Shown here: positions 1-64,000 of the stretch, one piece after another
Numbering within the stretch: the stretch's first letter is position 1
Layout of the letters: each line of letters starts with the position of its first letter
Origin: Euonymus europaeus
Taxonomy: Eukaryota > Streptophyta > Magnoliopsida > Celastrales > Celastraceae
Length of the DNA: 64,000 bases
Assembly (NCBI GenBank): GCA_963580455.1
Contig: OY756958.1
Location: 7,452,501 to 7,516,500, forward strand
Reading direction: 5' to 3'
Made by a program: the position numbers and the translations under genes
Notes under the pieces: generated by a model
Databases searched by the model: none
What the model saw: only the letters and a program-made list of their open reading frames with translations
What the model was told of the DNA's origin: nothing

Positions 1-539
1 AAAAATAGATAGTGATTGAGAAAGAAAAGTAGGAAAGGGTTTGAGATTATATCTAATAAGTTGCTAATGTGGTGCGCAAAAAACTGGGGCAGTTTTTAGC
101 GGAAATGGTAAACTATCTCGTTTTCTTGATTTAGAGTTTAGAACATTCTTGTTTCAAGTTGTTCACATATATGCTATCCTCATAACTAGCCATACACTTT
201 TAATAAAGACTTTGAAAATATTCATTCTTGACCCTTGAGTGTCATATTCTTCTCCACATATCTTCTCATCTTTTCTATGCGTAGCCATATTATAAAGCTT
301 AAATTATGACAAAGTGTGCCAAAATGCTACGCTAGGTCAAAAATTTAAACAGAAAGCAGTGTGACAAGATGGGATGGATGATCGCATGAGCGTATAAGGA
401 GGCAGAGAGTCTATTATATATATATATATAAAAAACAAAACAATAAATTTTTTTCTTCCCAACGAGTTCACCCATATCATTATATTATGAGATTAAACTT
501 CGGATTTGCACAGGCCCAATTTTGAGTTAAGCGTCAGGA
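1..539. other. AT-rich non-coding sequence, probably element interior
   Basis: No coding frame of note. A short TA microsatellite lies near 414-430. Given the polypurine tract and LTR downstream, this is most likely the interior 3' part of the same Tat/Ogre-like element. That is an inference from position only. Confidence 0.4.
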
Positions 540-1760
540 CAAATTATATCATCATAGGCTCAGTTTTGGATTAAAATGTTTCCATTTTGGATTAAATCAT
601 TTTTTACTTTTGGGTTCATCATATGGATTAAAAGGCTTTAAATTTTGGATCAAATTATTTTCATGAATTATCGCGTGGGTTAAAATATTTTTACATGTGG
701 ATTAAAGTGTCCTTATTTCTGGTTTATCATGAGGATTAAAATCTCTAATTTTTAGATTAAATTATTTTTTTAAACCTTAGACTATCACGTGGATTAAAAT
801 GTCTTTACCTTCAGTCTAAAATGTTTTCAATCTTACAAATTAAAATTGTCTTTAAAATATTTTCAATTTTGGTTTATCCTACAGATTAAAATACCTTTAA
901 TTTCGGGTTAAAATATTTTTTTATCTTTGATTAAAAGTATCATATAGATTAAAATTGTTTTCAATCTTGGGTAAAATATTTTGCGGATTAAAATTGGCAG
1001 AAAATTTTGAAATAAAGTATCATGTGAATTAAATGCGTCTTGCTGATTAAAATTGTTTTCGATTTGGATAAAAATTATCTCATGGACTAAAATTCTCTTC
1101 AATTTTGGATTAAAATATTTTGAATTATCATATGGATTGATTAAAGTTGGGAATTAAGATTACGTGCGGATTAAATTGGCTTTCCGATTAAGAGTCGGCA
1201 TTTGGATTAAAGTTCTTGATTAAATTGGCCTTCCGATTAAGAGTCGGCCTTTGGATTAAAGTTGTGGATTAAATTGGCCTTCCGATTAAGAGTCGGCCTT
1301 TGGATTAAAGTTGTGGATTAAATTGGCCTTCCGATTAAGAGTCGGCCTTTGGATTAAAGTTACGGATTAAATTGGCCTTCCGATTAAGAGTTGACCTTTG
1401 GATTAAAGTTGTGGATTAAAATGGTCTTTGGATTAAAGTTAGATATGGATTAAGGTTGAGGATTAAATCTTTTTGGGGATTAAATTTGCTTTCAATTTTG
1501 GATTAAAATTGTTACATGGATCAAAATTGTGGATTACAATATTGTGTGGATTAATTTTTTAAAAAAATTTAGATTAAAATTATTGTGTGGATTAAAGTTG
1601 TAGGTTAAAATACTTGGTGGATTAAAATTGCTTTTAAATCTGGTGGATTAACGTTGTTCTTGAGTTGGGATTAAATTGTTGCATGGATTAAATTCTTGGG
1701 TTAAAATGTTTCGGATTAACAAATGGATTAAAATACTTTTATTAATTAACATGTGCGGAT
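540..1760. repeat. GGATTAAA-rich repeat field in element 3' UTR
   Basis: The octamer GGATTAAA and close variants (GATTAAA, GGTTAAA, GGATCAAA) recur every 20-50 bases across about 1.2 kb, embedded in T-rich spacers such as TTTTCAATTTTGG. The spacing is irregular except in the central 49-bp array. The field ends about 200 bases before a polypurine tract and the start of an LTR, so it lies where Tat/Ogre-type gypsy elements keep a hypervariable, repeat-prone 3' untranslated region. Short open frames here are by-products of the repeat and are not called as genes. Confidence 0.75.
1168..1420. repeat. 49-bp tandem repeat array, five units
   Basis: The phrase GATTAAATTGGCCTTCCG recurs with its GA at 1169, 1218, 1267, 1316 and 1365, exactly 49 bases apart. 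A sixth, degraded start lies at 1414. Each unit also holds GATTAAGAGTCGGCCTTTGG. The units are nearly identical, while the surrounding GGATTAAA field is diverged, so this block expanded recently from the field. Confidence 0.9.
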
Positions 1761-1956
1761 TATAATGCGATCACTAAATATACGACTTCGACCTATATTC
1801 TTGTACGTTTTAATTTATCATGTATTTGTTCACGATTTAATTTCTGACAAGGAATAGAAAAGATTCATATTTTCAAGGTTGCTACCTAATTCTAAGTTCA
1901 TATGGCCAAAATTGGGATACAATACCTTTACGCGCCATTTACTACGAAAAGTCCCA

Positions 1957-1969
1957 CAAAGGGGGCAGC
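1957..1969 (+). other. Polypurine tract of Tat/Ogre-like element
   Basis: The purine run ACAAAGGGGGCAGC directly precedes the LTR start TGTTGTACCCC. Its position and composition fit the plus-strand primer of a gypsy element. It shows that the LTR to its right is the element's 3' LTR. Confidence 0.7.
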
Positions 1970-2637
1970 TGTTGTACCCCATTTTTGCCCGGATCCCACA
2001 AAATTTAAATTCAAAACATGGATAAATTCATTCAATGGCCCATAACCCAACACAAGCTCCAAAGTCCAAATAAGTGACCTATTTTGTTGCACAAATTAAA
2101 TCCAAAAAATAAGCCATAAGCCCAAAGATTAAAGCCCAAATATTAACTCAAGCATGTAGCCCGGCCCGGCCTAAACTCTTTTAACCTAATGTCATAGGAA
2201 GAAAAAGATATGGAGAGAAAAAGGAAAGAGAGCGCCATATGGAGAGAAAAAGGAAAGAGAGAGAGGAGATGACCGGAAAAAGGAAAGAGTAGAGGGATGT
2301 GCGGGATTCTTGAGAGATTTAGGGATGCTGGAAAAGGAAAACACGGTTAGGATTTGAAAGATAGAGATGCCATAGGATGGGGAAGGAAAGAAATCAAGGG
2401 AAAATTAGAAGAGTTGACATGATTTTAGGGATTCTTTGGGAAGAAAGGATTCGGTTTTGGTATTATAAAAAGAGGTGTTGGTTATGTGAAAAAGGGGGCA
2501 CGAAAAAAGGGGCGATCCAGCAACCCTAACCCTCTCTTCTCTCAACTTAGCCACCACCACAATTCTTCTTCTCCCAAATACACTTAAAAACCATATCACC
2601 ACATAAACCACCATTTTCATTGCCACCATATGTCCAC

Positions 2638-3118
2638 CTTATGAAACTTCAAATCATAATCCGACCGTTCAAAATCAAGATCACCCCTTCTTATAATCCC
2701 TGTCCAACAATCAGCCAAATCAAACCACAAATAGCCCTCCATCCGTCACCAGTCCCAAAACTTCATTTTGAGAAATATCCCTAAACAAATCAGTTCGGAA
2801 ACTAGTTTCGATACTAACCTTATGAAGCTTTAAATCACAATCCGTCCGTCCAAAATCAATATCACTCCGTCTCCTAACCACTGTCCAAAAATCAGAAAAA
2901 TCCAACCACAGAAAGCCCTCCATCCGTCACCATTCCCGAACTCCATTTTGATGAATATCCCTACAAAAATCAGTTTGGAAACCAGTTTTGAACTTGATCT
3001 TATAGAGCTTCAAATCAGAATCCCACCGTTCAGAATCAAGCAACAACTGTCCTCTAACCACTCTCCAAAAATCGGCCAAATCGAACCGTGGATAATGCTC
3101 CAAAAGTCGGTATTTCCG
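2638..3118. repeat. ~180-bp tandem subrepeats inside the LTR
   Basis: Three diverged copies start CTTATGAAACTTCAAATC at 2638, CTTATGAAGCTTTAAATC at 2819 and CTTATAGAGCTTCAAATC at 2999. The spacings are 181 and 180 bases. Shared landmarks include CCATCCGTCACC and ATATCCCTA in the first two units, and a CAGTT..GGAAACCAGTTT-type phrase near the end of each. The third unit is incomplete. Confidence 0.8.
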
Positions 3119-3725
3119 AAACTGTATTGTGAATATTTCTCTTTATTGTTTTTGTTTTTGAGTCTTTGAATGTTGTGTGTAGGCTTAAAATTGTATTTGG
3201 GGCTTTAGGTGTTTTATTTGGGCTTAAACATGAGTATTCATTTGATGATAATTGTGCTCCATAAATGGATTAGGTGAAGCATTTGGACTTTTGTATGTAT
3301 GTTGGATTTAATGGTTTGGGCCAATGGATTGTATGAATTATTTGGATTTTGGGTTTTATGTTTGGATTTGAAAATTGCATGAAAAATAAATTCTATGTGA
3401 CATTTTGTATGTTTATTGCATCAAAGGAATTGATTATAAGTTTTCAATTATGTTAATTTAATAACATGATTGAAATATTCGATTGCTAATAAAAAAAGGG
3501 GAACCGAGATTGCATGTCATTCATCATTCTTCAACATTGTTAATATGCTATTTGAAACGTGTTTATATGTGAATGTTGTTTGAAATGTGTTTATATGTGA
3601 ATTGAATAATTGATTTAATGTTGTTTGATTTATGTGTTAATTATGTGATTTAATATTTTAATATGTTGGATTAGGGGATTTGCGATAATTGATATCGTAT
3701 AATTTCCAAAAAAAAACTCGGTTCC

Positions 3726-3915
3726 CAACATTTTATTTTTATTTTTATTTTATCCTTGTTTTTTTTTTTTTTTTATTTATCTATATCATATTTTATTTTT
3801 ATTTCATTTTATTTTCGTTTTATTTATCTTTATCTCTATTTCTATTTTTATTTTACTTTATTTTTATTCATTATTATATTATTTGTGGTTTATATTTTAT
3901 TTTACTTTACTTTAA
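3726..3915. repeat. T-rich low-complexity tract
   Basis: About 190 bases made of TTTTA/TTTTTA and TTTAT permutations with one long T run near 3760. The open frame through it encodes only Phe, Tyr, Leu and Ile and is not a gene. Confidence 0.9.
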
Positions 3916-4524
3916 ACCTATGTAGTATATAAAAATTATATTAAAAGTTTTTACCTACGATGGAATCGATTTGGGGAATGCATTGGATGCACCCTCGAAT
4001 AAATTCTTGAGGTGAGAGTGTTTCTTGAAAAATTTGGCCATTGGATGGAAAAACCCTATGAACCTTAATATTAAGACTTTTAATATGGTTTTTTTTATAT
4101 ATATATATATTATAAAATTATATTATAAGTTCATTTTATTCTATTTTGATATAGCCATATATTTACCCAAATTATTTTATCCTATGTAGCTATTATACTT
4201 ATCTAAATATTATTTTCATTTTATATAATTTTTGTATAACTTATATAATTATCGCACTTTATATACGCTACAATTAATATTTTCGAGGAAAGTCATTTAA
4301 TGGGATATTAAAAATTAAGTCGACAACTGTTTTTAAAACAGGCGTTGTGGGGTGCCTCACACCTTCCCCATACGCAACAAACTCGCTTACCCTTTTTCTG
4401 GATTTTTCGTAGACCAAAATTATATTTTTCATGGTGACCAATTGCACCTATACAATTGGTAGCGACTTCGTATATTTTATTATATTTATATTTAAAATCT
4501 CATTTCGCAAAACCGGTTGCGACA

Positions 4525-5708
4525 CATATCAAGACGAATCTTGGATGCACTATGATGTTGAAGGATGTCCGACATGTCCCAGACCTCCGGTTCAATCTTA
4601 TTGCTATGAATGCCTTTGATAAAATAGGCTATCACAATCATTTCGGCGATGGCACCTGGAAGTTGACAAAAGGTGCTTTGACTTATGCCAAAGGACATAT
4701 TTGTAGCACATTGTACAGAACACAAGCCAAAGTATGTTCAGAAAGCATCAATGCTATGGAGAAAGAGACTCCTTCAAATCTCTGGCACAAGAGACTCGGT
4801 CATATGGGAGAAATAGGATTGTCCACCCTGTCAAAGAAAGCAATCATCAAAGTGTCTAAAGATATTCCGTTGAACCCATGTGATCATTGCTTATTCAGGA
4901 AGCAGCATAGAGTCTTATTCAATACATCTTCCACGAAAATGTCAAAGTTACTAAGTTTGGTACACTCCGATGTCTGTGGTCCTTTAGAAGAAGAGTCTTT
5001 AGGTGGTAACAGATATTTCCTGACCTTTATTGACGATGCTTCAAGGAAGGTGTGGGTATATTTTTTCATAACCAAGGATCAGGTTTTCGAGAATTTCAAG
5101 AATTTCCATGCTATGGTGGAAAGGGAGACTGAAAAAAGTTGAAGTGCCTCCGATAAGATAATGGAGGCGAGTATATTTCCAGGGAGTTTGAAGCATACTG
5201 TGCTGAACACGGTATTCGTCACGAGAAGATGGTCCCATGTACCCCACAACATAATGGTGTAGCCGAGAGGATGAATCGAACCATTATGGAACGAGCAAGG
5301 TGTATGCTTAGTATGACAAAGTTGTCAAAGCCATTATGGGGTGAAGCAGTTCATGTGGCCTGTTACTTGATCAACAGATCACCGTCACAATCGTTGAATT
5401 TTGAAATTTCGGAGAAGGTGTGGTCTGAAAGAAATATTTCTTACTATCACTTGAGAGTATTTGGGTGCAAAGATTTTGTACATGTATCCAAGGAGCAGCG
5501 AAAGAAGCTTGATAGTAGATCCATCCTTGCATTTTCATCAGATATGAAGATGATGAATTTGGATATAGACTGTGGAATCCAACTGCTAAGAAGGTTATCA
5601 GAAGGAGGGATGTTGTATTCCACCAGAATGAAGTGTTTGAAGACTTTGACAAATCTGCCAAGTCCACTGTTCCTATTGTTGCAAACACTATCCCAGATCC
5701 TGCACTAG
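4525..5708 (+). pseudogene. copia GAG-pre-integrase and integrase, frameshifted
   Basis: Frame one (to 5142) reads through a GAG-pre-integrase/zinc region with the His-His-Cys-Cys pattern in LWHKRLGHMG and CDHC, then the integrase core beginning VHSDVCGP and FIDDASRKVWVY. The frame breaks near 5138, within an A-rich run, and the third catalytic part (TPQHNGVAERMNRT, with its Glu) continues in another frame from 5229 to about 5540. A second break follows at the start of the linker between integrase and RT. The start was lost to the LTR insertion, so the ATG at 4456 lies in the Tat LTR and is not a real start. Integrase would join cDNA to host DNA; here it cannot be made whole. Confidence 0.85.
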
Positions 5709-5733
5709 TGATTCCTGCAGATAATGATGAATT

Positions 5734-7014
5734 GCAGGAGGAAGATCTAGAAGAAGATCACACAGAATGTATTGAGCAGGGGGAGCCACAACCTCCTCCA
5801 GTTGAAGCTCCTTAGCTAGAAAGATCTCTAAGGGATCGTACTCTAATTCCGTTAAGAAGATATCCGAATTCAGACTATATTCTACTTACTGATTAGGGGG
5901 AGCCAGAGAGCTTTTAAGAAGCTCGCACTCATGGTGAAAGTAATGAGTGGATGCAAGCTATGCAAGAAGAGATGGATTCCTTGCAGAAAAATCAAACTTA
6001 TGAGTTGGTGAAACTTTCTAAAGGGAAGAAAGCGCTGCAGAACAAATGGGTGTTCAAGATGAAGAAAGATGGCAACAGAAAGCTTATGAAGTACAAGCTC
6101 GGTTGGTCGGCAAATGATTTCAACAGAAGAAAAGAGTTGACTTTGATGAGATTTTCTCATCTATGGTGAAGATGACATCCATCCGAGTCATACTTGGGTT
6201 ACTAGCAAGTACAAATCTGGAGCTTGAACAAATGGATATAAAGACAGCTTTTCTCCATGGTGATTTGGAGGAAGAAATTTACATGGCGCAGCCAGAAGGC
6301 TTCGAAGTTCCTAAGAAGAAGCACTTGGCCTGTAAACTACATAAAAGTCTCTACGGCGCAGGAGGAAGATCTAGAAGAAGATCACACAGAAGGTATTGAG
6401 CAGGGGGAGCCACAATCTCCTTCTCCAGAAGTTGTAGAATCAGCACAACCTCCTCCAGTTGAAGCACCTCAGCCAGAAAGATCTCTGAGGGGTCGTACTC
6501 TGATTCCGTTAAGAGGATATCCGGATTCAGAATATATTCTACTTACTGATGAGGGGGAGTCAGAGAGGTTTCAAGAAGCTCGCACTCATGGTGAAAGTAA
6601 TGAGTGGATGCAAGCTATGTAAGAAGAGATGAATTCCTTGTAGAAAAATCAAACTTATGAGTTGGTGAAACTTTCTAAAGGGAAGAAAGCACTGGAAAAC
6701 AAATGGGTGTTCAAGATGAAGAAAGATGGCAACGGAAAGCTTATGAAGTACAAAGCTCGATTGGTCGGCAAATGATTTCAACAGAAGAAAGGAGTTGACT
6801 TTGACGAGATTTTCTCATCTGTGGTGAAGATGACATCCATCCGAGTCATACTTGGGTTAGTAGCAAGTATGAATCTAGAGCTTGAACAAATGGATGTAAA
6901 GAAGCTTTTCTTCATGGTGATTTGGAGGAAGAAATTTACATGGCGCAACCAGAAGGCTTCAAAGTTCCTAAGAAGAAGCACATGGTCTGTAAACTACAGA
7001 AAAGTCTCTACGGC
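5734..7014 (+). repeat. Tandem duplication of the linker/RT segment (624 and 657 bp)
   Basis: Copy A (5734-6357) and copy B (6358-7014) both start GCAGGAGGAAGATCTAGAAG and end CTCTACGGC. They cover the acidic linker and the N-terminal half of RT. Copy B has 33 extra bases in the Pro-rich linker (after CCACAATCTCC). It differs at many single sites, including stops absent from copy A. Only copy B continues in register into the rest of RT. Confidence 0.9.
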
Positions 7015-7975
7015 CTTAAGCAAGCGCTGAGACAGTGGTACATAAAGTTTGACTCATTCATGATGGGTCATGGTTACAAAAGGACTGGAGCAGACCAGTG
7101 TGTTTATGTCCAAAAGTTCCTAGACGATAATTTTGTGATATTACTGCTCTATATGGATGACATGTTAATTGTTGGCCAATATGTAGCCATGATTAACAGT
7201 TTGAAAGCCTAGCTATCCCAATTCTTCGACATGAAGGACTTAGGTCCAACTCAGTAGATACTGGGTATGAAGATTGTTCGTGATAGGAAAGCCAAGAAAT
7301 TGTGGCTGTCACAGGAAACTTATGTTAAACGGGTGCTTGAAAGGTTTAACATGAAGAATGCGAAGTCGGTTACCACTCCACTAGGTAACCATTTCCAACT
7401 AAGCAAGAAATTATATCCCTCCTCGGAGAAGGAGGTTGAAAAAATGGAAGCAGTCTCTTACTCTTCAAAATTCGGTAGTCATCTATGCAATGGTGTGTAC
7501 AAGATCAGATATTGCTCACGTTGTTGGTGTTTTGAGCAGATTCCTTTCCAATTCAGGGAAAGAACATTGGGAGGGTGTTAAATGGATTCTCAGGTACCTA
7601 AAGGGTACGTCGAAGTTATGTTTGTGCTTTGGGGGAGCAGATCCAGTTCTGGATGGCTATACTAATTTAGATATGGCCGGTGATCTTGATAGTAGGAAAT
7701 CTACTTCAGGGTATGTTTTCACTTTTGCAGGGGGAGCTGTTTCATGGCAGTCCAAATTGTAGAAGTGTGTTGCTTTATCTACAACAGAAGCAGAGTATAT
7801 TGCTACAGGGAAAGTTGGTAAAGAAATGTTGTGGTTGAAGAAGCGGTTTCTTCAGAAACTTGGTATTAATTAGGAGGAATACATGGTACATTGTGACAGT
7901 CAGAGTGCTCTAGACTTGAGCAAGAACTCCATGTACCATTCCCGCACAAAGCATATCGATATTCGCTATCACTGG
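5951..7975 (+). pseudogene. copia reverse transcriptase and RNase H, broken
   Basis: RT landmarks appear in order: NKWVFKMKKDG, MDIKTAFLHGDLEEEIYM (copy A) and again in copy B, KSLYGLKQA, and the catalytic YMDDM at about 7149-7163. RNase H follows with TRSDIAHVVG, LDGYTNLDMAGD, SWQSKL and a terminal DSQSALDLSKNSMYHSRTKH-type stretch up to about 7965. Stops or frame changes occur near 6166, 6399, 6620, 7211, 7257, 7450 and 7762. After HIDIRYHW at 7972 homology ends abruptly. The product would copy element RNA into DNA and degrade the RNA strand, but no continuous frame exists. Confidence 0.9.
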
Positions 7976-8316
7976 GGGAAAGCTGGCAGGGGCTATAGCC
8001 ATAAAATTGGAACAGCGATGAGCCGATGACATAGCTTCAGGGCATTTGCATATGAGAAAATTAGGAAAATAAAGCAAACCGAGACACCCATTTGTTTCAT
8101 TTGAGGGTATATGGGATATGGAAGTGAAAGCAAGGGGATATTTATATACACACATGCATACAGTTTATTATTATATATAATGGGAAAGGTGTAAGTCGAA
8201 AAGGATTGAAGCCAGCCATTAGTCAACGAAAAAAATGTAAATGCGGATGAATGGTTGGAATATCAAAGGCCCGATCTCATCTAGTTCAAATATTAAAATC
8301 CTAGTGGATGGTTGGC
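7976..8316. other. Unassigned sequence between copia and inverted repeat
   Basis: No family recognised. A purine-rich start (GGGGGAAAGC) follows the broken RNase H frame. Short - strand frames here have no recognisable product. Confidence 0.4.
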
Positions 8317-8776
8317 ATATCAAGTCAACCAAATGTATTTCACTTGTTCCCCGTTCAAAAAAGTGTGCTATTGTTATTTATTATGCAACTTGTTATTATT
8401 ATATATAACATCTAAAGCAAAGAGCTATTGCGCTTTGAGCAAACTTATAAAAAATTGATTTTGATACAGAAATTAAGAAAACTTAATCGATTTTAAGATT
8501 GACATAAGTAGTAGTTGATTTATGATCAAATTTCTTGATTACAATCGGAAAAGAACAAGAAATTTGATCATAAATCAACTACTACTTGTGTCAATCTTAA
8601 AATCGATTAAGCTTTCTTAGTTTCTGTATCAAAATCAGTTTTTTATAAGTTTGCTCAAAGCGCAATAGCTCTTTGCTTTAGATGTTATATATAATAATAA
8701 CAAGTTGCATAATAAATAACAATAGCACACTTTTTTGAACGGGGAACAAGTGAAATACATTTGGTTGACTTGATAT
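8317..8776. repeat. 221-bp near-perfect inverted repeat with 18-base loop
   Basis: The left arm is 8317-8537 and the right arm 8556-8776, the same length with no indels. Four mismatches were counted by hand. All are transitions, and all lie in the loop-proximal half. The loop is 8538-8555. The sequence TTACAATCGGAAAAGAACAAG spanning the loop and arm start (8539-8559) occurs again just outside the right arm (8777-8797). No TIR family or flanking target duplication was recognised. An RNA from either strand would fold into a long hairpin. Confidence 0.95.
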
Positions 8777-8924
8777 TTACAATCGGAAAAGAACAAGAAC
8801 ACGTACAAGTAGTCAGAGAAGTATAAAATCCTTCTGTTCTTGGATTGAAACCCTATGAGAGAGAAAAAAAAAGCTTAGGGGAACAACATCCTCTCATTTT
8901 CAGATCTGATATTTCTCATTTAGA

Positions 8925-10390
8925 GAAGCGCATGCAAAACGAACTTTTAAGGCATTTTCTAATTTTTCCAATCATTTTTAATTTTTAATTTATCAAACAC
9001 CTTTTTTTTTGCTTAAAAAACAGAAAATGCATGATTTAGCATAAAAAAAAAGAGAGAAAGAAAACGCATGAAAAATGGATAAACCAACTATTCCCTTGAA
9101 CATTTTTTTTCCAATGACATCCTTCAATTGTATATGTATATATATATTGAAAATCTTATGTATCCCAACAAAATGAGATCCCAACATCCCAGCCGCTTAT
9201 GTGGCACATAAGCTGTCATATGCGGGTCCCACCATTTTTTATTTGATTCTCTAACCCTTTGCGCAATTATCGTGCACCATTTTTCCAGATAAGTACATCA
9301 TAAGAAGAGGAGGAAAGATGTAAGGAGATGCCATACAATAATCAAAATCAGTTCTGAAGCACGACTTACCACTCTTGAGCAATTGCGCTATGACAATTTG
9401 ATTAGCGCTTTCACTAAAGTGGCTAAATTGGCTGCGGATGACATTTATAACTACACTAGTGTCATGAAGTGGATCGAAGATGCAAACAAAAAATTCTTAG
9501 TGCAAATATTTCCCCGGGTTATAACGAACAATGAATAATTCACCAATGATCCCATGATTAAAAGAGGGAAAGGACGTCCCCATGTAGAAGAAAGAGACCA
9601 ATAATGAAAATGAGAGGAAAAAAGACACCATGTCAGGTTTGCCTTTCTATTTTAATTAAATGGAAACTGATCTTGCTTTCTTTTTTTATTTTGGTTTGTT
9701 GATATCTGACATAAAATGGCTAAGGATTGTTAATGACCTGATCTGAAATCACCAGGATGCTCCATCCTTACAAAGACAAGAACTTGCCCCAATTGTACGA
9801 TTTGTGCCCACTTATTTTTTTAGTTGCTTTACATTTATAAGGTGAAAACCACCCAATCACAACCCTCTTGTATTGTGCAATGATGAACTGTATTTTTTTT
9901 TTATGAAAACATTGTGCAGTGAAAAAATGAATTTTTGTAATATGTTTGTATGCGCATGTGAATCAGTAGAGGTGAAAGAAGTCATTTAATTTGACTTGAG
10001 ACTTTAAAATAGCTAGGGCCATGGTGAAATGATGATCATACGTGCATGGCAATTGTGCAAAGGATTAGAGAATCAAAAAAAAAAAGATGGGGCTCGCATA
10101 TGACAACTCATGCGCCACATAAACGGCTGGGATGTTGGGATACTTAATATTTTCGATATATTTATACGTATACAATTGAAGAATGTCACTGGAAAGAAAA
10201 ATGCTAAGGAAATGTTTGATTTATCCTTTTTTCATGCGTTTTTTTGTGTGTGGCTAAATCATGCGTTTTCTGCTCCTATTTTAGAAAAAAAAAAGTGTTT
10301 GATAAATAAAAAATTGAAAATGATTGGAAAGATCATATTTGAAAATGAGATTTTTTTCTTATGTACCATGTGAGTAAACATTATTTCCCA
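8925..10390. mobile_element. Non-autonomous MULE-like element with long TIRs
   Basis: A long inverted repeat brackets about 740 bases of interior. The left arm (~8925-9290) and right arm (~10035-10390) share, in reverse complement, TTATCAAACACC..TTTTT, CATGATTTAGC, TTTTTCATGCG, CCAATGACAT-like, ATCCCAACATCCCAGCCG and GATTCTCTAACCCTTTGC. The arms are diverged by many substitutions and small indels, so the exact ends and any 9-bp target duplication could not be fixed. TIRs of this length are the mark of Mutator-like elements. The interior carries a FAR1-like fragment and no complete transposase. Confidence 0.65.
9337..9755 (+). pseudogene. FAR1/FHY3-like C-terminal gene fragment with apparent intron
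   Basis: From 9337 one frame reads an alpha-helical stretch (LEQLRYDNLISAFTKVAKLA, then YNYTSVMKWIED) and stops near 9537. It is followed by NDPMIKRGKGRPH, which resembles the basic DP..xxKGRP tail of FAR1-related proteins. Downstream, a GT at 9637 and an AG at 9755 (ATCACCAG) could bound an intron. The FAR1 family descends from MULE transposases, so this may be either a captured host gene piece (Pack-MULE) or element-derived. An intron would favour capture. Identification rests on motif memory only. Confidence 0.45.
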
Positions 10391-10525
10391 TTCTAAAATT
10401 CGTTACTTTATTTGATGATGCATGTATACATGTATGTATGTGTTTTCCCTAAACCATGAACGCCCAGGTGGATTGGATATATTGAACCTGCACAGAGCTG
10501 TGTAATGCACGAATTTTTCATGTTT

Positions 10526-10626
10526 GAGTGGCATGATAACACAATGAAACACTAAAATCAAACCAAGAGTGACATGATAACACAATGACACACTAAAACC
10601 AAAAGTGACCTGATAACACAATGATA
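10526..10626. repeat. ~38-bp tandem repeat, about 2.5 units
   Basis: Three units contain GTGRCMTGATAACACAATGA followed by ACACTAAAA. They begin near 10526, 10566 and 10603, and the last is partial. Confidence 0.8.
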
Positions 10627-10805
10627 CAAATTTGTTTTGGCATCTCTCAAATTTATTTGTTCAAATAATTACAAAATTGCCAAGCTCAAATTTATATATA
10701 TATACAACGTTCTATCTCATTCAGTTATCAATCTCACAATCAAAGTTGTTGCCTTTCCTCCCACCTCCCAACTCCCAACTTCAGTAATTTTTTTTCTATC
10801 TCCCA

Positions 10806-11436
10806 TGGATCCGAGGGCTAGCACAATGAACTTAAATGTAATTCCGAATTTGATATCACAAGAGGATATATGTTCTCTCAATGCTAATACTTTCAGTCAC
10901 AATAATCTTCTATCCGATGATTCTGAAGATGAAAATGAGATCTTGGAGAATGATGATGATGATAACGAAGGTGATCATTTTCTTAATTATATGGGCCGGG
11001 GCCTTCTACATTCTCACAATTTTAGAGCAGTATAAACGCAAGACCTTCAACATTCTTATAGTTTTAGAGCAGTATGGACGCGGGGACATATGCTCACTAT
11101 ATGGAGCCTTTAGCTCCAGCATTTATAGATGTTAGCTGGGTCAATCAAGCTGTGGATAGTCAGTGGGTGCAACAACAAGTTAAACTCCAAAATACAAATG
11201 AGAAGGCAGAACTAATTTATGTAGTGAAGATGTACCACAATGAAGCACATGCGCAATATAAAGTAACACACTCTGATCCTGGTCGTCTTATCCTAAAGTG
11301 CAGAAAGGAGGTGGCTGTAACTGGAAATGTACTACATCAATGCCCGAGAGGCATGATTTCTTTAGGATTGCGAGACTATAACCTCCTCATACTTGTTCAA
11401 ATCCTATTATAAATTGGGACCATGAAAACAAAACAT
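10806..11436 (+). pseudogene. MuDR-type MULE transposase, N-terminal fragment
   Basis: The frame from the ATG at 10806 encodes an acidic segment (DDSEDENEILENDDDDNEGD). The region to about 11412 encodes ELIYVVKMYHNEAHAQYKV, RLILKC and CP, matching the layout of the N-terminal DNA-binding domain of plant MuDR transposases. A shifted frame then continues with PPHTCSNPIINWDHEN up to about 11436, the Cys/His part of the same domain. Stops and shifts lie near 11035 and 11330-11370. The DDE catalytic domain is absent. Its relation to the TIR element just to the left is unknown. Confidence 0.6.
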
Positions 11437-11439
11437 TCA

Positions 11440-12104
11440 GTCAAAAACCTAACCCAATATATGAGTTTCTTCCTGCACATGAAAACAAAACTTACTTCGT
11501 TTTGTTTTACAGAGTTGTGTAGGCAGTCACTCTGTCACTTCTGTAACTATGTCTGACGAAAAAATCAGCATTCCAAATTCTGGGATGTCAAAGATCACTA
11601 TGGTGGTCTCCGATGTCCTGTTAGGTGGTCCAAACATTAACATTCATGTATGACCCGATTAATAGAGAGGGAGGAGACTCACCAAGTTTTGCCATGTTTT
11701 CGGCAACGTAGTAACACCAATCATCTCCACTCAAGTCTGAGCCCTCCAAGGTAACTAGTTCATAATCAGAAAATAGAACAACATTCGTCAATGTTTCTAC
11801 AATCCATTCAAAACTTCAAGAGAGAATAGGTATGAAAACCTTACTTATTGTCATCGTCGGCGACCCAACAACGAGCGGTACCGTCTCCATTGATCATGGA
11901 GATGTGGTTGCTAGGAACAACAATTGATTCACTAAGGTTTAGGGAAAATACAACTAGGTATTTTTTAAGGAACAAGATTAGGAATAAAATCCTAATTAAG
12001 GCTTTCCTATAATCCCTCCATTACTAATTAATTCCTTTAATTTTTGATTTAATTATTGTCCAAAATTAAAATTCAAAATCACCTCTAAAATTGCGGGTTT
12101 TACA
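11440..12104 (-). mobile_element. Chromovirus LTR, copy 1 (3' LTR, - strand)
   Basis: On the - strand it starts TGTAAAACCCGCAATTTTAG at 12104, directly after a purine tract (GGAGGGTAGA) and the end of a chromodomain frame. That order marks it as a 3' LTR. It aligns along its length with 21610-22273 (shared ATATATGAGTTTCTT, TTTTACAGAGTTGTG, GATCACTATGGTGGTCTCCG, AAGAGAGAATAGGTA). Its outer end near 11440 abuts the MULE fragment and looks truncated. Confidence 0.7.
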
Positions 12105-12330
12105 ATCTACCCTCCTTAGAGAGAATTTCATCCTTGAAATTTAAGTCATACCAATAGTGTCAAAAAGTGTTGGGTGCTTATTCCTTATCTTCGACTCTAG
12201 CTCCCATGTGGCCTCCTCCAAGCTATGGTGCTGCCAACATGCCTTTACAAATGAAGTGGTATTTCCTCACAAGGTCTTCTTCCTTTTGAACAACTAACAC
12301 CTATTTCTTCATCTCTTGTTCAATCTACAG
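12105..12330 (-). pseudogene. Chromovirus integrase C-terminus/chromodomain end
   Basis: The - strand frame reads QHHSLEEATWELESKIRNKH and PTLFDTIGMT to a stop at about 12147. It is the usual chromodomain-derived end of Tekay/Del-type chromovirus polyproteins, just before polypurine tract and LTR. Upstream residues (NTTSFVKACW) fit the preceding chromodomain strand. Homology ends near 12330, where a + strand Athila-like frame begins. The chromodomain would target integration to heterochromatin; here only its last ~55 residues remain. Confidence 0.75.
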
Positions 12331-12344
12331 TTACAGCACCAAAG

Positions 12345-13860
12345 TTGGAGTTAAAGCAACTGTCCAGCCATCTCAAATACATCTATTTGGGAGAAAATGA
12401 CACTCTACCAGTTATAGTGGCAGCAAGCTTAAGTTTAGGGGAAGAGGAAAAGCTGAGTCGCATTTTAAGAAGGCACAAAACAGCTATAGGGTGGACAATT
12501 GCTGACATTCGAGGAATTAGTCCAGCAAGATGTATGCACCAAATTCTGTTAGAGAAATATGCTAAGCCTTCTAGAGAAGCACAAAGGCATTTAAACCCCC
12601 ACATGAAGGATGTTGTTAAATCTGAAATTTTAAAATTGTTGGATGTGGGAGCGATTTATCCTATACCAGATAGAAAATGGGTGAGTCCTATTCATGCGGT
12701 GCCAAAGAAGAGTGGCATAAGTGTGATCCAGAATGAAAATAATGAGTTGATGCCAACAAGGATGACCACGGGTTGGCGAGTTTGTATTGATTATCGGAAG
12801 CTCAATGTTGCAACATAGAAAGATCATTTTCCCTTGTTATTTATTGATCAGATGTTGGAATGACTAGCTGGGCACATTCATTATTGCCTCTTGGATGGGT
12901 ACAATGGTTACAATCAGATTGCTATTACACCAAAAGATTAGGCAAAGACTGCATTTACATGCCCCTATGGTACATTTGCTTATCGGAGGATACCTTTTGG
13001 GTTTTGTAATGCTCCAGCCACATTTCAGTATTGCATGCTAAGTATCTTTTCTGACGTGGTGGAGAAATTTATGGAAGTTTTCATGGATGAGTTTATCTTA
13101 TTTGGTCTGATTTTGAGGAATGTATTGAACAATTACGAGTAGTTTTGGAATGATGTGAGGAAACCAACCTTGTCCTGAATTGGGAAAAATGTCATTTTAT
13201 GGTAAATGAAGGTATTTTTTTGGGTAACTGATCTCCAGCAGAGGCATTGAGGTTGATAAGGCCAAGATTGATATTATTTCTAAATTGCCAAGTCCAAAAA
13301 CTGTTAATGGAGTGCAAGTTTTTTTGGGCATGTGGAGTTTTATCGGCGATTCATTAAAGATTTTTCATCAAAGCCCTTGTGTGCTTTATTGATGAAGGAG
13401 GTTGAGTTTGTGTGGAATGAGGATTGTCAGGTAGCTTTTGAGAGTCTCAAAGAAGCTCTTATTTCAGCACCTATTATGTGCATGCCAGATTGGGAATTTC
13501 CTTTTGAATTGATTTGCGATGTAAGTGATTATTCTTTGGGGGCTGTCTTGGGCCAACGAAAAGACAAGATATCATATGTTATTTACTATGCATCTTACAC
13601 TTTAAATGATGCTCAGCTGAACTATTCCACGACAGAGAAAGAGCTGTCGGTTATTATTTTTGCTCTTGAGAAATTCAGATCTTATTTGGTTGGGTCTCGA
13701 GTGATTGTATACACTGATCACACAGCCTAGTGATATTTGATGACAAAGAAGGATGTCAAGCCAAGACTCATACGTTGGGTGCTCCTTTTGTAAGAGTTTG
13801 ACTTGGAAATCAAGGACAAAATGGGAGTGGAAAATGTGGTGGCTGATCATTTATCTCAGC
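12345..13860 (+). pseudogene. Athila-like reverse transcriptase and RNase H
   Basis: The frame from 12345 reads LPVIVAASLS, KTAIGWTIADIRGISPARCM, HLNPHMKDVVKSEILKLLD, WVSPIHAVPKKSGISV and GWRVCIDYRKLN, a strong Athila/Tat match. It stops at 12818 and the RT core continues with FTCPYGTFAYRRIPFG and CNAPATFQ. At the catalytic site the bases at about 13079-13090 encode Phe-Met-Asp-Glu where the family has Phe-Met-Asp-Asp. RNase H (13332-13730) has EFYRRFIKDFS, WNEDCQ, LICDVSDYSLGAVLGQ, TTEKELSVI and VIVYTDH, then a stop at 13730. Several further stops and shifts lie at 12840-13330. Confidence 0.9.
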
Positions 13861-14099
13861 TGATATATGAAAGTGAACATGACGAGCTGCCTTTGGTTGA
13901 ATCTTTCCCAATTAAACAACTTCTTGTTGTTACTGAAATTCCTTGGCATGCTGACATCGTAAATTATCTTGTGACTAAATCTTTTTCATCAGATCTTTTT
14001 TATCAGAATAGGAAATGGATCATGTCAAGAGCTAGGGATTATATCTGGGATGACCCGTATTTATTTAAGATTTTCCTGGACCAAATTATTCGTAAGTGT

Positions 14100-15081
14100 G
14101 TTCCTCCATCTGAGTAGTTGAACATTATGAAGCATTGTCACTCCTATACTTGTGGCGGACATTTTGGAACCAAGAAAACAGCCCTTAAGGTATTTCACTC
14201 AGGATTTTATTGGCCCACTATTTTTAAAGATGTTTTGCTCTTTTGTAAGAGTTGTGATCGGTGCCAACGGACTTGAAATATACCAGCTCATGACCAAATG
14301 CCATTAACCAATATTCAGGTCATTGAACTCTTTGACGTATGGGGTATAGACTTTTTGGGTCCTTTCCCTTCCTCTTTTGGCTTTGAATATATTTTGGTGG
14401 GTGTTGATTATGTGTCAAAATGGGTTGAGGTTGTCCCCTCTCATACTAATGATCAACGAGTTGTTGTGAAGTTTTTGCAAGATAATATATTTGCCTGCTT
14501 TGGGACACCAATAGCCATTATCAGTGATGGGGGCAGTAACTTCAACAACTATCCTTGTGCTGCTTTGAATAAGAAGTATGGGATCGCCCACCGATTTGGT
14601 ACTCCTTACCATCCGCAGACTAGTGGGCAAGTGGAAGTAAGCAATCGAGAGATTAAAGCTATTTTGGAGAAGGCGGTGAATCCTAACCGTAAAGACTGGT
14701 TTTTGTGTCTTAATGATGTACCGAACTACTTTCAAAACACCCATTGGGATGTCTCCATTCAGACTAGTGTATGGGAAGGAATGCCATTTACTTGTGGAGT
14801 TGGAGCACCGAGCATATTGGGCTATAAAGAAATTCAACTTTGACATGAAAGAAGCTGGCTACTGGTATCGTATTCAGTTGAATGAATTAGAGGAGTTGCG
14901 TCATGAAGCTTATGAGAATGCAAAGTTGTACAAGGAGTGTTCAAAGAAATACCATGATCGCCAACTGTTGCGGAAAGAGTTTTCTCCAGGATAAAAGGTT
15001 CTTGTTTACAATTCACAGCTGCATTTGTTTCCAAAAAGCTGAAGTCTCGCTGGCATGGTCCTTATTTGGTGACAACTGTGT
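14100..15081 (+). pseudogene. Athila-like integrase
   Basis: A zinc-binding HHCC module (HFGTKKTALKVFHSGFYWP, then CKSCDRCQRT) is followed by the catalytic core: first Asp in [14 protein letters not shown], second in [10 protein letters not shown], Glu in [14 protein letters not shown]. The frame 14298-14843 covers the core. It shifts into 14713-14994 ([18 protein letters not shown], then a basic coiled stretch), hits a stop at about 14992, and runs on as SRWHGPYLVTTV to 15081. There a solo LTR interrupts it. The remaining C-terminus resumes at 17249. Confidence 0.9.
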
Positions 15082-15086
15082 ACCCT

Positions 15087-17243
15087 TGTAATACCATGAC
15101 CCAAAAATATCAAAGGAAAAAAAAAATAATCATCATAATAATAGTAACGTTAGATGATAAATTTAGATTTGCAGGAGTGGGTTAGTAATTAATAAAATAT
15201 AATAAAATAAAATAAAATACATATATAATTACTTAAAGAGATATATATATTATAAATATAATAAAAAAATTTGGACCACTTTCGGTGGTCAAATACTTGA
15301 CCACCGAAAGTGGCCATGTGAATGGCCTAATGGCCATTCATTGTAATTAAAAAAAAAGAATTGGTGGAATGTTGCTGGCGTGGCCAGCAACATTCCACAC
15401 AAAAGAATTAAAAGAAGCAGAAGCTTCTTTACGAGACAGAGAAGCCGAGTGAGCGAGAGAAAAGGGGGAAGGAAGAGAGAAGGGGAAGAAACTTGATCTT
15501 GTGGGAAGATTCAAGTTGGATTTAGTAAGATTAAGAGTGCCTAGCAAATTGCAACAGGATTTGTGGAGTTAAGGTAAGATTTTTTTCTTGTTTTGGTAAG
15601 TTTTTCCAATTTTGCCAAAAGTTAGGTTTTTGTTTAGAATTGTTGGAATTTTTGATTAATTGATTTAGAGGCTTTAGGAAGTTGATTTTATACATGATTG
15701 TGGTTGTATAACTAGGTTCTATTGTTGATTTGGAGTGAAAACTAGATTGGGTGGATATTCAAGCTTTTGGAGGAAATTCCTAGAGAGAGAAGGTAAATCC
15801 TTGAGTTTTGTGAGATAATTGTTATTTTATGAGAAATGTGATGTTAATAATGCGTTATTATGACGTGAGTTTTGATTTTTGCCAAATATTAGGCTTGGAA
15901 CCGAAACCCTAGGTTTTGAGAAAAATTTCATAAGCGCAATTGCTTGGAATCGAGGTAGGGGATTCTAGCCCAATCTTGCGATTATTTCTTGTTATCTAAA
16001 AAGCGTTTTTTAATCTTCATTGTTATTCATATTTGTGTTTTTCTTTATTTTCTCCATAAGGAAAAACGAACCTAGGATTATTCTTGAATTTTCCTAAAAT
16101 GTTAGTTTGCATTCCCGGTTGATTGCTTGGTCTTATAACAAGCATGTATGGTTCTTATTAATGCATCATGACTAGTTAAATATATAACTAGGATTCATTT
16201 ATTGCTATATTAATTCATGGCATGACATTAGTGCATTAGAGCCACATGGAAGTGCGAGTATGGATTCGTGACTTCCGTAGGTTGTGTGAACGTCATATGG
16301 GAGGAGGGTTGTGGAACCTCGGCTTGGTTGCAATCGAATGACTCCCATATGAGGACATACTGAGATTCCGATGAATCGGTTCAGGGAACCCGAGTCAGTA
16401 TGGATAAGACTGGTGTCTTGTAATTGGTCATGGTTTCCTTATTGAGTCGTATGATGGCAGTGTTCACCGATATCGATGTGTGGGGATGGATGCCGAGGCG
16501 TCGTCCCATTGGGACTCACGGTAGGAAACGAGACCACGGTTTGACAAGTATTTGTTATGGTGGTTCATAGTCTTGGCATGTTGCTGCATTGACTTACCTT
16601 TTTAATTCAGCTATTATATTTTGTTATCCTCTTTGCCCCTATTGATCCATTGCTCACCCTTTATTTTCTTTTCTTTCCACACAGGCGACATTGGTACGGA
16701 TACCGGCACTGCGGATCTGTAGGAGGTGGAATGACATGGTGCCACCTGGAGACACTAGGATGGGTTAGAATAAATAATTAACTTTCTTTATTATGTTTGA
16801 TATTATATGTACGAATTGATGATTGTGTATGTTGGCTACATTTGTGAACACATTGACAGTGTGTGGATGGTACGGATAGGAGGGTGCCTTGTGATAGGAC
16901 TCCTGTACCTGGATGTGAACCTTATGGTTACATTGCATGTATGATGATTATGTTTATTTATGTATTGCGGATGCATGTTGTAGATGGCCTGAGGCCCTGC
17001 CTAGGATTGTGGTTGCTTGTGATGTGATGGCTGGAGGCCTAATATATTTGTTGAGTATGTGCTGCGTATTTCAGGTGGGCATTCTCCGATATACGGGGAG
17101 ATGCTGCAAAATTTCGATAGAAATTTATGGATTGAGTTTGGAGAAATTAAGATTAAATATATTTGTGATATTGTGGAGGTTTAATAGCTTATAGATATTG
17201 AATTAAGGTTAAACAGTAGCGCCTTAAGGGTCGGGGCATTACA
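15087..17243 (+). mobile_element. Solo LTR of a Tekay-type chromovirus
   Basis: It begins TGTAATACCATGACCC and ends GGGTCGGGGCATTACA, so the ends are TG...CA with complementary terminal bases. ACCCT lies immediately on both sides (15082-15086 and 17244-17248), a perfect 5-bp target duplication. The interrupted integrase frame continues on the right. No primer-binding site, polypurine tract or coding frame lies inside, so this is one 2157-bp LTR left by LTR-LTR recombination. The sequence GCTCACCC..CACACAGGCGACATTGG near 16650-16695 and the terminal GGGTC..TTACA recur in the LTR at 33514-34440. The first ~0.98 kb matches 61266-62224. Confidence 0.9.
15276..15398. repeat. Cluster of three perfect hairpins in the LTR
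   Basis: Hairpin 1: 15276-15292 pairs with 15297-15313 (17 bp, 4-base loop). Hairpin 2: 15320-15327 pairs with 15332-15339 (8 bp, 4-base loop). Hairpin 3: 15364-15378 pairs with 15384-15398 (15 bp, 5-base loop). All stems are perfect. The related LTR at 61266 keeps palindromic versions at the matching places with different bases. Confidence 0.9.
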
Positions 17244-17248
17244 ACCCT

Positions 17249-17383
17249 CACGGCGCTCTGGAGCTGCAGTGCCTTGACACTGGTCATACATTTAAAGTTA
17301 ATGGCCATCGTGTGAAGCTCTATTGGGAATCAGTCCCTATCACTCTTGAGGAAGATCTTCGCCTTGATACACCTTTTGTATAG
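17249..17383 (+). pseudogene. Athila-like integrase C-terminus, after the solo LTR
   Basis: The frame reads PHGALELQCL, GHTFKVNGHRVKLYWES and a stop TAG at 17381. It is the expected Athila/Tat integrase tail and continues the frame broken at 15081. Downstream (17530-17570) is the GAGGACAATGTCAATTTCAG / TTTGGGGGAGG phrase that usually follows integrase in this clade. Confidence 0.85.
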
Positions 17384-18317
17384 CTTTCTTCGTGGCTATG
17401 TCCAGCTGAGGATGTTAAATCCAGTACATTATGAGATGGAGCATTTTTCTTCCAGTACTTCATCAGCTAAGTCTCCTACCCAATTTTGTTCATACATTTT
17501 GTAGTCTTCGATGTATTGCTTTTACCTTCTCCATTGAGGACAATGTCAATTTCAGTTTGGGGGAGGGTGTTTATTCTCTTTTTCTAAGTTTTGGCAGGCT
17601 GGTTGTTGTTTATCTTGAATGTGTAAGATTGAAATTGCAACTTGCTGTGAGATGATTTGTATGAAGCTTTTGCCTTCTTGTGCATGTCACTTAAGCATCT
17701 GAACATTTAGTGAGCAGCCTGCAGATTTGTGTGCTATAAGTCCATTACTCTGATTGCTAGAACTTGCATTAGATCAACTGAGTAATATGCCATGCTTTGT
17801 TATGATGAGATGATGAAAAGCTGCAATTATTTTCTGAGACTCTCTGTTATGATAAACCTTTCTTTGCTAAAGCCAAAAATTTACCCTAGCTCCTACCCTT
17901 TTAGTTTGTTGTGGATAACCATGTGTTTAAAGGGTGAGAATATTTAACCAACATGATGTTTCAGTTGGGGTATTGAGGTTTAAGTATATTGTGTGGAGTG
18001 ATAAGTTCTGGTACATGGTAGAAATTTGCAGCTACAAAGTGTGTAAAGTGCAAGAAAGTTGTGACCTTTTTGCAGCCACATAAAGAAGGTGGTGACCATT
18101 TCACTGTGCAGGGCGAAGCGGTGCCGTTTTATTTATTTTTTTTAAACAAAAAAAGAGAAAAGAAACAAATTGCAGCCTTTGTGCAGTCACCAATCTGGGA
18201 TATTATAGAAGCACAGGATGGGGACCACTTAAACCCTAGCCGCCACATAAGTCTCACCTTTCTTTTTGAACAACGGTTGCTTTCGTCCAAATTAGTGAAA
18301 TTACAAGTCCGGCCACC

Positions 18318-19495
18318 ATGGCGACAAGAAAATCTAAGCGAAGGAGCGGACTTTGAAAGGGAAAACACCCATAGCTGAAGATTCAAGCTCGCAACTGCAA
18401 GAGGAAGCAACCATTGAGAGGTACATCTTGCCTAAGGCAACTGAGGAATATGAGGCAATCTGGAAAGAGAGAGGTCTCCACGTTGAGAGCCATATGGTGA
18501 TGAAGGACTTCGAATAGGTGTGTTGGTATGGTATATTTGAAGAGCAATGGTGGGTTTCAAAAAGTAGTGTTGTAGGTGTAGCCAATACACAAATTGTGCA
18601 TGAGTTCTATGCGAATTTGATAGTAAATGATAATCATTGTGAAGCCTATATGAGGGGGCGAAAATTCCTTTTCAACCCTAGGCGTGTGTGACTAGCATTG
18701 TCTCTGCCACCCCCTGTTCGCAAGCCTGAGTATAGGTTTTATGAATTTGGGTCTGCTGAATCTGAGATTGTGTGGCTAGCTTGGTCGACTGTTGTAATCA
18801 GTCTTACTGATGGGAACATGACTGATTTTGACAAGACTGTGATAGCTTATGTTGATTTACTGCAGCTTTATAGGTTGTTAGCTCAGATAATGACTCGTAA
18901 TGTTATTCATGTCACTTATTTGTCAACTGTAAATGCCAAGACTTGCTATCTGACGTATGCAATTGCATGTCGGCTGAATTTCTGTATGGGAGGCACTATT
19001 TATGACCACATTGTTAAAGTGAAAGAAGGAAAGTTAAGCGGCTAGGTGTTACCATTTGGGGTGTTGATAACTAAGATATGCTTGGAAGAGGGAGTGTTTG
19101 TTGAGGCAGGAGATGAGATGATGAAGAAAATAGCTCCTTTCACTAAGTCTTGGTGGGATATGAGTGAGGCCAAGCTGGTGGGGCTGCAACAAAAAGCTAG
19201 AGGGGGTTCACAGATTCAAGAAGATGAGATTGAGGACGAGAGTAGAATCAATAGGCTTGAAGCATTGGAGGAAAAAATTATTGATCTTTGTTTTGAAATG
19301 GAGCAAATGAGATCAGTGCAAGAGCAAATGGTTGATCGAATGGGAAAAATTGAGGCAGTCCAGGGGAGAGTGGTGTCTTACATAGTCAGAATGGAGGCCA
19401 CTTTAGAAACTGTCCAGCAGAATATTGCAACCCAAGTGCAAGCAGCTCAAGATGGTCCAGCAGGTGTGGTGTCTTCAAGAGGCTCTAGCAGATAG
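18318..19495 (+). pseudogene. Athila-type env-like ORF, interrupted
   Basis: This is the extra ORF that Athila-class elements carry downstream of pol. The candidate start ATG at 18318 sits in a strong context (CCACCATGG). The reading continues through HEFYANLIVND, AYMRGRKFLFNP, the block at 18698-19045, LPFGVLITKICLEEGV, and a C-terminal acidic coiled-coil-like segment (RLEALEEKIIDLCFEMEQMR) to the stop at 19495. Early stop TGA at about 18352, others near 18516, 18690 and 19044, and frame changes mean no protein is made. The function of these env-like proteins in plants is unproven. No signal peptide or clear membrane span is seen. Confidence 0.7.
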
Positions 19496-20043
19496 AGATG
19501 ATTTGTTTTATGTATGGATGTAGCTTTGGGGTGTAAGTGGAAAGGACTAGAGTGACTAGCATTGGATTTATCTAGGTAATGAAGGTTAGGGAATTAGGAT
19601 CATGCTGACTATTGGTTTTGTGTGTTGTTTCTTTTTGCACATGGTGTTTCTATTGTTAAAGCCTAAATGTTCTGTAGTTCTTTTGATTTTTTGAGCATTG
19701 TTTGGTTTAAGGAGGCTTGATTGACATGCAAGCCTATGATAACTGGTATGGACTTAAATGAGAGTAAACACAACCCAATAAACACATGAGTGACAAACCC
19801 GATTATGAGAAAATCCTGGTGAGGTTGTGTGGATGTGGCTTGTGCTATGGGTATTTGTGGATTACATTCTCTTAGGCAAGTTGTGATTAAAGATTTTTGG
19901 GGCACATTCTGTTATAAAATACTTCTAGTTCTGCCAAAACTTTTCTAAAATCATTGCTTTTATTGGTTGACATATAACTTTCATTTTTATCTTGTTTAGT
20001 ACAACTTGCTTGAAGACAAGCTAGAGTTAAGTTTGCGGGATTT
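19496..20043 (+). other. Athila 3' UTR and polypurine tract
   Basis: Non-coding sequence after the env-like ORF. It ends ACTTGCTTGAAGACAAGCTA and GAGTTAAGTTTGCGGGATT, a common Athila/Tat pre-LTR phrase with a degenerate purine tract just before TGTTAGG. Confidence 0.6.
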
Positions 20044-21240
20044 TGTTAGGTACAAATGCACCTATATTTTCTGGTCTTTAAATGTCTAAATTGGTAAATT
20101 TACAAGTTCAAAGTACTGCCCAAATGTATGTTTATTTGCCAGGTATTGATGTGTGCCAAATAGCTGTTTTGGAAGAAAGTTGCGACCCTTTTGAGGCTGC
20201 AAATCTGGGCAGGAAAGTGACATCAGTAAATTTGCTTATGTGACAAGTAGGGCTTACTAGTCTAAGTGTGATCTTTTTCGTGGAGTCTGAGAGGATATAA
20301 CTTACTAAAAATAGACAAAAGGAAAAACCAGACCAAAGGAAAAAAGAAAAAGCAAAAAGCAGAGAAGAGGGAAGGAGACGTGCGACCAACAAAGGGATTC
20401 AAGAAGATCCAAATCCATACCTTTCTTCAATCTGGTTTTGCTTTGGGTTTTCATTTTGTATCTAGATATGTCTATGTGTAACTAAACTCTCACTTAGCTT
20501 GGGATTGGATGGTTTCTTCTACTTAAGCTTTGTTGCAAAATTCTGTTGATGATTACACTAGGTTAATTCATGAATCTCTGAAGTTATTGTATAAATCTTA
20601 TTGTTGTGAATGTCTGATCAGCTTGATGATACATAGGAATTGTTAGTTAGGCATAAATAGCTGACTATAACCTGGTGCTTAACAAGTAACAAAACTCTGC
20701 ATAAGATCCAGATTTGGGGTTTGTGAAAACAATTAATTGGGTAATACACCATTACTTAAGGTTGTGTGTTTGTCAACTTTCTTATTCATATGTTTATCTT
20801 AGGAAATTCTTAGGGTACACTAACCAAGATTCCTCTAATAAGAAACGATTTTGGGTTGGATCAAAGCCAAGATCATTACTTAGGAAAGTTAGAATTAGGA
20901 GAGCCGAACCAAGGCCTCTTGATTGACAACATTAATCCTTTAAATTGTGTGATTGCATGTTGGAATTACGTGAGTAAGTGGTAGTAGAAGAACAAATCCA
21001 ACCCAAGTTAACCTCATCCTTATTAAAACATATAAATTAAGTTCACTTAAGTTTACCATTGATAATCTGAATTTTCTGCACTTTAATTTACTTAGTGTTA
21101 TTTAGCTTGTTTGATAATTGAAACGGTCCCTGCGGATATGATCTCATTCACCATTATATTGTTCTATGACACGTATACTTGCGGATTGGGTAAGGCCCGT
21201 CTTTATTTTATATTGCAAGTTTACTTACAATATTTTATAT
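20044..21240 (+). mobile_element. Athila-like 3' LTR
   Basis: It starts TGTTAGGTACAAATGCACC after the purine tract. Near its 3' end is GGTCCCTGCGGATATGATCTC and CACGTATACTTGCGGATTG, the conserved end of Athila/Tat-type LTRs. The exact last base is uncertain within ~21215-21245 because no second LTR is present for comparison. Sequence beyond passes into the - strand chromovirus LTR region. Confidence 0.65.
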
Positions 21241-21609
21241 CAACCACCTTGCATTTGTTAGACCATAAAAATGTGACCCCCTTAAATGAGATTTTTTAAA
21301 GTGGAGATAGTTAACCGGTGTAAACAATTATAATTGAATTTAATAATTTGAAAACGTTTTCCAAGCAAGTCAAATTTTTTTTCCAAAAGTCATTGATGCC
21401 TAAGCTATATGAATTTGATCAACCAAACTAATAAAGGAAACGAACAAGTAAAAATAGCACGAAATTCAAGGAAAGAAATACTACCTTCAAAGCAAAGAAA
21501 GGCTACGACCGAACAATAAAGGTATGAACCACACAAAATTAGTTTTATCTATGTAAAGCTTGGCCCACGTTATTGGTTTTATAATGTACCTGGGTCCACC
21601 TAAAATTTC

Positions 21610-22273
21610 GTCAAAAGCCCAACCTAATATATGAGTTTCTTTCTCCCCATGAAAACAAAACTTTCTTTGTTTTGTTTTACAGAGTTGTGGAGGTCATGAC
21701 TCGGTCACTTCTGTAACTACATCCGATGACGAAATCACCATTCCATATTCTGGGATGTCCAAGATCACTATGGTGGTCTCCGAGGTCCCGTTTGTTTGTC
21801 CAAGCATTAATATTCATGTAGGACCGATTAAAGAGAAAGGGAGAAGACTTACCAATTTTTTCCACGTTTCTGGTAACATAGTAATACAAATCGTCTTCAC
21901 TCAAGTCTTAGCCCTCTCCGATGTCACTGGTTCATAATTGGAAAATAGAACAACATTCGTTAATGGTTCTACAATCCATTCAAAACTTTCAAGAGAGAAT
22001 AGGTACAAAAAGCTTACCTATTGTCACCATCGGCGACCCAACAATGATCGGTACCATCTCCGTTGATCTTGGAGGTGTGGTTGTTGGGAACAATAATTGA
22101 TGTACTAAGGTTTAGAGAAAATACAACAAGGTATTTTTAAAGGAACAAGATTAGGTATAAAATCCTAATTAAGGATTTCCTATAATCCATTACCAATTAA
22201 TTCTCTTAATTTTTTATTTAATTTATGTCCAAAATTAGAATTCAAAATCATCTCTAAAATTGCTGGTTTTACA
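21610..22273 (-). mobile_element. Chromovirus LTR, copy 2 (- strand)
   Basis: It is homologous to 11440-12104 in the same orientation, with - strand start TGTAAAACCAGCAATTTTAG at 22273. No tRNA primer-binding sequence was found at its lower end, and related sequence may extend toward 21250. It is most simply the 5' LTR of the same - strand chromovirus whose interior was largely lost around the Athila insertion. A separate solo LTR is possible. Confidence 0.6.
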
Positions 22274-22414
22274 TCTTTAATGAGGCCTCGCTTTCATCAC
22301 ATAAGCATCATTTTCATGGATCCGCGAAAACACAATCAACTCCTAAATCAGCATTAAAAATTGAAAGATAATGACCTGCAGCACGAAATATAGTGAGCTG
22401 AGGCCCAACAAGTA

Positions 22415-22452
<38 letters not shown>

Positions 22453-23212
22453 ACGTGAACATTGTTTTTAGAGAACAATCAGCGATTTAAATCCTTTTAC
22501 AGTATTTGGGCTCTTAACCTAGGTATACGACTATAGAGCAACCGGTTGAGATTTTCCTTTAATTCAGTGTTTTACCAAAGAACACTTTATAGTCAATAAA
22601 TCTTTTCATTTTCCAATCGACATAAACTCAACCTTCATTTTTCAGTATACCCTCCCTATAGCAGTTCTACTAGGTTTCAAAAACATCATTTTTCTTTAAT
22701 GTGCATGTCGTGTATATTATGATATGTCATGTTCATGCAGAGCAAACCGTAAACATTACCTCCATAAGCATTAAATCCCACATCACATTCCATCCAGATA
22801 TAGCATAAACAAATCATTCATCACAGTATTCCATAATATAATTACATTATCATATGTCGTATCTTAATTTATAGACAATCAATCGACACAAAAAAAAACC
22901 CCACATTCTACATAGATAGAGCATAACCGAATATCAATCACAATATTCCGTAGTACAGTTGGATATTACTTACTTAGCGTGTTTCCCTTAAATCTCGATA
23001 ATTTCGATTAGTGGAATTTGTTCCTGAAACCCATAATAATATACCAAATTATTCTAATTTATTTACAAAATCATCCCAAGTAAAATTTGGGTCAAAATTG
23101 CTAATTCAAAGTCAACAATAGCTTGGATCGGGTTTCTTCAACCCATTCAGGTCAATTTGACCCCGTCATCTTCCTCACCCCACACGCGGCTCTACAAGAC
23201 CCGATGATTCCG
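22274..23212. other. Unassigned non-coding sequence
   Basis: No coding frame or family recognised apart from the GT microsatellite. It lies between chromovirus LTR copy 2 and the truncated end of a copia RNase H. Confidence 0.4.
22421..22452. repeat. (GT)16 microsatellite
   Basis: An uninterrupted GT dinucleotide run of 32 bases, followed by GCACGTGAAC. Confidence 0.97.
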
Positions 23213-23289
23213 TCAATGAATTTCCCTCATGATGGCGACAATGGACCTCACAGTGGTCATCACTTGATCGAGGTCATGTAGGGAGTGTG

Positions 23290-24950
23290 TTGCTGCAAGA
23301 AGACTTTTGAGCCATATCAATTCACAAGCTGCTACAGTCATAGCCCGATATTCAGCTTCTGCACTAGATCGTGCAACAATATGTTTTTTCCTTTGCCAAG
23401 AAACGATATTTCCACCAAGAAACATACAAAAACCATTGTTGGATTTATGATCATTAGCATTGCCAACCCAATCAAAATCACTATAACCCATAATTCGAGT
23501 ATGACCATTATTAACCATAATAATGTCATGCCCAACAACCCTTTGAGATAACGTAAGATACATCTAATAATATTCAAATCAAATGTAGTAGGGGCATGGA
23601 TGAATTGACTTACAACATATGTGATGTCAGGCCGAGTAATAATGAGGTAAATAAGATTACCAACTAGACGTTGATAGTAATCAATAGACTGAAGAGGATC
23701 ACCAGCCGTGTCTATCGTCAACTTACTATCCAGTGGGGTAGAAGCTGGTTTGACATCTTGCATCTTAGCATCGGTCAACAAATCAAGTATATATTTTCGT
23801 TGATTTAGAAACAAACCTTTATGTGAAGCAACCATTTCAATACCCAGGAAGTACTTTAAGGAACCAAGATCTTTAATAGGAAATTGATTTTGTAGTGTAA
23901 CCTTGAGATGAGAAATAGTATTTGAATTATTCCCCATAATGATAAGATCATCAACGTAGATAAGAACCACCAAGGTTTCATCAGATTGGATACGAATAAA
24001 CATAGAATAATCAACATCACTTCTTCGAAAACCCACTTATCCTCAAAAAAAAGTGCCCAACTTTGCATGCCAAGCACACAGGGATTGTTTCAACCCATAA
24101 ATTGATTTCTGTAGTCTACACACCAAAGTAGGTTAAGATCCTTATGGATGACCAAGTGATAGCTTCATGTAGACTTCTTCTTCAAGATCCCCATGTAAAA
24201 AAGCATTTTTTACATTCATTTGGCACAACAACCGACCATGATTCATATCAACAGACAAGAGAACACGGATAATGTTCATTTTGGCAACGGGGTGCAAATT
24301 TTTCCTTGTAATCAACTCCAAATGTCTAAGTGAACCCCTGAGCCACAAGACGAGCCTTATGTTGGTCAATAGAATCATCTGAATAAAATTTAGTTGTATG
24401 CACCCAACGGCAACCAACAGGATGTTTCCCATTAGGAAGGTGAACAACACTCCAACTGTGATTGTTAGCAAGTGCTTGTAATAGTTCATCATACATTGCT
24501 TGGTGCCCTATAGCTTGAGAGTTAGCCTCTTGAAAATTTCTATGTTCAAAAACACTCGAAATAAAGGTGAGAAAAGCCACATGGGAAGGGGATAAACGGT
24601 GATAAGCAAGAGAAGAAGTAATAGGATACCGTGCATAATAAGTTACAAAATCTTGCATCTTTGCTGGTGGAGCCCGATGACGTGATGGATTGTGACGAGG
24701 AGGCTGCACAGGTGTAAGATATTCTCCTGGCTCATCAATAGAACTAGCAATATCACCAAGTGAAGGTGGAATAGAAATCTCAATTTCCATAAGAGGAGCA
24801 TCAATAGCTGATATGTTATGATCATGAGCAGACCCAGCAACATTAGAGTCACTAGAATCAACTTCTGAAGCACTTTCTGATGTGACATGAGTATTAGAAA
24901 TAGGAGTGGTTATAGAAGCTTCGGCCATGACATCTGGTACAGGCAAAGAA
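23290..24950 (-). pseudogene. copia RT and RNase H (- strand)
   Basis: The reading begins after a Ser/Pro-rich linker (VTSESASEVDSSDSN). It has ALANNHSWSVVHLPNGKHPV, GCRWVHTTKF, DQHKARLVAQGFT, CQMNVKNAFLHGDLEEEVYM, then the catalytic LIYVDDLIIMG (near 23940-23970), LGSLKYFLGIEM, GLFLNQRKYILDLL and TRPDITYVVSQF. The RNase H part has YSDFDWVGNANDHK and SSAEAEYRAM. Homology stops after IWLKSLLAA at about 23290. Frame changes lie near 24320, 24145, 24040 and 23560. Confidence 0.9.
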
Positions 24951-24988
24951 AGAAAATCCTTTAAAAAATTCGGCTGATGTATATGGTC

Positions 24989-25521
24989 TTAATATGAGGA
25001 TGCTTCTTCAAAACGAACATCCCTGGAAATAATCAATCTTCTTATAGCTGGATGGTAACATTTATAACCTTTCTTGAAGGATGAATATCCCAAAAAAACA
25101 CACATCATAGCTCGAGCATCAAGTTTGTCACGATGGACAGCCTGTATATGAACAAAGCAAATGCAGCCAAATACTTTTAAATGCAACAAATTAGGAGATT
25201 TTCCTCGCAGGACCTCAAGTGGAGATTTAAACTCCAAAAATTGACTAGGTAACCTGTTGATACTGTAAGCTACTACTAGAACTCCTTGTAATCAAAACCT
25301 CTTTGGAACATGCATTTGGATCATCAAGGCTCACGTTTTTTCAAGAAGATCTTTATTCTTAGGTTCAAATACTCTATTTCGTTGAAGAGTCCCACACAAC
25401 TTGATTGATGAAAAATGCCATGAGAATTTAAATACTGTGTCATTTTTTTAGACATATATTCGGTACCATTGTCAGAACAAAGAATTTGGATTTTTGAAGA
25501 AAATTGATGCATGACAAACAC
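24989..25521 (-). pseudogene. copia integrase, C-terminal portion (- strand)
   Basis: QILCSDNGTEYMS carries the second catalytic Asp, but the third catalytic region is disrupted right after HGIFHQSSC. A second frame (24989-25237) holds LEVLRGKSPNLLHLKVFGC, FVHIQAVHRDKLD and VFLGYSSFKKGYKCYHP, the usual C-terminal part. The HHCC zinc domain and first Asp are absent, deleted together with protease. Confidence 0.85.
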
Positions 25522-25541
25522 ATTAAACTCCTTGAAGACTT

Positions 25542-26450
25542 CTATGACCTCACTTTTGGATCGGTCCGCCGTTGAAGACCCTTATCTCTACTGAATTTAG
25601 GTTTTAATTCCGGATGGAGGATCCAACATTTTTCAATCAAATGTCTCAGGTTGTGATAATGTTGACACTTCAATTCGGGTCGCCTTCCCTTATAAGTCCC
25701 TCCATCTGAAATTGGCTTGTTAGCAATATAGGCCCGATTTTCAACATCACTATTTCTTGTGTTTCCATTCATGACCTTTCTCCTTACTTCCTCGCACTGG
25801 ATGGTTGAGCAAACAACAGCAAAAGAGGGAAGTTCTGGACTCATTAGAATATGACTATGAAGATCTTCGTAAACCTGATCAAGACTTGCCAACAACTCGA
25901 ATATTTTGTGCACTTCAACACGCTTGCGAAGTTCTTTCGTATCAACCATATGGGGATTGTACACTTCGAGTTCATTCCACAATCATTTCAGGCTACCGAG
26001 TAACTGAACAAATGTTTTCTTATCTTGGTGCAAGTTTGCAATCTCTCATTTCATTTCAAAAATTTGAGCACAATTATTCTGTTACCCATACATTTCACGA
26101 ACAGCCTCCCACAGATGGTGAGATGATTCTGAATAACTAAGCATTTCATTAAGCTTTGGATCCATCGAATTGAGAATCCAAGACATCATAAGTTAATCTT
26201 TGCTCAACCATGCATAATACTGAGATGAATAACTATCTAGAGTTGAGATGTGACCATTGACTTAACCAAGCTTGGATCTTCCACCAAGACCAATTTTAAT
26301 AGCTCTCAACCAAGGAAGATAATTAAACTTGTTCAACAATACTGAACTCAACCTTTGATTTGAATTGAGTTCTCCATCTGGAATAATGGCCGGAATTGAG
26401 GTGGAACCACCATTGGTAGAACCAGAAACTTCTTTCATGATTCTTGGCAA
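25542..26450 (-). pseudogene. copia gag (- strand)
   Basis: Starts at an ATG at 26448-26450, 57 bases inside the PBS. The N-terminal part has LNKFNYLPWLRAIKIGLGGR, then a UBN2-type gag region across stops, then the frame 25542-25982 with FELLASLDQVYEDLHSHIL. A zinc knuckle (near 25620-25665) reads CQHYHNLRHLIEKC: the pattern is C-x2-Y-x4-H-x4-C, so the second Cys is replaced by Tyr. After HPELKPKFSRDKG it joins integrase directly. Confidence 0.85.
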
Positions 26451-26506
26451 GGAGAAGTGACATAAGATTCTTGAAAAAATAAAAAAAAAATGAAGAGGAA
26501 CTTACG

Positions 26507-26608
26507 CCTCCGATACCATGAAGAAAGTTGAAAGCAGAGAAAGAAGGAGAATGGAGAATGAAGATCTATTCATTATTATAATGTACAGCAATGTACAACC
26601 CTATATAA
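26507..26608 (-). other. copia PBS and 5' LTR end (U5/R)
   Basis: On the - strand: TATATAGGGTTGTACATTGC, then AATAATGAATAGATCTTCAT, then a CT-rich stretch ending CTTTCTTCA (LTR end at 26519), then PBS TGGTATCGGAGG at 26518-26507. The TATATA box and the following sequence fit a copia promoter and U5. Confidence 0.75.
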
Positions 26609-26731
26609 TGTTGCAAATACTTTTTAGTATTGGGAGGGCACATTATCCATCTTCATTATTATAATGTACAGCAATGTACAACCCTATATAATGTTGGAAA
26701 TACTTTTTAGTATTGGGAGGGCACATTATCC
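26567..26731. repeat. ~83-bp direct duplication of LTR sequence
   Basis: The segment with CATTATTATAATGTACAGCA, ACCCTATATAATGTTG and GGGAGGGCACATTATCC occurs at 26567-26648 and again at 26650-26731. In the first copy the array unit stops after CATTATCC. In the second it continues as full unit R1. Confidence 0.9.
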
Positions 26732-28242
26732 TCTCCCCGCCTTTACCCAGGATCGAACCTGGGTGGTTGCCTTTATAGGTCCCCCACTGTCCGTCCTGGT
26801 ACCACTGAACCAAGTTGGCTCAGTGGTACCAGGACGGACAGTGGGGACCTATAAAGGCAACCACCCAGGTTCGATCCTGGGTAAAGGCGGGGAGAGGATA
26901 ATGTGCCCTCCCAATACTAAAAAGTATTTCCAACATAAAGGCGCCTTTATGTTGGAAATACTTTTTAGTATTGGGAGGGCACATTATCCTCTCCCCGCCT
27001 TTACCCAGGATTATCCTCTGTGTGGTTGCCTTTATAGGTCCCCCACTGTCCGTCCTGGTACCACTGAGCCAACTTGGTTCAGTGGTACCAGGACGGACAG
27101 TGGGGGACCTATAAAGGCAACCACCCAGGTTCGATCCTGGGTAAAGGCGGGGAGAGGATAATGTGCCCTCCCAATACTAAAAAGTATTTCCAACATAAAG
27201 GCACTGTCCGTCCTGGTACCACTGAGCCAACTTGGTTCAGTGGTACCAGGACGGACAGTGGGGGACCTATAAAGGCAACCACCCAGGTTCGATCCTGGGT
27301 AAAGGCGGGGAGAGGATAATGTGCCCTCCCAATACTAAAAAGTATTTCCAACATAAACGCCTTTATGTTGGAAATACTTTTTAGTATTGGGAGGGCACAT
27401 TATCCTCTCCCCGCCTTTACCCAGGATCGAACCTGGGTGGTTGCCTTTATAGGTCCCCCACTCTCCGTCCTGGTACCACTGAACCAAGTTGGCTCAGTGG
27501 TACCAGGACGGACAGTGGGGGACCTATAAAGGCAACCACCCAGGTTCGATCCTGGGTAAAGGCAGGGAGAGGATAATGTGCCCTCCCAATACTAAAGAGT
27601 ATTTCCAACATAAAGGCACATTTATGTTGGAAATATATTTTTATATTGGGAGGGCACATTATCCTCTCCCCGCCTTTACCCAGGATCGAACCTGGGTGGT
27701 TGCCTTTATAGGTCCCCCACTGTCCGTCCTGGTACCACTGAGCCAAATATATTTTTATATTGGGAGGGCACATTATCCTCTCCCCGCCTTTACCCAGGAT
27801 CGAACCTGGGTGGTTGCCTTTATAGGTCCCCCACTCTCCGTCCTGGTACCACTGAACCAAGTTGGCTCAGTGGTACCAGGACGGACAGTGGGGGACCTAT
27901 AAAGGCAACCACCCAGGTTCGATCCTGGGTAAAGGCAGGGAGAGGATAATGTGCCCTCCCAATACTAAAGAGTATTTCCAACATAAAGGCGCATTTATGT
28001 TGGAAATATATTTTTATATTCGGGGTGGCACATTGTCCACTCCCCGCCTTTACCCAGGATCGAACTTGGAATTGCCTTTATAGGTTCCTCAGAGGTCCGT
28101 CCTGGTACCACTGAGCCAACTTGGTTCAGTGGTACCAGGACGGACAGTGGGGGACCTATAAAGGCAACCACCCAGGTTCGATCATGGGTAAAGGCGGGGA
28201 GAGGATAATGTGCCCTCCCAATACTAAAAAGTATTTCCAACA
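26609..28242. repeat. Array of alternating inverted ~122-bp tRNA-like units
   Basis: Forward units (F) start TTGGCTCAGTGGTACCAGG or TTGGTTCAGTGG and end AGTATTTCCAACA. Reverse units (R) are their complements. F units: 26815-26935, 27074-27195, 27232-27353, 27489-27610, 27862-27983, 28121-28242. R units: 26692-26814, 26950-27073, 27366-27488, 27625-27746, 27747-27861 (outer end short), 27998-28120. Fragments: 26609-26648 (tail) and 27202-27231 (head). Every F is joined head to head with an R, giving six palindromes of about 244 bp. Tail-to-tail joins such as AACATAAAGGCGCCTTTATG are also palindromic. Each F has TGGCTCAGTGG (fits the pol III A box TRGYNNANNNG) and GTTCGATCC (fits the B box GWTCRANNC) about 53 bases apart. 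Protein frames through the array are artefacts. Confidence 0.9.
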
Positions 28243-28394
28243 TATAAATGGAGTTTTAACGTATCAATACACATATTTAGGCCTAGAGTTTAGCTACATA
28301 TATCAATCAAATATACAACAACTAATAGCATTAAAAGAGGACTAAGAAATATCAACAAATTGCATTAAAATAGGACACTGACATATCACCTAAC

Positions 28395-28850
28395 ATATCA
28401 CTTTCCTTCAATATCCTGGTATATCATCCACCATCATATCATAAGGTAGTGAGAAGAGATCTTCTGGGCAAGCTTTATTCAAGTTGGTGAAGTCGATGCA
28501 TACCCTTAACTTCACGTACAAGACCGTTATCGAAGAGCTTTTGCAATTCTTTTTTGAGATTTTGTTCCGCTCTAGCATGAACTTTCTTCTTTTTTACTTA
28601 CGAATTGATGATCCAAGTCTACTTGGAGACTATGCATACCTACTTGAGGTTCCATCCATCCTGACCATGTCACCATGCGACCAGGTAAAGCAGTCATGGT
28701 GGTCTATGAGAAACTTGATTAGTTTCAACCTCAATAATGGTGATAAGTGTGCTCCGATATGTGCCTTATACTCAAGAATGTTATGATGGATCTTGATCTC
28801 ATATGTTTTGATGAGTTATGGGTCATTGAGATCGATAACTGATGTTAGGT
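28395..28850 (-). pseudogene. Tat-type gypsy RT fragment (- strand)
   Basis: The - strand reads AHLSPLLRLKLIKFLIDHHD, CFTWSHGDM, then after stops FMLERNKISKK and VKLRVCIDFTNLNKACPEDL ahead of FSLPYD. This is the region from just before RT to RT block 2 of Tat/Ogre-type elements, with a short internal gap before VKLRV. No catalytic motif, other domain or LTR is attached. It is an isolated scrap of about 0.45 kb. Confidence 0.75.
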
Positions 28851-29012
28851 GTTAAAATTGCTATGTAGTAGCCACTATGTTTATCTAGGTATTTTGTTAA
28901 TTTACCCAGAGTAAAATAGTAATTTAAAATAGTAAGTAATTATCATTGTTTTAACTAGGAATATATTGGCATATTGATATAGGTAATCAGAGAGATTGAG
29001 TACCCATATTTA

Positions 29013-30975
29013 ACAATTTTGAGAGAATATCTGGTGAAAAAGTGAGCCTAGAAAAATGCTCAGTGTTCTTCAGTGCAAATGTTCCTCAACAAATTAAAAA
29101 TTCTATAAAGGCACGACTCCGCATGGAGGATATTCCAGCCACCTCTATGTATCTAGTACTGCCCATTATTTGTTCTCGTTCACGCAGAGTCATGTTTAGC
29201 TACATAAAGGAGTGGGTCTTTAACAAGATGAAGGGATGGTCAGAAAAATTGTTGTCTTAGGCAGGGAGACTTGTTCTTCTCAAGGCTATTGCTCAAGCGA
29301 TACCTTGCTATGATATGAGCCTTTATCGTTTCCCAATGGGTTTTTGCAAAGAGCTTAATCGTCTTGTGCATCGATTTTGGCAGGGTAATAGAGCAAAAAA
29401 TTTGTTCTCGTAAATCGGAGGGAGATTTAGGGGTTCAGGACTTCTCTAATTTCAATTATGCATTGCTCACCAAAAAAGGGTGGCACTTGCTCCAAAGGCC
29501 TAATTCTCTGTGTGCCAAATTTCTGAAAGCTCATTATTTCCCCCACACATCTTTTCTTGAGGCCTTATGGGGATCCTCTCCATCATACATGTGGTCAAGT
29601 ATTCTCTCAGCTAGAGATATTATAAAATCTGGGTATAACAGGCATGTGGATAATGGCAAAACTATATCTATCTAGACTGAGCCTTGGATACCAGATTCTA
29701 AAACGAGTGTTGTTGTGTCTCAACCAATGAATTATGCCCTAAAATTTTTTGTAGCCCATCTTATTGATTTAGATACAAAATGTTGGAACTAGGAGAAAAT
29801 CCAGTCTATTTTTTCAGTGGAGGAAGCCCACAAAATTATCCAAATTCCTTTGTATGGATTGCGACATGATGATTCATTTTTTGGGCCCATGACCCTAAGG
29901 GATGGTTCTCATTCAAATCTGCATACTAGGTTGCTCGAGCTGGGAGTGTTGTAGCTCATGATCCAGAAGAGAAAAATTTATCTCCTTGTGGACTGGTGTT
30001 TAATTGGAAGTATATATGGAGGCTAAAAGTTCCTCATAAAGTTAAAATTTTCCTATGGCGGCTTGCACATGACAGTATTCCAACGAAGGAAAATCTTGTT
30101 CACAAAGGTATGGATATTAAGTTGGAGTGTTCTTGTTGTCACATTGGGGCATAATTTTCTTTACATGTCTTCAGAGAGTGTATTTTTCTGAATGAAATAT
30201 GGCACGCATGCTCGTATGCCCATCAGTACATTTTTGCTCCGCTCACATCCTTTTCCTCCCGGCTTTCTTGGATAATGCAGTCATTATCTCTGTCTGATGC
30301 TAGTCTCATGGCATGCATTTTTTATTTTATTTGGGCTGCGGGAAATAGATGAATCCGTGGGGAATCCCATTGGCTTCCATCCCAAGTTTTACTATTGGCT
30401 AATAATATGGTGAATGATCTTTCAAGTTGCTCTCAGCCACGTAACACCTTTTTTAACTCCAACCACCAGATTTCTCCAATATGTGTTAAACCCCCACCAA
30501 ATGCTATCAAGATCAATGTAGATGGGGCTTGGCGGCTGGGAGATGTTTGGGTTGGTATTGGAGTTGTGGAGCGGGATTGCGATGGTTAAGTTCTCTTTTC
30601 AGCTTTTTAGAGAGTTTTTCCCGTAGGTGGTCCGCAATATGCAGAGGTGTTGGCTTTCAAACTTGGGACTTTGCTTGCTAAAGAGAATAATTGGATGAAT
30701 GTGCAAATTGAAGGTGATGCTCAAGTTATTGTCTCAAGTCTTCAGAGTTGGTCTGTTCCGGGTACCTCATTGAGTTTCATATTTGATGATATTAAGGAAT
30801 TGGCTGCTGACAGGAATTTCAATTTCTTATATGCTCCTAGATCTTGTAATAGAGTCTTTGATGCCTTGGCTTGTCTTGGCAGAATGGCATCTACTAATTC
30901 TGTCCAGCTCCTTATGGATGGTGTTCCTTCGTCCATTGGAGCTCTTGTGGCAACAGATTGTAATCTTGGTTGACT
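29013..30975 (+). mobile_element. LINE, 5'-truncated, degenerate
   Basis: Only the 3' part of a plant LINE ORF2 remains: the end of RT from FERISGEKVSLEKC, GRLVLLKAIAQAIPCYDMSL, the DLGVQDFSNFNYALLTKKGW region, a zf-RVT type segment (KYIWRLKVPHKVKIFLWRLA, then CSCC) and an RNase H domain (30478-30973) with INVDGAW, AEVLAFKLGTLLAKE and FDALACLGRMAS. Frames break near 29260, 29675, 29790, 30150, 30350 and 30588. The end at 30975 is followed by an A/T-rich stretch without a clean poly-A. Endonuclease and RT catalytic core are absent, as expected from 5' truncation at insertion. Confidence 0.9.
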
Positions 30976-31198
30976 GTTGATTATCTCATATCGACATGCA
31001 GCTGAGGCAAGTGTTTTAAATAGGATTGGATAGAGGATATTTTCCTTTATAAACTATTTGTAATTTTAATTAATAAATAATTTTATTAAATTAAATTCTA
31101 TAAAATAATTTAAAAATGTTTTATAATAATTGTTTTCTAAAACTTGCATATTATTTTCTATATGGAACTATTTTTCAAATGAGATTTTGGACTTGAGA

Positions 31199-31460
31199 TG
31201 TAACAATCTGCAGTTCCACCCATGTCACAATTTGTCCATTTTGCACCCTCCTAAGTATCTGCACAAGTTTGTTTTCAGAGGAGGTCACACATCCCAATAT
31301 TATTCTCGTAGAAGCACGCTTAACTGTGAAATTCCGATGGGATATGGTGTCATTGCTACAAGGAAAAATTAGTTGTGACATTTTTTGAACTTTTAGCCCA
31401 TATATAATAGTCATCAATTTTCTAGTGTATCCATTTCGTATGCCTAGATGAAAATTGACC
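31199..31460 (+). mobile_element. Cassandra-like TRIM LTR with 5S rRNA-derived core
   Basis: Begins TGTAACAATCTGC at 31199. The segment 31279-31360 is, on the - strand, a diverged 5S rRNA: AGTTAAGCGTGCTT (31312-31325, identical to the conserved 5S box A region), then a GGGATGTGTGACCTCCTC-like box C. The embedding of a 5S segment in an LTR-like sequence is the defining mark of Cassandra TRIM elements. The 5S part lacks its 5' third and has many changes, so it is not a functional 5S gene. The 3' limit and any second LTR were not found. Confidence 0.6.
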
Positions 31461-33145
31461 AATTTAGCATATATATATACATAATTTTTTATTTTGCCTT
31501 TTCTTGTATGTGTATATATATATATTAATTATAAATTATTTTATTTGGTTTAATTATTGACTAATCTATCTTTAGTCAAATTTAATCCAATTATGGTATT
31601 TTCAAACTTGTATTTACAATGTATTTTTATTTTTTTTTTGTTATTTTTGGGTTTGGGTATTATAGAAAGAGGGGGAGATTCCTTGGAAATTAGCAAGGAT
31701 TGAAGTTCCAAATCATTCTAAAAAGTTCTCATCAAGATCTAAGGTAAGTTTCCATAGTTTTCAAAGTTAGGTTTTCATGGTTTTTATAGGTTAGTAAATT
31801 TATTTGCATAATTTATATTTTAAGTGTGGTATTAGAATTCTTCAAAAATTATCTATATATATTTTTCTGACAGCATGCAATTTGAATTTTATTCCTATAG
31901 TGCATGATTAAATTGGGATTTGAATATATATTGTCTGTATTTATATCATAATTATTAGGATGTAAATATACAAATAGTTCTAAAACTTTACTGGAATGTA
32001 CTGTATCAATTACATTTACTGATATCTTTATTTTTATGTAATTGTATGAATTGTTCCTTTATTGCATTAACATTCTTATATTATCTCAAAGATACATACA
32101 TACACACATTATCATATTGTTGGTTACTTCTGGGTAGGAGAGAAACTCAACTACCTCTAGCATTTTTGGAGTATTGGCTGTGATGTATGAGAAATTACGA
32201 GCATGTCAGGACTTATTGTCAATCCAAAGATTGATAGAAGATTGTGCACTAATCAGACCTTCTACCAAATGATTCGTTTGTAGTTCAAAAAACACAAAAC
32301 AACTGGTTCGGAGTTTATCTTCATGAAAAGGACTTCAATATATCATGAGCATCACTACAAGAGGTGATAGAAATCTTACACCAAAATACAAGAACTTATA
32401 TTGAAATGACTTAAAAATTATACAACCTAAGATGTACTGAAATTTCATTGATGATACACTATAGTATATGAAAAATGTGTTTTACAAACTAAAATAGAAG
32501 AATACATGCAGAGGCTACAAACTGAAGACCTAAAATAGCTACGAATGCTACCACCCAAAGGTTTGAATATAAATGCTATGGATAGTTGACCGAAGTCAGA
32601 CTAAAAGAGATAAAATTTTGAGATGCACAGTCTATGTTTGACGCAGGTTTCTTCTGGATTCACGATATGATCTTTGCTTCATCAGAAGTGATAGATCATG
32701 TGCTTTTGTGTGGTCTCTTAAACCTTGTGTTGCTAGACTACTTTCCCCTAGAAAAATGCTTTTGTATTATAGTGGACCACTTGTAGCTGAATCAGATCAT
32801 AGACTTCATTATTTGAGAATGTTGAAGCACGAAATGCAATAAACTCACCCCACCCTCTTAGAGAGCAGAGATTCTTGTATGTTCTTGGTCTTGAAATTAA
32901 TGGACATCATCTTTGCTTTAGAATAAAGATAGATCGTGGCTTTTGAATCAACCTTCATGGATGACTGTCGAGGATGTATGTGGTCATGAAGGTGCAAGAG
33001 TGCCTTGTTCTCAGTCTTTTTGTTGTGCGTATGGCTGATAAACATTGGAGAAAAAAAAATAGGGAGATAGAAGACTTTAAGTTTGTGATCCTTCAAATTT
33101 CCATGTTCTTATCCAACTAATACCTTGATGAATTGCTAACCAACT
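31461..33145. other. AT-rich non-coding sequence, unassigned
   Basis: No coding frame or family recognised. A TA-rich microsatellite lies near 31516-31526 and a T run near 31630. The stretch TCTAAGGTAAGTTTCC near 31740 looks like an LTR leader or a chance donor site, which is not enough for a call. Confidence 0.4.
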
Positions 33146-33341
33146 TAACTGCCCCTTTTAGGAGAATATAGTTGCATGACGTTGTCTCAAGATCTTACCT
33201 CTCTTGTCCAAATTTGGACTATTTCTTGATTTCTTATAATAAACTGCCCCTTTTTAGGAGAATATAGTTGCACAATGTTGTCTCTAGATCCTACCTCTCT
33301 TGTCCAAATTTGGACAATTTCTTGATTTCTTATAATAAACT
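33146..33341. repeat. ~95-bp tandem duplication
   Basis: GCCCCTTTTAGGAGAATATA starts at 33151 and again (with one extra T) at 33246. Both units run through CTTGTCCAAATTTGGAC and TTCTTATAATAAACT. The units differ at a handful of sites. Confidence 0.9.
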
Positions 33342-33513
33342 ATGAGTTTCATTCAAAATCACTGTAAATTAGCAAAGGTTAGCATAAAACTCTCTTTTGA
33401 GTTATCATGTGTCACCTCGAGATTTATCATTAACTTTCAACTGTGTGCCCATTGTGCCACGTGTCACCATACAATTGGTGGTCACTTTTAATGTAAATAA
33501 TGCCCCCGTAAAT

Positions 33514-34440
33514 TGTAACGCATTGACCCAAAAATCACATCTCTAGTCGAGTGCAATACTAGAATTCTACCGAAAATCCGCCAGCACCTCCCCGTATGTT
33601 AGAGAGTGTCAACCTAGAGTCAACAAACACATCAAGCAATCAATTAAATTATAATTTCGTAGCCTAGGAGGGCCCCAGGCCTCCTATCCACATGCAAGAA
33701 CATATAGATAATAAGTCACAATACATATCATCATATTCGACATATTTTATCATAACGTTCGGACATATAGTCCTATCATCAGTATGAGAGTCCCAATCAC
33801 ACAGCACACGCTCTCGACCATCCATCAATTGTACCATGTAAGTACATACCCAACACATTGCATCATACGATCCCAAGTACTAAATGTACTAATAATAAAG
33901 CAACAATAATAGTCAACCTATTAAATTAAGGGAATCCTAAGCTCCAAGGGTGGCCTTACATGTCATGCCATCTTCTAATGATCCGCAACCTGGCTATCAA
34001 TACCAGTCACACCTAAAGAGAATGGAAAAAGGAAATAGAGTGAGCAGAAGGCTCAGTAGAGATAAAAAGAAGAGTAATTAACAATATACAAGCTGGAAAT
34101 GAAACAAGAACAGATGCAACAACATGGCATCTATATGTTCACAGAAAAATATAATCCAATGGCCGCACCATATAGTATCCTAGCACCAGTCAACGAACAT
34201 TTGAAAAATCATTAGAAACCTTGAACCTTGCCCTGGACCCCTGTAGGGTGCACCAACACATGTAGGATTCCAATCATGACTATAAGATATTCCCCATCGT
34301 ATAGAATTCTTGTTGAGCCCTTCGATATCTAATATCTCATAAGTAAACCTAAAAGGACTACGAGTCCATACCCTTAGCCCACAATGCATCTACATTGTAT
34401 GTCCAACATTAACTTTGTTTGTTGCACTACTAAATACCGT
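33514..34440 (-). mobile_element. Tekay-type chromovirus 3' LTR (- strand, partial)
   Basis: On the - strand it ends GGGTCAATGCGTTACA at 33514, comparable with GGGTCGGGGCATTACA at the end of the solo LTR at 17243. It shares the GAGCCTTCTGCTCACTCT ... TTTAGGTGTGACTGGTA layout (near 34010-34060) found in long chromovirus LTRs. It lies downstream, on the - strand, of the matching pol remnant. Its 5' start is not visible, and the join to integrase near 34440 suggests a deletion removed the chromodomain and LTR start. Confidence 0.65.
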
Positions 34441-36800
34441 GTCACGGACTAACTTTCAGGAAAACCTTATCACCAATCACAAACTCCAACAATCTCCTCC
34501 TCTTTTCTGCACAGGACTTCTGTCAACTCTAGGTAGTGAATAGCCATTTTTTTACCATGTCCAGTCCCGATACCACTTTCTCACTAACCTCAGCCCAAAA
34601 AAAAGGGTGACCTACAAGGCCTCCCATAAAGTGCCTCCAAAGGTGCCATACCAATACTACTTTGGAATGAGTTGTTATACACAAACTCTACCAAATACAA
34701 GTATCGGTCCCAATTGCCTTTGAAATCTACTACATATGCTCGAAGCATAACTTCCAGAACTTAAATAGTCCTCTCACTCTGTTCATCATTCTATGGATGA
34801 TATGTTGTAGTAAAATCCAACTACGTACTTAGTGCCTCTTGCAAACTGCTCCAAAATTTACCTGTAAACCGCAAATGTTGGTCAGACACAATAGACAATG
34901 AAAACCCATGAAGTCTCACTATATCCTTCACATAAAAAGTGCTCAAACATTCTAATGAATCTGTCTTGTTCATCAGTATGAAATGCGCCGACTTGGTCAA
35001 TCTGTCAACAATTACCTAAACCGTGTCATGACGTCTTGAAGTCATCGACAACGCTGTCACAAAATCTATCGTGATATTGGTAGTAGCTATAGTAACCTCG
35101 TCGGCCTCTGATACTCCGTCTTCACTTGTTGACAAATCAAGCACTTCACCACAAATCTAGCTACATTGGCCTTTACACCCTTCCATCAGAAATTTTGCTT
35201 CAATTTTTGGACATTTATGTACCCCCTGGATGCATGACAAACCATGAATGGTGTGCTTCCTTCAAAATTTATTGTCATAACTATTCATCATCGGGAACCA
35301 CCAAATTTCCCACACACTAACACCTCCGTCATCCCCTCGGACCCAACTAGAACTCTCCTTGATTACATCAAATGCCAAATCACCATTCTATGCATCCATG
35401 AACTTCTGTACCATCATCGACCTCGGAGTCATACATCCCAAATACACTCGATCCTCATCACTCTGCAAGTTGAAGCCAAATTGGTAGATTGTCTCAACAA
35501 TCCCCCATTCATGTAAGAACAAACTGGCAATGCCATGCTTTCAACTCAACGCATCCGTGACTACATTTGCTTTAACGGGATGGTATTGCAAATTGAAATC
35601 GATGTCCTCTAAGTATTTCATCCACCGCCTTTGTTGCAAGTTCAACTCCATTTGGGTGAATAGATACTTGAGGCTTTTGTGATCCAAAAAGACTTCAAAC
35701 TTTCCCCGTAGAGGTAATACCTCCACTGTTTCAATGCAAATACCGCTGTCGCCAACTCCAAATTGTGAAATGGATAGTTCCTCTTGTGTGTCTTCAACAA
35801 CCTTGAGACATACTCAATAAACATATCCCATTGCATCAACGCACACCCCAAACCAACCTCTTATGGATTGCAATGCACCTGGTACCCTATATCCCATTCC
35901 AGAACTACTAACACTAGTGGAGATGTCAATCTCCTCTTTAACTCTTTGAATGTTGCTTCATACTCATTTGTCCATACAAACGATGTACCCTTCTTCGTCA
36001 GCTGCTTCATTAGTGCAAAAACTCTTGTGAAGTATTGGATGAACCTTTTGTAGTGCCCCTCCAATCCTACGAAACTTCTGATCTCCGTAACATTCTTAGG
36101 TCTTGCCCAATTCAACACCAATTCCACCTTAGAGTTATCAACTGCAATGTCCTCTTGAGTGATCATGTGTTAACCTCCATGGCCTAAAACTCACACTTAC
36201 TCAACTTGGCATACAATTGATTTTCTCTTATGGTCTATAACACTAGCTTCAAGTGTTCTTCATGTTCCTCCACCATTGAGGAATAGATCAAAAATTTCGT
36301 CAATAAACACTACCACAAACCTATCAAAAATGGACAAAGAAATTGTTGCATTAAGTCCATGAATACCTTCGGAGCATTCGTCAACCCAAACGGCATAATC
36401 AAGAACTCATAATGCCCATACCGAGTCTTAAATGCCATCTTCTGGATGTCTTCATCCTTAATCCTCAACCGATGATAACCCGAATGTAACTCGATCTTAG
36501 AGAAATGCCTAGCACCTCTCAATTGATCAAACTAATCATTGTTCCTAGGAAATAGATATATATTCTTCATGGTAAACTTGTTTCGTTGCCTATAATCAAT
36601 GCACATCCTCAATAAGTTATCTTTCTTCCTCACAAATAACATCGATGCTCTCCACGGTGACACAGTTGGCCTAAAAAAGTCCAAATCATGTAGTTCTTCT
36701 AGCTGAGTCATTAATTCTTTCAACACTACTAGAGTCATCGAATATGGAAAAATCAAGATTGGCTTGATGTTCAAATGCAACTCAGTAGCAAAACCATCTT
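34441..36800 (-). pseudogene. Tekay/Del-type chromovirus pol (- strand), RT-RNase H-integrase
   Basis: [77 protein letters not shown]. The catalytic aspartate block is disrupted near 36290-36310. After a shift comes the connection RSFVGLEGHYKRFIQYFTR and WTNEYEATFKELKRRLTSP. RNase [21 protein letters not shown] and [19 protein letters not shown]. Integrase remnants: NVARFVVKCLICQQVKTEYQ near 35110-35165, a VDRLTKSAHF-like part near 34985, and RRRLLEFVIGDKVF at 34450-34500. Frames are cut at many points; gag and protease are not seen. Parent element: the LTR at 33514-34440. Confidence 0.85.
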
Positions 36801-37309
36801 ATTCTCCAAAACTCCTACAAAAACACATATATAAAGGATAAGGAGATAAATTAGACACACAAAGATATAAAATCATCGATTATTACTATTAAAATGCTAG
36901 CAAAATATGGCTCCATCAAATACCCTCACATATAGACTTTCCTAGTCTCATTCAAAGATAGAATGAGTCATAGGATGAGAAAATGAAATATTAACACCAA
37001 ACTCACTTTCGCAGAAATTGTGGTTGCAATCAGCTTATGTAACAAGCCTTTAAGCTCCAAGTGGATGAATTTTGTCTCATGAGGTTTGACCATAACGAGA
37101 CAAACATTCAAAATAACGCATCGTCATATCTCAACAAGAGCACTTTGAATTCACTCAAACCCATACATACACCAATAATTGATTAAGCTGAGCTTGTGAC
37201 TATTGCATCTCAACCTGAGAATGTTGCATTTTAATATGAGACTAAGCAAGTTGAGTCATCAAATCCTTCAATGATAGCTTCGTTGTTCATAAATGTAAAT
37301 TAAACTTGC
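36801..37309. other. Unassigned non-coding sequence
   Basis: No coding frame. 36825-36905 resembles 39715-39800 in the same orientation (shared CACACAAAGATATAAAATCAT and ATTACTATTAAAAT). Confidence 0.4.
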
Positions 37310-37740
37310 TTAAATTTATCCTGCAAGCACGTAAATCAATGGTAGTATAGATATCCAAGTACAGATTTACTCTCAAGGGATTGTAATTAAATAACCAATT
37401 AAACGTAACAAAAGAAATTAAAAGTTCTGCACAATTTTTTGATTGTTTCGTGTTCAGAAAATTAAAGGAAAGTAAGTAAAAGCTGTTTTTGAGAACTTTG
37501 ATTGTGTTAATGATTAAGAAAATACGAAAACTTCATATTCAATCATTAATCCATTTTAACCATGTATTTAGAATGAAATAAATAAATGACAAACCATATA
37601 CAAAGACCCAATGCGTAAGTCGATTTTAGCGCACTTAAGCCAAATCTCGCTAAACTCGATTGCTACCCATCTTATTGGTGTAGCTCGGATGTTCCAATAT
37701 GCAATTTATCCGTGTTATTCGCCCTAGAGAGAGAAATATT
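37310..37740 (-). mobile_element. Athila/Tat-type LTR 3' end (- strand)
   Basis: The - strand reads AATCCCTTGAGAGTAAATCT, then GTACTTGGATATCTATACTA, then a GATTTACGTGCTTGCAGG-like end near 37320. This style is typical of the 3' ends of Athila/Tat-type LTRs. The other end is not defined and no coding sequence is attached. Confidence 0.45.
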
Positions 37741-37857
37741 GTAGATGAACCAAAGGTCTTCTTCTCCTTGGCAATTTCCATGTTCTCTAGCAATCATGCA
37801 TATATCCTTTCCAATTTTTGATGTTGCGCATAAATATCGTCTCTTTGTGTCTTTTCA

Positions 37858-38443
37858 GTTTTTTTAGAAGAAACTCTTATATTTCATTAGAACAGCAATC
37901 ACTGCAATTAGAGAAATAAAACTCCACTAAAGGAGATAACAAAGCTCTTTTTATGAGAGGAAAACAAGTCCCTCATAATAAGGAGAGACAAACCCCACAC
38001 AAGGGGAAACCAAACAAACAAACAACATGAGATTAAAAGATCCAACGTAGGGGAGGCGGAAAATCATATAACACTACATATCACAAAATCTGTGCAAAAG
38101 CAACATCACAGAACCATAACAGAGCCAAAAAAAAAGGCTAGATCTGGAAAACACTCTACACAAATGGTGGTTCTTGTCAAGGAGGGCACCAAAAGGCATA
38201 ATAAACCCATAAGGCTCACCCAAAAACTATATCTGATGAACAAATCCTCAAAAGGTAATTGAATAGAAGATCCCACCCAAACATGTGTATGAATTACAGA
38301 ATACTTGAAAAATCAGCCTCCACCAATTATGTCATGCACTCGTTTAGTGAGATGACAAATATATCCCTAAATATGGGTTGGGCAAGATGAACTCAAGTGG
38401 GCCTTTGAATCGGCCAAAATTAATAGAGCTCTAAAACTTTGCA
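37858..38443 (-). mobile_element. LINE 3' tail (- strand)
   Basis: On the - strand the sequence has TGAGCCTTATGGGTTTATTA, GGTTTCCCCTTGTGTGGGGT, CTCCTTTAGTGGAGTTTTAT and TCTAATGAAATATAAGAGTT, then a short A run (TTCTAAAAAAA). This is the usual look of a plant LINE 3' UTR ending in a poly-A. No ORF2 is attached. Confidence 0.5.
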
Positions 38444-38581
38444 TCTATATCTGTGTATAAAATGCAAGCATCACAAATGCATCACAAGAAGTCACATAGG
38501 ATTTGAAGAGAGAGAAAATAAAATTTAATAATCAAAAATTAAATTAATAATTACAATTCATGACCATTCAATATAAGAAAA

Positions 38582-38690
38582 TTTATGAGAGTTTTATCTC
38601 CATTTAGTGGAGTTATATCTCTTTCGGGAGCTTTTACTCCTCTGGGAGTGTTCTAATGAAAGTTTTGTTTCTCAAAAAAAATGTAAAAAA
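38582..38690 (+). mobile_element. LINE-like 3' tail inside the Helitron
   Basis: The stretch TTTTATCTCCATTTAGTGGA, CTTTCGGGAGC, TCTAATGAAAGTTTTG and TTTCTCAAAAAAAA matches the style of the - strand LINE tail at 37858, in opposite orientation and with a poly-A end. Confidence 0.4.
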
Positions 38691-39479
38691 ACTTTTAATA
38701 TTCCTTTTGTTATAACAAAAATGATAAAGTGTCATTTAAGATTTAGAAGTCATAATATATAAGTTAATAATTAAAATTAACATTAAAAAATTAATAATTA
38801 TATGAGAAATTCCTTGATATTCCTTTTTTATAACAAAGATGACAAGATGTCACGTGGGATTCAAGGGATATAATATTGAAGTTAACAATTAAAATTAACA
38901 TTAAAAAACTAATAATTATATGAAAAATTAAAAATTCATGGTCATTCAATTTAAGAAGCATCTTAGTATTCTTTTTTTTATATCAATAAATAAATAGTTA
39001 TATGTAATACAGAAGTTTAGAAAATGTTTATGTAAGTTTTCGTGATGATAGGTCAATAAAATATTACTTAATAGTAGTATACGTATAAATTATGTTCGAT
39101 TAATGATTAATTTTAAAGATAAAAAAATATAGATGCTTTGTCATGACCATTTAGTATTGTATTGATTTTCATTTTCAATTTATTGTAATCAGTCAAATAT
39201 TTTGTTTGATAAAATTAAACCAATAGCACATTAAATCCCAGAAATTTAGGAGTTAATAGATATTCAAATATTAAAAACATAAGTATTAAGTAATAACATC
39301 AAGCTTTCTAACCATCCAATCCAATTTTTTCTGATTTTCTTGACCTGATGTATTATGTTTGACAGAGAATATGTGATAGAGAGAATATGTATAATCTTAT
39401 ATATTTTATTAAAAGTTATTATAATAATTTAATGCAAGATCAAATGTAATAAAAAATTAAATAATTGAAAAAGGTTTAT

Positions 39480-39505
39480 CGCGCGTAGCGCGGGTACTAC
39501 ACTAG
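39480..39505 (+). terminator. Helitron 3' hairpin and CTAG end
   Basis: A stem of CGCGC with GCGCG around loop GTA, then GGTACTACACTAG. It acts as the end signal for rolling-circle transposition in known Helitrons. It is not a transcription terminator in the usual sense. Confidence 0.8.
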
Positions 39506-39844
39506 TTGAATAAGATTTCTTAGCTCACTTCATACACTCATAATCTCTTCATATATGGTCTGAATTTAGCATTCTTGGTTTCCAGCTTGAAATGTTTAGT
39601 TTTCAATGCTGCTAGAATCACTGAGATTGGAGTTTTGAAGTATCCACAACGGCTATTCGAATTCAACACATCAAAACTAAAATTTGAAGGCCAAATTTAT
39701 TTTACTAAACTCGTAGAAAAACACATGTAAAGTAATAAGGAAAATAAATAGGCACACAAAGATATAAAATCATAGCTATTACTATTAAAATATAAACAAA
39801 TATAACCCATCAATATTATTTTTATCTAATATTTGTATAATATC

Positions 39845-40520
39845 CTAAACTATGAATGCACTTCTCAATATGTACGTCTCTTACATCGAGACTTCGGTTA
39901 GAAATCTATCCCTGACTTGTGAGATGTGTACGATTATATCCTTCATGCAACACCAGACAAATTGGAATGAGAGTTTGTGTGCCATTAAACACTCCGAGAT
40001 CCATATTTTTCGTTGAGCTCTTGATTCCCTTATATTTATCTACTAAGCATGTTAAATTGACTCGTCTATCAATTCTAATTCTAATGCTCAATCCATAAGG
40101 ACACTACAGTTTTTGAGTGGCATACACCCAATCCCTCGAGTATATTGTCTCATTCACTGATGAATCAAAGCTCACATGCCACAAGTTCGAGAGTCATGAC
40201 CTACTCAAGTTTAAGGAATACCGTACTCCCACAACTATAAGATGAACAACTCTTTGATAATACATTACTAGTTGTTTTATCCTACTATCCTACGAAAGTG
40301 TGTAAATTTATGTGTGCTCACATACACTAGTGCACCAATTCGAGAATACTCTCTAGTAGTCAAGGCAAACTACTTCGCAATTAAGATGTCCGTGCACTAC
40401 GTCTTATATCAACAAAGTGTTTAGCTTTGTTAATCTAGTTGTGACTATAATGTTTGAATGTAATCATAAATTTTGGATCTATATTATATATACTCATGCT
40501 TGAAGTGTATACAAGTATCC
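39845..40520 (-). repeat. Dispersed non-coding repeat, copy 1 (- strand)
   Basis: The reverse complement aligns with 62745-63510 over most of its length. Shared landmarks include GTCACAAC, GATTAACAAAG, TTTGTTGATATA, GGTGCACTAGTGT, AAAGAGTTGTTCATCTTATAG, GGGAGTACGGTAT and GTCAGGGATAG..TTTCTAA. No coding potential and no clear ends. The conserved layout suggests an LTR or non-autonomous element body, class unknown. Confidence 0.8.
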
Positions 40521-40557
40521 AAATATGCTCGACCTTGAGGAGTTCTCCAAGCTCTAT

Positions 40558-41424
40558 CAGGCTGACGGGATAAAAGTAAAACTACTTTTTAAAGAGAATC
40601 TTCTTCCATCTCTGAGAGATACACGTTTAGTTGACCCATCCAGAGCAGTCATATCAATTCTACAAAGCTATTCACTAATTCCTTTCGGCTATGACCTAGT
40701 TTTAGCTGATCTAAATATGGGTGTTTTTCTATGGACTGCCATTTCAAGTATTGATTCCGTACAAGCTGAGGAAGTATGGCAACAGCTTCCAGATACAAGG
40801 AAAATGTTCACATTACCTACTCAACAGTTCAAAGAAGGGAAAAAAAGTTAAAACACGGCCAAAAAGACATGTATACTAGTAGAATCAAATAGTTTCTGAA
40901 TTCATAGGAAAGAAAGGCATAAAGCTATAAAAATTTAATAAAATTATGCACTGAATTATCCACAATCAAATGAACAAAATAGAACATTGATACCTCTTTG
41001 AAAGTAAACCTCTCATTTATAAGTAAGGCCTAAAATAAACAAGGCAGGATAGGGAAATAATGCCGAAAGGTGTCCTGATCTCTATCATAGGATCTACGAA
41101 CAATCTTGTGGCCTCGTATGTACCATACAATAGAGCTTTCTGCCCAAAAACATTAATATCATCATAGTATTATAAAAAGAAAAAAAATTGCAAGAAAACA
41201 CGAGATTAAAAGTTAAAACTTCAAAAATTTAGTACCGTTGAAAAAATGCTTGTGAGGGCCATGACTGACAAATGCACAATGCAGAAAAACATAAACTGAT
41301 CATTTAATACTATAAGACACAATCACACAACTGAAAACGGCATGCGCTTTTTTCAACAAGACAATGCCCTTTAAATAAAGAAAGCATATGACAAACAAAT
41401 TAAAGCCACAATAACCACAATCTA
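40558..41424 (-). pseudogene. Partial tandem copy of the ERD2 pseudogene 3' part
   Basis: Two blocks are copied here. Y_A (40766-41424) matches Y_B (43650-44309), and X_1 (40558-40767) matches X_2 (41426-41635). Y holds exon 3 (here 40994-41139) and the start of exon 4; X is sequence beyond the last exon. The layout is X_1-Y_A-X_2-Z-Y_B, where Z (41636-43649) holds the rest of exon 4 to exon 7. It therefore arose by tandem duplication of Y-Z-X with loss of Z from one copy. The Y_A/X_1 junction shares the two bases CT. Exon 3 in this copy has the same TAG (41030-41032), two bases missing at its start, and exon 4 has TGA for the Trp codon. Confidence 0.85.
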
Positions 41425-44309
41425 GCAGGCTGACGGGATAAAAGTAAAACTACTTTTTAAAGAGAATCTTCTTCCATCTCTGAGAGATACACGTTTAGTT
41501 GACCCATCCAGAGCAGTCATATCAATTCTACAAAGCTATTCACTAATTCCTTTCGGCTATGACCTAGTTTTAGCTGATCTAAATATGGGTGTTTTTCTAT
41601 GGACTGCCATTTCAAGTATTGATTCCGTACAAGCTATTTCAGCAATTAACTAAGGGCTCTCATATCCCTAATAAAATTTTACAACTTGGTCCATATGGCA
41701 AAAAAAGTAAATCCTGAATTGCAGAATAAGGTAACAACTATGTGCAACAAAATTCCAACCAAGTTGGTGTCTAAGAGTGCTTCCAAAATGTTAATCATCC
41801 CACAACAACAAAAAGCTACACCCATTCAACTTTTTATGAGGAAATAAATAATAGTTCTCCACATCAACACATAATAAGCATTAAAACTACTGGCAAGACT
41901 GGAGAAAAGAAGAAAAATCCTACAGTATTCAGTAGTACATTGACAATTTCATTCATAGTGCTAAATCGTCAGAGAAAATTGATCTGGTGGTTTTAGGGCC
42001 GCAGACCACATTTAATTTAGAAAATAAAATCAATTTTGTGGTTCAACAGTCCAACTAAAGTTCATCCCCTCCTTTCCTAGGAAAAAAGATAGGAAAAATG
42101 TAAAAACAAAAATGCAGATCTTATCTAATGGAGATACATAGCCATGTAAATGACTTGCAATGCCAACCCCGAAAAGATTCAAGCCGGCAACTAAAGCTTT
42201 ACGTTGTTTTTCCAGCTGCATAAGCATAAGCACATCTATGGACTCGATTTGGGCAAGCAACAACATATCTTCAACAGGGTTTCCAGAAAAGTCAAGGGCA
42301 CTTACCTTTGGAAGTAATAATAGAAGAAATCAGCATATAGTAATGTCTGCACGAGCCCTGCTATCCAAGCTTCAAGGCAAAAGTACCATATATAGGGAGT
42401 GTTGACAAATGCTTAAGATAAAACATAAAAACTAAAATACACAACGCAAGCCAAGACACACACACACACACAGATAGATTTTATACTTATCCAATGGACA
42501 TAATGATCCTCCGTAAAGTATCGATATATCCAGTTCAACATGTACAATGCTCGGTAGGCACTACATGAAAACAAGTAAAATATGTGCCTGGTTAGCATCT
42601 AGAGAATTAAAATAATTTTACACGACTTTCATAAGAACTAGAAAATTTGAATGCCAAATTAAATGATCTGAGACATGTTTTATGTGCTCAACCTATGTAA
42701 GTTCTGCATTTTCAGTATCCAGAATCATGCCTTAAGAATATGGTACTAAATGTGCAAAAGAAAATTATTGTTGCAAGGAGTTCCAGCAACATGGGCCATC
42801 TACTCCGGACTGTTCCTTACTAACTAGGTGACCCAGGTTTGAGGATTCGGTCTGACAGGAAACCAAATACATTTAAGGATAACATTACCCTGGTCGTATG
42901 ATACATTTAAGGATAATCTAGATAGTTTATCTCTTGAAAATTTTGAAGTCCTCAAAATATTTATTTGAGGAAAAAGCTAGAAGCAACAAAAGAAGAAATA
43001 AATCATTAAATTGGTACAACAAAAAAATGGTGGTAAGAATGCACATAAACAAAATAAAATTGATGAAGAAATCGAAGTTCAAAGCACTAATACTGATACT
43101 CCAGTTGTAAAAAAGACTGACCGCAGCTCTCCAGCTTCCCCCTCCCCAAACAACAGACACTACTACCCAAACTTTTTTCTTCAGTATGGTAAAACATCAC
43201 TAATCCCAGAATATTAGCAACACAAAGGCAAAGCAAACCAGCGAAATGAAATGACTGGGAATAAGTAAACAAAACTCGTGCACAAAGCTCCCACAGTGGA
43301 TGAGGTCATGGATTGGTAAGATGTACAGAGTCTCTACCCCCATGTAATATGTGGAGAGATTGTTTCCAAGAACTAAACTTGTCACCTTTACGTTGCACCC
43401 TTGCAACTCTACTGTTGGGTCACATGTTGGCATGTGACTTATAGAATAAAAGAGGGCAAAAAAAATAGACAATACTCGACAGTGGCATGGTGATTATGAA
43501 GCCGTGAGGAAGCCAAAGTGCTTCCATACAATGTAATACTCTAGGGATGCTACCAGAACAAGAGCATTTGAGTTAACATATTACCCAAGGAGAAAAACAT
43601 TTTGTGCAGTCAAGTTGTCAATGTTCCTTGTCCTTTGCAACAATACAATCTGAGGAAGTATGGCAACAGCTTCCAGATACAATGAAAATGTCCACATTAC
43701 CTGCTCAACAGTTCAAAAAAGGGAAAAAAATTTAAAACACGGCCAAAAAGACATGTATACTAGTAGAATCAAATAGTTTCTGAATTCATAGGAAAGAAAG
43801 GCATAAAGCTATAAAAATTTAATAAAATTATGCACTGAATTATCCACAATCAAATGAACAAAATAGAACATTGATACTTCTTTGAAAGTAAACCTCTCAT
43901 TTATAAGTAAGGCCTAAAATAAACAAGGCAGGATAAGGAAATAATGCTGAAAGGTGTCCTGATCTCTATCATAGGATCTACGAACAATCTTTTGGCCTCG
44001 TATGTACCATACAATAGAGAAAGAGCTGCCCAAAAATATCAATTTCATCATAGTATTATAAAAAGAAATAAAATTCCAAGAAAACACGAGATTAAAAGTT
44101 AAAACTTCAAAAATTTAGTACCGTTGAAAAATGCTTGTGAGGGCCATGACCGAAAAATGCACAATGCACAAAAACATAAACTGATCATTTAATACTATAA
44201 GACACAATCACACAACTGAAAAAGGCATGCGCTTTTTTCAACGAGGCAAAGCCCTTTAAATAAAGAAAGCATATGACAAACAAATTAAAGCCACAATAAC
44301 CACAATCTA

Positions 44310-44789
44310 TCAACATCAATAAAAAAAGAGTTAAGACTTTATACGAAGTGTGCATTGAAAACACATAACCAAAATAACCAGAATGCCTCTTCATGCTCTA
44401 GCTGACCAAGGAAGGCCTACTCTGCAGTTAAAAATGGCTCCAAAGCTTTGCACCAGCTAGGAGGGGTCATGGCTAGTTAGCCGGTCAAAAAGATCATGAC
44501 CCTGAAGATTAAATCAGGCCCACGGTTTAAGCCATCGCGACACAATAGGTCCACAGCCTATGCCATCGTCAGCCCAGGACCTAGAAGACTACTCAAGCCC
44601 ATGGCATCAACAGCCTAACAAGCCTATGACGTAGGCCATTGTTGCATAACAGGACCTATAGCCTACGAAGCCCAGTAACCTCAGAGTCTGGCTCCCCGCC
44701 CACGTGCCTTTGACACATCACATGAGGCTGAGGCCTATAATACCGAGACCTCTCAATATTTACAAGACCACATTTTTGTGAGGTATCCA
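44310..44789. other. Intron sequence with unassigned GC-richer repeat
   Basis: Within the ERD2 pseudogene intron. 44490-44720 is richer in GC, with repeated AGCCCA/GCCTATG/GGCCCA-like words (e.g. GCCTATGCCATCG, GCCTATGACG). It is probably an old transposon scrap. ERD2 exon 2 was sought here and not seen. Confidence 0.4.
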
Positions 44790-44987
44790 AGTTAATAATA
44801 TGATAGGATATAAGCCAATGAATTTTGCTAGACAACTCTCAGCAGTCTTCCTCAAATGAATGAGGTTACAGAGTCTTACTAATCTTATTTATATGTGGCT
44901 TACAGCAGAACCCTAAGAAGAATTAAAGTAAACAATTACATAAAGAATAGTTACATAAATGAAACGATGTCGCTTTATGTTCTAACA
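44790..44987 (-). repeat. copia 3' LTR
   Basis: 198 bp. It matches 49538-49720 apart from a 15-base insertion (near 44939-44953) and scattered substitutions, including TATATCC versus TATATTC and TTATTAACT versus TTCTTAACT. The outer end abuts ATCCA. Confidence 0.95.
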
Positions 44988-46951
44988 CTCCCCCGCAAAC
45001 TTGTGAGCGGTAGAGGCCGTTCGACCACTCCAAGTTTGTCTCTGAACCATAGGAATTGAGAGTGAGATATGGGCTTTGTTAAACAATCAGCTATTTGATC
45101 CTGAGAGGGAACATATCGGACATCCAGACGTTTAGCTAAAACTTTGTCTCGAACAAAATGAATATCCACCTCAATGTGCTTCGTTCGGGCATGGTAAATC
45201 GGATTGGATGCTAGGGTGCTAGCACTTAGATTATCACACCAGCTGATAGGGACCGTGAAGCATTTAAAAGAGAGTTCATGCAGTAGAGCTTCAATCCAAG
45301 ACAGCTCACAAGAGACCTGAGCTAAGGCTCTATACTTCGACTCGGCACTGGATCGAGCAACAACATGTTGCTTCTTTGAAGACCATGAGACCAAGGTGTC
45401 CCCAAGATAAACACAATGGTCTGCGGTCGACCTTCTATCATCAACACAACATGCCCAATCTGTATCAAAAAATCCTTGCAGACTCAATCGTGTACACGGC
45501 ATCACATGCAGTCCCATGTTCTTGGAACCTTGTAAATATCTCAACACTCTTTTAGTCGCAGACCAGTGAGTAGTAGTTGGGGCATGAAGAAATTGACTAA
45601 GCTTATTGACAATGAAAGAGATGTCTGGTCTTGTGTTAGTCAAATACTGTAAGCCTCCAATAAGTCTGCGATAAATAGTTGGATTTTTCAAAAGATCTTC
45701 ATCACGAATAGACATGGACCATCCAACTACTGCTGGAGTAGGACACGGTTTAGTATTCTCCATCCCTGCCTTTTTCAAAAAATCGTCAATATACTGAGTT
45801 TGAGTGAGATACATCCCAGTGACATCTCGTCTAACTTCAATACCCAAGAAGTGATGAAGATCTCCCATGTCCTTCAAAGCAAACGTATGATGTAATTTAT
45901 GAACAAATTTTTGCAAAGAACCAGAATGACTCCCTGTCACAATTATGTCATCAACATAAATGAGGAGGATAATAATCTGAACCTGGTCCTTGTAAAAGAA
46001 AAGGGAACAATCACACTTTGAGTTCCAGAAGCCCCAATGACACAAGGTAGTTTTGAGTTTATCATACCATGCACGGGGGGCTTGCCTTAAGCCATATAGA
46101 GCCTTGTTCAGTTTGCAGACATAGTTAGGCTTAGACGAATCCACAAACCCTTCGGGTTGCTGCATATATACAAGTTCTTGAAGACTCCCATTCAAGAATG
46201 CATTGTTTATATCAAGTTGTCTCACCACCCAATTTCGAGAAACTGCAAGAGTCAGAACAATTCTGACTGTTGAAGCTTTGACCACTGGACTAAAAGTCTC
46301 TGAGAAATCAATGCCAAGAGTTTGAGTATACCCCTTCGCCACTAGTCTGGCTTTACAGCGCTGAAAACTTCCATCCGAATTTAATTTCACTTTATACACC
46401 CATTTATTTCCCACTAGATTCTGAGATGGTGAGTAAGGAACAAGAACCCAAGTCTTGTTATTTTTAAGAGCTGTTACCTCTTCTTGCATGGCAGCAAACC
46501 ACACCTTAGATTTGAAAGCATCTTGTGTGGAGGTTGGCTCCACTGGTGTCTCGGGCAGCTTAGAAACTGAGTACAATTGGTATTCTTTAGGATATGTCTT
46601 AGGCTTGTGAATACCCAATTTTGCACGAGTCACCATTGGTTGTCCAGTACCTTCACAAATAGAATTGGTTGACTGTGGAGTAGAACTTGCTTGAGGCAAA
46701 GAAGAGGCATGATCAATGGGAGAACTAGTATGTGGAGGTGGAGTAATACCATTAGGAGAACCTGAATCAGTAGAAGAACTATCCTTGCGCAGCAAAGAAA
46801 GGGCCCTTGCTGGTGACGGGCTCATGACAGCAGATGGTGGCGTTGATAGGGGCTTAGCAATGGGAGGAACTACTGCAGGAGAAGTGGGAGATTGAGTTGT
46901 CCTGCTTGGAGAGTTGGTGTCACTTGGTAAAGAAACCAATGAGGGAAACAA
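44975..46951 (-). CDS. copia RT-RNase H ORF, uninterrupted
   Basis: 658 codons without a stop. A Ser/Pro/Thr-rich linker (first ~110 residues) leads to RT: EEVTALKNNKTWVLVPYSPS, NKWVYKVKLNSDGSFQRCKA, RQLDINNAFLNGSLQELVYM, KALYGLRQAPRAWYDKLK, catalytic LLIYVDDIIVTG (YVDDI at 45958-45944). RNase H: TRPDISFIVNKLSQF, GFFDTDWACCVDDRRSTADH, ARSSAESKYRALA, ISWCDNLSAS and NPIYHARTKHIEVDIHFVRD. It ends 12 bases inside the 3' LTR. It is part of the polyprotein, separated from integrase by a frameshift, so the ATG is only the first Met of the open stretch. The catalytic residues look intact. Confidence 0.9.
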   Translation of the reverse strand: MFPSLVSLPSDTNSPSRTTQSPTSPAVVPPIAKPLSTPPSAVMSPSPARALSLLRKDSSSTDSGSPNGITPPPHTSSPIDHASSLPQASSTPQSTNSICEGTGQPMVTRAKLGIHKPKTYPKEYQLYSVSKLPETPVEPTSTQDAFKSKVWFAAMQEEVTALKNNKTWVLVPYSPSQNLVGNKWVYKVKLNSDGSFQRCKARLVAKGYTQTLGIDFSETFSPVVKASTVRIVLTLAVSRNWVVRQLDINNAFLNGSLQELVYMQQPEGFVDSSKPNYVCKLNKALYGLRQAPRAWYDKLKTTLCHWGFWNSKCDCSLFFYKDQVQIIILLIYVDDIIVTGSHSGSLQKFVHKLHHTFALKDMGDLHHFLGIEVRRDVTGMYLTQTQYIDDFLKKAGMENTKPCPTPAVVGWSMSIRDEDLLKNPTIYRRLIGGLQYLTNTRPDISFIVNKLSQFLHAPTTTHWSATKRVLRYLQGSKNMGLHVMPCTRLSLQGFFDTDWACCVDDRRSTADHCVYLGDTLVSWSSKKQHVVARSSAESKYRALAQVSCELSWIEALLHELSFKCFTVPISWCDNLSASTLASNPIYHARTKHIEVDIHFVRDKVLAKRLDVRYVPSQDQIADCLTKPISHSQFLWFRDKLGVVERPLPLTSLRGSVRT

Positions 46952-47034
46952 GGGAAGGAACTCAGTAGGTGAGGTAACTAGTGTTGTAGATTCTGGGCAA
47001 GTGGTATTGAGAAAACCAGCTCGAAAGGGAAACT

Positions 47035-48819
47035 CTAACTCATTAAAAACAACATGTCGAGAGATATAAATTCGACCAGTGGAGCTGATACATTTGTAAC
47101 CTTTGTGAGCATCACTACATCCAAGGAAAACACACTTGATTGTATGGAATTGAAACTTGTGAGTTTGGTAGGGACAGAGACAAGGAAAGCATGCACATCC
47201 AAAAGCTCTAAGGGAGAGATAATCTGGAGTAGTGTTGAAGAGTTTTTGAATTGGAGCAATATTGTCAAGGACAGGGGAAGGAAGTTGATGAGAAACACAG
47301 AGGTTTGAAATGCTTCAGTCCAATATTTAAGAGGCATATGAGATTGAGCTAGAAGAGTAAGTCCCATCTCAACAATGTGTCGATGTTTCCTTTCCGCACG
47401 ACCATTTTGGGCTGAAGTGAAAGGACAGGAGTGCCTAAGGACAATGCCTTGTTGCTTAACAAAATCAGGAAAGGCTTGGTATTCACCCCCCATGTCAGTT
47501 TGAAGACACTTGATTTTTCTATCAAGCTGATTTTCTACTAAAGTTTTGAATTGAAGAAAAGCTTTGAAAGCATCAGACTTACTTCTCAAAGGAAAGACCC
47601 AAGTAAAACGACTAAAGTCATCAACAAAGTGAATGTAATATTTAAAGCCTTGAGCGGAAACAATAGGTGAAGGACCCCATAAATCAGAATGCACAAGCTC
47701 AAGGGGATGGGAGGCACGAGAATTAGATAATTTAAAAGGCAAAAGATGAGATTTACCATATTGGCAAGCATCACAAAAATATTGTTTCTCATTAATAGGC
47801 AACTTTTGATTACAGCGTTTCAGTACTTGAGTAAGAGTTCTAGCTGAGGGGTGGCCTAACCTCCTATGCCACACTTCTCTTAGGGAATTTAAACACTTAG
47901 TACCAGTAGGTTGAACTAAATAAGCAGAAGAAGAAAAGGCACGGCTAATCAGGGGTTTGGTGAAGGCCGAAGGAGCAAAAAATACTAATTTGAGGTGTGA
48001 AATGTCAAGCCGGTACAGCCCATTCTCAAGCTTCCCGTGCAGAAGAGGTGTTCCCGTTGCCTTGTCCTTAACAACACAACCATGAGAGTCAAATTCAACA
48101 AGAACATTATTGAAGGCAGCAAGTTGTGAAATACTGATCAAGTTTTTCTTGATGGCAGGAACATGAAGAATATTTTTTAAGAACAAAGCCCCATTAGTAT
48201 GTGTATGTAAAATGGAACTCCCTATATGTGCAATAGACAGTTGAGCACCATTACCAATAGTTAGAAGAGAATTACCATTGTACTCAGCTTGTTGTCCAAG
48301 GTGTCCAACATCATCAGTAACATGAGCGCTGGCTCCACTATCAGCATACCAAGCCGGATCAGCAACACTCTCAGGACCAGCTACATAGGCAGTTGGAGTG
48401 TTCATGTGATTTTCTCTTTGTTGACCTGGTGGTGTCCCTTGGTAAGCTTCATCAAATCGATAATAACATTTTACAGCTGTGTAACCGATCTGGCCACAAA
48501 CTTGGCACAAGGGTCTGGAGTCATTACTTCTACCGCCTCGGCCTCTATGAAATTGTCCCCCTCGACTGCCATGGTTTCGATTTGGATTGTTGAAATTGTT
48601 GCCATTTTGGGTCCCTTGAGAAGGCTCGGAGCCTCGACGTCCTCCAGATTGGTTACCAAAATTCCGGGTTCCAGTAAAATTAGCTGACGCTTGGCCCAAC
48701 AGGAGGGAGGAGATTCCAGAATTTAGTTGTTCCAGTCGCTTATCAAAACTGAGCAACTTAGCTTGTAGATCAACCCAGCTAACGTAATCTTTTTCCTGAA
48801 TCTGACACACGACTGGATT
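47035..48819 (-). pseudogene. copia gag C-terminus, protease and integrase
   Basis: It continues gag in frame after the TAG. A Gly/Asn/Arg-rich stretch leads to a zinc knuckle CQVCGQIGYTAVKC, pattern C-x2-C-x4-Y-x4-C: Tyr (codon 48483-48481) stands where His is expected. Protease follows with WYADSGASAHVTDD, then GAG-pre-integrase (VWHRRLGHPS, CDACQYGKSH) and integrase with Asp in HSDLWGPSP, Asp in CLQTDMGGEYQ and Glu in NGRAERKHRHIVE. After FQTSVFLIN the frame shifts near 47290 and runs out at 47035 in the wrong frame. Confidence 0.9.
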
Positions 48820-49521
48820 CTACTCCAATAAGTCAAGACCAGAGAGAATTTGTTGAACCAAATCTTCTAATGCAACTGGTTTTCCGGCCAACGCAAGATT
48901 ATCAGCAAGTCTCTTAGCTGTCTTAAGATATTCAGACATCGTCTTACCTCCTTTAGTCAATTTCTGAAACTCTCCTTTGAAGTAATTTATGTTAGACTTG
49001 GTCTTGATGCCAAAGACATCCCGAATGGAATCCCAAAGTTCCTTCGAAGTCTCACACCCCATGACTTCCGCAGCAACATCCGTGTCCATGGAGTTGTAGA
49101 GCCAACCTAGCAAAATCTGGTCCTGCACGACCCATTCTTCATATTCAGAATTTGGAACAAGTTCACCATTCCCTTCTTCGTTAGCATCTGTAGACACAAA
49201 CTCAGTTGGGCATGGTTTGGTTCCAGTGATGAAGCCCCACATTCGGCTTCCACGAATAACCGGTTGAACTAAGTTCTTCCACATGAGGTAATTTTCATGA
49301 TTCAATTTGATAGAGCAATAAGATCCAAGTGGGTTACCTTGGTGCCCTGAAATTTTGGGGAAGTTTGTCACACCAGGGAGCACTGAGCCAATAGACACTT
49401 CTTGGGACACTTCTTTGCTTTTAGGAGTCATAAGAGAAGATCCGTGGTCTCCTTGGTCTCTCTTTTCAGAGTTCTTGGAGGAATTGAGATTTTCAGGATC
49501 GGTGGTTCGGCTGTCGGCCAT
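48820..49521 (-). pseudogene. copia gag N-terminal part
   Basis: Start ATG at 49521-49519, 5 bases after the PBS. Residues include KLNHENYLMWKNLVQPVIRG (the LTR-copia gag N-terminal signature), EEWVVQDQILLGWLYNSMDT and a UBN2 gag region (SNINYFKGEFQKLTKGGKTM). It ends at TAG 48822-48820 after SGLDLLE. The next codons, in the same frame, continue gag toward the zinc knuckle, so a single in-frame stop separates the two ORFs. Gag would form the particle shell. Confidence 0.9.
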
Positions 49522-49537
49522 CGTCGCTCTGATACCA

Positions 49538-49720
49538 AGTTAAGAATATGATAGAATATAAGCAGATGAATTTTGCTGGACAACTCTCAGTAGTCTTCCT
49601 CAAATGAATGAGGCTGCAGAGTCTTACTAGTCTTATTTATATGTGGCTTACAGCAGAACCCTAAGAAGAATTAAAGTAAACAATTACATAAATGAAACGA
49701 TGTCACTTTATGTTCTAACA
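49538..49720 (-). repeat. copia 5' LTR
   Basis: 183 bp. A PBS complementary to initiator-Met tRNA (TGGTATCAGAGC) follows at once on the - strand. The outer end abuts ATCCA and a 58-bp tandem duplication. Confidence 0.95.
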
Positions 49721-49828
49721 ATCCATTTACTAGATGCTATCACTCTCTTTCTAGACAATGTCTCTTTCTATTCTAACAATCCATTTACTAGATGCTATCA
49801 CTCTCTTTCTAGACAATGTCTCTTTCTA
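49713..49828. repeat. 58-bp tandem duplication across the LTR edge
   Basis: TTCTAACAATCCATTTACTA starts at 49713 and again at 49771. Each unit ends AATGTCTCTTTCTA. The first eight bases (TTCTAACA) are the terminal bases of the copia LTR, so the duplicated unit spans LTR end, target duplication and host flank. Confidence 0.9.
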
Positions 49829-50818
49829 CAATTCTCAGTCATCTTCCTGACTTGGCCGTCGAAGCTTCCCTGCAAGCATCACACCGATGCCAAGCTCTGA
49901 TCCAATGAACCTTTTCTTTGCAAATTGTTGGTTGTCACTTCCAAGTTTTCATTGATTTCATATTCTCGTGTCAACCCCTAGTAGTGCATTTTGTCAAATT
50001 AAGATGACCATCCATCGAAATAATGTGGACTCCAAAACGGCAATTAATAAGATTCTCCTTCAGTATTAGTCGGTGGAATTGAAGTCTAAAATCATGTGTT
50101 CTATAATTGATAAATGGCTCGTTGAAAGCAAATTTTCTCAAAAAGACGTATTCTGTATTGTTGTAGATAAAGAAAGTAGGGATCAGATCAGACTGCTCCT
50201 GGTGTTCAAACTAGTCATTAATGGTCGGCTTCATGGGTGCACAGAGCCATCAATATCTACTGGAGCCTTGAGGGGCAGCAATAAAAGCGATAATGAGTGC
50301 CCATTTATTTTTTATAGGTATTTATGGATTGATCACAAGCCAAAATATGGTAAGAGCCCTAATGTGTCTTTAAGTTCAAAATTCTAATGAATGCAGTTAA
50401 TATACCACGGAGACAGAATTTGTAACTTGCTATCCTAAAGCTTTAAACCAAATGCTAGCTGAAATGCAATCAAAAGACTAACTAATTACGAACCCTGAAA
50501 TACACGAACCCAATCCAATTTTAGACCTCCGAAATAAAAATAGAAATTACCACCCACACAAAACATCAATCAATCTTTGCCTGTCAATAATTGCATTTAT
50601 AAGTAAGGCTTCATTTCATCTAAAAAATGTCCATGCAAAATAAGGAGAATGAGAATATGGAAAAAAAATTAACTCCTCTCTCAATTAAGCCTGATTCAAA
50701 CATATGGAAAAGAAAAAAAATTCACATTCAGCACAAAGATATCCAAAATCTCGTAATCAAACCAGAAATTAAAACAAACTCAGAAGAAAATGAGATGAAT
50801 ATTGAGCAAAGCACATAC
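49829..50818. other. ERD2 pseudogene intron 1 sequence
   Basis: No clear coding segment. A + strand frame at 50073-50387 has no recognised product. ERD2 exon 2 was sought on the - strand here and not found. The GTATGT donor for exon 1 is at 50818-50813. Confidence 0.5.
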
Positions 50819-50909
50819 CCGCACAAGACTTGATAGTGCGGATCTTGAGTAGCAGAACCAAGACACTGGCCAAATGGGTGATGTCCCCAGCTAACCTGAA
50901 TATATGCAT

Positions 50910-51267
50910 GGTAAATCCGTCTCTTCTCTTCTACCCCCTCACACAATCTCTGCTTGTGTATGCTCTGGATGCTACAGATTATATTGTGGATCAAATGCCC
51001 TACGAGATATCGACCCTAAAATTGCGTAGATCTTCAATTGATCCAAACCCAATATCACACTTTCTGGGAAGTTCTCTCTTTTATTCTCTTCCGGGATTTG
51101 AGGGGGAAAAATGGAAACACGAAGGCAGAAAAATCATGGAATATGAATTTCGGGTTTGGAAAATGTTCTTTTAACTTAACATATTCTCTCTCTTGATTAC
51201 TGTCATTTCAATTGTACTTTATCTAATTTTTGCTTAACTTTCATGTTTGAGCTAAGTCTTGCTCGGA
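50910..51267. promoter_or_regulatory. Region upstream of ERD2, possible divergent promoter
   Basis: 358 bases between the ERD2 exon 1 start on the - strand and a candidate + strand first exon at 51268. Pyrimidine-rich tracts (TCTCTTCTCTTCTACCCC, TTCTCTCTCTTGATTA) suit plant 5' leaders. No clear TATA box was identified, so the call rests on position. Confidence 0.3.
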
Positions 51268-51366
51268 ATGAAAGGATTTGGTGGCAAGTCGAAGTCATTG
51301 TTATCAAGGTATGCATATGACAATCTGAATTGGTGATTTTTGGTTGGGTTTTGAAATTTATCATGG
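51115..51366. repeat. Duplicated flank, left copy
   Basis: It matches 56871-57300 in the same orientation (shared CACGAAGGCAGAAAAATCAT, TTTCGGGTTTGGAAAATG, CATATTCTCTCTCTTGATTA, GCAAGTCGAAGTCATTGTTA). Relative to the right copy it lacks about 180 bases after GGAAAATG. It contains the candidate exon at 51268-51308. Confidence 0.9.
51268..51308 (+). other. Candidate first exon of an unknown + strand gene
   Basis: ATG at 51268 opens 41 bases encoding MKGFGGKSKSLLS, followed by AAG|GTATGC, a good plant donor. The right copy at 57201 encodes MEGLGGKSKSLLS, but its donor context reads AACGTATG. Both alleles stay open, and the amino-acid changes are few. No downstream exon was found, so the product is unknown and this could be chance. 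Confidence 0.3.
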
Positions 51367-51374
51367 ATTTAGGT

Positions 51375-51513
51375 CAGTCGCTGACAAGGATTGGAGTCTC
51401 ACATCAGTGGCTTCTTTATGGGTCTCCCAATCAAACTCAGCTGCTTGGCGTTCTAAGGTGTTTCGCGATTTAGGTCCCATGAAACCTGGCTCTGATATCA
51501 AAATGTTGGTACC
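51375..51513 (-). mobile_element. Truncated second Reina-like copy: PBS and gag start
   Basis: It matches 56505-56633 (PBS and first gag codons, shared GGATTGGAGTCTCACATCAG and GGGTCTCCCAATCAAACTC). On the - strand it follows the LTR 51740-51514, with PBS at 51510-51499 reading TGATATCAGAGC. It ends at 51375, eight bases from the duplicated flank. The LTR at 51514 is therefore shared by two element copies. Confidence 0.85.
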
Positions 51514-51769
51514 TGGAGCTGAACCAAGCTTGAAACAGAGAAAGATATATTTGGGAGAAGAAGAAGCTGCAAAAGAGAATACTTTTTCATAGATAACCCT
51601 CCATACACGAGGACAACCCTAAAAGAAGGGCAACAAGGACATTAAACATCAGATAACTGACTTAATTGTATTATAAAGAATTACATACTATACCAGAAAA
51701 TAAGAATTGGAATAACAAAAGAGACACGGGCATCACATCGTCCCTACCCTCAAACTTGACTCAAGGCTG

Positions 51770-52780
51770 AAAGTTAGGGAATTGATCTTGACTCCTGGCT
51801 GCTTCCTCCCATGTCGCATCATCATCTGGAAGCCCCTGCCACTTAATCAGCCATTTGGCAACCATTGTACTTGTCCCGAATCTTCAATGGGAGGTAGTAT
51901 GGAAGAAACACCGGTTTGCTGACTGAACTTCGCCTTCAATGGGGACACATGAACTACAGGATGAATTTTTGATGATGGAGGCAATTGAAGCTTATAGGCT
52001 ACCGATCCAACCTTGGCTATAATCAGCTTATGCAAGTGGCGCAACTGCACTGATGATCTCTGCCTATACGGTTGGAGCTTCAAAAACACCCAATCACCCA
52101 CTTCAAAATGCCTCTTAGTTCGTTGTTTGTCACCCTGTCGCTTCATCCTTGTTTGAGCGAGCAAGAAATTATTTCTCAATACCTGCATCACTTCATCCCT
52201 GCTTCTCAATTCCATAGTGGAACCGGCAAGGTAACGCTGCACTCTTGATGGAGGATAACCATAGAGGGCCTGGAAGGGGGACATTTGAATTGAGGATTGG
52301 TACGTGGTGTTATACCACCCCTCTGCCCAAGGTAACCATGATAGCCAGCTAGAAGGTTTATCACTGCAAAATCATCTAAACTATTGCTCTAGAATGCAGT
52401 TTATCACCTCGATTTGTCCATCCGATTGAGGGTGGTACGCTAAGCTTCTACAAAGCTGGGTCTGACGCATCTTGAAAAATTCTTTCCAAAAATTACTCAA
52501 GAAAACAGGGTCACGGTCACTCACCACACTCTTTGGCATTCCGTGTAATTTGAAAATATCCCTCAAAAATAGCTGAGCCACTTGTTTAGCTGTATAAGGA
52601 TGCATCAAAGCTGAAAAATGGGCATATTTTGTGAAGCAGTCAACCACTACCAGTATAGCATTCTTGCTAGTAGATTTAGGTAATCCCTCCATGAAGTCAA
52701 GAGAGATATCTTTCCATGCACCTTCTGGAATGGCCAAGGGCTGTAGCAAATCGGGTGGTTTAATATTTTCATAGTGTACT
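51770..52780 (-). pseudogene. Reina-like integrase core and chromodomain end
   Basis: 52381-52749: AWKDISLDFMEGLPKS (first Asp), KSVVSDRDPVFLSNFWKEFF (second Asp), AYHPQSDGQIEVINCILEQ (Glu). After a gap, 51847-52284 gives MSPFQALYGYPPSRVQRYLA, HFEVGDWVFLKLQPYRQRSS and KIHPVVHVSPLKAKFSQQTG. A last shift near 51870-51850 leads to WLIKWQGLPDDDATWEEAAR, a chromodomain-like end stopping at about 51770, just before the purine tract and 3' LTR. Confidence 0.85.
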
Positions 52781-52812
52781 CGCTGGCATGTGTCACACTC
52801 AACGACATACCT

Positions 52813-53748
52813 CTAAGTGTCTCTTTTGATCCCGGGCCATAGGAAATTCTTGGACAACGTTTTGTACATACGTAGATACCCCGAGTGCCCACCAATAGGG
52901 TTGTTGTGAAACTCTTCCATTACTTTTTGATGACACAGAGACCTGGGTGGTACAAAAATGTGTCCCTTATAGAGCAATCTTCCCCGGTCCACCGTGAAAT
53001 TTCGATTATTAGAAGTTCCCTCATGCACTGCCACTATCAAAGCCATAGTCTCAGGATCTTCCACACACTCTTGTTGCAATTCATTGAGGCCATCAAACAA
53101 AGGCTTCGAGCTACCTTGAATTGTTAGTAATTTCGGTTGGCGAGAGAGCGTATCAGCAGCCATATTTAATCTGCCCGCCCTGTGTTTCACTGTAAAATTG
53201 TACCCAATTAATTTAACTAACCACTTTTGCTGAGCGGGTGTAGTTATTCTCTGATTGAGGAAGTACTGAATTGTGCTGTGATCCGTTAATATTGTAAAAT
53301 GGTGGCCCAGAACATAAGTTCTCCAATGATTAACAGCATGAACCACAACCAACATCTCACGATCGTACACTGACATTGCTAAATGTCGAACTGAAAGAGG
53401 CTTGCTAAGGTAGGCAAAAGGATGATTTTGTTGAGATAAAACTGCCTCAATCCCTACTCCAGAGGCATCGCACTCAATGGTAAATTCTTCGAAAAAATTT
53501 GGTAAGGCCATAATGGGTGTTGTCATCAACACCATTTTAAGCTTTTGAAATGCTTCTACTGCTTCACTCGACCAATGGAACCCATCAATCTTAAGCGTAT
53601 CTATAAGCGGCTTAGCTATCATCCCATACCCTCGAACAAATTTTTTATAGTACCCTGTCAAGCCTAAAAATCCACGCAACCCTTTTATGGTCTTGGGTTG
53701 TTCCCAATCGGTGATGCATTGTATTTTAGAGGGACAACAGCCACTCAC
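52813..53748 (-). pseudogene. Reina-like RNase H and integrase N-terminus
   Basis: A 311-codon open stretch. RT connection: KTIKGLRGFLGLTGYYKKFV, GFHWSSEAVEAFQKLK. RNase H: FTIECDASGVGIEAVLSQQ, PFAYLSKPLSV, YDREMLVVVHAVNHWRTYVL, FTILTDHSTIQYFLNQ. Integrase zinc region begins MEEFHNNPIGGHSGYLRMYK (HHCC first His pair). It ends where CETCQR-like residues would continue (52740-52812) across a stop. Confidence 0.9.
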
Positions 53749-54410
53749 TGCTCTGAAATTATGTGGCCCAAGTAATCAATTGAAGTAGTGCCAAAAGAGC
53801 ATTTGCTTCTCTTTATCTTCAACTAATTCTCCTCCAGAATTTTGAAACAATAGAGAGGTGCACCACATGCTCGTCTACTGTAGGACTGTATACGAGGATA
53901 TCATCAAAAAACACCAACACAAAGCACCTCAAATACTATCTGAAAATGGTATTCATCAAGGATTTGAAAGGTTGAGGGGGCATTGGTTAGCCCAAAAGGT
54001 ATGCCTACAAACTCATAGTGCCCATCATGAGTTCAGAATGTCATTTTCTCAACATCTTTAGCATTCATCCGTATTTGGTGATACCCTGATCGTAAGTCCA
54101 ACTTTGTAAAAATAGTTCAACCATAGAGCTCATCTAGGAGCTCATCAATGATGGGAATTGGGAACTTGTCTTTGACCGTGGCAGTGTTAAGAGCCCTGTA
54201 GTCGACACAAAATCTCTAAGCTCCGTCTTTTTTTTTCCACCAAAAGAACCGGTGAAGAAAATGGGTAGTTTTGATTAATCCACCCACTAGCATTTCCTTC
54301 ACTAATTTCTCAATCTCGGCCTTTTGGAAGTTGGGATATCTGTAAGGGCTAACACTGATTGGAACAGTACCAGGCTTCAAATTAATTCGGTGATCGCAAT
54401 CACAGTTCAG
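53749..54410 (-). pseudogene. Reina-like reverse transcriptase
   Basis: Blocks in order: [96 protein letters not shown], then the catalytic FVLVFFDDILVYS in a shifted frame near 53875-53915. Stops occur near 54220, 54110, 54030 and 53820. The two catalytic aspartates survive, but the frame does not. Confidence 0.85.
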
Positions 54411-55210
54411 CTATAAAGTAGTAGGAGCCTCAAACAAAATAGCATGCTCTTCTAGTAAGTTATGAATATCTGGGTGTGCATTGGTAGATGACTTCATAGC
54501 TATAGTTTGGAGTTGGGCGATTAACGCATGTCCTTTTTGGGCTATAAAGCGATCCATGGTGGCCGAATCTACCGGAGAGGCATGACCTGGTGTATGTCCC
54601 TGCAACACGTAAGTGCTGCTATCCTAAATAAATTTCATAGTTAATGACACAAAATTCCAAAGGATATTGCTCAAGGAGCGGAGCCATACAACTCCCAAAA
54701 TTATTTCACAGCCCGTAACTGCCATTGCATGAAACTCTGTATTGTACTGGTAGGATTGCAAGGTAATGGTGAGGACTGGAACAAAACCCTTTGATTGAGC
54801 TTCCGATTTGATAGCTACCACCACCTTGAGAGATTTGGTATTATCAATAGGCCCTTCACAAATTTCAGTAGCTTGGGATGTATGAAATTATGCGTAGAGC
54901 CCGAATCAATGAATACTTGAACTTTCCTCTTACCTAACTACCCATATAACCTCATTGTCTCCGGCTGAGTAGTTCTAGTCAAAGCGTGTATGGATATAAC
55001 AAGATCCCCATTATCCTCCTTCAATTTTGCAACACCCTCCTCTTTGGCCTCCCCTTCATTCCACTGGTCTTCCTCTTCCTCCATTCCCCCAATCATAAAC
55101 AATTGTGGTTTAGCCGTACATTGGTGGCCTGGCTTATATGGCTCGTCACAATTGAAGCAAACCCCCTTCTCTCTTTTTGCATTAAACTCTGCTTAAGATA
55201 GGCGTCTCAA
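54411..55210 (-). pseudogene. Reina-like zinc knuckle and protease
   Basis: A zinc knuckle CFNCDEPYKPGHQC lies near 55135-55180. An acidic segment follows, then the aspartic protease active site VFIDSGSTHNFIHPKLL (DSG codons 54907-54899). The protease flap and C-terminal part (EFHAMAVTGCEIILGVVWLR) are at 54624-54824 after stops. A further frame (54411-54608) holds the linker to RT with LEEHAILFEAP. Protease would cut the polyprotein; stops near 54940 and 54625 prevent this. Confidence 0.8.
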
Positions 55211-55216
55211 TGTCGT

Positions 55217-56619
55217 TCAATGAACCATTACGACCCCCATGACTAGATGATGCCTGAGATCCTTGAGGCCGCGAGTTAGGAGTCCATATAGGCCTATTGG
55301 CGTCATGACTTGAGTCTTCGTGATGGGATTACGATGCGATATTTTCTTGCCTCCATACCGTTGATCAAAGATGGTTGAAAGTTCCATAGCAGCCATTAAA
55401 AAGTGAGGCCATTGTGCCCGCACATCAATTTGAAGTTCCTCATGTAAGCCACCCACATAACAAGACACCAGTAGCTCCTCTGAAAAATCAATGGTCCGGC
55501 AAGCTAACTTGGTAAATTAGGCTTGGATCTCTTTCAAAGACCCTGTCTGAGAAAATTTGGCCAAAGCTGAGTTAAAATCCATGATATCACTGCTGCCGAA
55601 CTGCTTCATGAGCATCGCCGCAAACAAAACCCAAGAAGAAGAACTCACATAACCAGTGCTGAACCACTTTTTCCAGGCTGCCACTTCCTCTGTCAAGTGC
55701 ATCTCCTCTACACTTACCCTCTTATCTTCCGAAACTTGATGGTGTTCAAAGAACTGCTCAGCTTTTTTCAACCACTCAACTGGGTCTTCACTCTCGCTGA
55801 ATCTATCTAGATCCAACTTCATATGACGCATGGTTGGCTAGTAAGGATCTACAAACTGGTTGAGGTTTTGCCAATAGTTATTAAAGGTTATACCCGAAGG
55901 TGGTTGGGAATATGGAAATAGTTGGGGCGTAGAGTATGCCATCCTTGGAGGCACGGGTAGAGAACCAAAGACTTGAGGGATGAAAGGTTGAGTCATCGGA
56001 AGAGATCCCAAGGATGTGGTATGGGTTCCCACCCTGTAAGGAAGGATATATATATAGATAAGCTTGCGGTTTGGGAGACATAAAAAGTCAGGGGAGTTTA
56101 GGGTCCAATAGGTAGAGGAATAAAAGGCACTGAGGTCAAAGTCACCGTCGATTGGGCTTGAGGTTCAGGAAATGAGCCAAAGGCGATGGGCGAAGTCATC
56201 ATTGGATGGGTAGTGTTTGGGATGGGTAAAAGTAACAAAGGTTTCGTAGGGTGAGTTGAGGTGGGTAACGGTGTGGAAATAGGGTTGCTAGCTATAGGAC
56301 ATGGCAAGAGAGACGACAATGGTGTAGTAGGGTGTGTTGTTGTTGGTAACAGGGTGGAGAAGTTAGAGTTGGCCGAAGGGGCTTGCAAGGGAGTGGTTGG
56401 TATAGGTAAAGGTGATGCAGGAGAGGGCCGATCTTGAAACATCTGTCTAATTTCAGACAGAATTTTTCGTCGAAGATTCTCTTGCCTAGAAGCAATTCCC
56501 TCCACAGCCGCTAACAAGGATTGGAGTCTCACATCAGTGGCTTCTTTGTGGGTCTCCCAATCAAACTCAACTGCTTGGCATTCTGAGGTGTTTCGTGGTT
56601 TAGGTCCTATGAAACTTAG
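55217..56619 (-). pseudogene. Reina-like gag
   Basis: The reading begins near 56600 just inside the PBS (CQAVEFDWETHKEATDVRLQ, SLLAAVEGIASRQENLRR). It continues through a long Pro/Ser/Thr-rich region, then the retrotransposon gag domain (MRHMKLDLDRFSESEDPVEW, EQFFEHHQVSEDKRV, VLFAAMLMKQFGSSD) at 55517-55831, then SCYVGGLHEELQIDVRAQWP at 55400-55468. Breaks occur near 56100, 55838, 55516 and 55330. The open frame upstream of the PBS in the LTR is not part of the gene. Confidence 0.8.
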
Positions 56620-56870
56620 CTCTGATACCAAAATGTTGGTACCTGTAGCTGAACCAAGCTGGAAACAGAGAAAGAGATATTTGGGAGAAGAAGAAGCTAC
56701 AAAAGAGAATACTTTTTCATAGATAGCCCTCCACACACGAGGACAGCCCTAGAAGAAGGGCAACAAGGACATTAAATGTCAGATAGCTGACTTAATTGTA
56801 TTATAAGAAATTACATACTAAACCAGAAAATAAGAACTGGAATAACAAAAGAGACACGGGCATCTCATCA

Positions 56871-57300
56871 AAGCACGAAGGCAGAAAAATCATGGAATAT
56901 GGATTTCGGGTTTGGAAAATGCTAATGATCCATAGACTAATTCAGAAATGCTAAATGTATTTAATTGCTTATATACATAACATACGTAATTTATGTTTTT
57001 GGTATGCGAAATGTGCATGCCATATATATTTTTTTAAGGGACAAATTTTTTTATCTTGTTATAACCCTAATTCTCCTAGACATTCTGCATCTCTCCTTCT
57101 TTTAACTCAACATATTCTCTCTCTTGATTATTGTCATTTCAATTGTACTTTGTCTCATTTTTGCTTAACTTTCATATTTGAGCTAAGTCTTTTGCTCGGA
57201 ATGGAAGGATTGGGTGGCAAGTCGAAGTCATTGTTATCAACGTATGCATATGGCAATCTGAATTGGTGATTTTTGGTTGGATTTTGAAATTTATCACGGT
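56871..57300. repeat. Duplicated flank, right copy
   Basis: Counterpart of 51115-51366 with about 180 additional bases (56924-57105). It starts immediately at the outer edge of the 5' LTR (56870/56871). It contains the second version of the candidate exon (ATG at 57201). Confidence 0.9.
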
Positions 57301-57729
57301 TTTTTTTTGTTTGTTCTTAAGAGAAACACGTTCTCTTGCTATGTTCGAACAACTATTAGCCTGGTCTACATTTAATTCTTGTGTGGATTTCGGGTTTTTT
57401 GTCTTTAAATTTGGGAGATCGATTTTTTACAATGGTTTGAACAATAAGTTGGGATTTAACGGTGTTTGTTGTCTGGAAAATCGGGGGTTCCATTTATGTT
57501 GTCGAGACATTCCATAGTTTTTATCAAACAAATTATCTTAACTAATTTAAATGTAATTATTTGGTCTGAAATAAATATTTATTACAATGTAATTATATTG
57601 GTCTGGACAACACTGATTTTAATTGCAAAGCAATTGTTGGACTATTTTTGATAGCTTTTTGTGTATGATTGCAATTTAATTAACAAACTACTTTTGTTCC
57701 ATTACATTTTATCATTTTCACAAAACCTT
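57301..57729. other. Unassigned non-coding sequence
   Basis: T-rich start, no recognisable product in any frame. It could be intron sequence of the unknown + strand gene or plain intergenic DNA. Confidence 0.4.
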
Positions 57730-58650
57730 ATGAAATAGAAACCTGAAAAATACAACTTGCAACAGCGTATGTCGTTATATAAGCTAAATAATCACTAATC
57801 TTAACATAAGGAACTTCAATTACACTAGAATCTAGATTGTTCTTGATGTAGTGTCTGTCTAATTCAACATGCTTTGTTCTGCCATGTTGAACAAGATTTT
57901 TAGTAATCTCAATAGTTGTAATGTTATCACAACATAGCATCATTCACTTCTTTGGACCATACCCTAGATCTTCTAAGAGTATTTTAAGCCAAGAAAGTTT
58001 TGTGGTTACATAATTTAGGGCACAGTAATATGTCTTAGCGCTAGAAAATGCTATCACATGTTGTTTATTACTTCTCCAAGCACTAAATTTCCTCCAAAAA
58101 AACATAGGTATTCATAACTAGATTTTCTATCCTATCTGGATCCGAAAAAGTCATAATTAGTATATCCAACAACATCCAAGTAACCACGTCGAGAAAACAT
58201 AATACCTTGTATTGGAGAGGATTTCAAGTAAGCTAGAACTTGATTCACTGCATCCATATGTTGATTACCTAGGTTATGCATAAATTGACTCACAACACTA
58301 ACTACATTTGATATGTTAGGTCTAGTATGAGCCACATAAATCAACTTTCACGCTAACCTTTGATATCTCTCCTTATTAGTAGGAACCTAATCGGGGTAAA
58401 ACCATAGTTCACTTCAATAGGAGTATCAACAAGTTCACACTCAGAATTTCTAGTTTCAACCAAAAGGTCTAACACATATTTTCTTTGAGAAAGTAACAAC
58501 CTTTGCTTAGACCGAGACACTTCAATAACCCAAAAAAGATTAGAAACAATTACCTCAGGTTCAACCTTAGAAGAGTCATCCGATGGCATGATAATATCAT
58601 CAATAGGAGGATGTGAAGAAGGTTCTATAAGAGAATGTCAAGGTACAATT
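57728..58650 (-). pseudogene. copia RT end and RNase H (- strand)
   Basis: FWVIEVSRSKQRLLLSQRKY and VLDLLVETRNSECELVDTPI (RT C-terminus), TRPNISNVVSVVSQFMHN, AVNQVLAYLKSSPIQGIMFS and VGYTNYDFFGSR (RNase H), then CCDNITTIEITKNLVQHGRT with KHVELDRHYIKNNLDS. The sequence upstream is linker (PSSHPPIDDIIMPSDD-like), so the RT catalytic block was deleted. Confidence 0.85.
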
Positions 58651-59198
58651 TTTCTTCCTTATATAACCCTTCTACCAAAAATGTGAGGCCTTTCATTTTT
58701 ATCTCTCTCGAGTACAAAGACAGCTCATGGCACAAGCTCAAGAGAGATCTTCCTCGCCCAAAACAAGTTCAAAAGTTCACTCCATCTCACCCAAAATAGC
58801 CCAATGCTCCATACCTTCTTTCCGACAAACCATAATTGTTCCTCTTCTTTACTATGAATCTCGCCCAGAAGAGGAACAAGGGATACATCTCTAGAAAAAT
58901 AATATACTCGTTCACAAATAATAGTTCCCTGTAGGTGAAACACAACATAGTGCACAAGGATCATATTTGTCAAATTAGATAAAATGAACATGGACATAAC
59001 ACACACAACCAAAAACCTTGACAACATTCTCAAAGGAGACTAATAGTCAATTATGCGTTCAGGCATTCTATTGATGAGAAAAACAACAGTCAGAACAACA
59101 TCACCCTAATTTTTTTTGAGAACTTGCATAATTAGACACAAGGCTCTATCTACTGCTAGGAGTTGTCAGTTCTTACGTTATGTTATACCATTTTGTTG

Positions 59199-59522
59199 TT
59201 ATGTGCAATCACATGTGGCTTGTTGAAGGATGCCATGAAGCTTATAAAAATCAACAAGTGAAGTAATGACAAAATCACGACCATTGTCAGAAAGAAACAC
59301 TTCAATTTGGGTGTGAAATAGTGTGGCAGTCATCTTATAAAATTGAGGAACCACATGAATAACATCTCTCTTGGATTTTAATAAATAGACCCAGCTCACC
59401 CTAGTGCACTCATCAATAAAAGAGATAAAGTATTTATGATATGAAGAATTAGGAGTAGAAAAAGGACACCAAACATCAGTATAAACACATGAGAAAGGTT
59501 GAGAACTTTTATTGAAACTCAC
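59199..59522 (-). pseudogene. copia integrase core (- strand)
   Basis: Reads VYTDVWCPFSTPNSSYHKYF (first Asp), ISFIDECTRVSWVYLLKSKR, IEVFLSDNGRDFV (second Asp) and VDFYKLHGILQQATC, after which the frame stops before the Glu. It is a clear integrase match on its own. Neighbouring frames carry the rest, with stops between them. Confidence 0.85.
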
Positions 59523-60925
59523 TTTAAAAGGAACCTGATGATTTTTTGTATAATGCTTTGTTCACATCGTAAGCTTGAAACAAGTACTTTGTAAAATAAC
59601 TTTGGAAACAAACGTTCTAAATAGCCAAACAAAAGATGACCCAACCGACAATGCAATTACAAAATCTTTTCCTCAACAGACTTCTCTCTTATTGATGTAA
59701 CACTTGGAATGGACTTGGAATGTAATGCTCGAGATCCCTCCAAGTATTAAAGACCCCCTCTATCTTTACTAGTGTCAATATTTGTCCTCGTAACATTGTT
59801 TTGAAACACACAATGAGTAGAATGAAAGGTGATAGAAAATTTAAGTTTTTGGTAAGTTGGCTTATAAAAAAAGATTATTGGAGAGAGTAGGTGCACAAAG
59901 AAGACATAGATAGAGTTGGAGAAAGAGAAACATTTCTGGCACCAGTAACAACCATGAGAGAGCTCCATTAGCAATCCGAACAAACTTAATAGATGGTGCT
60001 TTTAGTGAATGAAACAATGAAGAATTGCTAGTCATATGATCAGTAGCCTCTGAATCAATAACCCAAGTATGGTTAGTAGAAGAATTAAAAACAAAACAAA
60101 AATCGTTACCTTGAGAAAACTCTCATCATACATGTGAAGCACTAGATGGAGATAGCTCAGAAATTGAAATATGAGACGACATCTTATTTTTCTTCTCAGC
60201 TTGCTTAAGTTTGATCCATTATGGATAACCATGCTTCTTCCAGTAAACATCAACAGTATGTCGAGTTCCATTACAATGAATACAATGAAGAATGAAATCA
60301 GACATGTTAGTCATTCCATAAGAAGGAAGTGATGGAGAACTTGACTTCTTTATGACCAAGGTAGAGACTTCAACATGATCTTAGTACCTCTAGTAACCTG
60401 TCTCTACACCTCCTTACGAACCTAGGAATATGCCTCCTCCAAGTTGGGTAAAAAGGAAGTAGCAAGAACATGACTACGTAAACATGGTCTCAGCCAACCT
60501 CTTTCTATATTTCTCAATATCAGTTGTACAACTCATCTCATTAAACCTCCTATAATCTGTTGGAAACCACACAAAGATCCCACATTGAAAAAATAGAAGA
60601 GATCCTAACATAATCAAGTTCCATAAAAATTGAATTGAGTTCATTTATAGTAATCAGCAAGTGGACAACCATTCTGATGTCACTAAAAAATCCCTTTTGC
60701 TCAATTTATAGACCTGTGAAGAATTGGATGCATCAAGAAACTTTTTTTTATGGCATCCCATACCTCCATTGTCATGCCACATTGAACAAAATAGGACATG
60801 AGATAAGGAGTCATGGAATTAATGTGTCAGGACTTAACTAGTACATCTGGTCCTTCCCATTCATTATAGATGCATTCACTTTCAGATGGTGCAACTTTTC
60901 TCTTAGTAATACAACACTTTTTCAT

Positions 60926-61110
60926 TCAACCATAAATATACATTTTAAGGAGTTTGGAGCAAATTCTATAATTGGTTCCATCCAATTTAACATGAATTGG
61001 AGAAGACCCCTCTTGAATCAACACTGTAGAATGCAACATGTTATCTAGATATCTAGTGACAATGTCACTACTACTAGGAGACTTCTTTGCTAAAGACATA
61101 GTAACGATTG
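60926..61110 (-). pseudogene. copia gag start (- strand)
   Basis: The frame reads MSLAKKSPSSSDIVTRYLDN, then SSPIHVKLDGTNYRICSKLL and a stop near 60926. 'KLDGTNYxxWSxxL' is a standard copia gag N-terminal motif, here with Trp replaced by Cys. The ATG at 61100 is the plausible start. Confidence 0.7.
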
Positions 61111-61265
61111 GGCAGTGGAAGAGAGAAACAACAAACAAAAAAAAAAAAAAAAGCAAACCTGCACACCTTTGCAACTGAAACAACTCAAAATCAAACAAAG
61201 ACCACCTTCGCTATTGAAGCAACTCAAAATATCGAACAGAGACAACAGAACGTCGTGACTAATAA

Positions 61266-62224
61266 TGTAATACCCTGACCCAAAAACCTCAAAGAAAAAT
61301 AATAACAATAATAGTAATATTAAATGGTAAATTTGGATGAATGGATTACTGATAAATAAAATAGAAAATACATATAATTATGTTAACGATATATGTGTGT
61401 ATATATATATAGATATATATAATAAAAATAAAATAAAAAAATACAGAACAACCCACTTTCGATGGGCCTACATGCCCACTTTCAGTGGGCATGAAATGGC
61501 CATTTGGCCCAGTGGCCATTAATTATTTATATATATATATATATAAATGGGTGGAATGTTGTTGGCCACACAAGCAACATTCCACAAAATATGAAAAGAA
61601 GAACCAGTGGTTCTTCACGAGTGAAAGTGTGCATTCGAAAGAGAGAGAGGAGAAGAGAAAGAGATTTTCCAAGATTAAAGTGGGGTTTTGAAGGATTTTT
61701 GTTGCATATCAACAATCAAGGAATGCTCAAGGAAGAAGTTGTGAGTTTGAAGTTAATTTTTGGAGTTTTTCCAAGTTAGGTTTTTTGAGTTAGATTTGTG
61801 TAAAACTTCCATAAGTTTACTTAGAAGCTTTAAGAACATGATTTTATACATGATTGTGAATCCTTATTTAGGTTATTTGATCATTTTGGAATTGAAAGCT
61901 TATTGGAGGAAATTTCAAGTTTTGGTGGAAATCCTAAAAAGAGAAAGAGGTTGGATTTTCTTTGAATTTATGGCTTAATTCACATTTGTAAATATTATTA
62001 GAGAAATATTAATTGTGGAATGAGTCGTAAAATTATCATATGTTAGGTTTGGGAATTCAAACCCTAGAATTGGAAATTTTCCAATTTTGGTGAATTTATG
62101 CAGATTCGAGGTAGGGGATTCTAGCCCAATCTTTCGATTCTTTCTTATTATCTAAAATGCGTTATATAATCTTCATTGTTATTCATATTTGTGTTTTTCC
62201 TTATTTGCTCCCTAAGGAAAAACG
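61266..62224 (+). mobile_element. Tekay-type chromovirus LTR, 5' part
   Basis: It begins TGTAATACCCTGACCC and follows the solo LTR 15087-~16065 base for base with moderate divergence. Shared landmarks: GTGGAATGTTG, CAACATTCCAC, GAGGTAGGGGATTCTAGCCC, TCTTCATTGTTATTCATATT and AAGGAAAAACGA. Homology stops at 62224 in mid-LTR, so the copy is truncated or interrupted there. Confidence 0.85.
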
Positions 62225-62744
62225 AGTCTTATCTAGCTAGTGGAATGATGAACTCGTTGGTTAGAGTTCATTAAGAAAGGGATTTTCAAAATAGAATTAG
62301 TATCCTTAAGAAAATTTGCATGAGAATGATAAGTGTGTTAAATTTGAGAAAATAAAGTTCCTTAAGAGGGAAGGCATGTATCAAAGGGATGAAGATTTGT
62401 TTATAAATAATTAAATGATATGGTGTTTAGAATGACTGAAAAAAAAATGAAGAAGGTTAAAACAGTCTGAAACTATCGGAAGTACTAGATGTTGGTGGCT
62501 CTATTTAATAACACTAAATGGTAGGCAAATGGGAACTTATAATGTGAGTATGAAATTTTTGGTAAGAAGTTTGGACTGTTGGGATGATGTCCTAAAAAAC
62601 ATACCATGTAAAGACAATTCTGAAATTCAAGAATAAACATTTTATGATTGCATTTGTGTTTTAAATGTTTTATTTTAAATATTTCATTTATATGTGAATG
62701 TTCTAACAAGGTCTAAGGATGTTAGATATGTGAATCTTGGATAC
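62225..62744. other. Unassigned non-coding sequence
   Basis: Follows the broken LTR. No coding frame. It may be the outer part of the dispersed repeat that starts near 62745, whose left limit is not defined. Confidence 0.35.
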
Positions 62745-63510
62745 TCAGATACACTTATAGTGTGAGTATAGATTGACACAAGATTCATTATTACATTCTA
62801 AATCATTAGTCACAACCAGATTAACAAAGTTAGGCACTTTGTTGATATAGGTTGTAGTGCATGGACATCTCCAATTAGGGGAATGGTTTGTCTTGACCGT
62901 TTGAGAGGATTCTCGGATTGGTGCACTAGTGTGTATGTGGACATATACATTGACGGACTTACATAGGAATGAACAACTAGAAACGTGCTATCAAAGAGTT
63001 GTTCATCTTATAGCTATGGGAGTACGGTATATCTCAAGCTTGAGTAGGTCAATACGTTTATACTTATAGCGTGTGCATTTTGATTCATCAATAAGTGAGA
63101 CACGCACTATTGTCAAAATCTTGATGATTTGGATGTATGCCACTAGGGTATAAGCGCATACCTACAAAATAGTCATTCATGTACTTTCAGTTATGAAAGT
63201 GTAAGCACCCATCTGAGAGGTTCAAATTAATCTATCTAAAAAACTATGCATAGTGATTCTAACGAATCAAGCGTTGTGAATTAAATTGATCGACGGGTCA
63301 ATTTAATACGCTTAGAGGATAGATATAAAGGAATCTGGAGCTCAGAGAAAATATGGATTTTGGAGTGTTTGATAGTATGAATAAATTCACTCCATCTTAC
63401 CGGGTGTTGCATGGAGGATATGCAAGTACACTTCCCATAGGTCAGGGATAGGTTTCTAATTATGGAAAAGCCTCGATGTAAGAATCGTACATATTGGGGA
63501 GTGCATCCAA
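62745..63510 (+). repeat. Dispersed non-coding repeat, copy 2
   Basis: Reverse-complement partner of 39845-40520, about 22 kb away. Shared words are listed there. It is longer in the middle (63140-63260), with an extra TGCACTTGT-poor segment. No coding potential. Confidence 0.8.
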
Positions 63511-64000
63511 AGTTCAGGTAGTGTCAGACGAACATTGGATTGTTATATTATTCCTAGTCATAGAGTTTGACGGTAAAGAATAATATTTCGGGAGCCACAA
63601 TATGTATGTCCTGTGGAGTCCCCTTGGTAGCTCTATATATTCTCTTGTCCTATTTAAGGAAGATCGGCAAAATTTACCATATCACAACGGTTGTTGGAAA
63701 AGTTACAAGAATGGAATTTGTATAACAAATAGATACAATTTTATTGGGTTTTGGTTTTCCAAAGATAACCCTAAGATAAAATTGTTTTTGTTAAGATATA
63801 CAAAATTCTTGTAAGTGTATTTATGTAAAAATAACAAATCTCGGAGTTTTGATTTAGATTGTAAAATAAATATTTTACATAATCAAAAACAAATTAAAGT
63901 CAAGAATGGACCAAGGAACAAAACAAATTTGAGCCTTGAATTCTTGAAATATTGGGCCAAGCTAGGCTTAAACCATGTTATTGCATAGCAATATATGGCC
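63511..64000. other. Unassigned non-coding sequence at window end
   Basis: It includes CTCTATATATTCTCTTGTCC near 63631, a possible promoter-like TATA context. The short frame at 63602-63814 has no recognised product. Confidence 0.35.

What the first reader, a model, noticed from the sequence alone, without database searches (positions are those of the whole stretch)
26609..28242. Alternating head-to-head/tail-to-tail array of tRNA-like ~122-bp units
Six F and six R units (plus two fragments) alternate so that nearly every join is a palindrome. This is not a usual tandem repeat. Each unit has bases fitting the pol III A box (TGGCTCAGTGG) and B box (GTTCGATCC) about 53 bases apart, like a plant SINE head. 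The whole 1.6 kb can fold as a chain of ~244-bp hairpins. It sits exactly where the U3 of a copia LTR should be. Seen: layout and motifs. Inferred: origin from a SINE or from a foldback-like U3, and potential to feed dsRNA/siRNA pathways.
Basis: partly seen in the sequence, partly recalled or inferred. Interest (0 to 1): 0.88.

Follow-up and report, generated by a model that had tools for sequence, protein, structure and literature searches.

The report
Inverted tRNA-like hairpin array in LTR
In what is very likely the control region of a dead, probably plant retrotransposon, a 122-base stretch with tRNA-gene-like motifs occurs twelve times, six in each orientation; RNA copied from it is predicted to fold into long hairpins that would likely be cut into gene-silencing RNAs.

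Summary
The layout is real: six F and six R units plus two fragments at 26608-28244, 10 of 12 joins palindromic. The array fills the U3 of what is very likely the 5' LTR (28242 to 26519, minus strand) of a Ty1/copia element: TG...CA ends, a primer-site-like motif, two TATA boxes and decayed copia pol downstream. No second LTR was found in the window.

Each unit is the LTR's own first ~122 bp. A/B-box-like motifs exceed shuffles, but no unit meets the full canonical tRNA pattern, no tRNA is predicted, and no SINE tail or duplication was seen.

A pair of units folds at -249 kcal/mol. Eleven units average 3.3% apart (three pairs identical), while pol has five stops and two frame changes, so the array likely grew or was homogenised late.

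Closest known: Sirevirus palindromic LTRs and Helenus/TRIMp3 elements. The combination looks like a new variant. The host genome could not be searched, so locus or family is unknown.

The parts
26519..28242 (-). Putative 5' LTR of a Ty1/copia element: begins TG at 28242, ends CA at 26519
   Evidence: TGTTGGAAATAC start...CTTCA end directly followed by PBS-like TGGTATCGGAGG; copia pol downstream. No second LTR found in the window
26507..26518 (-). Primer-binding-site-like TGGTATCGGAGG
   Evidence: its resemblance to the initiator-tRNA-Met primer site is recalled, not from a call
26608..28244 (.). Alternating inverted array, 12 units plus 2 fragments
26569..26731 (-). 83-bp direct repeat, 2 copies, each with TATATAGGG (26599-26607 and 26682-26690) and 41 bp of unit tail
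   Evidence: TRF; positions
26608..26648 (-). fragment r0 (unit positions 84-124)
26691..26813 (-). unit R1, next to a TATA box
26814..26942 (+). unit F1
26943..27073 (-). unit R2, B-box-like motif lost
27074..27204 (+). unit F2
   Evidence: cut at 27201 for the alignment
27205..27231 (-). fragment rF3 (head of an R unit)
27232..27360 (+). unit F3
27361..27487 (-). unit R3
27488..27619 (+). unit F4 (used as the query unit)
27621..27746 (-). unit R4
27747..27860 (-). unit R5, tail truncated, head-to-tail with R4
   Evidence: one search aligned 27754-27860
27861..27990 (+). unit F5 (0 of 130 differences from F4)
27991..28120 (-). unit R6, the divergent one (8.9-16.4% from the other 11)
28121..28244 (+). 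unit F6; in LTR sense it is the start of the LTR
26481..26490 (-). T10 run just beyond the PBS-like site; first run of 4 or more T downstream of R1
23294..25291 (-). Decayed copia pol remnant: SH3-like domain, reverse transcriptase, truncated C-terminal part (RNase H by recalled domain order)
   Evidence: Pfam; tblastn

Best explanation
This is very likely the U3 part of the 5' LTR of a decayed, 3'-truncated, probably plant Ty1/copia element, in which the first ~122 bp of the LTR, carrying A-box-like and B-box-like motifs, occur as six units in each orientation; the array likely grew from one inverted pair by template switching at the palindrome, and RNA copied through it would fold into ~250-base hairpins predicted to feed the siRNA pathway. 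Shown: the unit layout, the LTR-like landmarks, the closeness of 11 units beside broken pol reading frames, and the extreme predicted fold. Inferred: an ancestral LTR had one head-to-head pair (F6 with the older-looking R6) ahead of the TATA box. Stalled copying at that hairpin then made further pairs, mostly after the element had died, copying whole pairs with their asymmetric tip: all six head-to-head tips carry one TTGGTTCAG and one TTGGCTCAG arm, three in each direction. Read-through transcription, by Pol II from either side or by Pol III or IV, would give long hairpin RNA for Dicer-like enzymes and keep the locus methylated; dicing and methylation follow from established plant pathways and are untested here.
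For: Layout. LTR landmarks: TG at 28242, CA at 26519, PBS-like site, two TATATAGGG boxes, copia RVT_2 and SH3_retrovirus domains on the same strand downstream. The unit's tail coincides with the LTR terminus: F6 spans 28121-28244 and the LTR starts at 28242. Lateness: R1-F2, R1-F3 and F4-F5 differ at 0 sites; the 55 pairs among 11 units (R6 set aside) average 3.3%, while R6-F6 differ at 17 of 122. The 400 aligned RT-to-C-terminal codons hold five in-frame stops, with two frame changes. If the units were as old as that decay, about 26 differences per 123 sites are expected (95% limits 8.4 to 60.3), with P(0) at most 2.3e-4 per pair. Tandem blocks with periods of 158, 373 and 415 bp and 279-bp blocks 98% alike show multi-unit copying. 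Fold: -249.1 kcal/mol for 259 nt, z -35.7, 0 of 200 shuffles as good. Precedent: palindrome clusters in copia (Sirevirus) LTRs attract small RNAs in maize (PMC10760457 and PMC5311732, passages).
Against: No second LTR, no target duplication and no other copy could be examined, so the LTR call rests on one LTR and its primer-site side. Gene conversion among units would also make them look young. The internal decay might predate this insertion if the element was copied in trans. Eleven units are not uniform: R2 and R5 differ at 11 of 114 sites. No small-RNA, methylation or expression data exist here. The template-switch history is read from one locus. An assembly error in unit number cannot be excluded without reads.
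Confidence: 0.55

Rival explanations
1. A family-wide U3 design: the inverted repeats are a regulatory (enhancer-like) array, formed during reverse transcription and present in many copies, like the palindrome clusters of Sirevirus LTRs; siRNA is a side effect.
For: Repeats lie in U3 directly upstream of the TATA boxes. [quoted passage not shown] A hairpin in the RNA template is a plausible place for reverse-transcriptase template switching (inference).
Against: Units are more alike than the decay of pol suggests, which fits late growth or conversion better. Units are ~122 bp, longer than the 19-base palindrome motif quoted for maize copia in PMC10760457. No second copy could be seen.
Confidence: 0.2
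2. A working Pol III promoter array: each unit is a SINE- or tRNA-derived promoter that makes short fold-back RNAs ending at the T-run of the next inverted unit, a Helenus-like LTR on a protein-coding copia.
For: A-box-like TGG(C/T)TCAGTGG in 12 of 12 units and GTTCRA 42-43 nt downstream in 11 of 12. Under two relaxed patterns 10 of 12 units match each, 0 places outside the array match, and 2 and 0 of 20000 shuffled units match. In 6 of the 11 units with both motifs (F1, F3, F4, F5, F6, R3) the first run of 4 or more T lies 132-148 nt after the start of the A box; for F6 it is in the flank.
Against: 0 of 12 units match TRGYNNARNNGG plus GGTTCGANNCC. No tRNA by ARAGORN or Rfam. Only 4 of 12 units (F1, F4, R4, F5) show both TRGCY...YGG and GGTTC, the features given for most Helenus LTRs (counted). 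The relaxed patterns were written after seeing the unit. In the other 5 of 11 (F2, R1, R4, R5, R6) no T-run comes for 303-777 nt. Kojima (PMC10886601) reasons that autonomous partners must use Pol II.
Confidence: 0.13
3. Repeated or inverted insertion of a plant SINE into the LTR, then expansion.
For: A/B spacing (43 nt) is within the 25-50 nt used by SINE-Finder as quoted in PMC8825457.
Against: No low-complexity tail and no target duplication seen around a unit; the unit's tail is the LTR terminus itself; a loose SINE-Finder-like pattern also starts at 12 places outside the array and in 156 of 20000 shuffles.
Confidence: 0.06
4. Assembly or sequencing artefact of a simpler palindrome.
For: Palindromes are hard to assemble; no reads were available.
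Against: Most units carry distinguishing differences, there are truncated units and unequal blocks, and tips occur in two orientations; a read-level fold-back artefact would be expected to give exact copies. Some pairs are identical, which does not help here.
Confidence: 0.06

Closest known systems
Sirevirus (Ty1/copia) LTR palindrome clusters of maize (Bousios et al. 2016, not held; seen only as cited in PMC10760457 and PMC5311732)
   Same: Copia superfamily; palindromic repeats in the regulatory part of the LTR; strong predicted RNA structure; proposed small-RNA target
   Different: There, short palindromic motifs in thousands of copies; here, ~122-bp units in alternating orientation in one seen locus. 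Sirevirus lineage was not tested
Helenus / TRIMp3 elements (Kojima 2024, PMC10886601) and Cassandra
   Same: tRNA-like (Helenus) or 5S-like (Cassandra) Pol III motifs inside an LTR; the paper proposes SINE insertion into an LTR
   Different: Those are miniature elements (Helenus 311-1263 bp); the only plant with a characterised Helenus is Selaginella. Here the LTR is ~1.7 kb, next to copia pol remnants, with motifs on both strands and also TATA boxes
Mu killer, an inverted-repeat silencing locus (as described in PMC10760457)
   Same: An inverted duplication of transposon sequence whose transcript would fold into dsRNA
   Different: [quoted passage not shown] here many short units and no expression data

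Membership tests
Ty1/copia LTR retrotransposon | copia-type pol domains on the LTR strand | tested here: met
   RVT_2 2.1e-20 and 6.1e-9, SH3_retrovirus 1.5e-30 in 3 of 5 copia frames scanned; tblastn to RT-family proteins
Ty1/copia LTR retrotransposon | TG...CA LTR followed directly by a tRNA primer site | tested here: met
   identity of the primer site recalled
Ty1/copia LTR retrotransposon | two LTRs and a target duplication | tested here: not met
   no second LTR found in the window; similarity to pol stops near 23294, so this copy looks truncated; the duplication cannot be tested
tRNA-derived SINE | A and B boxes at SINE spacing | tested here: inconclusive
   two relaxed patterns met in 10 of 12 units each; full canonical pattern in 0 of 12
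tRNA-derived SINE | low-complexity tail and flanking target duplications | tested here: not met
   unit sequence read directly; the tail is the LTR terminus
Helenus (TRIMp3) | tRNA-like sequence in the LTR with TRGCY, YGG and GGTTC | tested here: inconclusive
   all in 4 of 12 units (counted); no tRNA predicted
Helenus (TRIMp3) | miniature, non-autonomous element | tested here: not met
   LTR ~1.7 kb and pol remnants
Sirevirus-type palindromic LTR | palindromes clustered in the LTR regulatory region | tested here: met
   (structure only)
Sirevirus-type palindromic LTR | Sirevirus lineage of pol, and small RNAs on the palindromes | not tested
   no tree was built; no small-RNA data

The most novel reading that the evidence does not exclude
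A protein-coding copia lineage acquired a tRNA-like Pol III module in its U3 and turned it into a self-expanding inverted array, so that one LTR carries Pol II and Pol III start sites on both strands. Pol III would make ~150-base fold-back RNAs ending in the T-run of the neighbouring inverted unit: an LTR that is its own double-stranded-RNA factory and grows after the element has died.
Probability: 0.12. Interest if true: 0.75.

Novelty: new variant of a known kind. Interest (0 to 1): 0.45.

Why it matters
Plants silence new transposons partly by recognising hairpin RNA, and where such hairpins come from is a live question. An LTR that appears to have built a chain of hairpins from its own end, late in its life, would be a natural case of a transposon turning into a silencing locus. 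If the A and B boxes work, it would also extend Pol III-driven LTRs from miniature elements to a protein-coding copia.

Tried and rejected
tRNA gene: rejected. Rfam miRNA and mraW matches on the array (115 matches): set aside. They cover both strands and many unrelated families; three mraW stretches slightly exceed that family's cut-off in this small search (53.7, 52.1 and 52.0 against 50 bits), but the whole-window scan listed none; I read them as long hairpins. Coding array: a 118-aa frame through the array found no relative (1 candidate, none at E <= 10). Copies elsewhere: a 22-base unit pattern gave 0 matches in viral and in prokaryote contigs, and the RT frame gave 0 confirmed relatives in viral contigs (5 pattern matches failed). 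These collections are not plant collections, so this says little. Sequence words in papers: 30 of 72 rows seen, no title about plant LTRs; the matching passages were not read. A polypurine-tract origin of the extra tail TAAAGGC was considered and dropped, as it is not purine-rich on the expected strand (by eye).

A weaker hint kept out of the main case: the tails of R4 and R6 continue as TAAATG, and TAAATG also lies two bases outside the LTR (28245-28250). This could mean that flanking host DNA was copied, hence growth after insertion. The match is six bases and was noticed after the fact.

Limits of the motif test: the two relaxed A/B patterns were written after seeing the unit; the full canonical pattern matched 0 units and 1 of 20000 shuffles; the loose SINE-Finder-like pattern used GTTC[AG]A from recall (PMC8825457 prints its B box as CTTA[AG]A) and starts at 12 places outside the array and in 156 of 20000 shuffles.

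Paper searches that returned a list, rows seen of papers found: (21 of 21; 30 of 72; 25 of 1,891; 1 of 1; 7 of 7; 8 of 61; 8 of 46; 8 of 29), in a CC-licensed PMC library. In those rows I saw no title or abstract start describing a long alternating inverted array in an LTR; subscription papers are not covered. Papers: PMC10886601, abstract, Methods, Discussion and part 1 of 2 of Results read; PMC8825457, PMC10760457 and PMC5311732, passages only; PMC4728375 not held; the rest listings only.

Full report
What is there. The array at 26608-28244 was confirmed by repeat finding, tandem-repeat finding and iterative alignment with one unit. F units start at 26814, 27074, 27232, 27488, 27861 and 28121. 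R units start at 26691, 26943, 27361, 27621, 27747 and 27991. There are two R fragments (41 and 27 bp). Of 12 joins between successive pieces from R1 to F6, six are head-to-head and four tail-to-tail. The exceptions are F2 to the 27-bp fragment and the direct pair R4-R5. No 14-mer of unit F4 occurs elsewhere in the window.

Where it sits. On the minus strand the sequence reads TG at 28242, the array, two TATATAGGG boxes in an 83-bp direct repeat, then CA at 26519 and at once TGGTATCGGAGG, a primer-site-like motif. Decayed copia pol follows on the same strand. Five copia frames were given to Pfam; three matched (RVT_2 twice, SH3_retrovirus once) and none matched an integrase core. The host is therefore probably a plant; the species is not identified. 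Similarity to pol stops near 23294 and no second LTR was found, so neither a target duplication nor an LTR-LTR age can be measured.

What the unit is. F6 covers the LTR's own 5' end. Every unit is therefore a copy of the LTR's first ~122 bp, in one orientation or the other. Inside it TGG(C/T)TCAGTGG is followed 42-43 nt later by GTTCRA in 11 of 12 units. Two relaxed A-plus-B patterns match 10 of 12 units each and nothing else in the window, and 2 and 0 of 20000 dinucleotide shuffles of the unit; they were written after seeing the unit. Against a tRNA origin: 0 of 12 units fit the full canonical pattern, ARAGORN and Rfam find no tRNA, and no SINE tail or duplication is visible. I call it tRNA-like in motif, with its origin open.

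History. The six head-to-head tips are asymmetric in the same way, one TTGGTTCAG arm and one TTGGCTCAG arm, three in each direction. The copied thing is thus the pair, not the single unit. R1-F2, R1-F3 and F4-F5 have 0 differences, and the 11 units other than R6 average 3.3% apart, the farthest pair (R2-R5) 11 of 114. R6 is 8.9-16.4% from the others and 17 of 122 from its partner F6. The aligned pol stretch has five in-frame stops in 400 codons and two frame changes. The stops imply about 0.10 substitutions per site since constraint was lost (95% limits 0.03-0.25). Two units of that age would differ at about 26 of 123 sites (8.4-60.3). R6 against F6 (17 of 122) falls within that range; the identical pairs do not. 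Either the array grew after the element died or conversion keeps the units alike. The test assumes that pol decayed at this site and not in a parent copy.

How it would work. The pair at 27361-27619 folds as RNA at -249.1 kcal/mol, 0 of 200 shuffles as low; a lone unit folds modestly (-48.8, z -3.9). Any transcript through the region would be a chain of hairpins. Dicing to siRNA is a prediction. It has precedent in copia palindromes of maize Sireviruses, described in passages of PMC10760457 and PMC5311732. For Pol III, of the 11 units with both boxes, six (F1, F3, F4, F5, F6, R3) meet a first T-run 132-148 nt after the start of the A box, F6's lying in the flank. The other five (F2, R1, R4, R5, R6) meet none for 303-777 nt; R1's first T-run is the T10 just beyond the primer site.

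Comparison and verdict. Kojima 2024 (PMC10886601; abstract, Methods, Discussion and part 1 of 2 of Results) defines Helenus: miniature LTR elements with a tRNA-like LTR, in plants characterised only from Selaginella. This locus shares the idea but is not one: it has pol remnants, a 1.7-kb LTR, and only 4 of 12 units with all the Helenus box features. It works most like a Sirevirus-type palindromic LTR, but with much longer units. I rate it a new variant of a known kind, interest 0.45, limited by having one copy and no host genome: the genome search was unanswered seven times.

Noticed in passing
11432-12104 and 21602-22273: Direct repeats of ~670 bp, 85.5% alike, bracketing a stretch with an integrase core frame at 14277-14843; perhaps the LTRs of a ~10.8-kb element whose far end lies close to the truncated copia.
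   Followed up: no
40760-41427 with 43644-44312; 40553-40767 with 41421-41635: Direct repeats 95.5% alike (670 bp) and 99.5% alike (215 bp); the longer pair may be LTRs of a younger, short element.
   Followed up: no
5734-7014: Tandem pair of ~650 bp at 89% identity.
   Followed up: no
27621-28023 (units R4, R5, R6): The small inner hairpin AATACT-TTTT-AGTATT is changed on both sides to AATATA-TTTT-TATATT, keeping the pairing; possibly a template-switch correction inside a quasi-palindrome.
   Followed up: no
26943-27073 (unit R2): The B-box-like motif is replaced by AGAGGATAATCC, which resembles the unit's own GAGAGGATAATG, as if copied from the wrong place.
   Followed up: no
30611-30973: RNase H-like frame (Pfam RVT_3, 6.5e-8), origin not examined.
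   Followed up: no
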